DNA of 64,000 nt, taken from assembly GCF_024734405.1 (NCBI RefSeq), contig NZ_CP059556.1, positions 5,146,001 to 5,210,000 of the forward strand, given 5' to 3'. Below are positions 1-64,000 of the stretch, piece by piece. Position 1 is the first letter of the stretch; each line of letters begins with the position of its first letter. Source of the stretch: Saccharopolyspora gregorii. GTDB taxonomy: Bacteria; Actinomycetota; Actinomycetes; Mycobacteriales; Pseudonocardiaceae. Under the pieces are notes generated by a model that was not told the DNA's origin, ran no database searches, and saw nothing but the letters and a program-made list of their open reading frames with translations. Position numbers and translations under genes: made by a program.

Positions 1-59
1 CAGTGCCAGGGCCCGGAGCCGGACCCGTCCGGCACCAGCAGCACGTGCAGCTCGCTCAT
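1..59 (-). CDS. 5' end of an unidentified gene, cut by the window edge
   Basis: Only the first 19 codons are visible, running leftward from an ATG at 59 (first residues MSELHVLLVPDG). A purine-rich GGGGGAGGG stretch lies just upstream as a plausible ribosome binding site. The hydrophobic strand followed by a Gly/Ser-rich turn and a Trp-His pair resembles the start of an alpha/beta-hydrolase, but this is too short to assign. It is separated from clpX by a hairpin at 180-214, so it probably has its own promoter. Confidence 0.45.
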   Translation of the reverse strand, partial: MSELHVLLVPDGSGSGPWH

Positions 60-179
60 CGGGCCCTCCCCCAGCCGGACGACGCAACCTCCGCTCCGCA
101 TGATCATGCATCGCGCGGGACGCCGCTGGGCGATCCGGGGAACAGGTGCGGGAAACCACCCGCGCGGGCGCACGACGCA

Positions 180-214
180 CACCGCCGCCGCCCCGGAACG
201 GGACGGCGGCGGTG
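180..214. terminator. Hairpin downstream of clpX
   Basis: An 11-bp perfect stem (CACCGCCGCCG at 180-190, its complement at 204-214) is extended inward by a 4-bp CCCG/CGGG stem with a GAA loop. It lies 28 bp past the clpX stop codon. No T-run follows, as is common for actinobacterial terminators. Confidence 0.6.
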
Positions 215-241
215 GGTGGTGCCGCGTGCGGTGCTCGGGTC

Positions 242-1522
242 TCAGGCGGACTTCTCGCGGCGCTCCCGCCGCGTCGCCTGCCTGGCCACGATCGTGGGGT
301 TGACGTTCTCCCGGACGGTCTGCTCGGTGATGACGACCTTCGCCACGTCGGTGCGGCTCGGGATGTCGTACATCACCGGCAGCAGCACCTCTTCCAAGAT
401 GGCGCGCAGGCCACGAGCCCCCGTGCCGCGCAGGATCGCCTGGTCGGCGACCGCCTCCAGCGCGGTTCGGGTGAACTCCAGCTCCACGTTGTCCATCTCG
501 AACAACCGCTTGTACTGCTTGATCAGGGCGTTGCGCGGCTCGGTGAGGATCTGCACCAGCGAGGGCTTGTCCAGGTTCGTCACACTGGCCACCGTGGGCA
601 GCCGGCCGATGAACTCGGGGATCAACCCGAACTTGATCAGGTCCTCGGGGAGCACCTCGGCGAACCGGTCCGCGGAGTTCGCCTCCTCCTTCGAGCGCAG
701 CTGGGCGCCGAAACCGACGCTGGCCTTGCCCACCCGGTCCTCGACGATCTTCTCCAGCCCGGCGAAGGCACCGGCCACGATGAACAGCACGTTCGTCGTG
801 TCGATCTGGATGAACTCCTGGTGCGGGTGCTTGCGGCCGCCCTGCGGGGGCACGCTCGCCGTGGTGCCCTCCAGGATCTTCAGCAGCGCCTGCTGCACGC
901 CCTCGCCCGAGACGTCCCTGGTGATCGACGGGTTCTCGCTCTTGCGGGCGATCTTGTCGACCTCGTCGATGTAGATGATGCCCGTCTCGGCCCGCTTCAC
1001 GTCGTAGTCGGCGGCCTGGATGAGCTTGAGCAGGATGTTCTCGACGTCCTCGCCGACGTAGCCCGCCTCGGTGAGCGCGGTGGCGTCGGCGATCGCGAAC
1101 GGCACGTTGAGCATCTTCGCCAACGTCTGCGCCAGGTAGGTCTTCCCGCAGCCCGTGGGACCGAGCATCAGGATGTTCGACTTCGCGAGCTCGACGTTCT
1201 CCTCGCGGCTGTCCCGGGCGCGCTCACCCATCTGGATGCGCTTGTAGTGGTTGTAGACCGCGACCGACAGGTTGCGCTTCGCCGGGTCCTGCCCGATGAC
1301 GTACTGGTCGAGGAACTCGTGGATCTCGGTCGGCTTGGGCAGCTCGTCGAGCTTGACCTCACCGGCCTCCGCCAGTTCCTCCTCGATGATCTCGTTGCAG
1401 AGATCGATGCACTCATCGCAGATGTACACGCCGGGGCCGGCGATGAGTTTTTTCACCTGCTTCTGGCTCTTCCCGCAGAAGGAGCACTTCAGCAGGTCGC
1501 CGCCGTCACCGATACGTGCCAT
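242..1522 (-). CDS. clpX: ATP-dependent Clp protease ATP-binding subunit ClpX
   Basis: ClpX is the AAA+ unfoldase that feeds proteins into the ClpP chamber in the cytoplasm. The 426-residue product has the N-terminal zinc-binding domain (Cys13, Cys16, Cys35, Cys38), a Walker A GPTGCGKT at 121-128 and a Walker B with IYIDEVDK around 182-190. Length is normal for the family. The open frame extends 67 codons upstream of 1522, but the ATG at 1522 gives the conserved MARIGDGGD start, so it is preferred. It is transcribed in the same direction as clpP2 and clpP1, 431 bp downstream of clpP2, so it probably has its own promoter. Confidence 0.97.
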
Positions 1523-1953
1523 GACCGCTGACCCCGTCCCCTCCGGCACGCCGTCCGGTGACGTGCCTGACCGTATGTGCTCGTTCCGACGGTACCTGCC
1601 GCTCCCCCGGTTCGGGGAGACTCGCAGACTCCGCTGCTCGCCAGTCTCCGGCATGCACCGGGTGCGACGGCCGGTGGCCGCGCTCCCGGCGTGTCGCGGA
1701 CGCCGGTGCGCCGAGCGCACCACAGCATCCCACTTCCCGGAACGCTCCCGCGACCGGCTTTCCGCACCGCACCGCGCTGATCAGCGGAGCGGCCCCGCCG
1801 GAGATCAACATCTTCTCAGCGGCGGCACTCCGTGCCGCGACCGCCCCGGGTGCGCGGCGACCCCCTCACCTCGGACCGGCCGGCCGAACCGCCGGGCCGG
1901 GCGCGAGGAGGCCGCCGGAGCACCACCTCCGGTCGCCACGCGGGCCGACCGGA
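1523..1953. other. Intergenic region between clpP2 and clpX
   Basis: This 431-bp stretch should hold the clpP2 terminator and the clpX promoter. A small perfect hairpin (CCGGAG, loop CACCAC, CTCCGG at 1915-1932) sits 21 bp past the clpP2 stop and may be the terminator. I see no convincing gene; the reading frames here have poor composition. Confidence 0.5.
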
Positions 1954-2583
1954 TCAGGACTGCGCGGACAGCTTGCGGTAGGGCAGGACCTCGTCGACGA
2001 TCCCGTACTCCCGCGCCTGCTCCGCCGTCAGGATCTTGTCCCGCTCCACGTCCCGGCGGACCTGGTCCTTGTCGTTGCCGGTGTGCGTGGCCAGCGTCGT
2101 CTCCATCAGGTCGCGCATCCGCTGCACCTCGTTGGCCTGGATCTCCAAGTCGGAGACCTGGCCGTAGATGCCCTCGGTGGACGGCTGGTGGATCAGGATG
2201 CGGGAGTTCGGCAGCGCGAGCCGCTTGCCCTTCGTGCCCGCGGCCAGGATGACCGCCGCCGCCGACGCCGCCTGGCCCAGGCAGATCGTGCGCACGTCCG
2301 GGCGGACGTACTGGATGGTGTCGTAGATGGCCATCAGGGCCGTGAACGAACCACCCGGCGAGTTGATGTAGATCTGGATCTCGCGGTCCGGGTCGTCGGA
2401 CTCCAGGAACAGCAGCTGCGCCATCACGTCGTTCGCCGAGGCGTCGTCCACCTGGACGCCGAGGAAGACGATGCGCTCCTCGAACAGCTTGTTGTACGGG
2501 TTGGACTCCTTCACCCCGTACGCGGTGCGCTCGACGAAGGAGGGCAGCACGTACCGGGACTGCGGAAGCTGGAATGAGCTCAC
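1954..2583 (-). CDS. clpP2: ClpP2 proteolytic subunit
   Basis: Serine protease subunit of the Clp protease. In actinobacteria ClpP1 and ClpP2 form a mixed tetradecamer of two different rings. The 209-residue protein carries the catalytic Ser107 (in QAASAAA), His132 (in ILIHQPS) and Asp182. The start is a GTG at 2583 preceded by GAGGAG. It follows clpP1 by 37 bp, so the pair is almost certainly one transcript, an arrangement known from mycobacteria and streptomycetes. Confidence 0.96.
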
Positions 2584-2620
2584 GACAGGTGACTCCTCGT
2601 TAGTGGTTCCGGGCGCGCGG

Positions 2621-3238
2621 TCAGCTGGGCAGGTTCGCCGCGGAGGCGATGTGGTCCACGAAGCCGTAGTCGCGGGCCTCCTCCGCCGTGAACCAGCGGT
2701 CGCGGTCGGAATCGGCCGTGATCTTCTCCACCGTCTGCCCGGTCTGAGCGGCGATCAGCTCCGCCATCTCCCGCTTGTGCTTGGTGAACACCTCGGCCTG
2801 GATCGCGATGTCCGAGGCCGTACCGCCGAGACCCGCCGACGGCTGGTGCATCATGATCCGCGCGTGCGGCAGCGTGAACCGCTTGCCGCGAGCACCGGCG
2901 GACAGCAGGAACTGGCCCATCGACGCCGCGAAGCCCATCGCGACGGTCGCCACGTCCGGCTTGATCAGCTGCATCGTGTCGTAGATCGCCATGCCCGCGG
3001 TCACCGAACCGCCCGGCGAGTTGATGTAGAGCGAGATGTCCCGCTCCGGGTCCTCGGCCGCGAGCAGGAGCAGCTGCGAGCAGATCTGGTTGGCCATGGT
3101 GTCCTCGACCTGGGAGCCCAGGACGATGATCCGCTCCCGCAGCAAGCGCTCGTAAACCGAGTCGTTGAGCGAGAGCCCGTTCGTCGACCGCATGTGCGGC
3201 GTCGAGTCCGACGCCGGAACAGTCAGGTGCTGCGTCAC
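2621..3238 (-). CDS. clpP1: ClpP1 proteolytic subunit
   Basis: Partner of ClpP2 in the Clp protease core. Counting from an upstream GTG at 3274, the triad is Ser118 (GFAASMG), His143 (MMHQPS) and Asp192; from the start chosen here subtract 12. The GTG at 3238 is preferred because a purine-rich AGGGGAG lies just before it and gives 205 residues, near the roughly 200 of mycobacterial ClpP1. A start at 3274, or a later one at the MRSTNGLSL segment, cannot be excluded. In relatives this promoter is controlled by ClgR; I could not identify a convincing ClgR box here. Confidence 0.95.
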
Positions 3239-3364
3239 GTCTCCCCTGCCTTCTTCCACGATGAGGGCTTCCACAATGGACCGGTCACACCGGCCGTCGG
3301 CCGCCGACCCGCTGGGAACGCCTTGCTTTTCCGTATCCGGTGATCCGCTTGCAACCGACCCTAA

Positions 3365-3406
3365 CGAACGTGGGCGGCACCAGCTTCCCGGTACCGCCCA
3401 CGTTCG
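3365..3406. terminator. Strong hairpin between tig and clpP1
   Basis: A 13-bp perfect inverted repeat, CGAACGTGGGCGG at 3365-3377 and its complement at 3394-3406, with a 16-base loop that can pair further. It lies 74 bp past the tig stop codon and upstream of clpP1. It likely ends tig transcription and insulates clpP1. Confidence 0.7.
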
Positions 3407-3479
3407 CTCAGAGCTTGTGCATTGCTCCCGCCGTTCGCAGAATCCTTCCGCTCACGGCGAAATCACCGCGAAAGAACCG

Positions 3480-4904
3480 TCACTCGGACTTCGTCGCGGC
3501 GGACTCGTCCTTCGCATCGGACTTCGCGTCCTCGGCCTGCTCGACCTCGCCCTGCACGACCTCCGGCTGCTCACCGGCGTCGTCCTGCGAACCGAACAGC
3601 TCGTCCAGGTCCAGCTCCGCGCCGGACGCGTCCACCACGGTGGCCTGGCGCACGACGGAGAACAGCGCCTTGCTGCGCCGCACGTCCGCGTAGATCGCCC
3701 CGAGCTGGCCGGACTGCTGCGCCTGCTGGACGTACTGGTCCGGGCTCACGCCGAAGCGCTGCGCCTGGTAGATGATCCGCTCGGTCAGCTCGTTGTCCGA
3801 GACGGAGACGTTCTCGGCGTCCGCGATCGTGTCCAGCACCAGCTGGGTGCGGACCGCCTTCTCCGCCTCCTCGCGGGTCTCCGCGTCGAACTGCTCGCGG
3901 GTCTGGTCCTGCTGCTCCAGCCACTCCGCGAACTTCGCCTCGTCGTGGTCGAACGGGTGGATCGCGTCGTGCTCGCGAACCTCCACCTCGGACTTCACCA
4001 CGTTCTCCGGCAGCGGGACCTCGACGGTCTCCAGCAGCGCCTCCAGGACCTTGTCCCGGGCCTGCATGCCCTGCTGCATCCGCTTGACGCGGCCCAACCG
4101 CTCCCGCAGGTCGGCGAGCAGCTCCTCGGCCGTGTCGAACTCGCTGGCCATCTGGGCGAACTCGTCGTCCGCCTCCGGCAGGTGCCGCTCCTTCACCGAC
4201 GCCAAGGTCACCGTGACCTCGGCCTCGCGGCCCGCGTACTCGCCGGCCACCAGATCGGTGTTGAAGGTGTTCGTGTCACCCGCCGACGCGCCGATCAGCG
4301 CGTCGTCGATGCCCTCGATGAGCTGGCCGGAGCCGATCTCGTACGACAGGCCGCTGGTGCGCGCCTCCTCGACGTCCTCGCCGTCGACCGTGGCCGACAG
4401 GTCGATGCTGACGAAGTCGCCCTGCTGCGCCGGACGGTCCACGCCGGTCAACGTGCCGAAGCGGGCGCGCAGCTCGTCCAGCTGCTCCTGCACCTCGTCC
4501 TCGGTCGTCTCGACGTCGTCCACCGACACCGACAGCTCGCCGAACGCCGGAACGGTGATCTCCGGACGCACATCGACCTCGGCGGTGAACTCGATCTGGT
4601 CCCCGTCCTCGATCTTGGTGACCTCGATCTCCGGACGCCCGAGGGTGCGCACCTCGGTGCCGTTGATGGCCTCCATGTACTTGGCCGGAACCGCCTCGTT
4701 GACGACCTCGTCGAGCACAGGACCCCGGCCGATGCGGCTCTCCAGCACCCGGGCGGGAACCTTGCCCGGCCGGAAGCCCGGGATGCGGACCTGGTTGGCC
4801 AGTGCCTTGTACGCGCGGTCGAAGTTCGGCTTGAGCTCGTCGAACGGCACCTCGACGTTGATCCGTACGCGCGTCGGGCTCAGGTGCTCGACGGTGCTCT
4901 TCAC
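3480..4904 (-). CDS. tig: Trigger factor, ribosome-associated chaperone
   Basis: Trigger factor binds near the ribosome exit tunnel, shields nascent chains and has peptidyl-prolyl isomerase activity. The 474-residue protein has the N-terminal ribosome-binding domain with the FRPGKVP signature near residues 44-50, a central FKBP-like PPIase domain and a long helical C-terminal domain ending in an acidic Asp/Glu/Ala-rich tail typical of actinobacteria. Tig followed by clpP1-clpP2-clpX on the same strand is a widely conserved order. The 254 bp upstream (4905-5158) hold no gene I can support and should contain its promoter. Confidence 0.96.
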   Translation of the reverse strand: MKSTVEHLSPTRVRINVEVPFDELKPNFDRAYKALANQVRIPGFRPGKVPARVLESRIGRGPVLDEVVNEAVPAKYMEAINGTEVRTLGRPEIEVTKIEDGDQIEFTAEVDVRPEITVPAFGELSVSVDDVETTEDEVQEQLDELRARFGTLTGVDRPAQQGDFVSIDLSATVDGEDVEEARTSGLSYEIGSGQLIEGIDDALIGASAGDTNTFNTDLVAGEYAGREAEVTVTLASVKERHLPEADDEFAQMASEFDTAEELLADLRERLGRVKRMQQGMQARDKVLEALLETVEVPLPENVVKSEVEVREHDAIHPFDHDEAKFAEWLEQQDQTREQFDAETREEAEKAVRTQLVLDTIADAENVSVSDNELTERIIYQAQRFGVSPDQYVQQAQQSGQLGAIYADVRRSKALFSVVRQATVVDASGAELDLDELFGSQDDAGEQPEVVQGEVEQAEDAKSDAKDESAATKSE

Positions 4905-5158
4905 GTGGTCTCCTAGTGCGAACGTGCTTCGGACCCCGGCGGTGCCGGCGGGAGCGCCACCCCACGTCGGGGGCGCTCCGGCGACGCCGGGCTGACCTCC
5001 GAGTCTATTGCCCAGGCGAGACCGGAGCCCCCGGGGGTTGCCTCAGGGCGCCACCCGCTACCCACCGGCCGCGAGCGCGCGGGCCCGCGCGAACCGGGCC
5101 CCGCGGCCGATTCCACGCCAGGAGCGCGAATTCCCGCCGCGGCACGCCGGGCGAGCCG

Positions 5159-5458
5159 TCACCTCGGCGCCGAGAACACCGCGTCACCGGCCACCTCACC
5201 GGCACCGCCCACCGAACCCAGCGGCGTCGGGATCACCGCCGTCCCGATCCCCACCGTCGGCGGCGCGACGTGCCCGCCGGGAACGTCCACGAACAACGAC
5301 ACCCCGACCAGCAGCAGCACCGCGAGCGCCAGCAGCACCCCCACCACCAAGGCGGGGAGCCGGACCCGGCGCGCGGCCCTCGACACAGCAACGTGAACGT
5401 GCACGACCGCGAAATCGGGCGGCGGCTGCTCACCGTTACCGGAAGTCGAACGAATCAC
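5159..5458 (-). CDS. Small single-pass membrane protein, unknown function
   Basis: A 99-residue frame with a polar N-terminus, one strong hydrophobic segment (about residues 35-58, rich in Val and Leu) and a Gly/Pro/Val-rich tail, consistent with a small membrane-anchored protein. The start is a GTG without an obvious ribosome binding site, so the boundary is uncertain. It lies between trigger factor and tRNA-Pro on the same strand. I recognise no family. The codon composition and the sensible hydrophobic segment argue that it is real. Confidence 0.55.
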   Translation of the reverse strand: MIRSTSGNGEQPPPDFAVVHVHVAVSRAARRVRLPALVVGVLLALAVLLLVGVSLFVDVPGGHVAPPTVGIGTAVIPTPLGSVGGAGEVAGDAVFSAPR

Positions 5459-5538
5459 CCGGGAAGATCACGTTCCGTGAGACCACCCGGACGTGAAGAA
5501 GGAGGCGCGGCCGCACGACCACGCCTCCCGGAGGACCG

Positions 5539-5612
5539 TCGGGGTGGCGGGATTTGAACCCACGACCCCTCGCACCCAAAGCGAGTGCGCTACCAAACTG
5601 CGCCACACCCCG
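5539..5612 (-). tRNA. tRNA-Pro (anticodon TGG)
   Basis: A complete cloverleaf reads on the minus strand. The 7-bp acceptor stem CGGGGTG pairs with CACCCCG and discriminator A is at 5539. The anticodon stem ACTCGC/GCGAG encloses the loop TTTGGGT with anticodon TGG, and the T arm has GTGGGTTCAAATCCCGC. The CCA end is not encoded. Confidence 0.95.
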
Positions 5613-5738
5613 TCCTACCTGCACCGCACCCCCACTGCCCGGGTGCGTTGCGGAGAGCCTATCGCGACGCGTTAAGCTGGGGCACGCAAGGTCGGGAAGA
5701 CCTCGGCGGAACACCGCCGGGACACGTCGACCGAGCAC

Positions 5739-5812
5739 GCGGGCGTAGCTCAATGGTAGAGCCCCAGTCTTCCAAACTGGCTACGCGGGTTCGATTCCCG
5801 TCGCCCGCTCCA
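5739..5812 (+). tRNA. tRNA-Gly (anticodon TCC)
   Basis: The acceptor stem GCGGGCG (5739) pairs with CGCCCGC (5802-5808). The anticodon stem CCAGT/ACTGG encloses CTTCCAA with anticodon TCC, and the T arm has GGGTTCGATTCCC. Unlike the neighbouring tRNA-Pro, the CCA end is encoded (5810-5812). It is divergent from tRNA-Pro and is immediately followed by a block of tandem repeats and accessory genes. Confidence 0.95.
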
Positions 5813-5840
5813 GGTCGTGGGAGAGGTGTGCCGAGATCTT

Positions 5841-6372
5841 TGATCTTGGCCCCTCTCCCTTTCGCATTTCCGTACGGGGGCCGAGCCCCCGTAGGCCCCC
5901 ACGGTGCGGTGGGCACCTGTGGAGGGCGCGGCGGATCTCGCACCGAGACGGGCTGAGGGAACGACGGGAAACTTCGCGGGGGTCCGGACAGGATCCCGGG
6001 CCCGGCCTGGGCCGTCCTTTGATCTTGGCCCCTCTCCCTTTCGCATTTCCGCATGGGGGCCGAGCCCCGTAGGCCCCCACGGTGCGGTAGGCACCTGTGG
6101 AGGGCGCGGCGGATCTCGCACTGAGGCAGGCTGGGGGACGGCGGGGAACTTCGCGGGGGTCCGGGCGGGATCCCGGGCCCGGCCTGGGCCGTCCTTTGAT
6201 CTCGGCCCCTCTCCCTTTCGCATTTCCGCATGGGGGCCGAGCCCCGTAGGCCCCCACGGTGCGGTGGGCGACCTGTGGAGGGCGCGGCGGGTCTCGCACT
6301 GAGACGGGCTGAGGGGACGGCGGGAAGCTTCGCGGGTGTCCGGGCGGGATCCCCGCCTCGGTCTGGGCCGTC
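5841..6372 (+). repeat. Three tandem copies of a ~178-bp intergenic repeat
   Basis: Units begin at TGATCTTGGC (5841), TGATCTTGGC (6020) and TGATCTCGGC (6198), giving periods of 179 and 178 bp. Each unit contains a CCCCTCTCCCTTTCGCA segment, a G-rich/C-rich hairpin (GGGGGC, CGA, GCCCCC in the first copy), CACGGTGCGGTGGGC and a GGCGGGAA-TTCGCGGG segment. Copies 1 and 2 are nearly identical; copy 3 decays towards its end near 6372. No start codon with a ribosome binding site or conserved protein emerges in any frame, so I treat this as non-coding. Confidence 0.85.
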
Positions 6373-6798
6373 CACCTCTCGCCCGGGACACGGTCGCCGG
6401 CTCGCGGCCGACGACGGCAGAGCCGGCACTGGCGTTCGAAGCGTGGACAGCCGCCTGTGCGGGCACGTCGGAACCTCGGCCGGTGCGGTCGTGGGCGCGG
6501 CCCCCGCCAGTGGGGCGGACCCGCGCGCACTCCACGAGCGGGAACTCCGCGGAGCCGCTCCATCGACCGTTCCGGCTCCCGAATACGGCGATCCGCTCAC
6601 CCGGGCCGATGTGATGTCCACCGGACCGCAGAAGCCGTCGGACGAGATCCTCGCGGCGTTGCTCGACCCCACCGACGGTCCGGAAGATAGGCTCCGGAGT
6701 CGCCTTCGCTGTGCCCTGACCACGGCCGACGGTGCCGCGATGCCGGTGTGCGTCCGCTCTGCGCGGCGCGGCGGACCCAAGGAGACGAAGGGACCCCG
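6373..6798. other. Intergenic stretch between the repeats and the SnoaL-like gene
   Basis: This 426-bp region gives no recognisable protein in either direction; the open frames are Arg/Pro/Gly-rich, as expected for shadow frames in GC-rich DNA. It should include the promoter of the gene starting at 6799. Confidence 0.5.
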
Positions 6799-7293
6799 AT
6801 GTCACTCGAGTCAGACGTCCGCTACCTGTTGGATCGTCTTGAGATCCAGGACGTGATCGCGCGCTACGGACTCGGTCAGGACTTGCACCAGCCCCACGAC
6901 GAGAACCTCGACGTGCTGGAGCACTGGGCGGACGTTTTCACCGAGGACGCCGTACTCGACTACTCCGAAGCCGGGATGCCGGCAGCGATGAGCCGTGAGG
7001 AACTCGCCGACATCATGCGCGGCCCTCAGCGCGACGGCGGCATGGCCAACATCTACAACGTGTGGCAGCACGTCGAAGGACACGCCACCGTGACGATCGA
7101 CGGCGACCGGGCCACCGCCGTGTCACCCCACCTGCACACCCACGAGACCAAGGCCGGCGAACCGGCCAACGTCATCGCGGCGGGCATGTTCTACGACGCT
7201 CTGGAGCGGCGTCCCGAGGGATGGCGGATCGTGCGTCGACAGCTCAAGAACCTCTACGTGCACACCGTCGATCGGTCCCCGAACGAGAGTTGA
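6799..7293 (+). CDS. SnoaL-like / NTF2-fold protein
   Basis: A 164-residue protein with the pattern of the SnoaL-like (NTF2-fold) family: an N-terminal helix pair (LLDRLEIQDVIARYG), a segment VFTEDAVLDY that lines the cone-shaped pocket in this fold, then beta strands ending in WRIVRRQLKNLYVH. Members include polyketide cyclases, small dehydratases and non-catalytic binding proteins, so the substrate is unknown. The ATG at 6799 is chosen because an AAGGAGACGAAGG purine-rich segment lies upstream and the conserved region begins right after it. It stands alone, flanked on both sides by copies of the ~178-bp repeat. Confidence 0.8.
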   Translation: MSLESDVRYLLDRLEIQDVIARYGLGQDLHQPHDENLDVLEHWADVFTEDAVLDYSEAGMPAAMSREELADIMRGPQRDGGMANIYNVWQHVEGHATVTIDGDRATAVSPHLHTHETKAGEPANVIAAGMFYDALERRPEGWRIVRRQLKNLYVHTVDRSPNES

Positions 7294-7313
7294 TGCCCTC
7301 CCTCGCCGGGTGG

Positions 7314-7485
7314 GGTCCCGGGCCCGGTCTGCGCCGTCCTTTGATCCCGGGCCCTCCCCTCTCGCAGTTCCGCACGAGGCCCCCGCGGTGCGGTGGACAC
7401 CTGTGGAGGGCGCGGCGGGTCTCGCACTGAGACGGGCTGAGGTGACGGCGGGAAACTCCGCGGGGGTCCGGACGGGATCCCGGCA
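7314..7485 (+). repeat. Fourth, displaced copy of the ~178-bp repeat
   Basis: Starting with CCCGGGCCCGGTCTGCGCC and TGATCCCGGG (7341), this segment follows the tandem units at 5841-6372 in the same orientation. It lacks the central G-rich/C-rich hairpin and ends after GGGATCCCGG near 7482. It fills most of the 302-bp gap between the SnoaL-like gene and the convergent racemase gene. Confidence 0.75.
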
Positions 7486-7595
7486 CCTCGTCCCTCGGGT
7501 GGCGATTCGACGGTGCCGATGCCCCGCGGTCCTCCCGTAGCGCAGGCTCCTGCACGGGTCGGCGGGGGTTCTCCTGTTCGGACTTCGCGGGAGCG

Positions 7596-8234
7596 TCAGG
7601 GGGTCGGGGTGAGCGCTCCCAGGACCGCCAGGGCCGTTCGGATCGGGTCCAGGACCACGGGCGCGTCGGGGTGCTGCTCGGTGTCCACTGCGGAGCAGCC
7701 GTTGATGACGGCGGTGACGCCCGCGGCCGCGAACGCGGCCAGGGGGTCGCGCATCGCCGCCGACCAGCGGGCCGGGTCGGTGATGTCCTCGACCGCCAGG
7801 TTCAGGACCGCCACTTCGGCGAAGGAGCTCGACCAGCCGTAGTCGTCGATGCGGTGGCGCAGCTCGGCGGCGATCGCCGCGTTGCGGGTCACCGCACCGA
7901 TCCGGTGCCCCGCCGCGACCGCGGCTCCCACCGCCAACCGGAGCAGGCCCAGCGCGGGACGGCCCCCGAGCAGGCCCCCGTCCGCGGGCACCGCCGGATC
8001 CAGCACGCAGTCCGGCAGCACCGCGTCGCACTCCGGCGCGGCCGCCAGCGACTCCGCGACCAGCTCCGTCGACCGGCGCACGTCCGCCGCGGACTCCAGG
8101 GCGCGCGGGCCGCCCGCGGGCAGGTCCGACAGCACCACCCGCACCCCCGCGGGCGAGAGCGCGTCGTAGCGGGCCTGCCTGCGGGCGACCTCCCGCGGCC
8201 CGACGACGATCGGCGTGACGGCGTGCACGAGCAT
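7596..8234 (-). CDS. Asp/Glu/hydantoin racemase family protein
   Basis: A 212-residue protein with the two-cysteine layout of the aspartate/glutamate/hydantoin racemase superfamily: Cys76 in LPDCVLD and Cys180 in INGCSAVD, which act as the proton-exchanging pair. The superfamily also contains maleate isomerase and arylmalonate decarboxylase, so racemisation is likely but not certain. The ATG at 8234 has a strong GAGGAGG 7 bases upstream and is preferred over an ATG at 8249 that overlaps the upstream stop codon. It follows an MmgE/PrpD gene by 11 bp and ends the minus-strand catabolic run. With the hydantoinase-like enzyme at 17.6 kb it could form a racemase/ring-opening pair. Confidence 0.8.
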   Translation of the reverse strand: MLVHAVTPIVVGPREVARRQARYDALSPAGVRVVLSDLPAGGPRALESAADVRRSTELVAESLAAAPECDAVLPDCVLDPAVPADGGLLGGRPALGLLRLAVGAAVAAGHRIGAVTRNAAIAAELRHRIDDYGWSSSFAEVAVLNLAVEDITDPARWSAAMRDPLAAFAAAGVTAVINGCSAVDTEQHPDAPVVLDPIRTALAVLGALTPTP

Positions 8235-8245
8235 GGTGTTCCTCC

Positions 8246-9574
8246 TCATCGGACCTGGCACGAAGCGCCGAGCGCACGCAGCTCCGCCGCGGCGTCCACC
8301 GCGTCCGGCAGCGCGGCGCACCGCTCCCGGACACCGGCCACCACCTCCGGGGCGCCCAGCAGCTCGCCGAGGACGCGGACCCGGTCCGCGGCGGAGAACG
8401 GGTGGAAGGCGGCGTCGCCGACCGGGTTCGGGCGCTCCGCCACGACCCCGGCCGCGGTGAGCCGCACCGGCCGCTCCGCGGGCAGCCGGGCGTCCAGGTC
8501 CGGCGCCGCGCGCACCACGACCCGGCGGGCCAGCTCGGCGGTGCCCGGGTCGGCCAGCGCCGCCGCGGAGAACTCGGCCGGGCCCACCCGCCCCCGCCGC
8601 AGCGCCGTCGCCACCACGAACGGCAGCGAGAACCGCGCCGCCAGCGGCGTCGGCCAGCTCGTCCGGTCCAACCCGGCGCCGAGCGAGTGGATCTCGACCA
8701 GGACCTCCGCCGGGTCCGGCCCCACCTGCTCCCGCACCGACAGCGCCGCGTCGATCGCGGCGTGGGTGAACGAGCACGAGGAGTGCTGCTTGAAGTAGCC
8801 GCCGAGGACCTCCCAGCCCCCGCCGGTCAGCACCGCCGGGTCCAGCTCGCCCAGCAGGCCGCCCAGCGCGTCCGCCGCGACCCCGGTGACCTGCCCGGCC
8901 CCGGACGCGGCCAGCCGCGCCGCCGCCAGCCCCGACTGGTTCGCCGCACCCACCCAGGCGTCCCGCACCGGGTTGCCGTCCAGCGCCGCCGAGAACGGGC
9001 CCGCGACCGGCAGGCCACCGCCCGCGTCGATCGCCGCCGCCGTCTCCGCGGGTCCCAGCCCGAGCAGCCGCGCGCAGCCCGCCGCCGCACCCGGGACGCC
9101 CCAGTTGCCGTGCGGATGGGTGCCCGGCCGCAACCGCGTCGCCCGGCCGAACCGGGCCGCGACCTCGTACGCCGCCAGCAGGGCGCAGCACAGCTCCGCG
9201 CCGCGCACCCCCCGCCGCGCGGCCAGCGCCAGCACCGCGGGGAAGCCGTGCGCCGCCGGATGCCCCGCGGCGAGCCGGTGCCCGTCGTCGAGCTCCAAGC
9301 GCACCGCGGCGACCGCGTTCAACCAGGCCGCCGCGTCCACCGCGACCGCGCGGCCCGTCCCGAACAGCGGGGACGGCCCGTCCGGGGCGTCCCACGCGGC
9401 GACCAGCGCCCGCTGCGCCGGATCCCGCGAACCGAGCGCGGTGACCGCGATCGAATCGGTGAGCACCACCAGCAGGCGTTCCCGCACCTCGGCGGGCACC
9501 TCAGCCCAGCTCAGCTCCGAGACCCACCGGCCGAGCCCGCCGACGGCCTGCCAGACCTCCGCCGCCCCGCTCAT
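8246..9574 (-). CDS. MmgE/PrpD family protein (first copy)
   Basis: A 442-residue member of the MmgE/PrpD fold, which includes 2-methylcitrate dehydratase and cis-aconitate decarboxylase. Support comes from the all-helical N-terminal half with LLVVLTDSIAVTALGS, the GHPAAHGFPAVLALA segment and the YFKQHSSCSFTHAAIDA motif. The usual DFDDTH signature is replaced by ELDDGH, so the activity may differ from the second copy at 10949. The ATG overlaps the stop codon of the upstream MFS gene by 4 bp, so translation is probably coupled. Substrate unknown; the context suggests a small di- or tricarboxylic acid. Confidence 0.82.
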   Translation of the reverse strand: MSGAAEVWQAVGGLGRWVSELSWAEVPAEVRERLLVVLTDSIAVTALGSRDPAQRALVAAWDAPDGPSPLFGTGRAVAVDAAAWLNAVAAVRLELDDGHRLAAGHPAAHGFPAVLALAARRGVRGAELCCALLAAYEVAARFGRATRLRPGTHPHGNWGVPGAAAGCARLLGLGPAETAAAIDAGGGLPVAGPFSAALDGNPVRDAWVGAANQSGLAAARLAASGAGQVTGVAADALGGLLGELDPAVLTGGGWEVLGGYFKQHSSCSFTHAAIDAALSVREQVGPDPAEVLVEIHSLGAGLDRTSWPTPLAARFSLPFVVATALRRGRVGPAEFSAAALADPGTAELARRVVVRAAPDLDARLPAERPVRLTAAGVVAERPNPVGDAAFHPFSAADRVRVLGELLGAPEVVAGVRERCAALPDAVDAAAELRALGASCQVR

Positions 9575-10857
9575 GCCCGCTCGCGCACGACGCGGCCCGC
9601 CGGTGCCGCCGCGGCGACCGGCTCGCGGGGCACCAGCAGCATCAGCAGCGCACCCGCCACCGCCAAGCCGGCCATCACGACGAATCCGCTGGTGAAGCTC
9701 CCGGTGCCGGCGACGATGAAGCCCATCACCGACGGGGCCACGATCCCGGAGGACGCGAACGCCGCATCGGCGAACCCGGCGGCGCTGCCCGGCTGGTCCG
9801 GTGCCGCGTCGATCGAGGCCACCCACCAGATGCCGCCGGTGACGAACCCGAAGCCGACGCCCAGCGAGATCGAGAGCAGCGCCACCGTCAGCGTCGGCGC
9901 GATCGCCAGCGGGATCAACGAGCACCCGGCCAGCAGCAGCGCCGCGCCCATCACCGCGAACCGGGTGCGGATCCGCGGGCTGCGCCGGTACACCCGGTCC
10001 ACCACGTAGCCGCCGACCAGCGCGCCGACGATGCCGCACGCCCACGGCGCGATGGAGAACGCGCCCGCCTGCTCCACGCTCAGGCCGTAGGCGTTCGAGA
10101 GGAACGACGGCAGCCAGTACATGAAGCCCCAGAACATGAAGCCCCACGCGAAGTACCCGCCCGCGACCACCCACAGGTTCCGGTTCGTCAGCAGCGGCCG
10201 CCACCGCACCCGGGACCGGCCCGGCGCCGAATCGGACTCCTGCCCGGCCGCGATCAGCTCCCGCTCCGCGTCGTTCACCCGCGCCGACTCCGAGGGCAGG
10301 TCGCGCAGCAGCAGCACGGCCAGCACCGCCCACACCACGCCGAACAGGGCCAGCGTCCAGAACATGCCGCGCCAGCCCACCAGGTCGGTCAGCCCCGTCA
10401 ACAGCGGACCGGAGATCAGCAGGCTCCCGGAGACCGCGACCCCGCCGCACAGCGCCAGCGCCACCCCGCGTTCGCGGACCGGCAGCCACCGGCTCACCGT
10501 GCGGGTCGCCGCCGGGAACGCCGGTGCCTCCCCGATGCCCAGCAGCAACCGGATGACCAGCAGCCCGGCGAACGAACCGGCGATCGGGATGAGCGCGGTG
10601 GTCACCGAGAACAGCGCGATCGCCGACAGCAGCACCCGCCGCGTCCCGAACCGGTCCACCAGCGGCCCGGACAGGAACGCCGCGACCATGTAGCCGATGG
10701 AGAAGACGGAGCTGATGATCCCGTACTGCGCGGTGGTGATCCCGAACGCCTGCTCCAGCGGTTCCACCGCGTAGGAGACCGCGCTGCGATCGATGTAGTT
10801 GATGACGATGAGGCCGATCACCAGCCCCAGCGTCACGAAGCGAAACCGTGTGCTCAT
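9571..10857 (-). CDS. MFS transporter, anion:cation symporter type
   Basis: A 428-residue, twelve-helix major facilitator. The N-terminus with NYIDRSAVSYAV and the first-loop GPLVDRFGTRRVLL are typical of the ACS family that imports organic anions such as glucarate, galactonate or phthalate. A GAGGAAC ribosome binding site precedes the ATG at 10857. It lies between two MmgE/PrpD genes in the catabolic locus and is the obvious uptake system for the pathway substrate. A 91-bp gap with two inverted repeats separates it from the upstream gene, so it may have its own promoter. Confidence 0.88.
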   Translation of the reverse strand: MSTRFRFVTLGLVIGLIVINYIDRSAVSYAVEPLEQAFGITTAQYGIISSVFSIGYMVAAFLSGPLVDRFGTRRVLLSAIALFSVTTALIPIAGSFAGLLVIRLLLGIGEAPAFPAATRTVSRWLPVRERGVALALCGGVAVSGSLLISGPLLTGLTDLVGWRGMFWTLALFGVVWAVLAVLLLRDLPSESARVNDAERELIAAGQESDSAPGRSRVRWRPLLTNRNLWVVAGGYFAWGFMFWGFMYWLPSFLSNAYGLSVEQAGAFSIAPWACGIVGALVGGYVVDRVYRRSPRIRTRFAVMGAALLLAGCSLIPLAIAPTLTVALLSISLGVGFGFVTGGIWWVASIDAAPDQPGSAAGFADAAFASSGIVAPSVMGFIVAGTGSFTSGFVVMAGLAVAGALLMLLVPREPVAAAAPAGRVVRERA

Positions 10858-10893
10858 GGCGTGTTCCTCGATTCCGGGAGGGGAATCGTTCGT

Positions 10894-10907
10894 TCCGTTC
10901 GAACGGA
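10894..10907. promoter_or_regulatory. 14-bp perfect palindrome, candidate operator
   Basis: TCCGTTC followed directly by GAACGGA lies in the 91-bp gap upstream of the MFS transporter. A second inverted repeat, GATTCC/GGAATC with a 6-base spacer (10870-10887), sits nearer the transporter start. These are the only symmetric elements in the gap and could bind the local IclR regulator or form an attenuating hairpin. Confidence 0.45.
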
Positions 10908-10948
10908 GCGGACGAGACGTCGTTGTCTGCCAGTGCTCGGTGCGCGGA

Positions 10949-12376
10949 TCAGCCGTCCAGGTCGGACGCGGCGAGCGCGGCGTGGACGCCGCCCATCACC
11001 TCGGCGACCGCGCGGTTCGCGCGCAGGTCCCACACCGCGGCGACGACGTCCGCCGCCCGGTCCGGCCCCACGGCCCGGCTCGCGTTGCCGGTGAACTTCG
11101 CCGCCAGCTCGTCGGCGGACAGCGGGCGACCGGGGCCGCCGCGGTTCTCGGTGATCCGCTCGGTCACCGTGCTTCCGTCGGTGAGCTCGGCGGTGAGGAC
11201 GGCGGGGAACTGCCGGGGGAATCCGGCGGTGGCCTGCTCGTCGGCGACGACCCGCACCCGGCCGGCCAGTTCGAGGCGACGCGGGTCGGCCGCGGCGGCG
11301 TCGGTGAAGTCCTCGTGGAACACGCCGAGCCCGCCGCCGCCCAGCAGCGCCGCCGCCACGGTGTAGGGGCCGGAGAACGCGGCGTGGTACCCGGAGCGCG
11401 GGTGGCGCTTCTCCGCGGCCGGTTCGGCGATGGTGCGCAGCACCGGGGCGGGCACCCCGAGCACCAGCTCGCGGACCTGCTCGGCCGCCACGCCCCGTTC
11501 CCGCAGCCGCAGCGCGGCGTCGATGCCGGCGTGCGTGAAGTGGTTGCACGGGTAGGGCTTGAAGAACACGCCCGGCGTCTCCCAGTGCTCGCCGAGCCCG
11601 TCGGTGACGCGTTCCGGGTGCACCCGCTCGCCGCAGAACGCGCGCAGGAACCCGAACCGTCCTTCGATCACCGTGGGCGGGCCGGTGAGCCCGTGCCGCG
11701 CCAGGTCGGCGGCGGCGACCCCCGAATGCGCGGCCCAGCCGCAGTGCACCCGCTTGATGGTGCCGCCGGTGCGGTTCGCCTCGATGACGCCGGCGCCCAT
11801 GCTGGCGGCGATGCCGACCGCGGACGCCAGCGCCTCCGCGTCGAGCCCCTGCAGCATCCCGGCGGCGACGGCGGCGCCGATCGCGCCGCAGATCGCGGTG
11901 GCGTGCTGCCCGTGCTCGAAGAACACCGAGTTGCCGAGCTCCTCGTCGTAGCCGGCCATGCCGAGGCGGCAGGTGACCTCGATGCCCATCGCCGCCGCGG
12001 CCAGCAGGGCGCGGCCACCCGCGCCGGTGCGCTCCGCGGTGGCCAGCGCCGCGGGCACCACCGAGGCCGACGGGTGCAGCACCGACGGCAGGTGGGTGTC
12101 GTCGAAGTCCAGGCTGTGCGCCAAGGTCCCGTTGACCAGCGCCGCCGACGGCGCGGGAACCCGGCCGGGCAGGCCGATCGCGGTCGCCGCGGGCTGCCCG
12201 CCCCACTCGGCGACGACCGCCCCGGCGATCCGCGCCGGTTCCTCGCGGACCGCGGCGAGGGAGTTGCCGAGCACGTCGACGATCCGGCCGGCCACGTCGT
12301 CGGCCAGCGCGTCGTCGATGCCGTCGGCGGCCAGCCGGGCGCCGACCTCGCCGATCCGCTGCGCGGGAGTGGTCAC
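10949..12376 (-). CDS. MmgE/PrpD family protein (second copy)
   Basis: A 475-residue MmgE/PrpD protein with the intact signature LDFDDTHLPSVLHPSA, the MGIEVTCRLG segment and FKPYPCNHFTHAGIDAAL. Known members are 2-methylcitrate dehydratase and cis-aconitate decarboxylase. It starts at a GTG (12376) whose last bases overlap the stop codon of the upstream cyclase gene (GTGA). Identity with the first copy is low, so the two probably act at different steps. In this setting, hydration/dehydration or decarboxylation of a branched di- or tricarboxylate is a reasonable inference. Confidence 0.87.
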   Translation of the reverse strand: MTTPAQRIGEVGARLAADGIDDALADDVAGRIVDVLGNSLAAVREEPARIAGAVVAEWGGQPAATAIGLPGRVPAPSAALVNGTLAHSLDFDDTHLPSVLHPSASVVPAALATAERTGAGGRALLAAAAMGIEVTCRLGMAGYDEELGNSVFFEHGQHATAICGAIGAAVAAGMLQGLDAEALASAVGIAASMGAGVIEANRTGGTIKRVHCGWAAHSGVAAADLARHGLTGPPTVIEGRFGFLRAFCGERVHPERVTDGLGEHWETPGVFFKPYPCNHFTHAGIDAALRLRERGVAAEQVRELVLGVPAPVLRTIAEPAAEKRHPRSGYHAAFSGPYTVAAALLGGGGLGVFHEDFTDAAAADPRRLELAGRVRVVADEQATAGFPRQFPAVLTAELTDGSTVTERITENRGGPGRPLSADELAAKFTGNASRAVGPDRAADVVAAVWDLRANRAVAEVMGGVHAALAASDLDG

Positions 12377-13185
12377 GGCTGCACCACCGCCAGCGGCCGC
12401 ACCGGGGCACCGGTGCCGCCGACGATGCGCAGCGGGGCGAACACGGCGAGGAACTCGCCCAGGCCGGCTTCGGCGGCGTCCTCCAACGCCAGGTGCTCCA
12501 CGATGTGGATGCCGTGCTCCACCAGCAGCACCCGGTGCACCGGCAGCACGCGGTGTCCCGCACCCGCCGGGATCTGCTCGTAGGCGGTGGTGTCGCCGCC
12601 GGTGGCGACGATGCCGCGTTCCACGAGCCATTCGGCGCCGTCCACGGTCATCCCGGGCACCCCGGTCTCCTTGCCGACGTAGGCGACCGGGTCGCCGAAC
12701 AGGCGGCCCCACCCGCTGCGCACCACGGCGACGTCGCCGGGGCCGGGTTCGGCGCCGGCGCGCTCCGCGGCCCGCGCCAGGTCGCCGGCGGTGATGCCGT
12801 AGCCGGGTTCCAGCACGTCCACGCCGTGCACGGCGGCCACGTCGAGGAACACCCCGCGGGTCACCATCGGCGGGATCGTCTCGGCGCCGTGCACGGTGTG
12901 CTTCCCGCCGCGCTGCGCTTCGGCCGCGTCGGCGCCGCCGTGCAGCTTGCCGTCGTGGCTGACGTGGGCGAGCGCGTCGACGTGGGTGCCGGTGTGCCCG
13001 CCGGTGACGATCACCTCGTTGGACGCCGAGCCGCCGTCGGGGCGGACCGCGTCGCCGTGGCGGCGCTCCAGGGTCATCCGGAAACCGGGGTGGTTCGGCG
13101 AGCCCGCCATCCCCGTGTACAGCGGGTGGCCGAGCTCGATGATGCGGGTCCCGGCGCGCACGGCGCCGAGCAGGGCGTCGGTCAC
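12373..13185 (-). CDS. Metal-dependent cyclase / kynurenine-formamidase-like hydrolase
   Basis: A 270-residue protein with the metal-binding motif GHTGTHVDALAH (residues about 62-73), the HxGTHxDxxxH pattern of the cyclase/KynB family. Members hydrolyse formamide bonds or open small rings such as isatin or lactams. Start GTG at 13185 overlaps the upstream CitE-type gene by 4 bp and its own end overlaps the next gene by 4 bp. The pattern fits an amide- or ring-opening step feeding the CoA-dependent steps of this locus. Substrate unknown. Confidence 0.83.
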   Translation of the reverse strand: MTDALLGAVRAGTRIIELGHPLYTGMAGSPNHPGFRMTLERRHGDAVRPDGGSASNEVIVTGGHTGTHVDALAHVSHDGKLHGGADAAEAQRGGKHTVHGAETIPPMVTRGVFLDVAAVHGVDVLEPGYGITAGDLARAAERAGAEPGPGDVAVVRSGWGRLFGDPVAYVGKETGVPGMTVDGAEWLVERGIVATGGDTTAYEQIPAGAGHRVLPVHRVLLVEHGIHIVEHLALEDAAEAGLGEFLAVFAPLRIVGGTGAPVRPLAVVQP

Positions 13186-14036
13186 GGGTTCTCCTTCCCG
13201 GCCGCGGCACGGCCCGGTTCGTGGTGCTGCTGCAGCTCATCGGCCAGTTCGGTGACCCAGAGGGCACCGGCGACGACGGCCGGATCGACGAAGCGGCCGT
13301 CGGCGTCCACCCAGGCGGCCGCACCCGCGGCGCCGACCGAGGCGAGCAAGGACCGCGCCCGCGCCACCTCGTCCTCGCCGGGGGTGAAGGCCTGGTGGAC
13401 GGGGGCGATCTGGCCGGGGTGGATCACGGAGCGGCCGAAGAACCCGGCGTCGCGCAGGGTGGCGCTGTCCGCGGCGAGTCCGGCGGTGTCGGCCAGGTCG
13501 GTCCACACGCTGGCGATCGGGCTGGGCAGCCCGGCCGCCCGGTTCGCGGTGACGATCCGGGCCCGCGCCCAGCCGAGTTCGGCGCGGTCCCGGATCCGCA
13601 GGTCGGCCGCCAGGTCCGTCTCCCCGGGGGAAATCCCGGCGACCAGCGGGTGGCAGGTGGCGAGTTCGAAGGCCCGCTCCAGGCCTCGGGCGTTCTCCAC
13701 CAGCAGGTGCAGCGGCAGCCCGGTCCGCTCGGCCAGCGCGGCGACCGCGGCCGGGTCCTCGGCCTTCGGCACCCGCAGCCCGGCGGCGCCGGACCCGGCC
13801 AGCGCTGCGGCGTCGGCCTCGGCCCACGGGGTTCCGGAACCGTTGATACGCACCCAGGTCCGCTCGCTCGCGCGGGCCGCCGCGCAGGTGCGGGCCCGGT
13901 CCTTCGCCGCGGGCGGGACCGCGTCCTCCAGGTCCAGGACCACGGCGTCGGCCGCCCCGCCGAGGGCCTTGTCGACCAGGTCCTCCCGGTGCGCGGGCAC
14001 GTACAGCCAGCTCCGCGCCCGGCCGAGGGCGCTCAC
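13182..14036 (-). CDS. HpcH/HpaI (CitE-type) acyl-CoA lyase
   Basis: A 284-residue CitE-like TIM-barrel protein. Visible landmarks are SWLYVPAH at the N-terminus, VVLDLEDAVPPAAKDRAR, WVRINGSG and LLVENARGL, with the acidic metal ligand expected in the last, and GISPGETDLAADL. The family cleaves or forms malyl-CoA, citramalyl-CoA and similar thioesters with magnesium. It starts at GTG 14036, overlapping the CaiB-type gene by 4 bp. A CoA-transferase directly upstream and a CitE-type lyase is the standard pair for activating and then cleaving a hydroxy- or methyl-substituted dicarboxylate, for example citramalate to acetyl-CoA and pyruvate. Confidence 0.88.
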   Translation of the reverse strand: MSALGRARSWLYVPAHREDLVDKALGGAADAVVLDLEDAVPPAAKDRARTCAAARASERTWVRINGSGTPWAEADAAALAGSGAAGLRVPKAEDPAAVAALAERTGLPLHLLVENARGLERAFELATCHPLVAGISPGETDLAADLRIRDRAELGWARARIVTANRAAGLPSPIASVWTDLADTAGLAADSATLRDAGFFGRSVIHPGQIAPVHQAFTPGEDEVARARSLLASVGAAGAAAWVDADGRFVDPAVVAGALWVTELADELQQHHEPGRAAAGKENP

Positions 14037-15244
14037 ACGACCCCCTGCTCGCGCAGCCGGTCCAGCTCACCGGCGTCGACGCCGAGGGAACCCAGCACCT
14101 CTGCGGTGTGCGCGCCGAGCCGCGGGCCGGTGGTGCGGACCGAACCGGGCGTGTCCGAGAGCCGGAAAGGGGTGTTCTGGAAGCGGACCGGGCCCAGCTC
14201 CTCGTCGTCGATCGTCACGATGCTGCCGAGCGCGTTGAAGTGCGGGTCGGCGAGCACGTCCGCCGCGGTGTAGATCGGGGCGACCGCGGCCTGCGCCTCC
14301 TCGAAGGCGGCGACGACCTCGTCCCGGTCGCGGGCGGCGATCCAGGAGCCGACGGCCGCGTCCAGCTCCTCCACGTGCTCGGCCCGGCCGGCGCCGCTGG
14401 CGAACCACGGTTCGTCGATCAGCTCCGGGGCGCCGACCAGCCGCACCACCCGCTCGGCGATCGACTGAGCGCTGGTGGAGACCGCGACCCAGCGGCCGTC
14501 GGAGCAGCGGTAGGTGTTGCGCGGCGCGTTGTTCGACGAGCGGTTCCCGGTGCGCGGCTGCAGCACCCCGAGCTGGTCGTAGGCGATCAGGCCCGGCCCG
14601 AGCAGGTGCAGCAGCGGTTCGATGATCGCGGTGTCCAGCACCTGGCCGCGCCCGGTGCTCTCGCGGGCCCGCAGCGCGGTGAGGATGCCGAAGGCGGTGG
14701 TGAGCGCGGCGACGCCGTCGGCGAGCCCGAACGGCGGCAGCGTCGGGGGGCCGTCCGGTTCCCCGGTCATGGCGGCGAATCCGCTCATCGCCTCGGCGAG
14801 GGTGCCGAAGCCGGGCCGGGACGAGTACGGGCCGGTCTGCCCGAACCCGGTCACCCGGGCCAGCACGAGCCGCGGGTTGCGGGCGGAGAGCTCTTCCCAG
14901 CCGAGGCCCCAGCGCTCCAGGGTGCCGGGCCGGAAGTTCTCGATCACCACGTCCGCGTCGGCCGCGAGGTCGAGGAACAGCTCCCGGCCGCGCGGGGTGG
15001 ACAGCACCAGGGTGATCGCCCGCTTGTTGCGGGCCAGCATCTTCCACCACAGCCCGACGCCGTCCTTCTGCGCGCCGTGCGTTCGCGCCGGGTCGCCGCG
15101 CGGGTGCTCGATCTTGATGACGTCGGCGCCGTGGTCGCCCAGCAGCGTCGCGGCCAGCGGCCCGGCGAACAGGGTGGAGGCGTCGAGGACTTTCAGGCCG
15201 TCCAGCGCCGGGAGTCCGGCTCCCGCGAGGTGGTCGTGGGTCAT
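14033..15244 (-). CDS. CaiB/BaiF (class III) CoA-transferase
   Basis: A 403-residue class III CoA-transferase. It shows the N-terminal LKVLDASTLFAGPLAATLLGDHGADVIKIE pattern (split here as LKVLDASTLFAGP and GADVIKIE), the VIENFRPGTLERWG segment, and GLADGVAAL, whose Asp matches the acyl-anhydride-forming residue of formyl-CoA transferase. These enzymes move CoA between carboxylic acids. It starts at ATG 15244, overlapping the stop of iclR, and is the first enzyme gene after the regulator. It probably activates the pathway dicarboxylate before the CitE-type lyase acts. Confidence 0.9.
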   Translation of the reverse strand: MTHDHLAGAGLPALDGLKVLDASTLFAGPLAATLLGDHGADVIKIEHPRGDPARTHGAQKDGVGLWWKMLARNKRAITLVLSTPRGRELFLDLAADADVVIENFRPGTLERWGLGWEELSARNPRLVLARVTGFGQTGPYSSRPGFGTLAEAMSGFAAMTGEPDGPPTLPPFGLADGVAALTTAFGILTALRARESTGRGQVLDTAIIEPLLHLLGPGLIAYDQLGVLQPRTGNRSSNNAPRNTYRCSDGRWVAVSTSAQSIAERVVRLVGAPELIDEPWFASGAGRAEHVEELDAAVGSWIAARDRDEVVAAFEEAQAAVAPIYTAADVLADPHFNALGSIVTIDDEELGPVRFQNTPFRLSDTPGSVRTTGPRLGAHTAEVLGSLGVDAGELDRLREQGVV

Positions 15245-16029
15245 CGCGTTCCTCCACTGGTGACGGGGCGCTGCGGGGCGACGCCGCCGAGCCGGGCGGT
15301 GACCCGGTCCGCGGTCTCGATCAGCTCGGGTGCGGTGGCGGCCACGAACTCGTCGGTGACCCGGAAGCGGGGCCCGCACACCGAGACCGCGCCGACGAGC
15401 CCGCCGGGGCCGAACACGGGGACCGCGACGGAACCGGCGTCGCTCTGCCGCTCGCCTTCGGAGGCGGCGTAGCCGAGCCGCCGGATCCGCTCCAGCTCGG
15501 CGCGCAGCGCGTCCGGATCGGTGGGCGTGGCGGGGGTGAGCGCGGCGAGTTCCCCGGCGAGCAGCCGGTCCACCTCGTCCGGCGCGGAGTGGGCGAGCAT
15601 GCACTTGCCGGACGAGCCGGCGTGCAGCGGGAACCGGCGGCCGAGCTCCACCGACATGGTGATCTCGTGGGTACCGACGACCTGGTCCAGGTAGACGCGC
15701 CCGCCGTGCACCTTCGCGCTGATCGTGACGGTCTCGTGCAGCCGGTCGCGCAGTTCGGCGAGGAACGGCAGCGCCGTGGCCCGCAGGTCGGATTCGCGCA
15801 GCGCCCGGCTGCCCAGGGCCGCCGCGGCCGGGCCCAGCCGGTACTCGCGGCTCGCCGCGTCGTAGGCGATCAGGTCCCGGGCGGTGAGCGATTGCAGGAT
15901 GCGGTGCACCACGGCCTTCGAGAGGCCGAGCTCGCGGGACACCCGGCTCACGCCGAGCGTCGGCGGGCCGTCGGTGAACAGCAGCAGCACGTCCGCCACC
16001 CGCTCGGTGGCTCCGGTGCCCCCGGTCAT
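15241..16029 (-). CDS. IclR family transcriptional regulator
   Basis: A 262-residue IclR-type regulator with an N-terminal winged helix (VSRELGLSKAVVHRILQSL as recognition region) and a C-terminal effector domain with the GSSGKCMLAH and GAVSVCGP signatures. The ATG at 16029 gives the usual IclR length; the frame extends to 16101, but that would place the start upstream of the likely transcription start. It leads the minus-strand run and ends in a 4-bp overlap with caiB, so it is cotranscribed with the enzymes it probably controls, as well as facing the divergent flavoprotein gene. The effector is presumably the pathway substrate or an intermediate. Confidence 0.9.
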   Translation of the reverse strand: MTGGTGATERVADVLLLFTDGPPTLGVSRVSRELGLSKAVVHRILQSLTARDLIAYDAASREYRLGPAAAALGSRALRESDLRATALPFLAELRDRLHETVTISAKVHGGRVYLDQVVGTHEITMSVELGRRFPLHAGSSGKCMLAHSAPDEVDRLLAGELAALTPATPTDPDALRAELERIRRLGYAASEGERQSDAGSVAVPVFGPGGLVGAVSVCGPRFRVTDEFVAATAPELIETADRVTARLGGVAPQRPVTSGGTR

Positions 16030-16084
16030 CTCCGCCACGTCGTCCCCTCCGATTGCCCCGATCGTCGTACCGCTTACCGGAACG

Positions 16085-16114
16085 ACAGTGCGTGCTCGCA
16101 CCTCGCAATGTCAA
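16085..16114 (-). promoter_or_regulatory. Candidate promoter of the iclR-caiB-citE run
   Basis: A perfect TTGACA -35 box reads on the minus strand at 16114-16109. The best -10 with 18-bp spacing is CACTGT (16090-16085), which is weak. The predicted transcript start near 16078 is compatible with translation from 16029. Confidence 0.4.
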
Positions 16115-16126
16115 GAAATCCGTGCA

Positions 16127-16143
16127 GGTTCTTGCATAGAACC
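16127..16143. promoter_or_regulatory. Inverted-repeat operator in the divergent region
   Basis: GGTTCT, 5-base spacer TGCAT, AGAACC forms a perfect 6-bp inverted repeat. It overlaps the -35 box of the rightward promoter and lies just upstream of the leftward TTGACA, an ideal place for the adjacent IclR regulator to control both directions. Confidence 0.5.
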
Positions 16144-16160
16144 AGGCAGGGTGCTCTTAT
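16132..16160 (+). promoter_or_regulatory. Candidate promoter of the flavoprotein-hydantoinase pair
   Basis: A -35 TTGCAT at 16132-16137 and a -10 TCTTAT at 16155-16160 are spaced by 17 bp. The leader to the ATG at 16235 would be about 68 bases. The -35 sits inside the GGTTCT-N5-AGAACC inverted repeat. Confidence 0.45.
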
Positions 16161-16234
16161 CGAAACACCAGCCGCTTTCGGACCTGTTCCGCTCAGCGAA
16201 ACAACCGGAAGGCGCTGGTAGTGAGGAGAAAGCG

Positions 16235-17614
16235 ATGACGATCGATGTCGATCTCGTGGTCGCCGGAGCGGGCGGTGGGCTGATCGCCGCGATCCGCGGG
16301 GCGCAGCTGGGGCTCGACGTGCTGGTGGTCGACTCGGACGCGGACTTCCGCCGCGGCAACAACACCTCGATGTCGACCGCGATGATCCCGGGGCCCGGAT
16401 CGCGCTTCCAGGCCGCCGCCGGGATCACCGACTCCCCTGAGCTGTTCCTCGCCGACGTCGACCGCAAGACCGGCGGCACCGCCGACCGGCGCATCGCGGC
16501 GGCGCTGGCGCAGGTGGGCGCCGAACTCGTGGAATGGCTGGCCGACGACGTGGGCCTGCCGATCGAGCTGCCCACCGACTTCGACTACCCGGGCCACGCG
16601 GTCCCGCGGGTGCACAGCCTCCCCGGGCGGCACGGCTCGGCGCTGCTCGGGCACCTGCTCGACGCGGTGGACCGCAGCGCACGGATCGACCTGCTGGCCC
16701 CGGCCCGGCTCGTCGGCGTCGCACCGGCGCCGGAGGGCCGGACCGCCGTGCTGGAGAACCCGGCCGGGCAGCGCGAGGAGATCACCGCCCGCGCGGTGCT
16801 GCTGGCCACCAACGGCTACGGCGCCGACCGCGAGCTCGTCGCGGCCCACCTGCCGGAGATCGCGGACGCGCACTACCACGGCGGCGAGCACTCCCGCGGC
16901 GATGCGCTGCGGATCGGCGGGGAACTCGGCGCCGCCACCGGTTTCCTCGACGCCTACCAGGGCCACGCCGCGCTGTCCGCGGCCGCCCGGACCCTGGTGA
17001 CCTGGACGGCGGTGATGCACGGCGGCGCCGTCGTCGACTCCGGCGGCACCCGGTTCGGCGACGAGACGACCGGCTACTCCGAGTACGCCGCGGTGCTCGC
17101 CGGGCGGCCCGGTGGCCGCGGCTGGCTGGTCTTCGACGAACGGATCGACGGGCTGTGCCGCGCCTTCGGCGACTACCGGGACGTGCTCGCCGCCGGGGCC
17201 GTGCGGCGCGCCGACGACCCGGCGGGGCTCGCCGAGCTGATCGGGGCACCCGCCGCGGCGCTGGAACGGGAGCTCGCCGACCTCGCGGACGTGGCCGCCG
17301 GGACCCGCGCCGACCGGTTCGGCCGCGCCGCGACCACCGCGCTGCACCCGCCGTACCACGCCGTCGAGATCGTCCCCGCGCTGTTCCACACCCAGGGCGG
17401 GCTGCTCGTCGACGAGCACGCCCGCGTCCTGGACACCGCCGGGGAACCCGTTCCCGGCCTGTACGCCTCCGGTGGCGCCGCCGCCGGGATCTCCGGTCGC
17501 GGCGCGGCCGGATACCTGGCGGGCAACGGACTGCTGCCCGCGCTGGGACTCGCCTACCTCGCCGCCGGGCACCTCGCCCGGTCCACCCGCAACCCCTCGG
17601 AAGGTGCCCGATGA
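16235..17614 (+). CDS. FAD-dependent oxidoreductase, fumarate-reductase/tricarballylate-dehydrogenase type
   Basis: A 459-residue flavoprotein with an N-terminal dinucleotide fold (VVAGAGGGLIAAIRGAQLG, then VLVVDSD) and a C-terminal GRGAAGYLAGNGLLPALGLAYLAAG segment. This layout matches the FAD-binding-2 family (fumarate reductase flavoprotein, ketosteroid dehydrogenase, tricarballylate dehydrogenase TcuA). It would add or remove hydrogen across a C-C bond of an organic acid or ring. The ATG at 16235 has GTGAGGAG upstream. Its stop codon overlaps the start of the next gene (ATGA). It is divergent from iclR and part of the same locus. Substrate specificity is not readable. Confidence 0.85.
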   Translation: MTIDVDLVVAGAGGGLIAAIRGAQLGLDVLVVDSDADFRRGNNTSMSTAMIPGPGSRFQAAAGITDSPELFLADVDRKTGGTADRRIAAALAQVGAELVEWLADDVGLPIELPTDFDYPGHAVPRVHSLPGRHGSALLGHLLDAVDRSARIDLLAPARLVGVAPAPEGRTAVLENPAGQREEITARAVLLATNGYGADRELVAAHLPEIADAHYHGGEHSRGDALRIGGELGAATGFLDAYQGHAALSAAARTLVTWTAVMHGGAVVDSGGTRFGDETTGYSEYAAVLAGRPGGRGWLVFDERIDGLCRAFGDYRDVLAAGAVRRADDPAGLAELIGAPAAALERELADLADVAAGTRADRFGRAATTALHPPYHAVEIVPALFHTQGGLLVDEHARVLDTAGEPVPGLYASGGAAAGISGRGAAGYLAGNGLLPALGLAYLAAGHLARSTRNPSEGAR

Positions 17615-19077
17615 CCCGACCCGACCTGATCGTCCGCGACGTCCGAGTCGTCCGCCCCGGCGGCGGCGAACCGTTCCGCGCCGACATCGCGATCGCCGAC
17701 GGCGTCGTCGCCGAGGTCGGCCCGGACCTGGCGGTGCCGGCGGGCACCGAGGTCCACGAGGGCCGCGGGCTGCTCGCCTTCCCCGGCGTCGTCGACGCCC
17801 ACCAGCACTGGGGCATCTACAACCCGCTGTCCGAGGACACCGCCACCGAGAGCCGGGCCTGCGCGCAGGGCGGGGTGACCACCTCGCTCACCTACATGCG
17901 GACCGGGCAGTACTACCTGAACCGCGGTGGCCCGTACGCCGAGGTGTTCCCCGAGGTGCTCGGCGCGGCCGATGGTCGCTCGTACGTGGACTACGCCTTC
18001 CACCTCGCCCCGATGCAGTCCGCGCACATCGACGAGATCCCGGCGCTGGTCCGGGAGCACGGCGTCACCTCGTTCAAGATCTTCATGTTCTACGGCAGCC
18101 ACGGGCTGCACGGGCGCTCCACCGACCAGAGCGACTTCCTGATGATCCCCGAGGGCGAGCGCTACGACATCGCGCACTTCGAGTTCGTCATGCGCGGCAT
18201 CCAGGCCGCCCGCGAGGCGAACCCGGACATCGCCGACCAGATCTCGCTGTCCCTGCACTGCGAGACCGCGGAGATCATGACCGCCTACACCCGGCTCGTC
18301 GAGGAGGAGGGCGAGCTCGCCGGGCTGGAGGCCTACAGCGCGTCCCGGCCGCCGCACTCCGAGGGCCTGGCCGTCACCATCGCCTCCTACCTCGCGCACG
18401 AGACGGGCCTGCCCACCATCAACCTGCTGCACCTGTCGTCGGCGAAGGCGATGGAGGCGGCGATGGTGATGGCGAAGGCCTTCCCGCACGTCGACTTCCG
18501 CCGCGAGGTCACCATCGGCCACCTGCTCGCCGACGTCACCACCGCCGACGGCGTCGGCGGCAAGGTCAACCCGCCGCTGCGGCCCCGCGCCGACGTCGAA
18601 GCGCTCTGGGAGCACCTGCTGGCGGGCGACGTCAGCTGGGTCGTGTCCGACCACGCCTGCTGCAAGGAGGAGAAGAAGTTCGGCGACGACTCCGCCGACG
18701 TGTTCGCCGCGAAGTCCGGGTTCGGCGGCACCGAATACTTGCTGCCCGGCCTCGTCGGCGAAGGCCGCAAGCGCGGGCTGCCGCTGTCCTCGGTCGCCGA
18801 ACTGCTGTCCACCAATCCGGCCCGGCGCCTCGGTCTGCCCACCAAGGGCGACATCGCCCCCGGGTTCGACGCCGACATCGCCCTCGTCGACCCGGACCGG
18901 TCGTTCGTCGTCGACCCCGGCGATTCCGAGTCCACCCAGGAGTACACGCCGTTCCGCGGCATGGAGATCGGCGCGACCGTCGAGACCACGTTCCTGCGCG
19001 GGAGGCGGATCTTCGACGGCGGCGCGGTCCGCGGCGAACCCGGCGGCCGCTACCTGCACCGGCCCACCGGGCGCTGA
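17611..19077 (+). CDS. Hydantoinase/dihydropyrimidinase-family cyclic amidohydrolase
   Basis: A 488-residue metal-dependent amidohydrolase with a complete binuclear site: HQH in VDAHQHWG, the carboxylated Lys in TSFKIFMFYG, His in LHCETAE, His in LLHLSSAKA and Asp in VVSDHACC. The family hydrolyses cyclic amides such as hydantoins, dihydropyrimidines and allantoin. The N-terminal motif is not the common DxHTH form, suggesting a divergent subfamily. It overlaps the flavoprotein gene by 4 bp. With the racemase and cyclase genes of the locus it suggests a nitrogen-containing ring as the primary substrate. Confidence 0.87.
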   Translation: MTRPDLIVRDVRVVRPGGGEPFRADIAIADGVVAEVGPDLAVPAGTEVHEGRGLLAFPGVVDAHQHWGIYNPLSEDTATESRACAQGGVTTSLTYMRTGQYYLNRGGPYAEVFPEVLGAADGRSYVDYAFHLAPMQSAHIDEIPALVREHGVTSFKIFMFYGSHGLHGRSTDQSDFLMIPEGERYDIAHFEFVMRGIQAAREANPDIADQISLSLHCETAEIMTAYTRLVEEEGELAGLEAYSASRPPHSEGLAVTIASYLAHETGLPTINLLHLSSAKAMEAAMVMAKAFPHVDFRREVTIGHLLADVTTADGVGGKVNPPLRPRADVEALWEHLLAGDVSWVVSDHACCKEEKKFGDDSADVFAAKSGFGGTEYLLPGLVGEGRKRGLPLSSVAELLSTNPARRLGLPTKGDIAPGFDADIALVDPDRSFVVDPGDSESTQEYTPFRGMEIGATVETTFLRGRRIFDGGAVRGEPGGRYLHRPTGR

Positions 19078-19105
19078 CTCCGGAGCCCGCGGGTGGCCGG
19101 AGACC

Positions 19106-19147
19106 GTTCGCCGGCGGACGTCCTCGCGTCGACGTCCGTCGGCGAAC
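19106..19147. terminator. Long hairpin between convergent genes
   Basis: A 16-bp stem (19106-19121 with 19132-19147, one G.U wobble) with a 10-base loop. It lies 28 bp past the amidohydrolase stop and 80 bp from the end of the convergent CPBP gene, so it can end transcription from both sides. Confidence 0.75.
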
Positions 19148-19227
19148 CGGTCGGCCGGCTGCGCCCGGTCTCGCCGGTGACGGACGGCGCGGCCCCGGGG
19201 TAAGAGGAGCACGGGTGCGGCATCCGG

Positions 19228-20058
19228 TCATCGCGCGGCGGCCCCCGCGACCGGCCCGCGGCGTTCGCGCCACCAGACGAACGCCAGCGCCGCCAGGAAG
19301 AACGGCACCGGGACCAGCAGGTGCGGCCCGCCGGGCACCGCCGATCGATCGAGGACCAGGGCTCCGCCCCCGGCGAACAGGACGTTCAGGATCGAGGTGA
19401 GCGCGTTGTTGGCGATGTGCAACGCGATCGACGTCTCCAGCCCGCGGCTGATCACCGCCATCGCGGCGAAGCAGACCCCCAGGAACGCGTAGTAGGCGAT
19501 CTGCCACGGGTCGAAGGCGAAGTGGGACAAGGCGAACACGGGGCTGGACGCCAGCACGCCGAACACCAGCGCGGGCGCGACCGGGCGGACCCAGGACGCG
19601 AGCGCGGGCATGATCGCGCCGCGGAACATGAGTTCCTCGGCCAGCGACTGCACCGGGATGGTCAGCACCACCACCAGGAGCAGCATCACGGTCGTACCGG
19701 TGATGCCGAACGTGGTCCACGTGGTCGCCTCCGGCGCCAGGACCGCGAGAGCGGCGTCGGCCCCCGCGACGAGGACGAGCGCGCCACCGAGGTACCGGAG
19801 CAGGCGGCCCCGGTCGAAGCGCCGCGGGAAGCTGAGGACGCGGCGCCAGGGCACCCCGGCGAACCGGGCGGCGACGGGGATCGCCAGCAACCCGGTGATC
19901 CCCATGCTCAGGTTCACCGCCAGCAGGCGCAGCGGTGTCAGGACGTCCGGCTCCTGGTCGCCTTCGATCATCGCCACGCCCCGGAACAGGGCGATCTGCA
20001 ACAGCAACATCGAGAGCGGGAGCCCGATCACGACCACGAGCGGTTTCCACCAGCTCAT
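19228..20058 (-). CDS. CPBP family intramembrane metalloprotease
   Basis: A 276-residue multi-pass membrane protein with the CPBP (Abi/CAAX-protease-like) motifs: AEELMFRGA, ALSHFAFDP and LHIANNA, the Glu and His residues of the membrane-embedded zinc site. Bacterial members act in protein processing, bacteriocin self-immunity or membrane protein quality control. About seven hydrophobic segments are visible. The ATG at 20058 begins the conserved MSWWKPLVVVIG membrane start. It is divergent from the DHA2 pump with a 501-bp region between. Substrate unknown. Confidence 0.85.
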   Translation of the reverse strand: MSWWKPLVVVIGLPLSMLLLQIALFRGVAMIEGDQEPDVLTPLRLLAVNLSMGITGLLAIPVAARFAGVPWRRVLSFPRRFDRGRLLRYLGGALVLVAGADAALAVLAPEATTWTTFGITGTTVMLLLVVVLTIPVQSLAEELMFRGAIMPALASWVRPVAPALVFGVLASSPVFALSHFAFDPWQIAYYAFLGVCFAAMAVISRGLETSIALHIANNALTSILNVLFAGGGALVLDRSAVPGGPHLLVPVPFFLAALAFVWWRERRGPVAGAAAR

Positions 20059-20111
20059 CCGCAGGTGCGCGCCGAAGGGACGAGGCGTGCCGTCGAACTC
20101 GGCCGGCGGGT

Positions 20112-20170
20112 GCGGCGGTCCGGCTGCCGCGGCGGTCCCGCTGCCGCGGCGGTCCGGCTGCCGCGAGGGT
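20112..20170. repeat. Three 17-bp direct repeats plus a decayed fourth
   Basis: GCGGCGGTCCGGCTGCC at 20112-20128, one-base variant at 20129-20145 and an exact copy at 20146-20162, followed by a degenerate unit. The array lies 54 bp upstream of the CPBP protease start. It could be simple slippage in GC-rich DNA or a row of binding sites. Confidence 0.7.
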
Positions 20171-20388
20171 CCGCGGTGCGCGGTCGGGCCGCGGGGGCAG
20201 GGGTGAACTCATGCTGGGGCCTCTCGGTAGGCGCTCCCGCGGCGCGCGAACGGCGACGCCGGGCGCGGGACGGTCGCGCATCGGTGCGGTGTCCGTGCTC
20301 GGGCCCGCGGGACGGGCCGGTCCGGCGGTCGTTCTCGCGGTGCGCGGCGCGGGCCGCTCCGGTCCCCGATGCCCGACGACACTTTTCC

Positions 20389-20422
20389 AATACGGTGTAT
20401 TACTTTTATGGCACACCGTATT
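20389..20422. promoter_or_regulatory. Operator-like inverted repeat upstream of the efflux pump
   Basis: AATACGGTGT (20389-20398) and ACACCGTATT (20413-20422) form a perfect 10-bp inverted repeat with a 14-base AT-rich spacer. It lies in a local AT-rich island within GC-rich DNA, 138 bp before the GTG start of the DHA2 transporter. The size and symmetry fit a TetR- or MarR-type regulator site; no such regulator gene is adjacent. The rest of the 501-bp divergent region shows nothing beyond this and the 17-bp repeats. Confidence 0.65.
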
Positions 20423-20559
20423 AGAACAGTTCGGGCCCTCGATCCCCCGCACGGCCGGGACGTGGTGAGGCCGAAAACCCGTGGTCCCCCGTCGGTGGGG
20501 TGCCTCATGCTGGGGAGGGTGCGCGCCACGCCACCGCAAGAGGGGAGCCGGGGACATCA

Positions 20560-22044
20560 GTGCGACGTCTTGAGTACAAGTGGCTGGTCGGGATCACGTT
20601 CGTCCTCGGCCTGATCATGCAGATCCTGGACATGACCGTCCTCAACGTCGCGCTCGCGACGCTCGGGCGGGAGTTCCACGTGGGCGAAGGGGCCCTGCAG
20701 TGGGTGCTGACCGGCTACATGATCAGTCTCGCCGTGTTCGTGCCCTCCTCCGGCTGGATCGCCGACCGGTTCGGCAGCAAGCGCACCTTCGAGCTCGCCA
20801 TCGTGCTGTTCACCCTCGCGTCCGTGCTGTGCGGGCTGGCCACCGAGATGTGGATGCTCATCGGCGCGCGGATCCTGCAAGGCGTCGGCGGCGGCATGCT
20901 CGTGCCCGTCGGGCAGGCCATGCTGTTCCGCGCGTTCCCCGCCAACGAGCGCGCCAAGGCCTCCGCGGTGCTGTCCATCCCGATCACCATCGCGCCGACC
21001 CTCGGGCCGCTGCTCGGCGGCGTGCTCGTGCAGTACGCCAGCTGGCGGTGGATCTTCTTCATCAACGTGCCCGTCGGGGCCGTGGCACTGCTGTTCACCG
21101 TGCTGTTCCTCAAGGAGGAGCAGCGCGACCGGCCGGGCCGCTTCGACCTGCCCGGGTTCGTGCTCGCCGGGGCCGGGCTGGCCACGCTGCTCGTCGCGCT
21201 CGACCAGGGCGCCCAGCTCGGCTGGGGCCGGCCCTCGGTGTGGGGCGTGCTGCTGGCCGCGGTGCTGCTCATCGGCGGGCTCGTCGTGCGCGAACTGCGC
21301 ACGCCCGAGCCGATGCTGGACCTGCGGCTGCTCGGCGACCGGCTGTTCGGCACCGGGAACGCGCTGCTCATCTGCTCCACCGGGGCGATCTTCGGGACGC
21401 TGTTCCTGCTGCCGCTGTTCCTGCAGAACCTGCGCGGCTACACCCCGCTCGAATCCGGGCTGGTGCTGATGCCGCAGGCGCTGAGCATGCTCGTCGCCAC
21501 CCAGGTCGTCAGCCGCGTCTACGGGCGGGTCGGCCCGCGCAGGCTGCTGCTGGTGGGGTTCGGCGTGCTCATCTCCGTCGGGTTCGCGCTGCAGCTGCTC
21601 GACACCGGCACGCCGGTGTGGTTCCTGGTGGTGCTGCTCATGTGGCTCGGCCTCGGCATGGGGCTGCTGATGACGCCGTTGCAGACCGCCGCGTTCGCCC
21701 GCATCAGCGGGCCCGCGATGGGGCACGCCAGTTCGCTGTTCAACGCCAGCAGGCAGGTCGCGACCGCGCTCGGCACCGCCGTGTGCGCGACCATCTTCGT
21801 GGCGCTGAGCACCGCCTACGCGTCCACCGCGGACATGGGCGTGGCCGGGGCCGCGCAGCAGGTGCAGATGGCCGCCTACCGGGGCGCGTTCCTCGCCTCC
21901 ATCGGTTTCGGCATCGCCGGGCTGCTGCTGTCGCTGCGGGTCCGCGACTCCGATGCCGCCGCCACCCTGGACCACGTGCGGAAACCCCGTGCGCGGCCCG
22001 GGAAGCACGGCGGCGACCACGCCGACACCTCGACCGTGAGATAG
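20560..22044 (+). CDS. DHA2-family (14-helix) MFS drug efflux transporter
   Basis: A 494-residue proton antiporter of the EmrB/QacA type. Landmarks are LDMTVLNVALATLGREF in helix 1, ADRFGSKRTFELAI in loop 2-3, GARILQGVGGGMLVPVGQAM (helix 4) and the antiporter motif PTLGPLLGGVLVQY in helix 5. Fourteen hydrophobic segments fit DHA2. The GTG at 20560 (VRRLEYKW) is chosen because AGAGGGGAG lies upstream. It probably exports a toxic small molecule. The inverted repeat at 20389-20422 suggests ligand-inducible control. Confidence 0.9.
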   Translation: MRRLEYKWLVGITFVLGLIMQILDMTVLNVALATLGREFHVGEGALQWVLTGYMISLAVFVPSSGWIADRFGSKRTFELAIVLFTLASVLCGLATEMWMLIGARILQGVGGGMLVPVGQAMLFRAFPANERAKASAVLSIPITIAPTLGPLLGGVLVQYASWRWIFFINVPVGAVALLFTVLFLKEEQRDRPGRFDLPGFVLAGAGLATLLVALDQGAQLGWGRPSVWGVLLAAVLLIGGLVVRELRTPEPMLDLRLLGDRLFGTGNALLICSTGAIFGTLFLLPLFLQNLRGYTPLESGLVLMPQALSMLVATQVVSRVYGRVGPRRLLLVGFGVLISVGFALQLLDTGTPVWFLVVLLMWLGLGMGLLMTPLQTAAFARISGPAMGHASSLFNASRQVATALGTAVCATIFVALSTAYASTADMGVAGAAQQVQMAAYRGAFLASIGFGIAGLLLSLRVRDSDAAATLDHVRKPRARPGKHGGDHADTSTVR

Positions 22045-22090
22045 CTCAAGGTCGCCCCACAGCGGCCCCCGCCGGTGCACTATTTGAAGG

Positions 22091-22723
22091 GTGACCGAAT
22101 TGCCGCACGCCGACCAGGTCCGCAACCACGCCCGCTGGCGACCCGGATGGCACTCCGGCCGCACCAGCTACGCCTGGCTGTTGCCGTTCGCCGACCAGCC
22201 CGGCCTGCGCAACCTGGTGAACCAGTACCAGTACGCGCTGCGCGACCTGCCCGGGTTCGACCTCGTCCCGCTCGAATGGATGCACATCCTCGTGCAGGAG
22301 GTCGGGTTCACCGACGAAGTCCCGCCGGAGCGGACCGACGAGCTCGTCGCCGCCGCCGGCGAACGCCTCGCCGGGTTCAACCCGCTGGCGCTGGCCTTCC
22401 ACCGGGCCGTGGTGCTGCCCGAGTCGCTGTCGCTGCCCGCGGAACCGCAGACCTCGCTGTGGGACCTGCGGGAGCGGCTGCGGGCCGCGACCGCGGACGT
22501 GCTCGGCGCCGAGCAGCTGCCCGCCGAACCCGAAGAGGTCGACCGGCACATCAGCCTCGCGTTCTCCACCACCGAAGGGCCCGCGATCTTCGCGGTCGCC
22601 ACCCTCGGCGGCACCGACGTCGACCCGACCACCGCCAAGAGCTCCGCGGTGTCGCTGGTGCGGCTCAACCGCGACCACTCCTGCTCCGAGTGGGAGACCA
22701 TCGCGCAGGTCCCGCTGGGCTGA
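22091..22723 (+). CDS. 2'-5' RNA ligase / 2H phosphoesterase-like protein
   Basis: A 210-residue protein resembling the 2H phosphoesterase (LigT-like) fold. Two His-containing strands are visible: EWMHILVQ near residue 62 and DRHISLAF near residue 155. The second keeps the HxS/T form, while the first reads H-I-L instead of H-x-S/T, so catalytic competence is uncertain. It begins at GTG 22091, 46 bp after the efflux gene on the same strand. No substrate can be inferred. Confidence 0.65.
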   Translation: MTELPHADQVRNHARWRPGWHSGRTSYAWLLPFADQPGLRNLVNQYQYALRDLPGFDLVPLEWMHILVQEVGFTDEVPPERTDELVAAAGERLAGFNPLALAFHRAVVLPESLSLPAEPQTSLWDLRERLRAATADVLGAEQLPAEPEEVDRHISLAFSTTEGPAIFAVATLGGTDVDPTTAKSSAVSLVRLNRDHSCSEWETIAQVPLG

Positions 22724-22780
22724 CTTTCTTCCTCCCCCTTCTGCTGCTCGGTGCTCCGGTGGCGGGTGCTCCTCCTGCTC

Positions 22781-22813
22781 TGGTGGTCGCTGCTCAGCGG
22801 CTTCGCCGCTGAC
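22781..22813 (-). repeat. Short copy of a dispersed intergenic repeat
   Basis: Read on the minus strand, GTCAGCGGCGAAGCCGCTGA continues into GCAGCGACCACCA. This matches the start of the element at 50983-51120 with one mismatch over about 32 bases and also matches 36852-37010. It lies in the 256-bp gap after the 2H-like gene. The remainder of the gap shows no gene. Confidence 0.6.
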
Positions 22814-22979
22814 GGGAAACGGCCTGCTGCGCGGGTCGAACGCCGGGGGTGCGTCCGGTGCCGGGTGCGAACGGCCGGTCGCGCAGGGTTGCGCGACCGC
22901 TCCGGCACTTCCTCCGAACGGGTACCGTCGAAAGTGTGGACGCGGCGGCAGGTCCGCCCTGGAACGGCTCGGAGGGACC

Positions 22980-23744
22980 ATGGGCGCACTCATCCTGATC
23001 GTCGTCGCCGCGATCGTGATCATCGGTGCGGTGTGGTGGTCCCGCAGGCAGAACCTCGCCCACCAGCAGCGGGAACTCGACGACTCCCGCGCCGAGGCGC
23101 GGCGCTGGGTGGAGCGGCTGGGCGGGCAGGTCCTCAACATCGACGGCACCGACGACGCCTCGAAGCAGGCCATGGCCGACGCCGCCGAACGGCACGGCGC
23201 CGCCGTCTCCCAGCTCGACCAGGCGTCCTCCGCCGAGCAGTGCAGGCTCACCACGCAGACCGCGATGGAAGGCCTCTACTACGTGCGCGCCGCGCGCACC
23301 GCGATGGGACTCGACCCCGGGCCCGAGCTGCCCGACCTCAGCCACGGCGCCGGGAAGGTCACCGAACACCGCGAGGTCGAGGTCGACGGCAAGCAGCAGG
23401 TGGCCTCTCCCACGCCCGGCGACGCCACCCCGCACTACTACCCCGGCGGGCGCGTCGCGGGCCGCCCGGTGCCCGAAGGCTGGTACAGCGAGCCGTGGTG
23501 GAAGCCCGCGCTCGTCGCCGGGGCCTGGGGCGCCGGTTCGTTCCTGCTGATGAGCGCCATGTTCAGCGGCATGGCCGGCGTGCCGGAGGCCGCCGCGGCC
23601 GGTGACGTCGGCGGCGGGGACCTCGGGGACCCGGGCGCGCTCGGCGACGGCGGGGACCCGGGAGACTTCGGCGGCGACGATCCCGGCGGGGACTTCGGCG
23701 ACTTCGGAGACTTCGACTTCGACCTGGGCGACTTCGGCTTCTGA
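22980..23744 (+). CDS. Membrane protein with Gly/Asp/Phe-rich C-terminal tail, unknown function
   Basis: A 254-residue protein. One N-terminal membrane segment (residues 2-20, ALILIVVAAIVIIGAVWW) is followed by a helical domain (about 25-110) with AEQCRLTTQTAMEGLYYVRAARTAMG, a region around 150-165 with GWYSEPWWKPALVAGAWGAG that may re-enter the membrane, and a striking tail of about 55 residues made of Gly, Asp and Phe repeats (GDFGD). It is preceded by GGAGGGACC. I do not recognise a named family. The next gene is convergent after 37 bp. Confidence 0.75.
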   Translation: MGALILIVVAAIVIIGAVWWSRRQNLAHQQRELDDSRAEARRWVERLGGQVLNIDGTDDASKQAMADAAERHGAAVSQLDQASSAEQCRLTTQTAMEGLYYVRAARTAMGLDPGPELPDLSHGAGKVTEHREVEVDGKQQVASPTPGDATPHYYPGGRVAGRPVPEGWYSEPWWKPALVAGAWGAGSFLLMSAMFSGMAGVPEAAAAGDVGGGDLGDPGALGDGGDPGDFGGDDPGGDFGDFGDFDFDLGDFGF

Positions 23745-23781
23745 CGGGTGCGGGGCCGTCGCGCTCAGGCGGCCGGGCTGG

Positions 23782-24606
23782 TCACCGCGCGGATTCCACC
23801 GGCGTCGACTGGCAGACCGGGCACCAGTACAGGTTGCGGCCGGACAGGCCCGCAGTGGCGATCGGCGTCCCGCAGACCAAGCACGGCGCCCCCGCCCGGC
23901 GGTACACGTAGACCTCTCCCCCGTGCCGGTCCTGGCGCGGTTCCCGCCCCATCGCGCCCGGCTCGTGCTCCGGGCGCACCGTGTCGATGCGGCCGACGCG
24001 CACCCCGTCGGCCATCAGCTCGACCAGGTCGGTCCAGATCGACTTCCACACCCGCTCGCCCAGCTCGCGACCCGGCGTGTACGGCGGGATGCCGTGCCGG
24101 AACAGCACTTCCGCGCGGTACACGTTGCCCGCACCGGCCAGCACCGCCTGGTCCAGCAGCAGCGCCGCGATGGAGCTCCGGGACCGCGAGATCCGCGCCC
24201 ACGCGCGCTCCGGTTCGGCGTCGGCGCGCAGCGGGTCCGGTCCGAGCCGGTCGCGCAGCGCGGCCACCTCGTCGAGGGTGATCAGCTCGCAGGCCGTCGG
24301 GCCGCGCAGGTCGGTGCCGCAGCCGGGCCCGACGATCCGCATCCGCACCTGCCCGCGCGGTTCCTGCGGCGGCAGCGGGAATTCGGTGAACCCGCCGTAC
24401 AGCCCGAGGTGCACGTGCACGACGTCCGGGCCGTAGAAGTGGAACAGGTGCTTGCCGTGCGCCTCGGCGCGTTCGAACCGCGCCCCGTCCACCCGCGCGG
24501 CCCCGCCCGCGAACCGGCCCTGCGGGCTCGACACCCGGACCAGGTGACCGCCGAAGCGGGAATCGTGCAGCCCGGCGAGCCGGTGCAGCGTGTGCCCCTC
24601 AGGCAT
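23782..24606 (-). CDS. Fpg/Nei family DNA glycosylase
   Basis: A 274-residue base-excision repair enzyme that removes oxidised bases and nicks the strand. After Met removal the catalytic Pro-Glu (MPEGHT) is at the N-terminus, which fixes the ATG at 24606 over the GTG one codon earlier. Lys in EAHGKHLFHF and a C-terminal zinc finger (CLVCG and YWCPVCQ) complete the signature. The finger and MPEGHT motif fit the actinobacterial Nei2/endonuclease VIII group better than MutM. It follows a small membrane protein and rpiB on the same strand, as in mycobacteria. Confidence 0.93.
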   Translation of the reverse strand: MPEGHTLHRLAGLHDSRFGGHLVRVSSPQGRFAGGAARVDGARFERAEAHGKHLFHFYGPDVVHVHLGLYGGFTEFPLPPQEPRGQVRMRIVGPGCGTDLRGPTACELITLDEVAALRDRLGPDPLRADAEPERAWARISRSRSSIAALLLDQAVLAGAGNVYRAEVLFRHGIPPYTPGRELGERVWKSIWTDLVELMADGVRVGRIDTVRPEHEPGAMGREPRQDRHGGEVYVYRRAGAPCLVCGTPIATAGLSGRNLYWCPVCQSTPVESAR

Positions 24607-24630
24607 CACGGGCCTTCCGGGTCGCCGCGC

Positions 24631-24972
24631 TCAGAACAGCACCCACAGCACGATCGATTCGACCAGGTAGGCCAGCACGCAGCAGGCCGCGACGAGCAGC
24701 CCGCGCCGCACCGCTCCCGGCGCCGCGCCCTTGGCCAGCGCCACCGCGGTCCCGGCGACGAAGGCCAGGCACACCGCGAGGAAACCACCGAGCAGCAGCC
24801 ACAACCCGACGCCCAGCACGCAATCCGGCGCGGTGCACACCGCGCCCGGGCCACCCGCGAGGTACGGGCTCAACGCGCGCTGCGCGAAGAAGAGGACGAG
24901 CACGCCCAGCACCGCGCCGCCGAACGCCACCAGCGGCGTCAGCAGCGCGGTCGCCGGGCGTGCACCGGTCAT
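24631..24972 (-). CDS. Small three-helix membrane protein
   Basis: A 113-residue protein with three hydrophobic segments (about 10-34, 52-80 and 91-113) and a short Cys-containing loop (VCTAPDCVLG). It starts 6 bp after the rpiB stop and ends 24 bp before the glycosylase start, so it sits inside an rpiB-glycosylase operon. No family recognised; the function is unknown. Confidence 0.75.
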   Translation of the reverse strand: MTGARPATALLTPLVAFGGAVLGVLVLFFAQRALSPYLAGGPGAVCTAPDCVLGVGLWLLLGGFLAVCLAFVAGTAVALAKGAAPGAVRRGLLVAACCVLAYLVESIVLWVLF

Positions 24973-24978
24973 GTCAGT

Positions 24979-25449
24979 TCACTCCGCGGGCAGCGCCGGC
25001 GGCTCACCGGTCCGCTCGTAGTCGGAGAGCAGGTCGATGCGGCGCTGGTGCCTGCCGCCTTCGAACTCGGTGCCGAGGAACGCCTCGACGATCTCCTCGA
25101 CCTCCTCGACGGAGTGCATCCGCGCGCCGATGCCCGCGAGCAGCGCGTTGTTGTGCTGGCGGGCCAACTTCGCGGTGTCGACGTTCCAGGTCAGGGCCGC
25201 GCGGGCGCCGGGGACCTTGTTGGCGGCGATCTGCTCGCCGTTGCCGGAGCCACCGATGACCAGCCCGAGGCTGCCCTCGTCGGCGACGACGCGGCGAGCC
25301 GCCTCGACGCAGAACGGCGGGTAGTCGTCCTGGGCGTCGTAGGCCGCCGGGCCCACGTCGGTCACCTCGTGGCCGCGCTCGGTCAGCCACGTGACCAGGT
25401 GGTTCTTGAGGTCGAAGCCTGCGTGATCGGATCCTAGGTAGACGCGCAC
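24979..25449 (-). CDS. rpiB: Ribose-5-phosphate isomerase B
   Basis: Interconverts ribose 5-phosphate and ribulose 5-phosphate in the pentose phosphate pathway. The 156-residue protein opens with VYLGSDHAGFDLK and carries IGGSGNGEQIAANK. Glu72 in GNGE corresponds to the catalytic acid of the mycobacterial RpiB type, which lacks the active-site Cys of the E. coli enzyme. HNNALLAGIGAR holds the conserved phosphate-binding region. The GTG at 25449 gives the normal length. First gene of the rpiB, membrane protein, glycosylase run. Confidence 0.95.
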   Translation of the reverse strand: MRVYLGSDHAGFDLKNHLVTWLTERGHEVTDVGPAAYDAQDDYPPFCVEAARRVVADEGSLGLVIGGSGNGEQIAANKVPGARAALTWNVDTAKLARQHNNALLAGIGARMHSVEEVEEIVEAFLGTEFEGGRHQRRIDLLSDYERTGEPPALPAE

Positions 25450-25588
25450 GCAGGCAGTGTGCCAAACGCCCCACCGCCGTCCCGCACCCTGGTTACGGTT
25501 CCGCCATGACCCGGATCCGCACCATCCGCTCCGACCAGGGCGAGCACGGTCCCGCCACCTCGGCCCCGCCCGCGACGGCGGTGCCGTC

Positions 25589-26386
25589 GTGATCGGGCGG
25601 TGGGTGGCCGTCGGGGAGGCGGTGTGGGTCCGGCGGTACGCGGAGCTGGACCTCGGCACCGGGCTGGTGCTGGGTGCCGAACGCGCGCTGGTCGTCGACA
25701 CCCGCGGCGACCAGCGGCAGGGCGCGGAGCTGGCGGCGGCGGTGCGGGCGAAGACGGCGCTGCCGTGCGAGGTGGTGCTCACCCACGGCCACTTCGACCA
25801 CTGCTTCGGCACGGCAGCGTTCCGGCCCGCCCCGGTCCACGCCCACGAGCGCTGCGCCGCCTACCTGCGCGGGCACGCCGAGCGGCAGCGCCGCGAGTGG
25901 AGCGCGCATTACCGGGACGAGGGACGCCCGGAGGTCGCGGCGGCCTTGGAGCGCACCGAGGTCGTCCCGCCGGACCGGCCGGTCGGCGACCGGACCGAAC
26001 TCGACCTCGGCGGCCGGCGGGTGCGGCTGCACCACTTCGGCCCGGCGCACACCGACCACGACCTGGTGGTCGAAGTGCCGGACGCGGCCGTGGTCTTCGC
26101 CGGCGACCTCGTCGAGCAGGGCGCCCCGCCGGACTTCGAGGACGCCCATCCGCGGACCTGGCCGGACGCGCTCGACGCGCTGCTCGCGCTGCGCCCCGAG
26201 GTCGTCGTCCCCGGCCACGGGGAACCCGTGGGCGCGGCGGACGTGCGCGCCCAGCGGGACGAGCTGGCCCGGCTGACCGCGCTCTGCGCCGCCCACGAGC
26301 GGGGCGAGCTGACCACCGCGGAGGTGCTGCGCGACTCCCCGTACCCGGCCGACACCACCGAGCACGCCCTGCGCAGCCACCACTAG
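25589..26386 (+). CDS. Metallo-beta-lactamase-fold hydrolase
   Basis: A 265-residue MBL-fold protein with the zinc ligands LTHGHFDHC (HxHxDH), FGPAHTDHD, FAGDLVEQG and VVPGHGEP in the right order. The family includes hydrolases of thioesters, lactams, lactones and many others; nothing points to a specific substrate. The start is taken as the GTG at 25589 (VIGRWVAVGE), because upstream codons are Arg/Pro/His-rich and look non-coding. It is divergent from rpiB with a 139-bp gap and is followed by a hairpin. Confidence 0.82.
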   Translation: MIGRWVAVGEAVWVRRYAELDLGTGLVLGAERALVVDTRGDQRQGAELAAAVRAKTALPCEVVLTHGHFDHCFGTAAFRPAPVHAHERCAAYLRGHAERQRREWSAHYRDEGRPEVAAALERTEVVPPDRPVGDRTELDLGGRRVRLHHFGPAHTDHDLVVEVPDAAVVFAGDLVEQGAPPDFEDAHPRTWPDALDALLALRPEVVVPGHGEPVGAADVRAQRDELARLTALCAAHERGELTTAEVLRDSPYPADTTEHALRSHH

Positions 26387-26418
26387 TCCGTTCGGACGCC
26401 CATGCTGGGCCGAACGGA
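26387..26418. terminator. Hairpin after the MBL-fold gene
   Basis: TCCGTTCGG (26387-26395) pairs perfectly with CCGAACGGA (26410-26418), and CCCA/TGGG extends the stem to a 3-base TGC loop after a small bulge. It begins at the base after the stop codon and separates the MBL gene from the toxin locus. Confidence 0.65.
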
Positions 26419-26566
26419 GCCAATTCCGCTCCCAGGGGCACCGATCGCCGATCGCGGACGTCATGCTCGGCAACGGCCGGAGAACCCCCGGCCCACCACC
26501 CGCACAACGGCACTGCGCTGGGGCGATCTCGACGGTTGTGCGGCGAACAACACCTGGGAGGCGACG

Positions 26567-27121
26567 GTGTCCAGTCCGGACCAGTCCGATGCGGCGCGGC
26601 GGCAGCAGCTGCAGGCGAGCAACGACGCGTTGCGCGGCCAGATCGACGGCATGCTCGCGGACCTGCGCCGCCGCACGGCCGAGATCCAGGAGAAGCAGTC
26701 CGAGGCGGCGGCCAAGACCCACGAGGTCACCTCCGAGGACGGCGTGATCACCGCGCGGGTGGACGCGACCGGCACCTTGGAGCAGCTGCTGCTGTCCCCG
26801 AAGGCCTTCGAACGCACCACCCCGGAACAGCTGGCCCGCACCATCACCAGCGTCGTCCGCGAGGCCACCGGCAGCGCGCAGCAGTCGCTGCAGTCGGACT
26901 TCGCCTCGCTCGCCGAAACTCCCGAACTGCCGGACCTGTTCGCCGGCGCCCCCTACCTGGCGGACTTCATGCCCAGCAGCGGCCCGCTCGTCGCCCCGCC
27001 CGACCCGGCCGCGGAACGCGCCGCCCGCACCGGCAAGCAGTCGCCGAAGCCGCAGCGGGAGCGCCCCGCCGATGACGACGACGAACCGCCGCAGTCGTTC
27101 ATGGCGGAGGGGCGCTGGTGA
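26567..27121 (+). CDS. YbaB/EbfC-like protein of a type VII secretion locus
   Basis: A 184-residue protein whose first 130 residues match the YbaB/EbfC pattern: an amphipathic helix (about 10-55) followed by strands HEVTSEDGVITARVDATGTLEQLLLSP split as HEVTSEDGVITARVD and ATGTLEQLLLSP. The C-terminus is Pro/Asp-rich and flexible. In actinobacteria such proteins sit next to WXG100 genes in ESX-type loci, where they may act as partners rather than nucleoid proteins. Start GTG 26567 follows a GGGAGG. It overlaps the next gene by 4 bp (GTGA). Confidence 0.8.
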   Translation: MSSPDQSDAARRQQLQASNDALRGQIDGMLADLRRRTAEIQEKQSEAAAKTHEVTSEDGVITARVDATGTLEQLLLSPKAFERTTPEQLARTITSVVREATGSAQQSLQSDFASLAETPELPDLFAGAPYLADFMPSSGPLVAPPDPAAERAARTGKQSPKPQRERPADDDDEPPQSFMAEGRW

Positions 27122-27438
27122 GCGACCGGATGCGGATGCGCCCGGAGGAGATCCGGGCGGGCGGCACCCGCATCGGTGCCGCCGGGGACCGGTTGGACGA
27201 GGTCCTCAAGCAGCTCAAGTCCAGCCTGGACGGCGAAGGCGAGTGCTGGGGCGACGACGAGGCCGGGCAGAAGTTCGCCGAGACCTACGTCAAGAACAGC
27301 ACCGATGTCACCGACGGCATCGGGAAGCTCGCCGAGGCGCTCGGCAACATCATGGACAACCTCAAGGCCACCGCCGACGACACCGAAGGCCGCGACGCCG
27401 AGTCCGCCTCCGACATCGCGAACGTGCCGCAGAGCTGA
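27118..27438 (+). CDS. WXG100-family (ESX-like) small protein
   Basis: A 106-residue helical-hairpin protein with a W-G turn (GECWGDDEAGQKFAETYV, around residues 42-59) between two amphipathic helices, the hallmark of WXG100 proteins that pair and are exported by type VII secretion. The GTG at 27118 overlaps the stop of the YbaB-like gene. It lies 44 bp before the large toxin gene and probably serves as its secretion partner. Confidence 0.85.
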   Translation: MSDRMRMRPEEIRAGGTRIGAAGDRLDEVLKQLKSSLDGEGECWGDDEAGQKFAETYVKNSTDVTDGIGKLAEALGNIMDNLKATADDTEGRDAESASDIANVPQS

Positions 27439-27482
27439 CAACCGGCCCGCGGGCCGAAGATCGACTGGGGAGTCGTACCGCG

Positions 27483-30400
27483 ATGAGTCTCGAGATGCCC
27501 GACGAGGTCAAGTGGCTGCTGCCGATCGTCGTCGGCCAGTCCTGGCCGGAAGGTGACGAGGACGCGCTGCGCCGCCTCGCCGACGCCTGGCGCGCCGCGG
27601 GCGACGGCGTCGAAGGCGTCACCACCGACGCGAACGGCGGCGCCGGCCAGTCGCTCAGCGGCATGGAGGGTCAGACCCACGATGCGTTCGAGCAGCTGTG
27701 GCAGGGCATCGGCGACGGCGGTGAAGCCGCGCTGCCGAAGATCCAGGAGGCGTGCGAGCAGCTCGCGCAGGGCTGCGACGACGCGGCGCTGGACGTGGAG
27801 CACACCAAGCTCACCATCATCGCCTCGCTGATCGCGCTGGCCATCCAGATCGCCGCGATGATCGCGAGCGCGGCGTTCAGCTTCGGCGCGTCCACCGCGG
27901 GCATCCCCATCGCCCAGGGCATCACCCGCACCGTGGTGATGCAGATCTTCAAGCAGCTCGTGCTGAGCATCGCCAAGAACGTCGCCATCGAGGTCGCCAC
28001 CTCCGTCGCCATCGAGGCCGCGGTGCAGGGCATCCAGATCGCTTCCGGCGAGCGCAAGGGCCTCGACGGCGGGAAGTTCAAGGACGCCGCCATCAGCGGC
28101 GCCATCAGCGGCACCGTGGGCGGCGTCTTCGAAGGCGTCGGCAACGTCGCCGCCCGCAAGGCCGCAGGCGCCGTCGGCGACGCCGCGGGGGACGCCGCCG
28201 GAACCGCGGCGGGCGCGGCCGGGCGGGCCGCCGGGGACGCCGCGGGCGATGCGGCGGGCAGCGCGGCGAGCGCCGCCGGGCGGGCCGCGGGCGATGCCGC
28301 CGGAGCCGCCGGGGAGAGCGCCGCGAAGAACGTCGGCGCCGAAGCCGTGAAGGGAGCGGCCACCGGCGCCGCGCAGGGCGCCATCGGCAGCGCCGCCGAA
28401 CAGCTCATCACCGAAGGCGAGATCGACTGGAGCGACGTCGGCAGCGGTGCCCTGTCCGGCGGGGCGATGGGCGCGGGGATGGGCGCCGGGGGCGCCGCGC
28501 TGTCCAACCACTTCGACACGCCGGACGTGCCGGACACGGGCGGGGCCGGGGAATCCGGGGACGGCTCGGAAGCTTCGTCGTCGAGCAGCTCGGCCTCGGG
28601 TGGCTCGGACGCAGGCGGCTCGGATTCGGGTGGATCGGATTCGGGTGGCTCGGGACTGGGCGAGCCGGGTTCCGGCTCGGGTGGCTCGGATTCGGCCGCG
28701 GACGGTGGTTCCACCGGGTCCCGTTCGTCCATTGAGGACATGTTGTCCGGCGATTCCGGTGCGGGGTCGGGAGATTCCTCCGGGTCGGCGAGCAGCGGGT
28801 CGTCGAGTGGTTCGGATTCCGGGTCCTCAACCGGGTCGGACTCCAGCTCGTCGGACGGATCGGGCTCCGGCTCGTCGGACGGATCGGCTTCCGGCTCGTC
28901 GGAATCCGGGTCGTCCGGGGCGCACGGCGACGGCGGGCAGTCGGGCTCCGGCGGCGGCGAATCCCGCTCCGGGGCGGAGAGCGGATCCGGCCAGAGCGGA
29001 ACCGACGGCGGCCCCACGCGATCCGGGGATGCGGACGGCGGATCGACACGATCGACCGACACCGACAGCGGCTCCACGCGCTCCGCGGACTCCGATGCGA
29101 GTTCCGGCCGCGCCGCGGAGTCCGAGGGTGGCGCGACGCGATCCGCTGATCCGGAGGGCGGGTCCACGCGCGCCCCCGATTCCGACGGCGGGTCGACGCG
29201 AGCCGCGGACTCCGACGGCAGCACCTCGCGCGGGACGGACTCCGATGGCGGCCGCGCCTCGGGTCCGGACGGTGGTGCGACGCGGCCCGGGGACGCCGAC
29301 GGTGGTTCCGCGCGGTCCGCCGATTCCGATGCGAGTACGCAGCGGGCCGGCGCAGCGGACGGCGGCTCCGCTCGAACTCCGGACGCCGACGGCGGTGCTG
29401 CCCGCACCTCCGACGCCGACGGTCCCGCCACCCGGTCCACCGATTCGGCGGGCGCGCACTCCGATGGCGGGTCTGCGCGCGCTGCCGATGCCGACGGCGG
29501 GTCGACGCGGTCCGCGGACACCGGCGGTTCGCCGCGCGACGAGGGCGGTGCCTCCCGCGCCGCCGCGCCGGACGGTTCCGGTGCTCCCGCGCGGGCGGAC
29601 TCCACCGGTTCGGGCTCGGGGAGTTCCGGCGGCGCGGCGGAGTCCGGCTCGCGCGGCGACGGCGCTGGTTCGTCGGGCGCCGCCGGGTCCGGTGGCGGTC
29701 TGGGCGGCGCCGGTTCGGCCTCGCACGGCGGCGCGGATGCCGCGCACCGCAACCAGTCGGGGAACAACGGTCCGGCGAGCACCGCGTCCGCGTCCAATGT
29801 GGACGCGCCGGTGCGGCCGGCGGAGCCGACGGGCTCCCCCACCTCGCAGGGCACGCCCGCTCGCGGTGATCAGGCCGGTGCAGCGGGCGGTGGCGCGATG
29901 GGCGGCGCTCCCGCAGGTGGTGCCCCCGCCGGCGGCGCCCCCGGTGGCGCGGGCGCTGCCGGTTCCGGCGGGTCCCGTCCCGGTGCGGGCGGCGGCTGGA
30001 CCGGAACGTCCGGCACTCCGGGCGCCGCGGGCCGACCGATCGGCGGCGACTCGCCGAGGTCCGGTATCCCGCGCGGCGATCGCGCACCGGCGGCTCGGGG
30101 CGCGGAAGCACCGGCGGCACCGCAGTCCGGCGGCAGGCACGCCCAGCCCGCGGACGTCCCCGGGCAGCGCTCGGCGCCCTCCCCCGCCCGCCCGGACGGC
30201 TTGCCCGGTCGCTCGCATCCGGACGGCCCCGCGAGCCCGGCACGGCCGGACGGACCACCGCGGGCGAACGGCCCGGCAGGCGACGCACCCGCCCGTCCCG
30301 GCGGCCGCGGAGACGCACCGCCGGCGAGCGGCCCGCGGCACTCCGGCGACCTCGCCACCCCGCCCAGGACCGATGGCCCACCGAGGACGGACGGCCCGGC

Positions 30401-32276
30401 ACACCGGGCCGACTCCAACGCCCAGCAGCATTCGGGCACCACGGACCACCGCACCGGTGGCGCAGCCGACACGGGCCCCGCGAACCGGCCGGACGCGGCT
30501 GCGCCGCCGCGCACCGCGGACGGCCTGGAGACCGGCGGCCCGAACCGCACCGACGCACCGCACGACCGGCCGGACCCCGGTTCGCCGGACCACACCGACG
30601 CCTCGCCGCACGAGCGATCCGACGCCGGCGGCGCGGAACGGCCGCGCGCGGACGGCCCCGACGCCACGCACGCCGAAGGAGCCGCACGCCCGAACGCCCC
30701 TGCTCGTCCCGAGGGGCCGGTCCAGGACGGCGCCGAACCGCGCCCGGACCGCCCGCACGACGCGCCCGAGCCGCACGACGCCCGCCAGCACGACGCCGAC
30801 CAGCGCCCGCACGACGCCGACTCCTCGCACGCCCGGGACGCCGAACCGGGCACTCCGGAACGCCGGCACCAGCTGGACCAGGCGGAGGCGACCCGCGAGC
30901 ACACGCCGGGCGGGTCCTCTTACCACCACGAGCCGGGCCTGCGGGACCTCGCGCAGCGCGTCCCCGACGACGGCGTCCACCACACGGTGGACGTGCACGC
31001 GCTGCCGGACGGCCGGATCCGCGTCGGTGATCACGCGTTCAGCGCGCAGGAGTTCGCGGACGTGCTGCGCCGCGACCCGAACTGGGACGGGAAGCCGCTG
31101 CGCCTGCTGTCCTGCGACGCGGGCACCAGCGGACTCGCCCGCGACCTGGCCCACGAGCTGGGCGTGCCCGTCACGGCCCCGCGCGGCCTCGCCTGGACCG
31201 ACGGCAACGGCCGCGTCTTCGCCTCCGACCTGGGCCCCGACGGCCGCCCCGGCTGGCCCCCGAACGGCGGCTGGGACACCCACCACCCCGACGGCACCCA
31301 CACCCCCGCCGGCACCGACGGCTTCCACCCCACCCGAGACGGCGAAGACCCCGGCCCAGCACCGGACGACGCGGAGAGCCGGGGGGACAACGAGGACCGT
31401 TTCGAGTCTCATCGACGACCGCACGTACCCTCGGACATCGCTTTGGGCCAGGAGCTGGAACGCGTTGGCGCCCAGGACGACACCCGCCATATCGACTACG
31501 AAGGCGGCGTCATCACTCATATCGACGGTTCTCCCGTCCACCAATACGTGCGCGACTCCGTCGAATCACGCCAACAAGGAATCCAGAATGCCGTGGAGGA
31601 CAATTTCAAGGGCGGCAAGCTGAAGAGGGATGCCCCGCACACTGACGAGAACGACGTCCCCTACACCAAGAGGTCCCTCGGCAAGGTTCGTGCCGCCGTC
31701 AACGCCGTTGCAATCGATCGACGTACCGGCGTGGTAGCGGAGGGAATCAATGGAACACCGGACAAGACGCCCCTGAACAGGGATCTGCACCCCGAACTGC
31801 GAAAGCACATCGCGGCGATGAGCGACAACCCTGCACAAACCGATCTGAGCGACATTCCCCAATCCGAATTCCCGCACCACGACACCCCACAACGCCATGC
31901 GGAAGTCAAGGCACTCAACGAGCTCATGCGAACACGGGAGAAGATCACCGGGGATTCCATCGATTCACCCGAGAAGTTCCAAGAATTCCTCGATGACGTG
32001 TATGTCGATGCTCGCTTCACCTTCAAAGACGAGCCGCACGACATTGCCACGTGCTGCGCCAACTGCGCCCGCATCGTTTCCGGCCCCGACTCGCTGCCCG
32101 CCAACAAGCACGATGAAGCCGACCTGTCCGCAGGGGCGGCGATGGCGCCAGGCGGATACACCATTGGGGAAGACCCTGAAAGAAAGGGTTCGCGCGAACG
32201 TGTTCCGACTGAAGTGGCGAACCCGGACTACCATGAACCACTGGGCCGGCAAAATGCCGCCCGAAAGGCCAGATGA
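27483..32276 (+). CDS. Large type VII polymorphic toxin with C-terminal YwqJ-type deaminase domain
   Basis: A 1597-residue modular toxin. Residues 1-105 form a WXG100-like/CpnT-like N-terminal domain for type VII export. Residues 110-175 are strongly hydrophobic and 195-310 are Ala/Gly-rich. About 360-755 are Ser/Gly/Asp repeats of the DGGSTRSADSD kind, and 757-1130 are Pro/Gly/His-rich. A compact pre-toxin domain (about 1145-1290) has LRLLSCDAGTSG near 1207 and APRGLAW. The toxic tip (about 1302-1597) carries the deaminase-fold zinc motif: His1472-Ala-Glu1474 and Cys1525-Ala-Asn-Cys1528, as in YwqJ-like nucleic-acid deaminases. The tip is clearly less GC-rich than the stalk. A YwqK-like immunity gene overlaps or follows the stop codon. 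Which nucleotide or nucleic acid it deaminates is unknown. Confidence 0.85.
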   Translation: MSLEMPDEVKWLLPIVVGQSWPEGDEDALRRLADAWRAAGDGVEGVTTDANGGAGQSLSGMEGQTHDAFEQLWQGIGDGGEAALPKIQEACEQLAQGCDDAALDVEHTKLTIIASLIALAIQIAAMIASAAFSFGASTAGIPIAQGITRTVVMQIFKQLVLSIAKNVAIEVATSVAIEAAVQGIQIASGERKGLDGGKFKDAAISGAISGTVGGVFEGVGNVAARKAAGAVGDAAGDAAGTAAGAAGRAAGDAAGDAAGSAASAAGRAAGDAAGAAGESAAKNVGAEAVKGAATGAAQGAIGSAAEQLITEGEIDWSDVGSGALSGGAMGAGMGAGGAALSNHFDTPDVPDTGGAGESGDGSEASSSSSSASGGSDAGGSDSGGSDSGGSGLGEPGSGSGGSDSAADGGSTGSRSSIEDMLSGDSGAGSGDSSGSASSGSSSGSDSGSSTGSDSSSSDGSGSGSSDGSASGSSESGSSGAHGDGGQSGSGGGESRSGAESGSGQSGTDGGPTRSGDADGGSTRSTDTDSGSTRSADSDASSGRAAESEGGATRSADPEGGSTRAPDSDGGSTRAADSDGSTSRGTDSDGGRASGPDGGATRPGDADGGSARSADSDASTQRAGAADGGSARTPDADGGAARTSDADGPATRSTDSAGAHSDGGSARAADADGGSTRSADTGGSPRDEGGASRAAAPDGSGAPARADSTGSGSGSSGGAAESGSRGDGAGSSGAAGSGGGLGGAGSASHGGADAAHRNQSGNNGPASTASASNVDAPVRPAEPTGSPTSQGTPARGDQAGAAGGGAMGGAPAGGAPAGGAPGGAGAAGSGGSRPGAGGGWTGTSGTPGAAGRPIGGDSPRSGIPRGDRAPAARGAEAPAAPQSGGRHAQPADVPGQRSAPSPARPDGLPGRSHPDGPASPARPDGPPRANGPAGDAPARPGGRGDAPPASGPRHSGDLATPPRTDGPPRTDGPAHRADSNAQQHSGTTDHRTGGAADTGPANRPDAAAPPRTADGLETGGPNRTDAPHDRPDPGSPDHTDASPHERSDAGGAERPRADGPDATHAEGAARPNAPARPEGPVQDGAEPRPDRPHDAPEPHDARQHDADQRPHDADSSHARDAEPGTPERRHQLDQAEATREHTPGGSSYHHEPGLRDLAQRVPDDGVHHTVDVHALPDGRIRVGDHAFSAQEFADVLRRDPNWDGKPLRLLSCDAGTSGLARDLAHELGVPVTAPRGLAWTDGNGRVFASDLGPDGRPGWPPNGGWDTHHPDGTHTPAGTDGFHPTRDGEDPGPAPDDAESRGDNEDRFESHRRPHVPSDIALGQELERVGAQDDTRHIDYEGGVITHIDGSPVHQYVRDSVESRQQGIQNAVEDNFKGGKLKRDAPHTDENDVPYTKRSLGKVRAAVNAVAIDRRTGVVAEGINGTPDKTPLNRDLHPELRKHIAAMSDNPAQTDLSDIPQSEFPHHDTPQRHAEVKALNELMRTREKITGDSIDSPEKFQEFLDDVYVDARFTFKDEPHDIATCCANCARIVSGPDSLPANKHDEADLSAGAAMAPGGYTIGEDPERKGSRERVPTEVANPDYHEPLGRQNAARKAR

Positions 32277-32290
32277 CGCAAGGGGAAAGA

Positions 32291-32638
32291 ATGCTCCGAG
32301 TCCGCGAAGATGAACTTGACGAGGGCCCCGAAGGACGTGTCCACTACCAAGGACAACCGTTCACCGGAGCAGAGGAGGACTCTTCGGAAGACGGCACGCT
32401 GCTGTACTCCACCGAGTACGCGGACGGCCTCCAAGAAGGTCTCGACCGCGAGTGGTACCCGGACGGCAACCTCAAATCCGAGGGCGCCTTCCACCGCGGA
32501 TCTCCGACGGGAACACACCGCACCTGGCGACCGAACGGGACGATCGCAACCGAGGTGGACTTCGCCGAGGGCGGGCAGCTGATCCGCCGCAGAACTTTCA
32601 GCGCGACTGGAGATCTCGTCGCGGAAGAAACGAACTGA
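32291..32638 (+). CDS. YwqK-like immunity protein (MORN-type repeats)
   Basis: A 115-residue protein with YwqK/MORN-like beta-hairpin repeats: YADGLQEGLDREWYPDGNLKSEG is read as YADGLQEG, REWYPDGNLKSEG, then HRTWRPNGTIATE. YwqK is the known antitoxin type paired with YwqJ toxins, so this is the probable cognate immunity protein. The ATG at 32291 has AGGGGAAAG just upstream and aligns with the start of the paralogue at 33266. An in-frame ATG at 32273 overlaps the toxin stop (ATGA) and is a possible alternative. Its composition is AT-richer than the backbone, like the toxin tip. Confidence 0.82.
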   Translation: MLRVREDELDEGPEGRVHYQGQPFTGAEEDSSEDGTLLYSTEYADGLQEGLDREWYPDGNLKSEGAFHRGSPTGTHRTWRPNGTIATEVDFAEGGQLIRRRTFSATGDLVAEETN

Positions 32639-32773
32639 GCCGGTCCACCGCGCACCAGGGGGTCAACGGGTACGGGCGACCGCGTCCCCACTTCGCCGAC
32701 GCACGGTGCTCCGGCGTGCACTGAGCTTCTCCGGCCGGGTCGGCCCACATGCGGGAACGGATCAGAGGACACG

Positions 32774-33220
32774 ATGACGAACCTGGAACTGGACCCCGTC
32801 GAGCAGAAGGCGCTGCTGGACGAGGTCACCGACCTCGTCCAGCGCTCCGCACCGCAGGACTGGAGCCGCCTCGCCGTCGAGTACAAGGCGATCGGACGCC
32901 ACGTTCAAGTAGGCGCGGGTGCGAAGAACTCGGCGGGCGAACTGGTCCAGTGGGCACCTCCGGAGGAGGTGTGGAACCTGCTCTGGCGCCTGCGCGTCGG
33001 CATGCACCGGCCACGCCTGGGCACCTGGTTCTCCACGTTTTACCGGCTGAACCCACCCGCCGACTTCGAGATCGTCTACAACCGGGACAACCCACCGCAG
33101 TGGCACGACGAACCACCGTTGCGCGCGTACACCGACGAACAGGCCATGTTCCCCCGGGACGAGCCGAACCTCCCGGCGTGGTTCGCCGACAAACTGCGCG
33201 CAGCGGAAGAAGCGAGCTGA
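32774..33220 (+). CDS. Small soluble protein, possible immunity protein
   Basis: A 148-residue acidic protein with no membrane segment. Features are an N-terminal helix (DPVEQKALLDEVTDLVQRSA), a middle with WNLLWRLRVGMHRPRLGTWF and the ending strand FEIVYNRDNPPQW followed by a Pro/Asp-rich tail. The F-x-I-x-Y-N-x-D strand resembles YezG/DUF600-type immunity proteins of type VII toxins, but similarity is weak. AGAGGA precedes the ATG. Its place between two YwqK-like genes behind a toxin suggests an immunity role against another toxin variant. Confidence 0.65.
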   Translation: MTNLELDPVEQKALLDEVTDLVQRSAPQDWSRLAVEYKAIGRHVQVGAGAKNSAGELVQWAPPEEVWNLLWRLRVGMHRPRLGTWFSTFYRLNPPADFEIVYNRDNPPQWHDEPPLRAYTDEQAMFPRDEPNLPAWFADKLRAAEEAS

Positions 33221-33265
33221 TCCGCCCCGGCACTCGCGCGGAGCCGAGCAGCGCGGAGGACCGCC

Positions 33266-33625
33266 GTGGGTGAGATTCACGTCGACGAGGACGACATCGA
33301 GATGGATCCCACCGGTCTGGTCTTCCACCGCGGCGAACCGTTCACCGGCGTCGTGGTGGAACGGTCCGCGGACGGCGAACTCGTCTCCACCCGCTCGTAC
33401 TTCGCCGGATACCCCGACGGCCACTACCAGGAGTGGCGGTCCTCGGGACGGCTGCGGAAGGACGGCCGGATGCGGGATGGCCGGTCCGTCGGCAGCCAAC
33501 GCGAGTGGCACGCGAACGGCCGCCTCGCCGAACGGCGCGAGTTCGACGCCGCCGGGAACCTCGTGCGCCACGAGCGGTGGGACCGCGGCGGAAACCTCGT
33601 CGTGGAGCCGACCGGGCGCCGGTGA
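33266..33625 (+). CDS. Second YwqK-like immunity protein
   Basis: A 119-residue paralogue of the protein at 32291. It shares the order DDxEMDPTGLVFHRGEPFTG, then GHYQEWRSSGRLRKDGR and QREWHANGRLAERREFDAAG repeats, with the signature xEWxxNGxLxxxxxF. GCGGAGGACC precedes the GTG at 33266. Its GC content is higher than that of the first copy, so it was probably acquired or ameliorated separately. No second toxin domain lies beside it; it may be an orphan immunity gene kept against competitors or left from an earlier toxin tip. Confidence 0.78.
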   Translation: MGEIHVDEDDIEMDPTGLVFHRGEPFTGVVVERSADGELVSTRSYFAGYPDGHYQEWRSSGRLRKDGRMRDGRSVGSQREWHANGRLAERREFDAAGNLVRHERWDRGGNLVVEPTGRR

Positions 33626-33640
33626 CCGGAGCGGGCGCGC

Positions 33641-34315
33641 TCAGGTGCCGCGGGCTTCGGCGCGGCCCAGCCGGTCGGCGGTGCGCGTGGTCTCCGGCAG
33701 GCGGTAGTGCGGGGTGAGGCGCAGGACCAGCTCGCACGCCTCGTCGAGGGTGCAGCGGTGGCCGACCGAGACGAACACCGGCTTCACCGCGCGGCGGGTG
33801 CGCAGCGCGGCGCCCACCGGTTCGTCGTCCAGCAGCAGCGGAGCCCGATCACCGCGTTCCGGGCCGGGCGGGTCGTAGCGGCCCAGCGCGGTCTTGCCGA
33901 CGCCGACGCTCGGCAGGTCCGTGAGCACCCCGAGGTGGCAGGCCAACCCGAACCGCCGCGGGTGCGCCAGCCCCTGCCCGTCGCAGACCAGTACGTCCGG
34001 CTCCACCTCCAGCCCGGTCAACGCGGCCAGCAGCGGCGGTGCTTCGCGGAACGCGAACAGGCCCGGCACGTAGGGGAATGCGACGCGGGACCGCACCACC
34101 GACCTGTCCACGACGGACAGCTCGGCGAGGTCGAGCACCGTGACCGCCGCGATCACCTCGTCGTCGTCCGCGCCGTAGGCGACGTCCAGCCCGGCGGCCG
34201 TGCGGACCTCCGCGGGGAACCCGTCGAACCGCACCTCCGACCGCAACCGTTCCTGCACGGCGACGGCCTCCGCCTCCGCCGACGGCCACTCGTGCCACTC
34301 CCGGACCTCGATCAC
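33641..34315 (-). CDS. nfi: Endonuclease V (deoxyinosine-specific)
   Basis: Cuts one base 3' of deoxyinosine, the product of adenine deamination, to start repair. The 224-residue protein has the Asp of AAGLDVAYG, the FPYVPGLFAFREAPPLL segment with the catalytic Glu, and Asp in LVCDGQGLAHPRRFGLA, which together bind magnesium. Length is normal. It is convergent with the toxin/immunity cluster, 15 bp from the second YwqK-like gene. The proximity of a deoxyinosine repair enzyme to a deaminase toxin may be coincidence. Confidence 0.93.
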   Translation of the reverse strand: MIEVREWHEWPSAEAEAVAVQERLRSEVRFDGFPAEVRTAAGLDVAYGADDDEVIAAVTVLDLAELSVVDRSVVRSRVAFPYVPGLFAFREAPPLLAALTGLEVEPDVLVCDGQGLAHPRRFGLACHLGVLTDLPSVGVGKTALGRYDPPGPERGDRAPLLLDDEPVGAALRTRRAVKPVFVSVGHRCTLDEACELVLRLTPHYRLPETTRTADRLGRAEARGT

Positions 34316-34481
34316 GTCACCAGGTTAAGCAGCGGGAGCCGGCGGGGTCAGGTGCCGGTCCAGCACTCGTCGAGCCGAGCGCTCGCCTCCTCCCGGACCT
34401 AGGTCTCGGGGAGCCGCACCGTGTTGATCAGCAGGTCTCGACCCGGGAGCGGTCCGGAGCGCCGGGCCGGTCGTGCGCGAC

Positions 34482-35909
34482 TCACCGGAGGATGGCCTTG
34501 ACCTCCAGGAATTCTTCGAGGCCGTGCCTGCCGAACTCGCGGCCGTTGCCGGACTGCTTGTAGCCGCCGAACGGGGCGTTCGGGTCGAACGCGCCGCCGT
34601 TCACCGCGACCTGCCCGGTGCGCAGCCGCCGCGCCACCGCCAGCGCCCGCTCGTCGGAGCCGAAGACGGCGCCGGACAGGCCGTACTCGGAGTCGTTGGC
34701 GATCGCGATCGCCTCCTCCTCGTCGCGGTACGGCAGGATCGACAGGACCGGGCCGAAGATCTCCTCGCGGGCGATCGTCATGTCCGGGGTGACGCCGGTG
34801 AACACGGTGGGGCGCACGAAGTAGCCGGTGTCCAGCCCCTCCGGCGCGTCCGGCCCGCCCACCGCCACCGAGGCTCCTTCGGCGATGCCCTGGCGGATGT
34901 AGTCGACGACGCGGTCGCGCTGCACGTCCGAGACCATCGGACCGATGCGGGTGGTCTCGTCCGCGGGGTCGCCGACGGTGTACTTGGCGACGGCGCCGAC
35001 CGCGAGCTCCACCGCCTCCGCATAGCGGGATTCGGGGACGAGCATCCGGCTCAACGCGTTGCAGCTCTGACCGCCGTTCGGGAAGCAGCCCGCGACGCCC
35101 AGCTTCACCGCCTTCGCCAGGTCCGCGTCGTCGAGGACCACGTTCGCCGACTTGCCGCCGAGCTCCAGCGCCACCCGCTTCACCGTCCGCGCCGCCACCT
35201 CCGAGACGCGGCGACCGGCGCGGGTGGAACCGGTGAACGACACCATGTCCACGTCGCGGTGCGCGGCCAGCGCCTCCCCCACCACCGGGCCGGTGCCGTG
35301 CACCAGGTTGAACACCCCGGCGGGCAGCCCGGCCTCCGCGACGACCTCGGCGAAGATGGCGGCGGTGAGCGGGGCGACCTCGCTGGGCTTGAGCACCACG
35401 GTGCAGCCGGCGGCGAGCGCCGGGGCGACCTTCGCCACCACCTGGTGCAGCGGGTAGTTCCACGGGGTGATCGCCGCGACCACTCCGATCGGTTCCCGGA
35501 CGATCAGCGAGCCACCGGACTCCTCGCTCCACTGGTAGCCCTGGTCGAGCAGGTCGGCGATGCCGCGGGAGGTCGCCACCGGCACGCTCGCGTGCACCTG
35601 GGTGGCGAACGTGATCGGCGACCCCATCTCGGCGGTGACCGTCGCGGCGATCTCGTCGCGGCGCCGCGCGATGCCCTCCGAGATGCGGCGCACCGCGGCC
35701 GAGCGCTCCTCGACCGGACGCGCGGCCCAGTCGTCGAAGGCGGCGCGGGCCGCGGCCACCGCCGCGTCCACCTCCTGGACCGTCCCGGCGGGGACCGAGC
35801 CGATCACCTGCTCGGTGGCCGGGTCGACCACCTCGATCCGCTCCCCGGCCCCGGCGACGTACTCGCCGCCGATGACGTGGTCGGTCCGGCTGGTCGTGGG
35901 CGCCGCCAT
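34482..35909 (-). CDS. NAD(P)-dependent aldehyde dehydrogenase
   Basis: A 475-residue aldehyde dehydrogenase. It has the Rossmann-type coenzyme domain with [28 protein letters not shown], the Glu-containing [16 protein letters not shown], the catalytic Cys in [24 protein letters not shown], and the C-terminal [14 protein letters not shown]. It oxidises an aldehyde to a carboxylic acid; the group resembles betaine-aldehyde and phenylacetaldehyde dehydrogenases but the substrate cannot be read. The ATG at 35909 follows GGAGGAG-type purines. Gaps of 166 bp downstream and 126 bp upstream suggest an independent transcript. Confidence 0.93.
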
Positions 35910-36035
35910 GGGTCTCCTCCGGCAGATCAGCGATCAGGGTCTTCGCCGAGCCTGGCACACCGCGGATCGCGGGCGCACCACCCGAAGATCGGAACTTCCG
36001 GACGTGCGACCCCCGAACGCGTCCCGAGCCGCGGT

Positions 36036-36782
36036 TCAGGACAGCCGTTGCAGGAACCGCGCCACCTCCGCGCCGAAGCGCTCCGGCAGCTCCACCGGCG
36101 GGGTGTGCCCGCACTCCAGCAGCACCGGTTCCGGGGCGCCGAGCAGCCCGGCCAGCTCCCGCGCGTGCCCCGGTGTCCGGGCGGCGTCGAACCGGCCGTG
36201 CACCACCAGCGCCGGGAGCCCCGCGAGCTCGCCCAGCCGCGGAGCCAGGTCGGTGTCGCGCTGGCTGCGCAACACCGCCAGCACCGCGTCCCGGTCCAGC
36301 CCGGCCGGGTAGGCGTCGAGCCGGTCCGCGACGGGCGCGGGCGGCGGCAGGTGCACGGATCGGCGCGCCACCGCCCGCCACAGCTCCGGGCCCCACTGCC
36401 GCGCTACCCGGTCGATGATCGCGTCCACGTCGCCGTGGCCGCGCATGTTCGCGCCGCTGTCGCAGCACAGCACGCCGCGCACCGCGCCGGATGCCCGGTC
36501 GTGCAACGCCGCGCACAGCGCAATCACCGCGCCGGTGGAGTGCCCGAGCAGCACCACCGGCGCGTGCTCCGCGGCCAGTTCCGCGACCCGGGCGCCGAGC
36601 GGCACCACCTGGTGCGGCCCCGGCCACTCCAGCCACGGCGCGACCAGCACGTCGGTGCCGGTCGCCACCGCGAGCCCGTCGAAGATCACCGGGTCGCACA
36701 TCGTGCCCGGCAGGCACAGCAGCGCCGGCGCACCGGGCGCGCGCTCCCGCGACCGCGTGATCAACACTTCGGCGCCCACCAC
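36036..36782 (-). CDS. Alpha/beta-hydrolase fold protein
   Basis: A 248-residue hydrolase with the nucleophile elbow GHSTG, an oxyanion region LLCLPGTMCD, the acid in LVVHGRFDAA and the catalytic His in ECGHTPPVELPE. It is of the small soluble esterase/haloperoxidase-like type. It starts at GTG 36782. No linkage to a pathway is visible; it lies upstream of the aldehyde dehydrogenase on the same strand with 126 bp between. Confidence 0.85.
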   Translation of the reverse strand: MVGAEVLITRSRERAPGAPALLCLPGTMCDPVIFDGLAVATGTDVLVAPWLEWPGPHQVVPLGARVAELAAEHAPVVLLGHSTGAVIALCAALHDRASGAVRGVLCCDSGANMRGHGDVDAIIDRVARQWGPELWRAVARRSVHLPPPAPVADRLDAYPAGLDRDAVLAVLRSQRDTDLAPRLGELAGLPALVVHGRFDAARTPGHARELAGLLGAPEPVLLECGHTPPVELPERFGAEVARFLQRLS

Positions 36783-36851
36783 GACACCCCCGCAACCCGA
36801 ACACCACCGGCCCGAGGACGCTACCGCGCCCCACCCGCGGTCCGAGCCCCG

Positions 36852-37010
36852 GCGGCGAAGCCGCCGAGCAGCGACCCCGCACGCGGCCCGGCCCCCGCGG
36901 GTTCTCAGCCGTTTCCCCGCGAGGCCAGCGATTCCTCCGTGGCGGCGCCACCGGTGGAATCGATCCCGCAGCGAGAAGGCCGCTGGGGTTCCGCCGCCCG
37001 ACCCCCGAGC
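36852..37010 (+). repeat. Dispersed intergenic repeat, second copy
   Basis: Segments GGCGGCGAAGCCGCCGAGCA, CCCGCGGGTTCTCAGC, CCGCGAGG, GGAATCGATCCCGC, GCGAGAAGGCCGCTG and GGTTCCGCCGCCCG occur in the same order as in the element at 50983-51120. It fills most of the 243-bp gap between the hydrolase and the DsbA-like gene. GGTGGAA and TTCCGCC keep the terminal inverted repeat with one wobble. Confidence 0.7.
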
Positions 37011-37025
37011 GACAGCGGTCGAGGA

Positions 37026-37637
37026 TCAGTCGAACCGCGGGGACTCCGTGCGGGTGCGCTTGAGCTCGAAGAAGTACGGGTAGCCGGCCAGCGTGCGCGC
37101 CGCGTCGAACAGCTCGCCCGCCTGCTCCCCGCGCGGGATGCGGGTGGTGATCGGGCCGAAGAACGCCACCCCGTCCACGTGGATGGTGGGCGTGCCGACG
37201 TCGTCGCCCACCGGGTCCATCCCGGCGTGGTGGCTGGCGCGCAGCTTCTCGTCGTAGTCGGTGACCTCGGCGGCACCCGCCAGCGACGCGGGGAGCCCGA
37301 CCTCGTCCAACGCGGCGGCGACGACCTGCTCGAAGTCCTTGTTCCCCTCGTCGTGGATCCGGCGCCCCAGCGCCGTGTACAGCGGGCTGAGCACCTCCTC
37401 GCCGTGCTGCTCGGCGGCGGCGATCGCGACCCGGACCGGGCCCCACGCCCGCTTCATCAGGTCCTGGTACTCCGCCGGGAGGTCCCGCCCCTCGTTCAGC
37501 ACCGCCAGGCTCATCACCCGGAAGTTCAGGTCGATGTCCCGGACCTGGGCGACCTCCAGCATCCAGCGGGACGAGACCCAGGCGAAGGGGCAGGCCGGGT
37601 CGAAGTAGAAGTCGACCTTCGGACGCTCGGTGCTCAT
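37026..37637 (-). CDS. DsbA-family thioredoxin-fold protein, Rv2466c-like
   Basis: A 203-residue thioredoxin-fold protein with an inserted helical domain, like the mycothiol-dependent Rv2466c family. The active-site loop reads DPACPFAW with Cys16; the second Cys of the usual CxxC motif is replaced by Ala19, so any redox chemistry must be monothiol, for example with mycothiol. [15 protein letters not shown] contains the cis-Pro loop. The ATG at 37637 follows GGAGGG. Its position next to pepN matches the mycobacterial order, supporting orthology. Confidence 0.88.
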
Positions 37638-37744
37638 GGACGAACCCTCCACAGTGCTACGTGCTCCGTGCCCCGGCACGGAGATCGATCGGCGCGGGCG
37701 GACACCCGCCATCCGTACAACCCGGCCCGGCCCGCCGCTCTTCC

Positions 37745-37759
37745 CGTTCGGCCCGAACG
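37745..37759. promoter_or_regulatory. Palindrome in the DsbA-like/pepN divergent region
   Basis: CGTTCGG, one base, CCGAACG forms a perfect 7-bp inverted repeat in the 321-bp region between divergent genes. Further on, GAATTC occurs twice four bases apart (around 37810-37825). Both could be regulator sites; the region holds no gene. Confidence 0.35.
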
Positions 37760-37958
37760 AGTGTGGAATGTGCCGGTATTCCCGGATGAACGGCGTCCGA
37801 GCCGCGAATTCCCCGGAATTCCCGGGCTCGCCGACACGCCCGGCGGCGATGATCAGGCGTCGGGCGGCACGGCCGCGCCCCGGCGTGATTGGATTTCCAG
37901 CGCCCCGCACCGGCGCGGATCGTCCGGTGCGCCATCCCAACGAACAACGAGGTGATCC

Positions 37959-40538
<2,580 letters not shown>

Positions 40539-40554
40539 CCCGCGGGCACGAGAA

Positions 40555-40584
40555 CGGGGGCGGACCTGGTCGGGTCCGCCCCCG
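40555..40584. terminator. Bidirectional terminator between pepN and the DUF5130 gene
   Basis: A 12-bp perfect stem, CGGGGGCGGACC (40555-40566) with its complement (40573-40584), closes a 6-base TGGTCG loop. It begins 16 bp after the pepN stop and ends 31 bp before the end of the convergent gene. Confidence 0.85.
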
Positions 40585-40615
40585 CTTCACGTTCGGGTCG
40601 AGCGCCGGGTTCGGC

Positions 40616-41101
40616 TCAGCGCTGGGTGCCGGCGGCGTCGGCGAGCATCCGCAACGCGCTGAGCAGCCCTTCGATCATCTCGCCCTCCTTGAACGAAGCG
40701 ACCATCGTCATCAGCGCCAGCTGGCAACTGCGGTCCGGGACGCGGCGCTTCGACTCCTCGCCGGTCACGATCTCCACCGCCCGCTGCTGCGGCGACACCG
40801 CCAGCAGCACCCCTTCGGCGGCGCGCGCCCCGAGGTTGGCGTGCAGCTCGCCCGCGGTCTCCCGGGTCTGCTCGCCGAGGTCGCCCAGGTACACCGCGAA
40901 CTCCAGCCCGGTGCTGCGGCTGGAGAGGGTGAGCGCCTCGTCGAGCCGGGCGAGCTGACCGGTGCTGAACGGCAGGTGCGGCCCTTCCGGGCGGACGCGC
41001 CGGGCGATGGACAGCCGGCCGGTCGCGGTCACCGCCTCCCCGGTCGCCAGGTCCTGGTCGCCGCCGGAGCGGCCCTCGCCGGTGATCTCACCAGTGGCCA
41101 C
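40616..41101 (-). CDS. DUF5130 family protein
   Basis: A 161-residue protein recognised by its context and by segments SIARRVRPEGPHLPFS, FAVYLGDLG and NLGARAAEGVLLAVSPQQRAVEIVTGEE, read as separate stretches. The latter recalls the TPM-type phosphatase/assembly domain pattern, but the function of DUF5130 is not established. The GTG at 41101 overlaps the end of ctaJ by 14 bp, implying translational coupling. This pairing with ctaJ suggests a role linked to the aa3 oxidase. Confidence 0.85.
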   Translation of the reverse strand: MATGEITGEGRSGGDQDLATGEAVTATGRLSIARRVRPEGPHLPFSTGQLARLDEALTLSSRSTGLEFAVYLGDLGEQTRETAGELHANLGARAAEGVLLAVSPQQRAVEIVTGEESKRRVPDRSCQLALMTMVASFKEGEMIEGLLSALRMLADAAGTQR

Positions 41102-41363
41102 GTGCGCCTCCCCGGTCGGTGCTGTGCGCGTGCTCGGCTGCGGCGGACGCCGTCTCCGCGGAGTCCTGGTCGCCCGGCGGCGCGGTGCTCACGCGCGCCG
41201 GATCGGCCACCCAGAACACCGGGGCGAACTCCCAGTCCTGCCCTGCGCGGTATCGGGAACGGGTCAGCTTCGAGCGGAGGGTGATCAGCGCGACCAGGAG
41301 GTACACGGACGCCGGGATCACCGCCAGCACGAGGAAGGTCTCAACCGCAGTCACGCTGAGCAC
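41088..41363 (-). CDS. ctaJ: aa3-type cytochrome oxidase accessory subunit CtaJ
   Basis: A 91-residue single-pass membrane protein with a membrane segment at about residues 4-28 and the conserved cytoplasmic stretch LTRSRYRAGQDWEFAPVFWV. This matches the small subunit CtaJ found in mycobacterial III2IV2 supercomplex structures. The start is taken at GTG 41363; a GTG at 41354 is an alternative. Its stop codon lies within the DUF5130 gene. Confidence 0.82.
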   Translation of the reverse strand: MLSVTAVETFLVLAVIPASVYLLVALITLRSKLTRSRYRAGQDWEFAPVFWVADPARVSTAPPGDQDSAETASAAAEHAHSTDRGGARGHW

Positions 41364-42079
41364 GGTAGCCGATCACGTCGCCGCGTGGGACGACGCCACG
41401 GCACGCCCGTGTCCTCCGCCCGAGGTCCGGCCGCCGCCGCGAACCGGCCTGTGGACAGCCCGGCATTCTTGTGGACAACTCCGATCCGCTTTTCCGCGCA
41501 CGCGGAACAAGACCGGCGAGACCTCTCCGCCACCTGGGGAAACGACAATTCCTCGCGCACCGGATCGCGCGGACCGGTGCAGAATCCGATCGGCGGAATC
41601 GGTACCGCAGCCGGTCGATCCGCCCGCGCCCGGGAGCACGCGACTTCAATTTCCGGTGAAAACACGTGCGTCCGAACGGGTGAGCCGGGGCCGTTCTTGA
41701 CACGAGAACGGTTTCGTGCGAGGAACCTGCTCTTCGGACCCGCCCCGCCACCGCGGTCACTCCTGGTGCCGGGGACCGGCGCCGAACAGGGGATTCGCCC
41801 CGCGGAACGGGCTCGGCAGGACCATCCCGAGCGTCGCCGGCGACTCCCGCGACCGCCGACGCCGACCGCCGCGGCGGCGCACGGGCCAGGCCACGCCTGG
41901 TGAGCAGCGCACGTCGATTCCGTGACCGCACGTGACCATCCCGGCCCTGAGCAGGACAAGGGCTACCGAAAGTCACTAGTCAAGCGTGTCGCGCCTCACG
42001 TAATGTAACTCTTTCAGCGCAATCGCCGCCGCCGAATGGAGCCCATCCAGAAGGTCGCAGCGGGCGGCGAGTTGGCGGC
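41364..42079. other. Long intergenic region upstream of the RIS-repeat gene
   Basis: More than 700 bp without a gene I can support. Frames in 41380-41960 on both strands are Arg/Pro/Gly-rich with no recognisable motif. From about 41975 the DNA becomes noticeably AT-richer (CACTAGTCAAG, TAATGTAACTCTTTC), in line with a promoter region or with foreign DNA at this insertion point. Confidence 0.5.
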
Positions 42080-42108
42080 TTGTTTGAACGCTCCCGCGCT
42101 TCTAGTTT
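42080..42108 (+). promoter_or_regulatory. Candidate promoter of the RIS-repeat gene
   Basis: TTGTTT at 42080-42085 and TAGTTT at 42103-42108 are spaced by exactly 17 bp, close to the actinobacterial vegetative pattern (TTGxxx, TAxxxT). Transcription would begin near 42115, leaving a leader of about 66 bases before the ATG at 42181. Confidence 0.5.
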
Positions 42109-42180
42109 TTCACCTGTATGGGTCTTGCATATTTGATCACTAGCCCCATGGACAGTCCATTCGCCTGCGGGAGGCACACC

Positions 42181-43566
42181 ATGTCGTCGATCAACACCGC
42201 CGCTCAGCGCAATCTTGGCACCATTTTCCAGAACGCGCAGCCCCTTGTCGAACACGTTCCGCACACGGCTTCCGGCATCCGCATCAGCGGGACGGATCGC
42301 GGGGTCCGGATCAGCGGTGCCGACCGGGGCGTGCGGATCAGCTCGCAGTCCGGAGTCCGCATCAGCGGCGCCCGGCGCGGGGTGCGGATCAGCTCGGCGG
42401 ACCGCGGGGTCCGGATCAGCGGCGAAGACCGGGGCGTGCGGATCAGCTCGCGGGGCGTGCGCATCAGCGGCGGCGACCGCGGCGTCCGCATCAGCGGCAC
42501 CGAACGCGGCGTGCGGATCAGCGGCGAGGACCGCGGTGTGCGGATCAGCTCGCGCTGCGGGGTCCGGATCAGCTCGCGGGCAGGCGTGCGGATCAGCGGC
42601 GAGGAGCGCGGTGTCCGGATCTCAGGTCAGGAGCGCGGTGTCCGGATCAGCTCGCGGACCGGCGTCCGGATCAGCGGCACCGAGCGGGGCGTCCGGATCT
42701 CCGGCCACGACCGCGGCGTGCGCATCAGCGGTGCGGACCGCGGCGTGCGGATCAGCTCGCAGGCAGGCGTCCGGATCTCAGGTCAGGAGCGCGGCGTCCG
42801 GATCAGCTCGCGGACCGGCGTCCGGATCAGCGGCACCGAGCAAGGCGTCCGGATCTCCGGCCACGACCGCGGCGTGCGCATCAGCGGTGCGGACCGCGGC
42901 GTGCGGATCAGCTCGCAGGCAGGCGTCCGGATCTCAGGTCAGGAGCGCGGCGTCCGGATCAGCGGCGAGGACCGCGGCGTGCGGATCAGCTCGCGCTGCG
43001 GGGTCCGGATCAGCTCGCGGGCGGGCGTCCGGATCAGCGGCGAGAACCGCGGGGTCCGGATCAGCTCGCAGCGGCGCGGCGTCCGCATCAGCAGCCGGGC
43101 CGGCGTGCGGATCAGCGGCCAGCAGGGCGTGCGCATCAGCAGCACCGACCGCGGCGTCCGCATCAGCTCGCGGGCGGGCGTCCGGATCTCCGGCCAGGAC
43201 CGCGGCGTGCGGATCAGCGGCCGGCACGGCGTCCGGATCAGCAGCACCGACCGCGGCGTCCGGATCAGCGCCGAGGACCGCGGCGTCCGGATCAGCTCGC
43301 AAGCAGGCGTCCGGATCAGCGCAGCCGAGCGCGGCGTCCGCATCAGTGCGGCGGACCGCGGCGTCCGGATCAGCTCGCAAGCAGGCGTCCGGATCAGCGC
43401 AGCCGAGCGCGGCGTCCGCATCAGTGCGGCGGACCGCGGCGTCCGGATCAGCTCGCAAGCGGGCGTGCGCATTAGCTCGGCCTACCGCGGCGTCCGGATC
43501 TCCGGCCAGGACCGCGGCGTGCGGATCAGCGGCCGGAGTTCCCGTCAGCTCACCGCGGCGGCCTGA
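42181..43566 (+). CDS. RIS-repeat protein: 49 tandem 8-9 residue repeats, unknown function
   Basis: A 461-residue protein. A non-repetitive N-terminus of about 32 residues (MSSINTAAQRNLGTIFQNAQ onward) is followed by 49 repeats to the end. Two unit types alternate: nine residues, RISGxDRGV (x often A, E, T, Q or H; D may be E), and eight residues, RISSxAGV. There are only three changes at most in the RIS core and no membrane segment. GGGAGG lies 7 bases before the ATG at 42181; an ATG at 42118 in frame lacks this. At the DNA level a 156-bp block (units 14-19) is duplicated in tandem and a 78-bp block (units 40-42) likewise. The alternating V-R-I-S pattern predicts stacked beta strands, as in a solenoid or fibre, with Arg and Ser outside. 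I know no named family. Confidence 0.8.
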   Translation: MSSINTAAQRNLGTIFQNAQPLVEHVPHTASGIRISGTDRGVRISGADRGVRISSQSGVRISGARRGVRISSADRGVRISGEDRGVRISSRGVRISGGDRGVRISGTERGVRISGEDRGVRISSRCGVRISSRAGVRISGEERGVRISGQERGVRISSRTGVRISGTERGVRISGHDRGVRISGADRGVRISSQAGVRISGQERGVRISSRTGVRISGTEQGVRISGHDRGVRISGADRGVRISSQAGVRISGQERGVRISGEDRGVRISSRCGVRISSRAGVRISGENRGVRISSQRRGVRISSRAGVRISGQQGVRISSTDRGVRISSRAGVRISGQDRGVRISGRHGVRISSTDRGVRISAEDRGVRISSQAGVRISAAERGVRISAADRGVRISSQAGVRISAAERGVRISAADRGVRISSQAGVRISSAYRGVRISGQDRGVRISGRSSRQLTAAA

Positions 43567-43593
43567 CGTGTCCGCAGCGCCGTCACGCCGCCG
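43556..43593. terminator. Hairpin shared by the convergent RIS-repeat and HNH genes
   Basis: CGGCGGC (43556-43562) pairs with GCCGCCG (43587-43593), and TGAC/GTCA extends the stem after one mismatch, leaving a 14-base loop. The hairpin includes both stop codons, which are only 16 bp apart. Confidence 0.5.
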
Positions 43594-44254
43594 ATTCGCC
43601 CAGGTACGGCAGCCACAGCGGGTCCGTCTCGGACAGCCCGGCGATCAGCCGCCAGTGCCTGCCGCGCGGAGCGTGCGGGGCCACCGGCAGCTGCCAGCCC
43701 AGTTCGCTGAGCGTCTTGTCCGCCTTGCGGTGGTTGCACCTGGTGCAGCAAGCGACGCAGTTCTCCCACTCGTGCGGCCCGCCCCGGCTGCGCGGCACCA
43801 CGTGATCGATCGTCTCGGCCCGCCCCCCGCAGTACACGCAGCGATGCCCGTCGCGGTGCATCAGCGCGGACCGGGTGAGCGGAACGCGCCCCCGGTACGG
43901 GACGCGGACGAAGCTGCTGAGCCGGATGACCGACGGCACCTGGTGGCTGCTGGTGGCCGAGTGCAGCACCAGCCCCGCCGAGTCGCCGTGCACGACCTCC
44001 GCCTTGCCGCAGACCAGCAGCACGATCGCCCTGCGCAGCGGAAGCGCGGTCAGCGGTTCGAAGGTCGTGTTGAGCAGCAGCACCCGCCGCTTGCGCCAGG
44101 CGGGTGCGGAAGTGCCCGACTGCCCGGCGGGCGGCGCGTGGCACAGCGTCGCCCGAGGCGCGAGCCCGGCGGCCGCGCCTGTCGGAGTCGGTATTCGGTC
44201 GTGCACGCGACCACCTCCACCGGTTGGCAAGGACCAGTCGACCACAATCGACAC
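43583..44254 (-). CDS. HNH endonuclease
   Basis: A 223-residue protein with a full HNH domain: CVYCG (Cys139, Cys142), TIDHVVPRSRGGPHEWENCV with Asp150-His151 and Asn165, and CCTRCNHRKADK (Cys170, Cys173, Asn174, His175). The upstream half has VLLLNTTFEPLTALPLRRAIVLL, typical of the widespread actinobacterial HNH family next to glbO. The first 50 residues look unconserved, so the true start may lie downstream of GTG 44254, for example at GTG 44206. Biological role unknown; likely DNA cleavage or repair. Confidence 0.88.
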   Translation of the reverse strand: MSIVVDWSLPTGGGGRVHDRIPTPTGAAAGLAPRATLCHAPPAGQSGTSAPAWRKRRVLLLNTTFEPLTALPLRRAIVLLVCGKAEVVHGDSAGLVLHSATSSHQVPSVIRLSSFVRVPYRGRVPLTRSALMHRDGHRCVYCGGRAETIDHVVPRSRGGPHEWENCVACCTRCNHRKADKTLSELGWQLPVAPHAPRGRHWRLIAGLSETDPLWLPYLGESAA

Positions 44255-44462
44255 CCCGAACGCACGTGTGATTCACCACGTGCTAGCCACCTGCGCCGCG
44301 GGCCGAGCCCGAGGTCGCGGCGGACCTGAGCGATCTCCGAGGTCCGACCGGCACCACTGCGCCGATCGTATGGGCTCCGGTGTTGATCGTTCAGGGTGAA
44401 TTCGGCGAGGTGCCGCCGCACCCGCACCGGCCCCGGCCCGTTCCCCCGTATCGTCGGCGGGC

Positions 44463-46568
44463 GTGACGAAGGTTCAGCCGCCCCTGTCCTATCCGCACGC
44501 CGAACGCGCCGACGTGGTCGACGACCTGCACGGCAGGAGGGTTCCCGACCCGTACCGCGCGCTGGAGGACCCGGCCGACCCCCGGACCGAGGAGTGGTCC
44601 GCCGCGCAGGACGAGTTCGCCCGCGCCCGGCTCGACGCGCTGCCCGGCCGCGCGGAGATCGCGCAGCGCCTGACGTCCCTGCTCTCGGCGGGATCGGTGT
44701 CGGCCCCGGTGTGGCGGGCCGGTCGCGCGTTCTTCACCCGCCGCGCGCCGGGCCAGGAGTTCCCGGTGCTGTACCTGCTCGACGAGGACGGTTCGGAGCG
44801 GCCGCTGCTGGACGTCACCGAGCTGGACCCGTCCGGCCTCACCACGCTGGACCGCTGGTCGCCGAGCCTGGAGGGCGACCGGCTCGCCTACCAGGTCTCC
44901 GTCGGCGGTGACGAGGAGTCGCTGCTGCACGTGCTGGACGTGACCACCGGCGAGCTGCTGGAAGGCCCCATCGACCGGTGCCGCTACTCGTCGATCTCGT
45001 GGATGCCGGGCGGCAACGAGTACTTCTACGTGCGGCGGCTGCCGCCGGAAGCCGTGCCGGACGGCGAGGAGCAGTTCCACCGCCGGGTGTGGCGCCACCA
45101 GGTGGGCGCGCACCCGGACGACGACCTGCTGGTGCACGGCGACGGCCTGGAGCACACCTTCTACTACGACGCCCGCGTGTCCCGGGACGGCCGCTGGCTG
45201 CTGGTGCACGGCAGCCCCGGCACGGCGCGGCGGGACTCGATGTGGATCGCGGACCTGTCCGGGGACGGGCGGCTGCGCCAGGTCGTCGACACCTCCGAGG
45301 GCATCCGCGCCTCGGCGTGGGTGGAGCGCGACGGCCGGCTGTACGTGCAGACGACGCTGGACGCCCCGCGCTGGCGGCTCTGCGTCGCCGACCCGGAGGC
45401 ACCGGAACCGGCGAACTGGCAGGAGCTGATCCCCGAGGACCCGGATTCGGTGCTGGAGGCGGTGCGCTGGTTCGACGACGGCACCGACGACCCGAAGCTC
45501 GCGGTGCTGCGCACCCGGCACGCGGTGTCCGAGCTGGCGCTGCACGACCCGGTCACCGGCGACCGCACCGAGCAGGTCCCGCTGCCGGGCACCGGTCAGA
45601 TCACGGCGCTGACCGCCGTCGACGAGGAGACCGAGGGCGACCGGGACCGGCTGTGGATCGGCTGGACCGACTTCGCGACGCCACCCTGCGTACACCTCTA
45701 CACCCGGGCCTCCGGCACCACGCGGCAGGAGCGGCGCGCACCGGGCGCGGCGGAGCTTCCGGAGGTGCGCTCCTCCCAGGTCGAGTACACCTCGAAGGAC
45801 GGCACCACCGTCCGGATGTTCCTGCTCTCGCCGACCGCCGAGCCGGACGTCCCGCGGCCCGCGCTGGTCACCGGTTACGGCGGGTTCTCGCTGTCGATGG
45901 AACCGTCCTACTCCCCCACCGCGCTGGCCTGGGTCGCCGCGGGCGGGGTATGGGCGCTGCCCTCGCTGCGCGGCGGCGGCGAGGAAGGCGAGCAGTGGCA
46001 CCGCGCGGGCATGCGCGAGAGCAAGCAGAACGTGTTCGACGACTTCCACGCCGCGGCCGAGCACCTGGTGTCCACCGGCTGGACCTCCCCGGACCGGCTG
46101 GCGATCACCGGCGGCTCCAACGGCGGGCTGCTGGTCGGCGCGGCGCTGACGCAACGCCCGGAGCTGTACCGGGCGGTGGTGTGCTCGGCGCCGCTGCTGG
46201 ACATGGTGCGCTACGAGAAGTTCCTGCTGGGCCGCACCTGGAACGACGAGTACGGCACCGCCGACGACCCGGAGGAGCTGGACTGGCTGCTGTCGTACTC
46301 GCCGTACCACGCGGTCGCCGAGGGCACCGGCTACCCGTCCGTGCTGTTCGCGGTGTACGAGTCCGACACCCGGGTCGACCCGAACCACGCGCGCAAGATG
46401 TGCGCGGCCCTCCAGCACGCCACGAGTTCGGACCCGCAGCAGCGGCCCGTGCTGCTGCGGCGGGAGACCGAGGTGGGGCACTCCGCCCGGTCCGTTTCGC
46501 GTACCGTGGGCCTGGCGACCGACCAGATCGCCTTCCTAGCGGAGGCCACCGGGCTCCCCCTCGCCTGA
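44463..46568 (+). CDS. Prolyl oligopeptidase family serine peptidase (S9)
   Basis: A 701-residue cytoplasmic peptidase. The first ~410 residues form the beta-propeller that filters substrates. The C-terminal alpha/beta-hydrolase domain has the triad Ser552 (TGGSNGGLL), Asp635 (ESDTRVDP) and His673 (EVGHSAR). It cleaves short peptides after proline or, in oligopeptidase B-like members, after basic residues. No signal peptide is seen. The GTG at 44463 gives the expected [24 protein letters not shown] start (given in two parts: [15 protein letters not shown] and ADVVDDLHG). Confidence 0.93.
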
Positions 46569-46760
46569 GCGGTCGCCACCTCTGACAACTCAGTCGCGGT
46601 AGGCGCGTGCCCGTCCAGCGGTGCGCGGCCGGCTCCGGGAACTGCGGACGGCGGGGCGTCCGCAGCTCCCGGCAGGCAGTCGGCCGGCACCGGCGCGGGG
46701 CGCGTCCTGCCGCGGTGCGATTCGACGTTCGCAACACCCGAGCATGGAGACCCCCGACCC

Positions 46761-47753
46761 ATGACACCCCCGCTGTTGACCCAGCCGCTGCTGACCCAGC
46801 CGAACTGCGTCGAGGACGACGGCAGCTGGTGCCAGACCGTCTTCTCGTGGACCGGCAACGAGTGGCTGGCGATGTACTCCGAGCTGCTCATCGCCAAGCC
46901 GCTGAACATCCTGATGATCGTCATCATCGCGCTCCTGGTGCGCTACTTCGTGCACCGCACCATCTCCCGGCTCACCAGGGGCAACGGCGGCAAGACGCCG
47001 AAGCTGCTGGTGCCGCTGAAGGAACGCCGCCCGGAGTCCTCGGCGATGGCGCTGCTCTCGGAACGCCGGATGCAGCGGGCCCGCACCATCGGCTCGGTGC
47101 TCAAGTCGCTGTCCTCGTTCGTGATCTTCGGCTTGGCGCTGATGTACGCGCTGAAGTCGCTGGGCATCGAACTCGCCCCGATCCTGGCCTCCGCCGGGGT
47201 GCTGGGCGTGGCCGTCGCGTTCGGCGCGCAGAACCTCGTCCGGGACTTCCTGTCCGGGATGTTCATGATGGTCGAGGACCAGTACGGCGTCGGCGACATC
47301 GTCGACCTCGGCGAGGCCAGCGGCACCGTGGAGGCCGTGGGCCTGCGCGTCACGACGCTGCGCGACCTCAACGGCACCGTCTGGTACGTGCGCAACGGCG
47401 AGATCCTGCGCGTCGGCAACTCCAGCCAGGGCTTCGCCGTCGCCGTCGTCGACTTCCCGATCTCGCACACCAGCTCGGTGGAGAAGGCCATGGAGGTCGC
47501 GCTCCGCGTCGCCACCGAGGCCGCCGCCCGGGAACCGCTGTCGAAGGACGTGCTGAACCCGCCGGACATGCTCGGCGTCGACAAGATCACCTCGGACACG
47601 ATCACGCTGCGGCTCACGGTGAAGGTGCGGCCCAGCACCCAGTGGGCGGTGCAGCGCAGGCTCCGCGTCGCGATCAAGCGGGCCTACGACGAGGAGAACA
47701 TCGAGCCGCCGTACCCCCACGGCCGGCCGCAGCTGGACTCGGCCCAGGTATGA
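46761..47753 (+). CDS. MscS-family mechanosensitive ion channel
   Basis: A 330-residue small-conductance mechanosensitive channel. Three membrane segments are visible, at about residues 50-70, 112-135 and 140-165. The pore-lining third helix continues into the conserved [20 protein letters not shown], followed by the beta domain [20 protein letters not shown] and VWYVRNGEI. It protects the cell from hypo-osmotic lysis. It starts 192 bp after the S9 peptidase gene and is followed closely by the globin gene. Confidence 0.92.
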
Positions 47754-47784
47754 GCGGTGCCGCCGGCAGGGGAGGATGGCGGGT

Positions 47785-48168
47785 GTGAGCGCACCGGAGA
47801 CCTTCTACGACCAAGTCGGCGGCGAACCCACCTTCCGCTTCATCGTGGCGCGGTTCTACGAGGAGGTGGCGAAGGACGAGCTGCTGCGCCCGCTCTACCC
47901 GGAGGAGGACCTCGGTCCCGCCGAAGAGCGGCTGCGGCTGTTCCTCATGCAGTACTGGGGCGGGCCGCACACCTACTCGGATCGCCGGGGCCACCCCCGG
48001 CTGCGGATGCGGCACGCACCGTTCAAGGTGGGTCCTGCGGAGCGGGACGCGTGGCTGCGCTGCATGCGGATAGCGGTGGACGAGGCCGACCTGGGCGACG
48101 AACATCGCGAGCAGCTCTGGCAGTACTTGGAGATGGCGGCGCAGAGCATGATGAATTCGTGGTTCTAG
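47785..48168 (+). CDS. glbO: Truncated haemoglobin, group II (trHbO)
   Basis: A 127-residue group II truncated globin that binds oxygen and is thought to aid respiration or detoxify NO and peroxides. Key residues are visible: Tyr B10 in RFYEEV, Tyr CD1 in RPLYPEEDL, proximal His F8 in RMRHAPF and Trp G8 in DAWLRCM. The GTG at 47785 is preferred because GGAGG lies 9 bases upstream; the ATG at 47776 would abut that site. It begins 31 bp after the MscS gene and is followed by the GH13 gene after 17 bp, matching glbO-aglA order in mycobacteria. Confidence 0.94.
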
Positions 48169-48185
48169 GAGCCTGATCGCTTGTC

Positions 48186-49433
48186 ATGAACGCACCGGTG
48201 GGGGACTCGGGAGCGGCTCCGGCCGCCCCCTGGTGGCGCGATGCGGTGTTCTACCGGCTGGACCTCCGGTCGTTCGCCGACGCCAACGGTGACGGGGTGG
48301 GGGACCTCGACGGAGCCCGGCTGCGCCTCGGCTACCTGGAGCTGCTGGGCGTGGACGCTCTGTGGCTGACCGCGGTGGCGTCGGCGCCGCTGACCGATCC
48401 GCTGCGGGGTCGCGGCGTCGACCCGGTGCTGGGCGAGCTGGAATCGTTCGAATCGCTGGTGGACGAGGCGCACGCCGCGGGCCTGCGGGTCGCGGTGGAC
48501 GTCACCGCGCAGCGCGACCGGATCGAACAGCTCACCGCACCGGAGCACGAGGTGTTCGCGGAGTCGGCGCGGTTCTGGCTGGACCGCGGCGTGGACGCGC
48601 TGCGGGTCGCCTCGGTGCCCGGCGCGGGCGCCCCGGCGGGAGCCGCGGTCCGCGAGGTGCTGCGGGCGCTGGCGCCGGTCATCGCCGACTACCCGGGCCG
48701 CGGTGTCGGCGTGCTCATCGACGAGTCCTGGTTCGACGCCTACCAGGACCACGACGGCTGGGACATCGGCATCGACCTGCGGTTGGGCCGCACCCTGTTC
48801 GACGCGGGCGAGCTGCGGGAGGTCATCACCCGGATGCTGGCGTCCGCGCGGATGCTCGGCGTCCCCGCCGTGTGGGTGGTGGCCGGGGAGGACCGGACGC
48901 ACCCGGTGACCCGGTTCGGCGGCGGCGCCGCCGGGGAGGCCCGCGCACGGGCGCTGGCCCTGGTGTCGCTGGGCCTGCCGGGGATCGTCGGCCTGGACAC
49001 CGGTGAAGAGCTGGGTCTGCCGAGCGCCGGTGCCGGATCCCGGTCGGCACCGCCCGCGCGCGGCCCGATGCCGTGGGAGGGCGACGAGCCGTCGTTCGGC
49101 TTCTCCCCCGTGCCGGGCGGCTGGTGGCCGATGTCGGCGGAGTGGGCCGACTACACCGTGGAAGCCCAGCTGGAGGACCCGGACTCGACGCTGTCGCTGT
49201 ACCGCCGGGCGCTGGAGCTGCGCAAGGAGCACCCGGCGCTGCGCGGCGACGAGGTGGCCTGGTTCGGCGCCCCGGCGGGCTGCTTCGCGTTCCGGCGGGA
49301 ACCGGGCGCGCTGACCTGCGCGTTGAACGCCTCGGCGGAACCGGTGACGCTGCCGCCGGGCGAAGTGCTGCTGGCCAGCGGCGAGCTCGACGGCGACCGG
49401 CTGCCGCCGAACACGGCGGTGTGGCTCATCTGA
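48186..49433 (+). CDS. Degenerate GH13 (alpha-glucosidase-like) protein, probably inactive
   Basis: A 415-residue protein beginning like a GH13 enzyme (PWWRDAVFYRLDLRSFADANGDGVGDL, read as PWWRDAVFYRLDLRSF and ADANGDGVGDL; then LGVDALWLT). The expected DVVxNH appears as VDVTAQ, the RxD nucleophile motif as ALRVASVPG with no Asp, and the NHD motif is replaced by EDRTHPVTRFGG. At 415 residues it is about 120 shorter than typical maltases. The C-terminal segment PMPWEGDEPSFGFSP and LYRRALELRKEHPALR survive. It stands where mycobacteria have aglA, 17 bp after glbO. Likely a pseudoenzyme with a binding or regulatory role; reading frame intact, so not a simple pseudogene. Confidence 0.8.
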   Translation: MNAPVGDSGAAPAAPWWRDAVFYRLDLRSFADANGDGVGDLDGARLRLGYLELLGVDALWLTAVASAPLTDPLRGRGVDPVLGELESFESLVDEAHAAGLRVAVDVTAQRDRIEQLTAPEHEVFAESARFWLDRGVDALRVASVPGAGAPAGAAVREVLRALAPVIADYPGRGVGVLIDESWFDAYQDHDGWDIGIDLRLGRTLFDAGELREVITRMLASARMLGVPAVWVVAGEDRTHPVTRFGGGAAGEARARALALVSLGLPGIVGLDTGEELGLPSAGAGSRSAPPARGPMPWEGDEPSFGFSPVPGGWWPMSAEWADYTVEAQLEDPDSTLSLYRRALELRKEHPALRGDEVAWFGAPAGCFAFRREPGALTCALNASAEPVTLPPGEVLLASGELDGDRLPPNTAVWLI

Positions 49434-49434
49434 C

Positions 49435-49448
49435 CCCCGCAGGCGGGG
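49435..49448. terminator. Short hairpin after the GH13-like gene
   Basis: CCCCG, loop CAGG, CGGGG begins two bases after the stop codon. A second GC-rich stem-loop (CTCCG, GA, CGGAG inside GGC/GCC) follows within 40 bp. The rest of the gap to 49653 shows no gene. Confidence 0.5.
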
Positions 49449-49652
49449 CGGCCGGCTGCTCCGGACGGAGCCGCCGGGAGCGACCGGTGCCGCTCCGACC
49501 GGCCGGGCCGGCCGCGGAGATCGGGTCGAACCGCAGGCCGCCGAGCCGGTGACGGGTTCCCCGACGCGCCCGGTGACCTTCCGATCGACCCGGCGCGACC
49601 GGCGGGTAAGTTGTGCAACGCCCGAGTTCCGCCTCAGTATCCCCAGGACGTC

Positions 49653-50963
49653 ATGCCCGCAGCGAGCCCGGCACCGCACCACGCCACCCCGCAGCGCACC
49701 GAGGGCTCCACCAAGGCCCGCGGTACCCGCCTGCTCGGGGTGGACCTGGCCCGATTCGTCGCCATCTTCGGCATGTTCGTGATCCACTTCGGGGCGCCGT
49801 TCTGCGGCGGATTCGTGGAAGTGGGGCTGGCGCAGGCCTCCAGCGGACGCGCGACCGCCCTGTTCACCTTCCTCGCCGGGGTCTCCCTGGCGATGCTCAC
49901 CGGGCGCGGCAGGCCGCTGACCGGCAGCGCGCTGCGGGACGCGCGGGTGCGGGTCGCGGTCCGCGCCGTGCTGCTGCTGCTGATCGGGCTGGCGCTGGCG
50001 AAGTCCACCGAGGCCACCGGCTTCCTGCTCACCGTGATCATCCCGTTCTACGGGGTGTACTTCCTGCTGTCCCTGCCGTTCCTCGGGATGAGCCCGCGCG
50101 GCACCGGGATCGCCGCCGCGGTGCTCGTCCTCGCCGGGCCGCAGCTGTCGTTCCTGCTGCGCTGGTTGCTCGCCGGGGACAACGCGGTGGCCGCCGCGGC
50201 CGGGGCGTGGCACTCCGTCGACCCGGGCAACCTGATCGCCGACCTGGGCGTGGTGGACCTGCTGCTGACCGGGTTCTACCCGGCGGCGACGTACCTGGCG
50301 CTGGTGCTGGCCGGACTCACCCTCGGCCGGCTCGACCTGCGGTCCCGCGCGCTGCGGCTGCGGCTCGGCATCGGCGGGGCCGCGGTCGCCACCGCCACCT
50401 ACGTGACCACGGCGCTGCTGGGGCTGACCTACCCACCGCTGCCGGACGTGCTCACCGAGGGGACCGTGCCGCTGGAGCACCCGGAGCTGCTGCTGGCGGC
50501 CCGCGCGCACAGCGGTTCCTCGTTCGAGCTGATCGCCTCGCTGGGCATCGCGGTCGCGATCCTGGCGCTGTGCCTGGAACTCGCGGACCGCTACGAGCGA
50601 CCGCTGCTGCCGCTGATCAAGGCGGGCACCATGGCGCTGACGCTGTACGCGCTGCACGCCCTGGTGATGTCCTGGCAGATCGTCGTCGGCGGCTGGCCGC
50701 TCAGCGGCGTGCCGGAGACGCTGGACGAGCTGGCCAGCATGGGCCCGGAAGCCGAATGGGTGCCGAACCTGCCCGCGTTCCCCGCCGACGGGCACCGCCC
50801 CGAAGGCATCGTCGGGTTCGTGAACACCTACATGTCCGAGCTGTTCCTGCTGTTCTCCCTCGGCTTCGCGAACCTGTGGAAGCGCTTCTTCCGCCGCGGT
50901 CCCCTCGAAGGCGCCGTCAGCGCCGCGGTGGACCTGTGCACCCGCAAGCTCTCCTACCGCTGA
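49653..50963 (+). CDS. Multi-pass membrane protein, HGSNAT/DUF418-like acyltransferase type
   Basis: A 436-residue protein with about ten hydrophobic segments. The N-terminal RLLGVDLARFVAIFGMFVIH, then FTFLAGVSLAMLTGR, is the pattern of the heparan-glucosaminide acetyltransferase-like/DUF418 membrane family, with a His in the first helix region. Members are thought to move acyl groups across or onto envelope components, but no substrate is evident. The ATG at 49653 has AGGA upstream; the frame opens at 49611. Position matches a membrane-protein gene near gdh in mycobacteria. Confidence 0.8.
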   Translation: MPAASPAPHHATPQRTEGSTKARGTRLLGVDLARFVAIFGMFVIHFGAPFCGGFVEVGLAQASSGRATALFTFLAGVSLAMLTGRGRPLTGSALRDARVRVAVRAVLLLLIGLALAKSTEATGFLLTVIIPFYGVYFLLSLPFLGMSPRGTGIAAAVLVLAGPQLSFLLRWLLAGDNAVAAAAGAWHSVDPGNLIADLGVVDLLLTGFYPAATYLALVLAGLTLGRLDLRSRALRLRLGIGGAAVATATYVTTALLGLTYPPLPDVLTEGTVPLEHPELLLAARAHSGSSFELIASLGIAVAILALCLELADRYERPLLPLIKAGTMALTLYALHALVMSWQIVVGGWPLSGVPETLDELASMGPEAEWVPNLPAFPADGHRPEGIVGFVNTYMSELFLLFSLGFANLWKRFFRRGPLEGAVSAAVDLCTRKLSYR

Positions 50964-50982
50964 GCAGTGGTCTTGTCAGCTC

Positions 50983-51120
50983 GTCAGCGGCGAAGCCGCT
51001 GAGCGGCGACCACCACCCGCGGGTTCTCAGCGGTCCGCTCGCGAGGACGGCGATTTCTCAGGTGGCGGAAATCGATCCCGCGGCGAGAAGACCGCTGCGG
51101 TTCCGCCACCCGCCCCCGGA
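50983..51120 (+). repeat. Dispersed intergenic repeat, fullest copy
   Basis: About 138 bp between convergent genes. It opens with GTCAGCGGCGAAGCCGCTGA, itself a hairpin, continues with CCCGCGGGTTCTCAGCGG, and ends in a 10-bp perfect inverted repeat GGTGGCGGAA (51061-51070) / TTCCGCCACC (51101-51110). Related copies lie at 36852-37010 (same orientation) and, truncated and inverted, at 22781-22813. Confidence 0.75.
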
Positions 51121-51134
51121 GCAGGACGAACCGA

Positions 51135-51776
51135 TCACATCAACAAGGACAGCAGCGCGTGCCTGCGGCGCACCACGGCCCCGTAGCGGGAGTCCATCCG
51201 CAACCACGAGTCGGTGGCGCTGACCCGCACGATCTCCGACTCGGCCGGTTCCGCGACGAGGAACCCCATGCCGGAGAGCACGAACAGGCAGCGCAGCGGG
51301 ATCTTCACGTCCAGCCCGGACCCGCTGACGGTGAAGACCTCCTGGTCCAGCAGCGACGCGGGCGGGGTGCCCTTCGGGCCGACGTTCTCCTTCGCCATGG
51401 CGATGCCGCGGTCGGCGACCTCGCCGACGAGCTTCGCGGGCAGGTCGTCCACCCGCCGCCACCCCTCCGGCGGCGGCAGCTCGGAACGCCACAGCAGGTC
51501 CCGCTGCGGCCCCGGATCCATCTCCGGCCCGCCCGCGACGGTCAACGAGGCCAGCAGTTCGTTGCCGGACACGGTGACGTCGGCGGGCTCCACCTCGCCT
51601 TCCACCGAGCGGGTGCACAGCGCGTCGAAGGGGGTGGCGCCCCACACGTCGAGCCGGCCGGTGCCGCCGCGGTTGCGCAGCCGGATCACCGACTGCCCGT
51701 CGAGGCGCACCGAACGGGCCACGAACGCGCCGAGGTCCTCGCGCTCCACCTGGTCGGGCATCCGCAGCTCAGGCAC
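51135..51776 (-). CDS. Conserved hypothetical protein (Rv2474c-like position)
   Basis: A 213-residue soluble protein with no recognised domain. It is rich in beta-like segments (QSVIRLRNRGGTGRLDVWG, FTVSGSGLDVKIPLRCLFVL, SEIVRVSATDSWLRMDSRYG) and ends in RRRHALLSLLM. It starts at GTG 51776, overlapping the thioesterase stop by 8 bp; ATG 51761 is an alternative. The thioesterase-hypothetical pair beside gdh matches Rv2475c-Rv2474c. Function unknown; coupling to the thioesterase suggests a shared role. Confidence 0.8.
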   Translation of the reverse strand: MPELRMPDQVEREDLGAFVARSVRLDGQSVIRLRNRGGTGRLDVWGATPFDALCTRSVEGEVEPADVTVSGNELLASLTVAGGPEMDPGPQRDLLWRSELPPPEGWRRVDDLPAKLVGEVADRGIAMAKENVGPKGTPPASLLDQEVFTVSGSGLDVKIPLRCLFVLSGMGFLVAEPAESEIVRVSATDSWLRMDSRYGAVVRRRHALLSLLM

Positions 51777-52209
51777 GGTCGCCCGCTTCCGCCTGCGCGA
51801 GCACCGGCTGCCACTCGGCGAGGAAGTCCCGTTCGTCGGTGCTGAGCCTGCGCGGCCGCCCGGCCTTCAGGTCGTAGGGCACCATCAGCGTCTCCGCGGT
51901 CGCGACCTCCGCGGACCCGCTGGTCGACGCCGAGTAGTCGATCACGAAGGACGCCGGCTTCAGGTCTCGCACCGACATCCGCACCTGCAAGGTGCCCGCC
52001 GAGTGCGACACCGGGATCCGGTAGTCGACGGCGAGGCGCGCGACCACCATGCCCTCCGCCATGCCCAGCAGCCCCTGCCTGCCCGCCTCGGTGAACAGCA
52101 GCTCCACCCGGGCCTCCTCCAGCAAGGTCACCGTTCTGGCGTGGTTGACGTGCCCGAACGCGTCCATGTCGGACCAGCGCAGCGGAACATCGGCTACGAA
52201 AGCACCCAC
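51769..52209 (-). CDS. Hotdog-fold acyl-CoA thioesterase
   Basis: A 146-residue 4-hydroxybenzoyl-CoA-thioesterase-like protein with the signature VPLRWSDMDAFGHVNHARTVTLLEEAR (read as VPLRWSDMDAFGHVNH and TLLEEAR), whose Asp is the catalytic residue in this family. It hydrolyses acyl-CoA thioesters; chain preference is unknown. The GTG at 52209 follows GGAAGGA. It is downstream of gdh on the same strand but separated by a hairpin at 52359-52376. Confidence 0.9.
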   Translation of the reverse strand: MGAFVADVPLRWSDMDAFGHVNHARTVTLLEEARVELLFTEAGRQGLLGMAEGMVVARLAVDYRIPVSHSAGTLQVRMSVRDLKPASFVIDYSASTSGSAEVATAETLMVPYDLKAGRPRRLSTDERDFLAEWQPVLAQAEAGDRA

Positions 52210-52358
52210 TCGGTGTCCTTCCCGTGTGATGGCTGAGGTTCGCCCCGATCGTAGTCCGGACGCGGACCGGCCCGGCGGCCCCGCGGACGCGGGAGGGGCG
52301 GACCGTCCGGCCCGCCCCTCCCGACATCGAGACCGCGCGGTCCCGCCGACCACCCGAG

Positions 52359-52376
52359 CCCCCGCAGGCGCGGGGG
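52359..52376. terminator. Terminator of gdh
   Basis: CCCCCGC (52359-52365), loop AGGC, GCGGGGG (52370-52376) forms a perfect 7-bp hairpin with a tetraloop. It starts 7 bp beyond the gdh stop codon. Confidence 0.7.
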
Positions 52377-52383
52377 CGGGTGA

Positions 52384-55300
52384 TCAGCGGACCATGCTGC
52401 GCAGCTGCCGCGTCGCCACCGACAACGTCGCCAGGTCGAGCCCGCCGGAGCGCTTGATGGCCTCCAGCGACGTCCTGGCCCGCTCGATGCGGGACGCGTT
52501 CGTCGCCTCCCACTGGGCGATCTTGTCCGCGGCCGGTTCCTCCGGGTCGCTGGTGCTGAGCACGTCGATCGTCAACGCCCGCAGCGAGGCGTACATGTCG
52601 TCGCGCAGCGCCAGCCGGGCCAGCGAGTGCCACCGGTTGCCGCGCTCCAGCCCGTTGACCGCGACCAGCAGCCGCTCCATGTCGAGGTGCTCGGACAGCG
52701 TGTAGTACAGCTCCGCGCTCTCCATCGGGCTGCGCTCGGCGCTGACGCCGTTGTCCCGCTCGGCCAGCTCGGCGATCTCGGTGATGTCCAGCAGCGCGTA
52801 GGTGTCCAGCAGGGCACCGATGCGCTCCGCCAGGTCCGCCGGGACGCCCTCGGAGATGAGCTGCTGCTTCTTCTCCTCGGCGGCGACGGCCGCCTGCCCG
52901 CGCAGCAGGCCGGGCACGCTGGCCGCCAGCTCGGACACGACCGGCCGGAACCGGCTGATCTCCGCGCCGATCGCCAACGGCTGCGGGCGGTTCGACAGCA
53001 GCCAGCGGGCCGCGCGGTCCAGCAGCCTGCGGCTGGCCAGCACCATCTCGTCGGCGACGCGGCTGGCCACCACGTTGTCCAGCTCGTCGATCCGCCGCCA
53101 CAGCTCCGGCAGGTCGTAGACGCTGGTGACGACCGCGTAGGCGCGCACCGCGTCGGTGGCGCTCGCCGCGATCTCCTCGGACAACCGGTAGGCGTAGGAC
53201 ACGCCCGCACCGTCGACGACCTCGTTGACCAGCAGCGTCGAGGTGATCTCGCGGCGCAGCGGGTGCGCCGGGATCGCGTCGGCGTAGCGCTCCCGCAGCG
53301 GCTTCGGGAAGTAGTCCGGCAGCCGCCCGCTGAACGCGTCCGCGTCCGGCAGGTCGCTGGCCAGCACCTGCTCCTTCAGCGACAGCTTCACGTGCGCCAG
53401 CAGCGTCGCCAGCTCCGGCGACGTGAGCCCGGTGCCGCTCTTCTCGCGGTCCCGCAGCTCCTTCTTGCTCGGCAGCGCCTCCAGGTCGCGGTCCAGGCCG
53501 CCTTCCTCCAGCGCGGTGATCTGCCGGGCGTGCACCGACACCATCGGCGCCGCGTGCGCGCGGGACACGCCCAGCACCTCGTTCTGCCGGTAGTTGTCGG
53601 CCAGCACCAGCTCGGCGACCTCGTCGGTCATCTCCGCCAGCAGCTCGTTGCGCTGCTCGCCGTCCAGCTCGCCCTCGGCGACCAGGTGGTCCAGCAGGAC
53701 CTTGATGTTCACCTCGTGGTCCGAGCAGTCCACGCCGGCCGAGTTGTCCAGCGCATCGGTGTTGACCTTGCCGCCGGCACGCGCGAACTCGATGCGGCCG
53801 CGCTGGGTGAGGCCGAGGTTGCCGCCCTCGCCGACCACCCGCACCCGCAGGTCCGCGCCGTCCACGCGGACCGCGTCGTTGGCCTTGTCGCCCACCTCGC
53901 CGTGCGTCTCCGTGGAGGCCTTCACGTAGGTGCCGATGCCGCCGTTCCACAACAGGTCCGTCGGGGCCTGCAGGATCGCCTTGATCAGCTCCGCCGGGGG
54001 CAGCGCCGTCACCGACTCGTCGATGCCCAGCGCGGTGCGGACCCGCGCGTTCAGCGGGATCGACTTCAGCGACCGCGACCACACGCCGCCGCCCTCGCTG
54101 ATCCTGCTGCGGTCGTAGTCGTCCCACGTGGAACGCGGCAGCTCGAACAACCTGCGCCGCTCCGCGTACGAGCTCGCCGCGTCCGGCTCGGGGTCGATGA
54201 ACACGTGCATGTGGTTGAACGCCGCCACCAGGCGGATGTGCTCGGACAGCAGCATGCCGTTGCCGAACACGTCCCCGCCCATGTCGCCGATGCCGACGAC
54301 GGTGAAGTCCTCGCGCTGGGTGTCCAGGTCCAGCTCGCGGAAGTGGCGCTTGACGCTCTCCCACGCGCCCTTCGCGGTGATGCCCATCGCCTTGTGGTCG
54401 TAGCCGACCGAACCGCCGGAGGCGAACGCGTCACCCAGCCAGAAGCCGTAGGAGCGGGCCACGTCGTTGGCGACGTCCGAGAACGACGCGGTGCCCTTGT
54501 CCGCTGCCACCACCAGGTACGTGTCGTCGCCGTCGTGGCGCACCACGCCCTGCGGGGGCGCCACCTCGCCGCCCACCAGGTTGTCGGTCAGGTCCAGCAG
54601 GCCCGAGATGAACATCCGGTAGCAGGCGATGCCCTCGTTCAGCGTCGCCTCCCGGTCCTTCGCCGGGTCCCCCGTGGGCAGCGGCGGGCGCTTCACCACG
54701 AACCCGCCCTTCGCGCCGACCGGCACGATCACCGCGTTCTTCACCGCCTGCGCCTTCACCAGGCCGAGGATCTCGGTGCGGAAGTCCTCCTGCCGGTCCG
54801 ACCAGCGCAACCCGCCGCGTGCCACCGAACCGAAGCGCAGGTGCACGCCCTCCACCCGCGGGGAGTACACGAAGATCTCGTAGGCCGGCCGCGGCTCCGG
54901 CAGCCCCGGGATCTCCTTCGGCTCCAGCTTCATCGCCAGGTAGGAGCGCTCCGGAGCGCCGTCCGCGTAGTAGTTGGTGCGCAGCGTCGCGGTGATCAGG
55001 CTCAGGTAGCTGCGCAGGATCCGGTCCGCGTTGAGGCTCGTCACCTCGTCGATCAACCGGGTGATCTGGGTCCGCAGCTCGTCCTGCCGGGCGGCCCGCT
55101 CGTCCTCGGCCAGCTTCGGGTCGAAGCGCACCTCGAACAGCCTGGTCAGCGCCACCGTCGTCGCCCGGTGCGTGAGCACCACGTCCGCGATGAACTCCTG
55201 GCTGTAGGGCACCCCCGTCTGGCGCAGGTACTTCGCGTAGGCGCGCAGCACCGACGCCTGCCGCCAGCTCAACCCGGCGCGCAGCACCAGCGAGTTGAAC

Positions 55301-57327
55301 CGGTCCACCTCGGCGTCGCCCAGCCAGGCCGCGCGGAACGAGTCCTCGAACCGCTCGCGCAGCGTGTCCAGCCGCTCGGCGCCCTCGGTCTCCAGCAGCC
55401 CGCTCTCCAGCCGCAGGCCGAAGTCGTAGATCCAGCACTCGGCGCCGCTCTCCGGCACCACCTCGTACGGCCGCTCGTCCACGACCTCCACGCCCATGCT
55501 CTGCAGCACCGGCAGGACGCGGGACAGCGTCACCCGCTCGCCCGTGACGTAGATCTTGAACCGGCGCTCGCCCGGAGCGGCGTCCTCCGGCGTGTAGAAC
55601 GACATCCGCAGGTCGCGCTCACCGGACAGCGACGCCAGCTTCCGCAGGTCGCGCAGGCCCTCCCCAGCGCTGAAGTCCTCCTTGTACGCCTCCGGGAACG
55701 ACGCGGCGTACTGCTGCGCGGCCTCGCTGGCGGCCTCCGAGCGGCGCACCCGGCGCGGCTCCTCGGCGTCGCCGGGGGCGATCTCCACCTCGTCGACCAT
55801 CTGGTCTTCCCAGGTGTGGATCGCCTCGGACAGCCGCTCCTGGATGCGGGCCAGGTCCGGCTCCGGGGCCTCGCCGCCCGGCTTCGTGTGCACCACGAAG
55901 TGCACGCGGGCCAGCGCCGACTCGCCGACGCGGGTGCTGTACTCGACGCTCGCGCCGCCCAGCTCCGCCAGCAGCACCTCCTGCATCGCCAGCCGGGACC
56001 GCGTCGTGTAGCGGTCCCGCGGCAGGTACACCAGGCAGGAGAAGAACCGGCCGTACGGGTCGCGGCGCACGAACGGCTTCAGCTTGCGGCGCTCGGCCAG
56101 CGCCAGCACGCCCGTCACCGTCTCGCGCAGCGTGTCGAGATCGGTGGAGAACAGCTCGGTGCGCGGGTAGTTCTGGATCTCCTCCAGCATCCGCTGGCCC
56201 GAGTACGACTCCAGCGGGAAGCCGGCGCCGTGGATCGCCTCGCGCACCCGGCGCTCGATGAACGGGATGTCCAGCACGTTCTCGTGCAGCGCGGTGGTGG
56301 TGAACAGGCCGATGAACCGGTGCTCCCCGGTGACCGCGCCGTTCTCGTCGAAGGTCAGCACGCCCACGTAGAACGGGTGCACCGAGCGGTGCACCGTCGA
56401 CGGGGTGCTGGCCTGCGTGAGCACCAGCGGCTCCCCGGAACGGGTGCTGGTCAGCACGTCCGGACCGGTCGTGAGGTCCTCGGCGGCGACCGCGTCGCTG
56501 CGCAGCACGCCGAGACCGGACCCCAGCACCGGGCTCAGCGCGGGCTTGCCGTCCTGCTCGACGAGCTCGTTGTGCCGGTAGCCGAGGAACGTGAAGTGCC
56601 CGTCGGCCAGCCAGCGCAGCAACCCGGCGCTGTCCGCGGCCTCTTCGCCGGGCAGCGCCCCCGGGTGCGACTCCAGCTCGTCGGCCAGCGAGCGGGCGGT
56701 GGTCAGCATCCGCTCGGTGTCCTCGACGACCTCGCGGACGTCACCGAGCACGGTGCGCAGGCCCTGCTCCAGCGCCTGCAGCCGGTCCGCGTCGGTGATC
56801 CGGTCGACCTCGGCGAGCATCCACGACTCGGCGAGCGCGTCCGCGGGCGGCGCGCCCGGGTCCGCGTGCGGCAAGACCTCCAGCAGCGCGCCCGCGGCAT
56901 CGCGGCGCACCACGACGATCGGGTGGATGATCCGCTGCACCTCGGCACCGTGCCGGGTCAGCTCGGCGATCACGCTGTCCACCAGGTACGGCATGTCGTC
57001 GGTGACCAGCTGCAGCACGGTCGCCTGGTTCCGCCAGCCGCCGTCGTCGAGGCTGGGGTTCACCACCTGCACCAGCGGACGGCCGGCGACCCGCTCGGCG
57101 GCGAGCGCGTGGTGCGAACGCAGCGCCTCCACGAGCTCGTCGGGTTCGTCACCGGCGAGCTCTTCGGCAGGCACATGCCGGAAGTAGGTCCGCAGCAACT
57201 CGCCGAGCTCCCCCGCGGACTCGGCGGCGCGGTCGAGCAACCAGGCCTTCGCGGCCTCCGGGTTCTCTAGCACGGCGGCCCCGCCGGTCGCGGCGTCGGG
57301 GATGGCGGATCGGGGTTTCGAGGTCAT
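52384..57327 (-). CDS. gdh: NAD-specific glutamate dehydrogenase, large (L_180) type
   Basis: Oxidatively deaminates glutamate to 2-oxoglutarate. The 1647-residue length is that of the L_180 class, far larger than ordinary GDH. Long N-terminal regulatory regions (ACT-like segments) precede the catalytic domain, which holds [47 protein letters not shown] and [16 protein letters not shown]. The C-terminal helical domain follows. ATG 57327 ([13 protein letters not shown]) is preferred because GGAG lies 9 bases upstream; the frame extends to GTG 57354. In mycobacteria activity is controlled by GarA; no regulator gene is visible here. Confidence 0.95.
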   Translation of the reverse strand: [1647 protein letters not shown]

Positions 57328-57796
57328 CTTCAGCTGCTCCACGCTTGACGGCACCGCGTTGTGCCAACACGGCTTCCACCCTAAGCCTGCCAGGCCGCGC
57401 GCCGATCAGGTGGGAGCGGCACCGTTCCCACCGGAAACCTCCTGCGACGTTCCGATTTCCGGGTGGTTCCGGAGGTGCGCGGACTGCGCGAACGGGGGCG
57501 TGCAGGTGGGCGGGTGTGGAGGATCACGGTGCCTCCGGACGAGTGGTCCGGCGGTGCGCGACGCCGGGCGGACGGGAACCGGGCGGCGTCTCGATCGGCG
57601 CTCGCGCGGGCGAGGTCGAGACACCGGCCGGGTCGCCGGAACTCGCGGAGGTGCCGGGATGCGGCGGGACAGGGCGCGATCGCGTCACCGCGCCCGCGCG
57701 CACCGGGACGAACGCCGGGCGGGATCGCGCGGCGGTGGCTAGGCGTCCGATCACCGCAGCCCCCGCGCGACACCGCTGCGGGCACGGGTCCGCGGC
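57328..57796. other. Intergenic region between the TPR-like gene and gdh
   Basis: 469 bp of GC-rich DNA with no supportable gene. It should contain the gdh promoter and the end of the upstream transcript. No clear hairpin or -10/-35 pair stands out to me. Confidence 0.5.
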
Positions 57797-60700
57797 TCAG
57801 TACCGGGGCGTCCAGGTGTCCTGGGCGGGACGGCGGTGCCGAGGCCGCGCGTCGGGATCCGGCTCCGCCTCGTGCTGGTGCGGCAGGCCGATCGGATGAC
57901 CGTTGGTACCCGGCCGGCCGTGCCGCCCCGGTCCGTCGTCGTCCTGGCGCCTGCCGTTCTCGTAGGCGAGCAGCGCCTCGGCCAGCAGGTCCGCCAGGCC
58001 GACCTCACCGGCGGGTTCCTCCGCGGCCTGCGTGCTCCCGTCCTGGTGCCGGGCCAGCAGCTCCGCCGCCGATTCGAGGCGGTCGGCGGCGGTACCACCG
58101 GGTGCGGCGAAGGGCTGGTCGTCGGACTCGGACGCGTCGTGCACCGGGCCGAACTCGGGGCGGGCGCGGTCGAACGGGGAGATCTCCGGCTCGCCACCGC
58201 CCGGGTACGAGGTGGTCCCGGTGGGCTCGGACAGCATTCCCAACGTCGGCGGCAACCCGTCCGCCGACTCGACCGTCCCTTGTGGACCGGCCGTCCCTTG
58301 TGGACCGAACGGGTCGGGGGCGGCGTGCGCGGACGACGGCCGGTCCCACGGCGCCGCGTCCCAGCGCGGCGGATCCGGCGCGGTGCCGCCGAACCGGTCG
58401 TCCGGGTCGGCGTGCCGGGCGCGGCGGCGACCACCGGAACCCGAAGTCTCCTCGCTCGCACCGGCGGTGCCGGTCGATCCGGTGTGCCTGTCGCCGGTGT
58501 GCTGACCGCCGGAACCGCCCTCCCCGGCACTTCCCCGCTCGTCCAGGAAGGCGCCCAGGTAGCGGTCCGCCCACGAAGCCCCGGACCGCGGCGGATCCTC
58601 CGGCAGCGACTCCTCGTACCCACCGGCGTCGGCGGGCTCCGGCGCCGCGCGGCGCGACCGGGCGCCGTCCTCGCGGCCGTGGCGCTGCATCTCGGCGAGG
58701 CTCTCCCGGATCTCGGCGAGGGTGCGGCCGCGCGAGCGCCTGCCACCCTCCTCGTGCGTCCCCGGAGCCGCGTCGGCATCCGGCTCCGCACGGTCCTCGT
58801 CGAGGTGCTCGACCGCACCGACCTGCGAGGTCGGCGGCGGCTCGTGGTCCGGCACCGAGATGACCGGCATGATCGCCGTGACGTCCGGGAAGCTCGGCTC
58901 GCCCGGTGCGCCGCGATCCCACGGGGCGCTCACCTCGGTGGGCGGCGGCTCGGCGACGTCCTCCCGGCGCCGGGAGCCGCGGGTGCGCGGAGCGAGCCCG
59001 TCGTCCGGTTCGGCGGTGCGCGCGCGTTCCGGTTCCGGCTCCGGGACCGCCGGTCCGCTGCGGGAACCGAAGTCGTAGACCGGGAAACCTTCGCCGAACG
59101 GCGCCGAGGTGACGCGGCCGACCGGGACGTCCATGCCGCCGTGCCGACCGGAGTCCTCCGCCGCGGGTTCCTCCGGTTCGGGGGCGCGGCGCTTGCCGCC
59201 GGTGCCCGCGGCCTCCGGCTCGGGCGCGCGCGGAGCCGGCATGGCACCGAGCGGACCGGGGTCCCGGCGCTGCTCGCCCTGGTCCTGGTGCGTCCTGCGG
59301 TCGTCGGCGACGCGGCTGGTCAACGTGTCCATCAGCCTGCGCGCCGCGTCGCGCACGCTGCTCTCCCCCGGCTTGCGGTACTCGTCGAGCGGGTCCTCCG
59401 GAGCGATGCGGTTCGCGGCCCCGGTCGGGACTTCCGGGGTCGCCTCGGCCGCGGGACGCTCGTTCGGCGGATCCGGAGCGGGCACGGGCTCCGCCGGTTC
59501 GGGCGGCGGGGGGAACCCGGAGTTCGCGGCGAACGCACTGCCGGTGGTGCGCTGCGGACGGCCCGTGCCGTCCGCGCGGCGGCGGCCCGCGGTCTCCTGC
59601 TGCTGCGGTGCTTCCGCGGCCGCGTCGTGCGCCCCGGCCGCGTCGTGCGCCCCGGCCACCGCCGGTTCCGCCGAGTGCGCGCGACGGCCGGGTCCCGCGG
59701 CGGGTGCGTCGGCGCCGGAGGACTCGGCCACGGTGGTTCCGGTGCTGCCGAAGGACTCGGCCGGAGCGCGGGCCGGGACGTCCGCCGACGTGGTCAGCGG
59801 TGGTGCGGCGACGGGGAGCGGCGCGGCGGCCTCCGGCGCGGCGGTGGTCGTGCCCGCCGGTTCCGGTGCCGCCGAGGGAGGCCCGGTGCCGGTGGCCAGC
59901 GCCGGGAACTCCTCCAGCAGCCGGACCCGGGCGGCGTGCACGGCGGCCCGCCAGCGCCGGTCCGCGGCGTACGCGCGGCGCAGCGTGGCCAGCGCCTCGA
60001 CGAACTCCTCCGCCTTCTCGTGGGTCTGCGAGGACATGCTCAGCGATTCGGTGAGCAGGCAGTCCAGCTTGTGGCGTTCCGCGTTGGCGGCGGCGTCGTT
60101 GAGCAGCCGCACCGCCGCGGCGAGATCCCCGGCGGGCAGGTGCACGCGGGTCGCCAGCGCCAGCCGCAACCAGCCGGACGGCCCGGCCGCGGCCGCGCGC
60201 ACGGGCGTGCGGATGACCGGCGAGGCGGCCTCGACGGCCTCGGTGCGGCGCCCGAGGTCCAGCAGGGAGTGGACCCGCTCCAGCACCAGGCGCGCGCGGA
60301 TCTCACCGCTCTCCGCGGCGGGGTCGCCGAGCCGGTCCAGCAGGGCCAGCCCCTCTTCGGCGGCCCGGGCGGCCTGCTCGAAATCGCCGTTGCGCCGCAG
60401 GTGCCCGGCGCGCGCGGTGCGCACCCGTGCCAGCAGCAGCCTGCTGGTGTCCCGGTTCAGCTCGGAGGCCGCCGCGTAGAGCCGGTCGGCCTCGTCGAGC
60501 GCCTCGGCCCGTTCGGACTCCCGCTGCTTGCCGGGCAGCGCGGCGGCGAGCTCCAGCAGCGCGTGCGCGCGCAGCGCCGGTTCGATCCGCTCGCGTTCCA
60601 GCACCGGTTGCAGCACCCGCAGGGCGACCTCGTGCCCGCCCGCGGTGCGGGCGCAGCAGGCGAGCTCGACGCGCAGCTCCGCGGCGATCTCGTGATCGCC

Positions 60701-60952
60701 CGCGCGCTCCGCGTCCCGGACGGCGCTGATGGCCCGCTGGGTGATCGCGACCCCGTGCCCGAGGCGGTTGGACGCGAACAGCGCCACCGCCTCGGCACGG
60801 AGCCGCAACGCGCGGTCACCGATGCGTCTGGCCTCCGCCACGGCTTGATCGCCGAGCATCAGGGCGAGCTCGGGCACCCGCCAGCGCATCTGCCAAGCGG
60901 GTTCGAACAATTCCTGCGCACCGCCCGGATGAGCTCCGTGCACGCTGGCCAA
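57797..60952 (-). CDS. Large protein with TPR-like N-terminus and long disordered C-terminus
   Basis: A 1051-residue protein. Residues 1-370 are made of repeated helix pairs with TPR-like patterns (ALRLRAEAVALFASNRLGHG, AARAAEEGLALLDRLGDPAA, ALATLRRAYAADRRWRAAVH). From about 370 to the end it is low-complexity, rich in Pro, Gly, Asp, Glu and Arg, with no folded domain visible, closing with RHRRPAQDTWTPRY. No catalytic motif or membrane segment is seen. It starts 19 bp after the ettA stop and may be cotranscribed with it. A scaffold or protein-interaction role is a guess. Confidence 0.85.
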   Translation of the reverse strand: MASVHGAHPGGAQELFEPAWQMRWRVPELALMLGDQAVAEARRIGDRALRLRAEAVALFASNRLGHGVAITQRAISAVRDAERAGDHEIAAELRVELACCARTAGGHEVALRVLQPVLERERIEPALRAHALLELAAALPGKQRESERAEALDEADRLYAAASELNRDTSRLLLARVRTARAGHLRRNGDFEQAARAAEEGLALLDRLGDPAAESGEIRARLVLERVHSLLDLGRRTEAVEAASPVIRTPVRAAAAGPSGWLRLALATRVHLPAGDLAAAVRLLNDAAANAERHKLDCLLTESLSMSSQTHEKAEEFVEALATLRRAYAADRRWRAAVHAARVRLLEEFPALATGTGPPSAAPEPAGTTTAAPEAAAPLPVAAPPLTTSADVPARAPAESFGSTGTTVAESSGADAPAAGPGRRAHSAEPAVAGAHDAAGAHDAAAEAPQQQETAGRRRADGTGRPQRTTGSAFAANSGFPPPPEPAEPVPAPDPPNERPAAEATPEVPTGAANRIAPEDPLDEYRKPGESSVRDAARRLMDTLTSRVADDRRTHQDQGEQRRDPGPLGAMPAPRAPEPEAAGTGGKRRAPEPEEPAAEDSGRHGGMDVPVGRVTSAPFGEGFPVYDFGSRSGPAVPEPEPERARTAEPDDGLAPRTRGSRRREDVAEPPPTEVSAPWDRGAPGEPSFPDVTAIMPVISVPDHEPPPTSQVGAVEHLDEDRAEPDADAAPGTHEEGGRRSRGRTLAEIRESLAEMQRHGREDGARSRRAAPEPADAGGYEESLPEDPPRSGASWADRYLGAFLDERGSAGEGGSGGQHTGDRHTGSTGTAGASEETSGSGGRRRARHADPDDRFGGTAPDPPRWDAAPWDRPSSAHAAPDPFGPQGTAGPQGTVESADGLPPTLGMLSEPTGTTSYPGGGEPEISPFDRARPEFGPVHDASESDDQPFAAPGGTAADRLESAAELLARHQDGSTQAAEEPAGEVGLADLLAEALLAYENGRRQDDDGPGRHGRPGTNGHPIGLPHQHEAEPDPDARPRHRRPAQDTWTPRY

Positions 60953-60971
60953 GACGCCTCCCCGTTCAGGT

Positions 60972-62648
60972 TCAGCCCCGGGTCAACTTCCGGTGGGTGA
61001 CTCTGTGCGGACGGGCGGCTTCCTGCCCCAGTCTGTCGATCTTGTTCTTCTCGTAGCCCTCGAAGTTGCCCTCGAACCAGTACCACTTGGCCGGGTTCTG
61101 GTCGTCGCCCTCCCAGGCCAGGATGTGCGTGGCGACGCGGTCCAGGAACCACCTGTCGTGCGAGATCACCACGGCGCAACCGGGGAACTGCTCCAGCGCG
61201 TTCTCCAGCGAGCCCAGCGTTTCGACGTCCAAGTCGTTCGTCGGCTCGTCCAGCAGGATCAGGTTGCCGCCCTCCTTGAGGGTCAGCGCCAGGTTCAGCC
61301 GGTTGCGCTCACCACCGGAGAGCACGCCCGCGGGCTTCTGCTGGTCGGGACCCTTGAAGCCGAACGCGCTGACGTAGGCGCGGGACGGCATCTCGACCTG
61401 GCCGACCTGGATGTAGTCGAGACCGTCGGAGACCACCTCCCACACGTTCTTCTTCGGGTCGATGCTGGCCCGGTTCTGGTCGACGTAGGACAACCGGACG
61501 GTGTCGCCGACCTTGACGGTGCCCGCGTCCGGCTGCTCCAGCCCGACGATGGTCTTGAACAGGGTCGTCTTGCCGACGCCGTTCGGGCCGATGACGCCGA
61601 CGATGCCGTTGCGCGGCAGGTCGAACGAGAGCCCGTCGATGAGCAGGTTGTCGCCGAAGCCCTTCTTGAGGTTCTCGACCTCGACGACCTGGTTGCCCAG
61701 CCGCGGACCCGGCGGGATCTGGATCTCCTCGAAGTCCAGCTTCCGGGTCTTCTCCGCCTCGGCCGCCATCTCCTCGTAGCGGTCCAGGCGGGAGCGGGAC
61801 TTGGTCTGCCGGGCCTTGGCGTTGGAGCGGACCCACTCCAGCTCTTCCTTCAGCCGCTTCTGCAGCTTCTGGTCGCGCTTGCCCTGCACCGCGAGGCGTT
61901 CCTGCTTCTTCTCCAGGTAGGTGGAGTAGTTGCCCTCGTACGGGTAGGTGCGCCCGCGGTCGAGCTCCAGGATCCAGCCCGCGACGTTGTCCAGGAAGTA
62001 CCTGTCGTGCGTCACGGCGAGGACGGCGCCGGGGTAGTTCGCGAGGAACTGCTCCAGCCACAGCACGCTCTCGGCGTCCAGGTGGTTCGTGGGTTCGTCC
62101 AGCAGCAGCAGGTCGGGCTTGCTCAGCAGCAGCTTGCACAGCGCGACGCGGCGGCGCTCACCACCGGAGAGGTGGCTGACCTGGGCGTCCGGCGGCGGGC
62201 AGCGCAGCGCGTCCATCGCCTGGTCGAGCTGGGAGTCGATCTCCCACGCGTCCGCGTGGTCGAGCTCCTCCTGGAGGCGCCCCATCTCCTCCATCAGCTC
62301 GTCGGTGTAGTCGGTGGCGAGCTGCTCGGCGATGGCGTTGAAGCGGTGCAGCTTCTCGATGATCTCGCCGACGCCCTCTTCGACGTTGCCGAGGACGGTC
62401 TTCTCCTCGTTGAGCGGCGGCTCCTGCTGCATGATGCCGACGGTGTAGCCGGGCGAGAGGAACGCTTCGCCGTTGTTCGGCTGCTCGAGTCCCGCCATGA
62501 TCTTGAGCACGGTCGACTTGCCGGCGCCGTTCGGGCCAACGACGCCGATCTTGGCACCCGGGTAGAACTGGATGGTCGCATCATCGAGGATGACCTTGTC
62601 CCCGTGTGCCTTCCGCACCTTCTTCATGGTGTAAATGAACTCGGCCAT
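60972..62648 (-). CDS. ettA: ABC-F translational regulator EttA-type
   Basis: A 558-residue ABC-F ATPase that acts on the ribosome E site instead of transporting anything. Two ABC domains are present: GPNGAGKST, LSGGERRRVAL and LLLLDEPTNHLD in the first; GPNGVGKTT, LSGGERNRLNL and LILLDEPTNDLD in the second. A linker with ARQTKSRSRLDRYEEM and the EttA-type arm lie between. The ATG at 62648 (MAEFIYTMKKVRKAHGD) is the conserved start; the frame opens 13 codons earlier. It matches Rv2477c beside gdh. Confidence 0.95.
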   Translation of the reverse strand: MAEFIYTMKKVRKAHGDKVILDDATIQFYPGAKIGVVGPNGAGKSTVLKIMAGLEQPNNGEAFLSPGYTVGIMQQEPPLNEEKTVLGNVEEGVGEIIEKLHRFNAIAEQLATDYTDELMEEMGRLQEELDHADAWEIDSQLDQAMDALRCPPPDAQVSHLSGGERRRVALCKLLLSKPDLLLLDEPTNHLDAESVLWLEQFLANYPGAVLAVTHDRYFLDNVAGWILELDRGRTYPYEGNYSTYLEKKQERLAVQGKRDQKLQKRLKEELEWVRSNAKARQTKSRSRLDRYEEMAAEAEKTRKLDFEEIQIPPGPRLGNQVVEVENLKKGFGDNLLIDGLSFDLPRNGIVGVIGPNGVGKTTLFKTIVGLEQPDAGTVKVGDTVRLSYVDQNRASIDPKKNVWEVVSDGLDYIQVGQVEMPSRAYVSAFGFKGPDQQKPAGVLSGGERNRLNLALTLKEGGNLILLDEPTNDLDVETLGSLENALEQFPGCAVVISHDRWFLDRVATHILAWEGDDQNPAKWYWFEGNFEGYEKNKIDRLGQEAARPHRVTHRKLTRG

Positions 62649-62775
62649 GCCCTGAATCGTAGTTGCGTCCCGTGTCGGCTCGTGCACCGCCGTCGATTGC
62701 CGCGCCGGCAGCCGCGCACAGCCCGCACCGCACCTGCTCCACCGCTGGTCACCGACCTACCGGGTGGCGCGGAGA

Positions 62776-63213
62776 TCACCCGTCGCGGGCCGCCGCGACG
62801 TCCGGCCGGCCGGTTCCGGGGCCGGTCGCGGCGGCGTCGCGTTCGGCGGCCGGGCGCTCGGCCGATCCGGGGAACCGGTTGCCCCGGGCCAGGTCCAGGC
62901 CCACCGCCGCGGCCTCCACCTCCACCGACGTCCGCCGACCGGCGGCCGACTCGAACTCGCGGGTGTGCAGCCGCCCGGACACGACCAGCGGCGTGGCCTT
63001 GCCCACCACGCCGAGCACCCCGTCGGCGACCCGGCGCCAGCAGTTCACGGTCACGATCAGCCGGTCGCCATCGGTCCAGCGCTCGGCCTCCCGGTCGTAG
63101 CGGCGGGAGTTCCCCGCCAGGCGGAAGGACACCACCCGCTCTCCGCCGGGGGTGGTGCGGATCCTCGGTTCGGTGAGCACGGTCCCCACCACGGCCACGG
63201 TCGTCTCGAACAT
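62776..63213 (-). CDS. ssb: Single-stranded DNA-binding protein (short paralogue)
   Basis: A 145-residue OB-fold protein starting MFETTVAVVGTVLTEPRIRT, with VVSFRLAGNSRRYDRE, WTDGDRLIVTVNCWRRVADGV and the strand VSGRLHTREFE. The C-terminus ends AAARDG and lacks the acidic DDDIPF-type tail used to recruit partners, so this is an accessory SSB rather than the main replication SSB. GGAGGTGGCGAG precedes the ATG at 63213. Position next to ettA corresponds to Rv2478c. Confidence 0.9.
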   Translation of the reverse strand: MFETTVAVVGTVLTEPRIRTTPGGERVVSFRLAGNSRRYDREAERWTDGDRLIVTVNCWRRVADGVLGVVGKATPLVVSGRLHTREFESAAGRRTSVEVEAAAVGLDLARGNRFPGSAERPAAERDAAATGPGTGRPDVAAARDG

Positions 63214-63369
63214 CTCGCCACCTCCTGGAACGCGGAGCCGTCCGTCGGCTCGGGTTCCAGGATGCGCGGCGTCGATCACCCACCGCTACCCCGGTTTCAC
63301 GATCTGTGCACAGATCGCGCCGCTGTGGACCGATTCATCGGAATCCGGTGGTTAACCCCTCATCGAGGG

Positions 63370-64000
63370 TCACCCGTCGGAGCGAGAGGTCGGGTTCTGC
63401 GCCCCCGAAGCCGACGCGTCCCCGGCGGAGAGCCGCCGCAGCATCTCGTTGTAGGCCGCCAGATCCGCGTCCCCGTCCACCGCGGCCTTGCGGTCCAGCC
63501 GCCGCGCTTCCCGGTAGTCCGCGCGCGACCACTGGATCAGCAACGCCAGCATCACCACCACCAGCGGCACCTCCCCCGACGCCCACGCGAGCCCGCCGCC
63601 CAGGTTCTGGTCCGCCAGCAGGTCCGACGCCCACGGCAGCGAAAGACCGCGGTAGAAGTCCGACCCGATCACGGTGTTCGACATCATCAACGTGATGCCG
63701 AAGAACGCGTGGAACGGCATCGAGGCGAACACCATCCCCAGCTTCGCCAGCGACGGCAGCGGCCGCGGGGCCGGGTCGATCCCGATCACCGGCCAGTAGA
63801 AGACGTACCCGGCGAGCAGGAAGTGCGCGTTCATCACCAGGTGCGCCCAGTGCTGCGGCAGCGCCGCGTCGAACAGGCCGGAGAAGTACAGCGCCCAGAA
63901 CGAGCCGGTGAACAACGCCAGCGCCACGAACGGATTCGTCAACCACCGCGTCAGCGGCGAGTGCAGGAACGCCAGCAGCCACTCCCGCGCCCCCGGCGGG
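63370..64000 (-). CDS. CtaG-like cytochrome oxidase assembly / copper membrane protein, 5' part missing
   Basis: About 209 C-terminal residues of a multi-pass membrane protein whose start lies beyond the window. WLLAFLHSPLTRWLTNPFVAL, HWAHLVMNAHFLLAGYVFYWPVIG (read in two parts) and FHAFFGITLMMSN are typical of the caa3_CtaG domain, with His residues likely binding copper or heme. In actinobacteria this domain is often fused behind a CopD-like domain, which cannot be checked here. The C-terminus is soluble and charged (DYREARRLDRKAAVDGDADL). Confidence 0.88.
   Translation of the reverse strand, partial: PPGAREWLLAFLHSPLTRWLTNPFVALALFTGSFWALYFSGLFDAALPQHWAHLVMNAHFLLAGYVFYWPVIGIDPAPRPLPSLAKLGMVFASMPFHAFFGITLMMSNTVIGSDFYRGLSLPWASDLLADQNLGGGLAWASGEVPLVVVMLALLIQWSRADYREARRLDRKAAVDGDADLAAYNEMLRRLSAGDASASGAQNPTSRSDG

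Follow-up and report, generated by a model that had tools for sequence, protein, structure and literature searches.

We present here a gene of Saccharopolyspora gregorii that encodes a tandem array of pentapeptides and is a member of a family that most Pseudonocardiaceae, bacteria known for their antibiotics, retain at a single position. The gene lies in the window, the whole stretch of 64,000 nucleotides analyzed here (NCBI RefSeq assembly GCF_024734405.1, contig NZ_CP059556.1, positions 5,146,001 to 5,210,000), and the pentapeptide is preserved by selection both in this gene and, with cores that differ by genus, in its relatives.

The array gene and its product

The gene is an open frame with an ATG start and a TGA stop (Table 1), and its translation agrees with the initial annotation, which had counted 49 repeat units in a protein of 461 residues: 48 copies of GVRIS and one of GIRIS occupy residues 32 to 450, with spacings of nine residues (31 times), eight residues (16 times), and seven residues (once). 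TRF independently finds a tandem array at 42273-43534 and assigns it a period of 156 bp. The order of eight- and nine-residue units had been called non-random; a best lag of 4 (p of about 0.02), compatible with the 156-bp period, speaks for this, but the signal is weak and is uncorrected for the eight lags tested. The GC fractions at the three codon positions are 0.68, 0.63, and 0.91, and third-position GC is also high in both neighboring genes measured. Compared unit against unit, the core has a pN of 0.054 and a pS of 0.32, and the array is far beyond chance. No hydrophobic signal stretch is visible by eye in the N-terminal segment, in keeping with the earlier statement that a secretion signal is absent. 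Elsewhere in the window, at 5838-6373, a 177-bp unit is present in three tandem copies with 92% matches.

Table 1. Array gene, upstream element, and neighboring genes, in positions of the window
Feature	Positions	Strand	Basis
Conserved upstream element, R1 model match	42038..42136	+	Alignment of relatives and R1 search
TTGTTT and TAGTTT with a 17-bp spacer, promoter-like hexamers (putative)	42080..42108	+	Inferred from alignment
Most conserved block, TTTTCACCTGTATGGGTCTTGCATA	42107..42131	+	Alignment; genome scan
Ribosome-binding site GGGAGG	42169..42174	+	Sequence; purine-rich stretch ahead of the ATG in relatives
Array gene, 461 aa, 49 units	42181..43566	+	ORF, codon-position GC, ribosome-binding site, start conserved in relatives
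N-terminal segment, 31 residues, MSxIxTAAQRN..., loosely conserved	42181..42273	+	Alignment and N-termini of relatives
49 pentapeptide units, all GVRIS but for a single GIRIS, joined by 2- to 4-residue linkers	42274..43530	+	Unit count, TRF, purifying selection on core
C-terminal tail GRSSRQLTAAA, 11 residues	43531..43563	+	In many relatives the corresponding end is LAA, tmRNA-tag-like
DUF5130/TPM-domain gene (context)	40616..41101	-	Pfam; conserved neighbor
Small CtaJ-like gene (context)	41088..41363	-	Conserved neighbor; no Pfam family
HNH endonuclease gene, convergent neighbor (context)	43583..44254	-	Pfam HNH

Distribution of the family and its upstream element

A protein search matched 28 of 100 genomes (E ≤ 0.001), and on reading, 26 of the 28 best loci belong to the family, whereas L026 and L027 do not. 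In-frame arrays with cores other than GVRIS were found, namely, SVRIT, GTRVT, GTRIT, and GVRIH, as well as GVRIE at one locus (L013), where core position 5 is acidic. The upstream regions of 25 of the 28 loci were aligned, leaving out the two nonmembers and the GVRIE locus, which falls outside the motif pattern. They share an element of about 100 bp that as a rule lies some 70 nt ahead of the ATG; in L016 and L023, the distance is 53 nt. R1, a sequence-only model of this element, matches 282 of 390 Pseudonocardiaceae genomes and 38 of 46 genera (E ≤ 0.01), once per genome in 277 and twice in 5 (G044, G238, G415, G420, and G421), where the two matches may mark second gene copies. Outside the Pseudonocardiaceae, R1 gave weak matches alone (E of 3.6e-4 or worse). 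An array ORF of at least two units follows the element in all 20 genomes sampled from the R1 matches; the protein search, which included 8 of these genomes, had matched none of the 20. Scanning named genomes for an exact pattern returned at least 80 loci from at least 119 stretches, and among the 80 matches listed, 77 lead to an array gene. The other three (Pedobacter, a Bacteroidetes MAG, and Croceivirga) look like chance.

The initial annotation had the array gene interrupting a conserved gene order. We find instead that an HNH gene is directly convergent with it in 69 of the 77 named relatives listed, which makes the array gene part of that order, at one site; in the remaining eight, the stored locus is too short (six cases), the HNH gene was not found (L146), or it lies 953 nt away (L171). 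On the other side of the array gene are CtaJ-like, DUF5130, and PepN genes, wherever the stretch reaches and the gene was found. The neighbor names PepN, CtaJ (also used in the initial annotation), and S9 peptidase are what we take these genes to be; those of HNH and DUF5130 rest on Pfam.

The approximately 1.5 kb adjacent to the HNH gene was read in 14 genomes, where R1 is clear in one (G106), weak in one (G323), and absent in 12. Arrays are present in the first two and also in G038 (GTRVT), G028 (GIRVT), and G045 (GVRIN), which have no R1 match, so failure of R1 need not mean that the gene is missing. No array ORF was found in this stretch in the other nine genomes, which represent seven genera (G007, G008, G009, G054, G033, G041, G042, G047, and G119); eight of them were also unmatched in the protein search, and the ninth, G119, was outside that search. 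The array of G045 (L257), upstream of the HNH gene, encodes 31 residues, MNTNRGT followed by four GVRINR units. It is the smallest product seen, with leader and tail nearly absent.

Within the class, a GTRVT query matched 54 of 296 genomes; 12 loci were taken from these, and the eight that were read (L238 to L245) are unrelated except for L238, a known member. Neither the GTRVT protein against plasmids nor the window protein against phages gave a match, in searches where the BLAST low-complexity filter may hide repeats, and a pattern scan of IMG/VR gave 0 matches. Literature searches by core strings and by signature proteins of the family returned nothing, and other literature listings contain nothing on this gene as judged from titles and the beginnings of abstracts. 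Removal of six near-identical genes from 102 left 96 unique genes for counting; many family counts mix closely related species, and genus names are taken from sequence titles. Two source names appear to be at odds with their content: a contig titled as a Candidatus Melainabacteria MAG (L139) has the actinobacterial order DUF5130, CtaJ-like gene, array gene, and HNH gene and is probably mis-binned, and a sequence titled Nocardia sp. NRRL S-836 (L162) holds a Lentzea-type SVRIT array, so its name may be wrong.

Within the upstream element, the conserved hexamers TTGTTT and TAGTTT may form a promoter, as judged from the alignment, although an E. coli-type promoter scan did not call them. Two copies of the motif GG-N2/3-CTTG[TC] lie in the element (42074-42128), one surrounding the -35-like hexamer and the other following the -10-like hexamer. 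Their CTTG parts stand 45 nt apart, an arrangement that resembles a direct-repeat operator. A regulon sharing the element was considered and rejected: a scan allowing up to 3 mismatches found no second copy of TTTTCACCTGTATGGGTCTTGCATA in the gene's own genome.

Constancy of the pentapeptide and comparison with known families

Among 92 genes with at least five units each, 1597 of 1604 units, located with a permissive pattern, equal the majority core of their own gene. Preservation of the unit by selection, which the initial annotation proposed alongside recent expansion, holds across these genes as it does within the window gene: compared unit against unit, pN is below pS in 92 of 92, with a median pS of 0.495 and a median pN of 0.011, part of the residual pN arising because AGC/TCN serine codons need two changes. 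A separate count over the 96 unique genes gave 1607 exact core copies and 33 with one difference. Linkers are far less constrained, with a pN of 0.14 to 0.47 in 16 genes with nine-residue units (25 of the 96 genes were input). A close pair of genes (L004 and L010, 99.4% identical) shows a single gap of 24 nt, and three further close pairs have no gaps; the indel lengths of diverged pairs are uninterpretable, as a low gap cost splits gaps.

Constant inside a gene, the core varies by genus (GVRIS, SVRIT, GTRVT, GVRIH, GVRIE, GVRVN, and others), with one nearly invariant Arg per unit. Such uniformity within genes and specificity to genera are expected of receptor co-evolution together with concerted evolution. 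Copy number ranges from 2 to 49 units and unit spacing from 6 to 35 residues, being 6 in most Amycolatopsis and 8 or 9 in Saccharopolyspora and Lentzea, with gaps of up to 35 rare; these ranges and the 31-residue member indicate that what is kept is the unit and not a fold of fixed size. In Prauserella shujinwangii (L168), 12 GVRVT cores stand beside one GVPVT, and pS is 0.255, below the 0.55 to 0.63 of four other arrays (L144, L148, L155, and L160). This lower pS suggests that core switching accompanies re-expansion. An 18-residue period in the six-residue arrays was examined in 29 related arrays and dismissed in favor of linker Arg pairs (lag 2, z of -10.2; lag 3, z of 3.5); a clean period of three occurs in few of them.

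In its near-perfect identity, the core differs from the solenoid repeats measured. As controls, we took the best 12-unit stretches, at the five best positions, of proteins from the same and related genomes. Units were identical in a mean of 11.5% (highest, 25%) in 13 pentapeptide-repeat proteins and 31% (highest, 58%) in 7 RTX proteins; control units are frame-locked, so that insertions lower identity, most of all for RTX, and the gap to the arrays is still wide.

The initial annotation knew of no described family of this kind, and none of those tested by profile searches and permuted controls fits. Above their Pfam cut-offs, DNA_pol3_beta, DUF2345, Sarcoglycan, and DUF3060 match the window protein, and other profiles match its relatives; NCBIfam gave matches below cut-offs alone. 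We do not take such Pfam or NCBIfam matches as membership, since altered-core controls pass cut-offs too. Four of seven permuted copies gave no match above cut-off and three did: a reversed copy of the window protein matched Gp5, DUF3060, DUF2345, and others, one scrambled copy of it passed the RTX cut-off, and a reversed copy of one relative, L182, matched DUF2345, RTX, and others. In eight further permutations of L182, DUF2345 passed in two, each of which preserves the two-residue distance between V and I; other families passed in three of the eight. Over all 11 L182 permutations, DUF2345 passes in 3 of the 5 that preserve this distance and in none of the 6 that break it, which indicates that the profile matches follow generic beta alternation and not membership. 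PHROGs gave nothing useful for array proteins, and PADLOC anti-phage models matched none of five (E up to 1). Sequence searches of the PDB returned a tail fiber for the window protein (E of 5.4e-4), with all else at E of 0.9 or worse, and nothing better than an E of 0.02 for L129 and L182.

A relation to RTX repeats (PF00353), whose likeness to the array was remarked on in the initial annotation, is not borne out. Nine-residue units in some members and Gly and Asp in the linkers resemble RTX, but PF00353 is not among the six families listed for the window protein (E up to 10) and is unmatched in its own genome (E of 0.001), the arrays lack the GGxGxD loop or GGxGxDxUx pattern, linkers vary in their Asp or have none, some units are 6 or 8 residues long, and no secretion signal is visible by eye. 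Pentapeptide-repeat (PF00805) and Hexapep proteins are likewise built of short tandem units with a beta pattern, and six-residue array members come near to LbH spacing; no match to the Pentapeptide profile with its A(D/N)LXX units was found in 10 array proteins scanned, however, and the two kinds of repeat differ widely in unit identity, as given above. Hexapep (PF00132) is passed by one GVRIH member, at 31 bits against a cut-off of 27, and is not listed for the GTRVT members L129 and L144. The needle beta-helix of VgrG and gp5 (DUF2345, Gp5_trimer_C) shares beta-alternating short repeats, with DUF2345 above cut-off; altered alternating cores match it too, though, and no T6SS or phage context was seen.

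Possible functions of the array

A pentapeptide kept so strictly is very likely recognized by something in its exact sequence. Tentatively, we favor a reading in which the product stays in the cytosol, turns over quickly, and presents identical recognition peptides in series to a putative partner protein. Each pentapeptide would dock as a short extended strand in a pocket of this partner, with [VTI] and [IV] on one side and Arg and [STHNE] on the other; it is this alternation that suggests an extended strand. The partner would co-evolve with the core, and the array may titrate or scaffold this partner in many copies. Where an LAA end is present, it would let ClpXP, or a protease related to it, remove the array, and under such turnover the number of free sites would follow promoter activity.

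LAA is the C-terminus of 41 of 90 complete array proteins and of 1 of 219 neighboring ORFs (long ORFs of coding-type composition), two sets that both contain many orthologues and hence are non-independent. The LAA end is common to several genera. In 29 of the 90 proteins, no more than two residues follow the final core, and the remainder vary. Each of the 13 tmRNA tags examined has ALAA as its C-terminus: in G196, the tag is AKANSQRDFALAA and the array ends in QADYSLAA, and in G006, the tag is ANKSRADFALAA and the array ends in ARGDFALAA. At one locus (L230, in G201), ARAGORN gave an unusually long tag, ANSNERVQVANATRGDFALAA. According to PMC3613350, an LAA tag reduces the level of a reporter in M. 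tuberculosis, and PMC9262239 describes coded -LAA-type ends that target full-length mycobacteriophage repressor and integrase for proteolysis. The array proteins resemble these phage proteins in their coded, ssrA-like C-terminus; what carries the end there is a repressor or integrase, and here a run of identical pentapeptides, with LAA in part of the family.

Several points count against the reading as docking peptides. Forty-nine of the 90 complete members, the window protein among them, lack an LAA end, so that a degron is not essential to the family, and it is doubtful for the window protein, which ends in TAAA. Many members have quite regular spacing, of exactly six residues in most Amycolatopsis, which would not be needed by a loose string of sites. 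The profile matches follow the beta alternation of the core and would fit a beta fold equally.

The chief alternatives are self-assembly and a peptide precursor fed to a protease. Self-assembly as a beta protein is possible but doubtful. The units would form a beta solenoid or a cross-beta fiber, V/I filling the interior and Arg/Ser forming ladders on the exterior, and homotypic stacking would select identical units. The core has a beta-strand pattern in all genera read, unit spacing is often regular, and six-residue members weakly match left-handed beta-helix chains; the Hexapep pass of the GVRIH member points the same way, as do the DUF2345 passes of eight- and nine-residue members and their dependence on alternation in the L182 permutations. 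This alternation behind the profile matches mildly favors a beta structure, and the stacked beta structure that the initial annotation predicted may yet hold. Against it, reversed and altered cores match as well, and one scrambled copy of the window protein passes RTX; the solenoid repeats measured tolerate many changes; and a mix of 6-, 8-, and 9-residue units and members of two to four units build no regular solenoid.

That the protein is a peptide precursor, cut by ClpXP or another protease into penta- to nonapeptides that signal intracellularly or after export, with copy number setting the dose, is unlikely. FMRFamide-type precursors, the multi-copy peptide-hormone precursors of animals, likewise combine a short core of exact sequence with free linkers, a variable number of copies, and cores specific to a lineage; pentapeptide signals containing Arg/Thr are known from the Phr peptides of Bacillus, and an LAA end would hand the array to a protease. 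The arrays differ from FMRFamide-type precursors in having no signal peptide by eye and no dibasic sites, in their place in the bacterial cytosol, and in their ssrA-like end. Further against a precursor, the linkers have no constant cleavage site, no dedicated protease, exporter, or receptor was recognized nearby among neighbors annotated in part, and LAA is missing from more than half of the complete members. A signal precursor of a new type, a cytosolic pentapeptide polyprotein delivered to ClpXP by its ssrA-like end and yielding genus-specific peptides for a co-evolving receptor throughout the Pseudonocardiaceae, is improbable.

Binding of nucleic acid or another polyanion by an Arg-rich array is very unlikely. 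The near-invariant Arg of each unit and the net charge of +60 over the 461 residues of the window protein would suit it, but 20 proteins of the SVRIT branch average -0.013 net charge per residue, so that the strongly basic face seen in the initial annotation is no property of the family. A multi-core RiPP precursor whose modifying enzyme is encoded elsewhere is highly improbable: repeated cores do follow a leader-like N-terminal segment, and Ser/Thr are present and Cys occasional, but none of the five conserved neighbors (HNH, DUF5130, PepN, CtaJ-like, and S9 peptidase) is a modifying enzyme, one and the same modification could scarcely act on position 5, where the residue is S, T, H, N, or E according to genus, and the 31-residue member is nearly leaderless. 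Action of the repeat or the 5′ element as RNA or DNA, with translation incidental, fits the strong conservation of the upstream element but is scarcely credible, being largely refuted by the codon pattern, in which amino acids are fixed though synonymous sites have diverged. Also against it are the conserved start codon and ribosome-binding site, the folding of the element (RNAalifold, -2.3 kcal/mol with one covarying pair), and the lack of any Rfam match over 41900-43600 (E up to 5).

Most of the Pseudonocardiaceae carry, at a single site and with its own conserved upstream element, a gene that the tested profile libraries do not pick up, probably owing to the confounding effect of its repeats on similarity searches. 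Identification of its partner would reveal a new means of titrating proteins by a self-destroying array, or else a new kind of self-assembling repeat or of peptide signaling.
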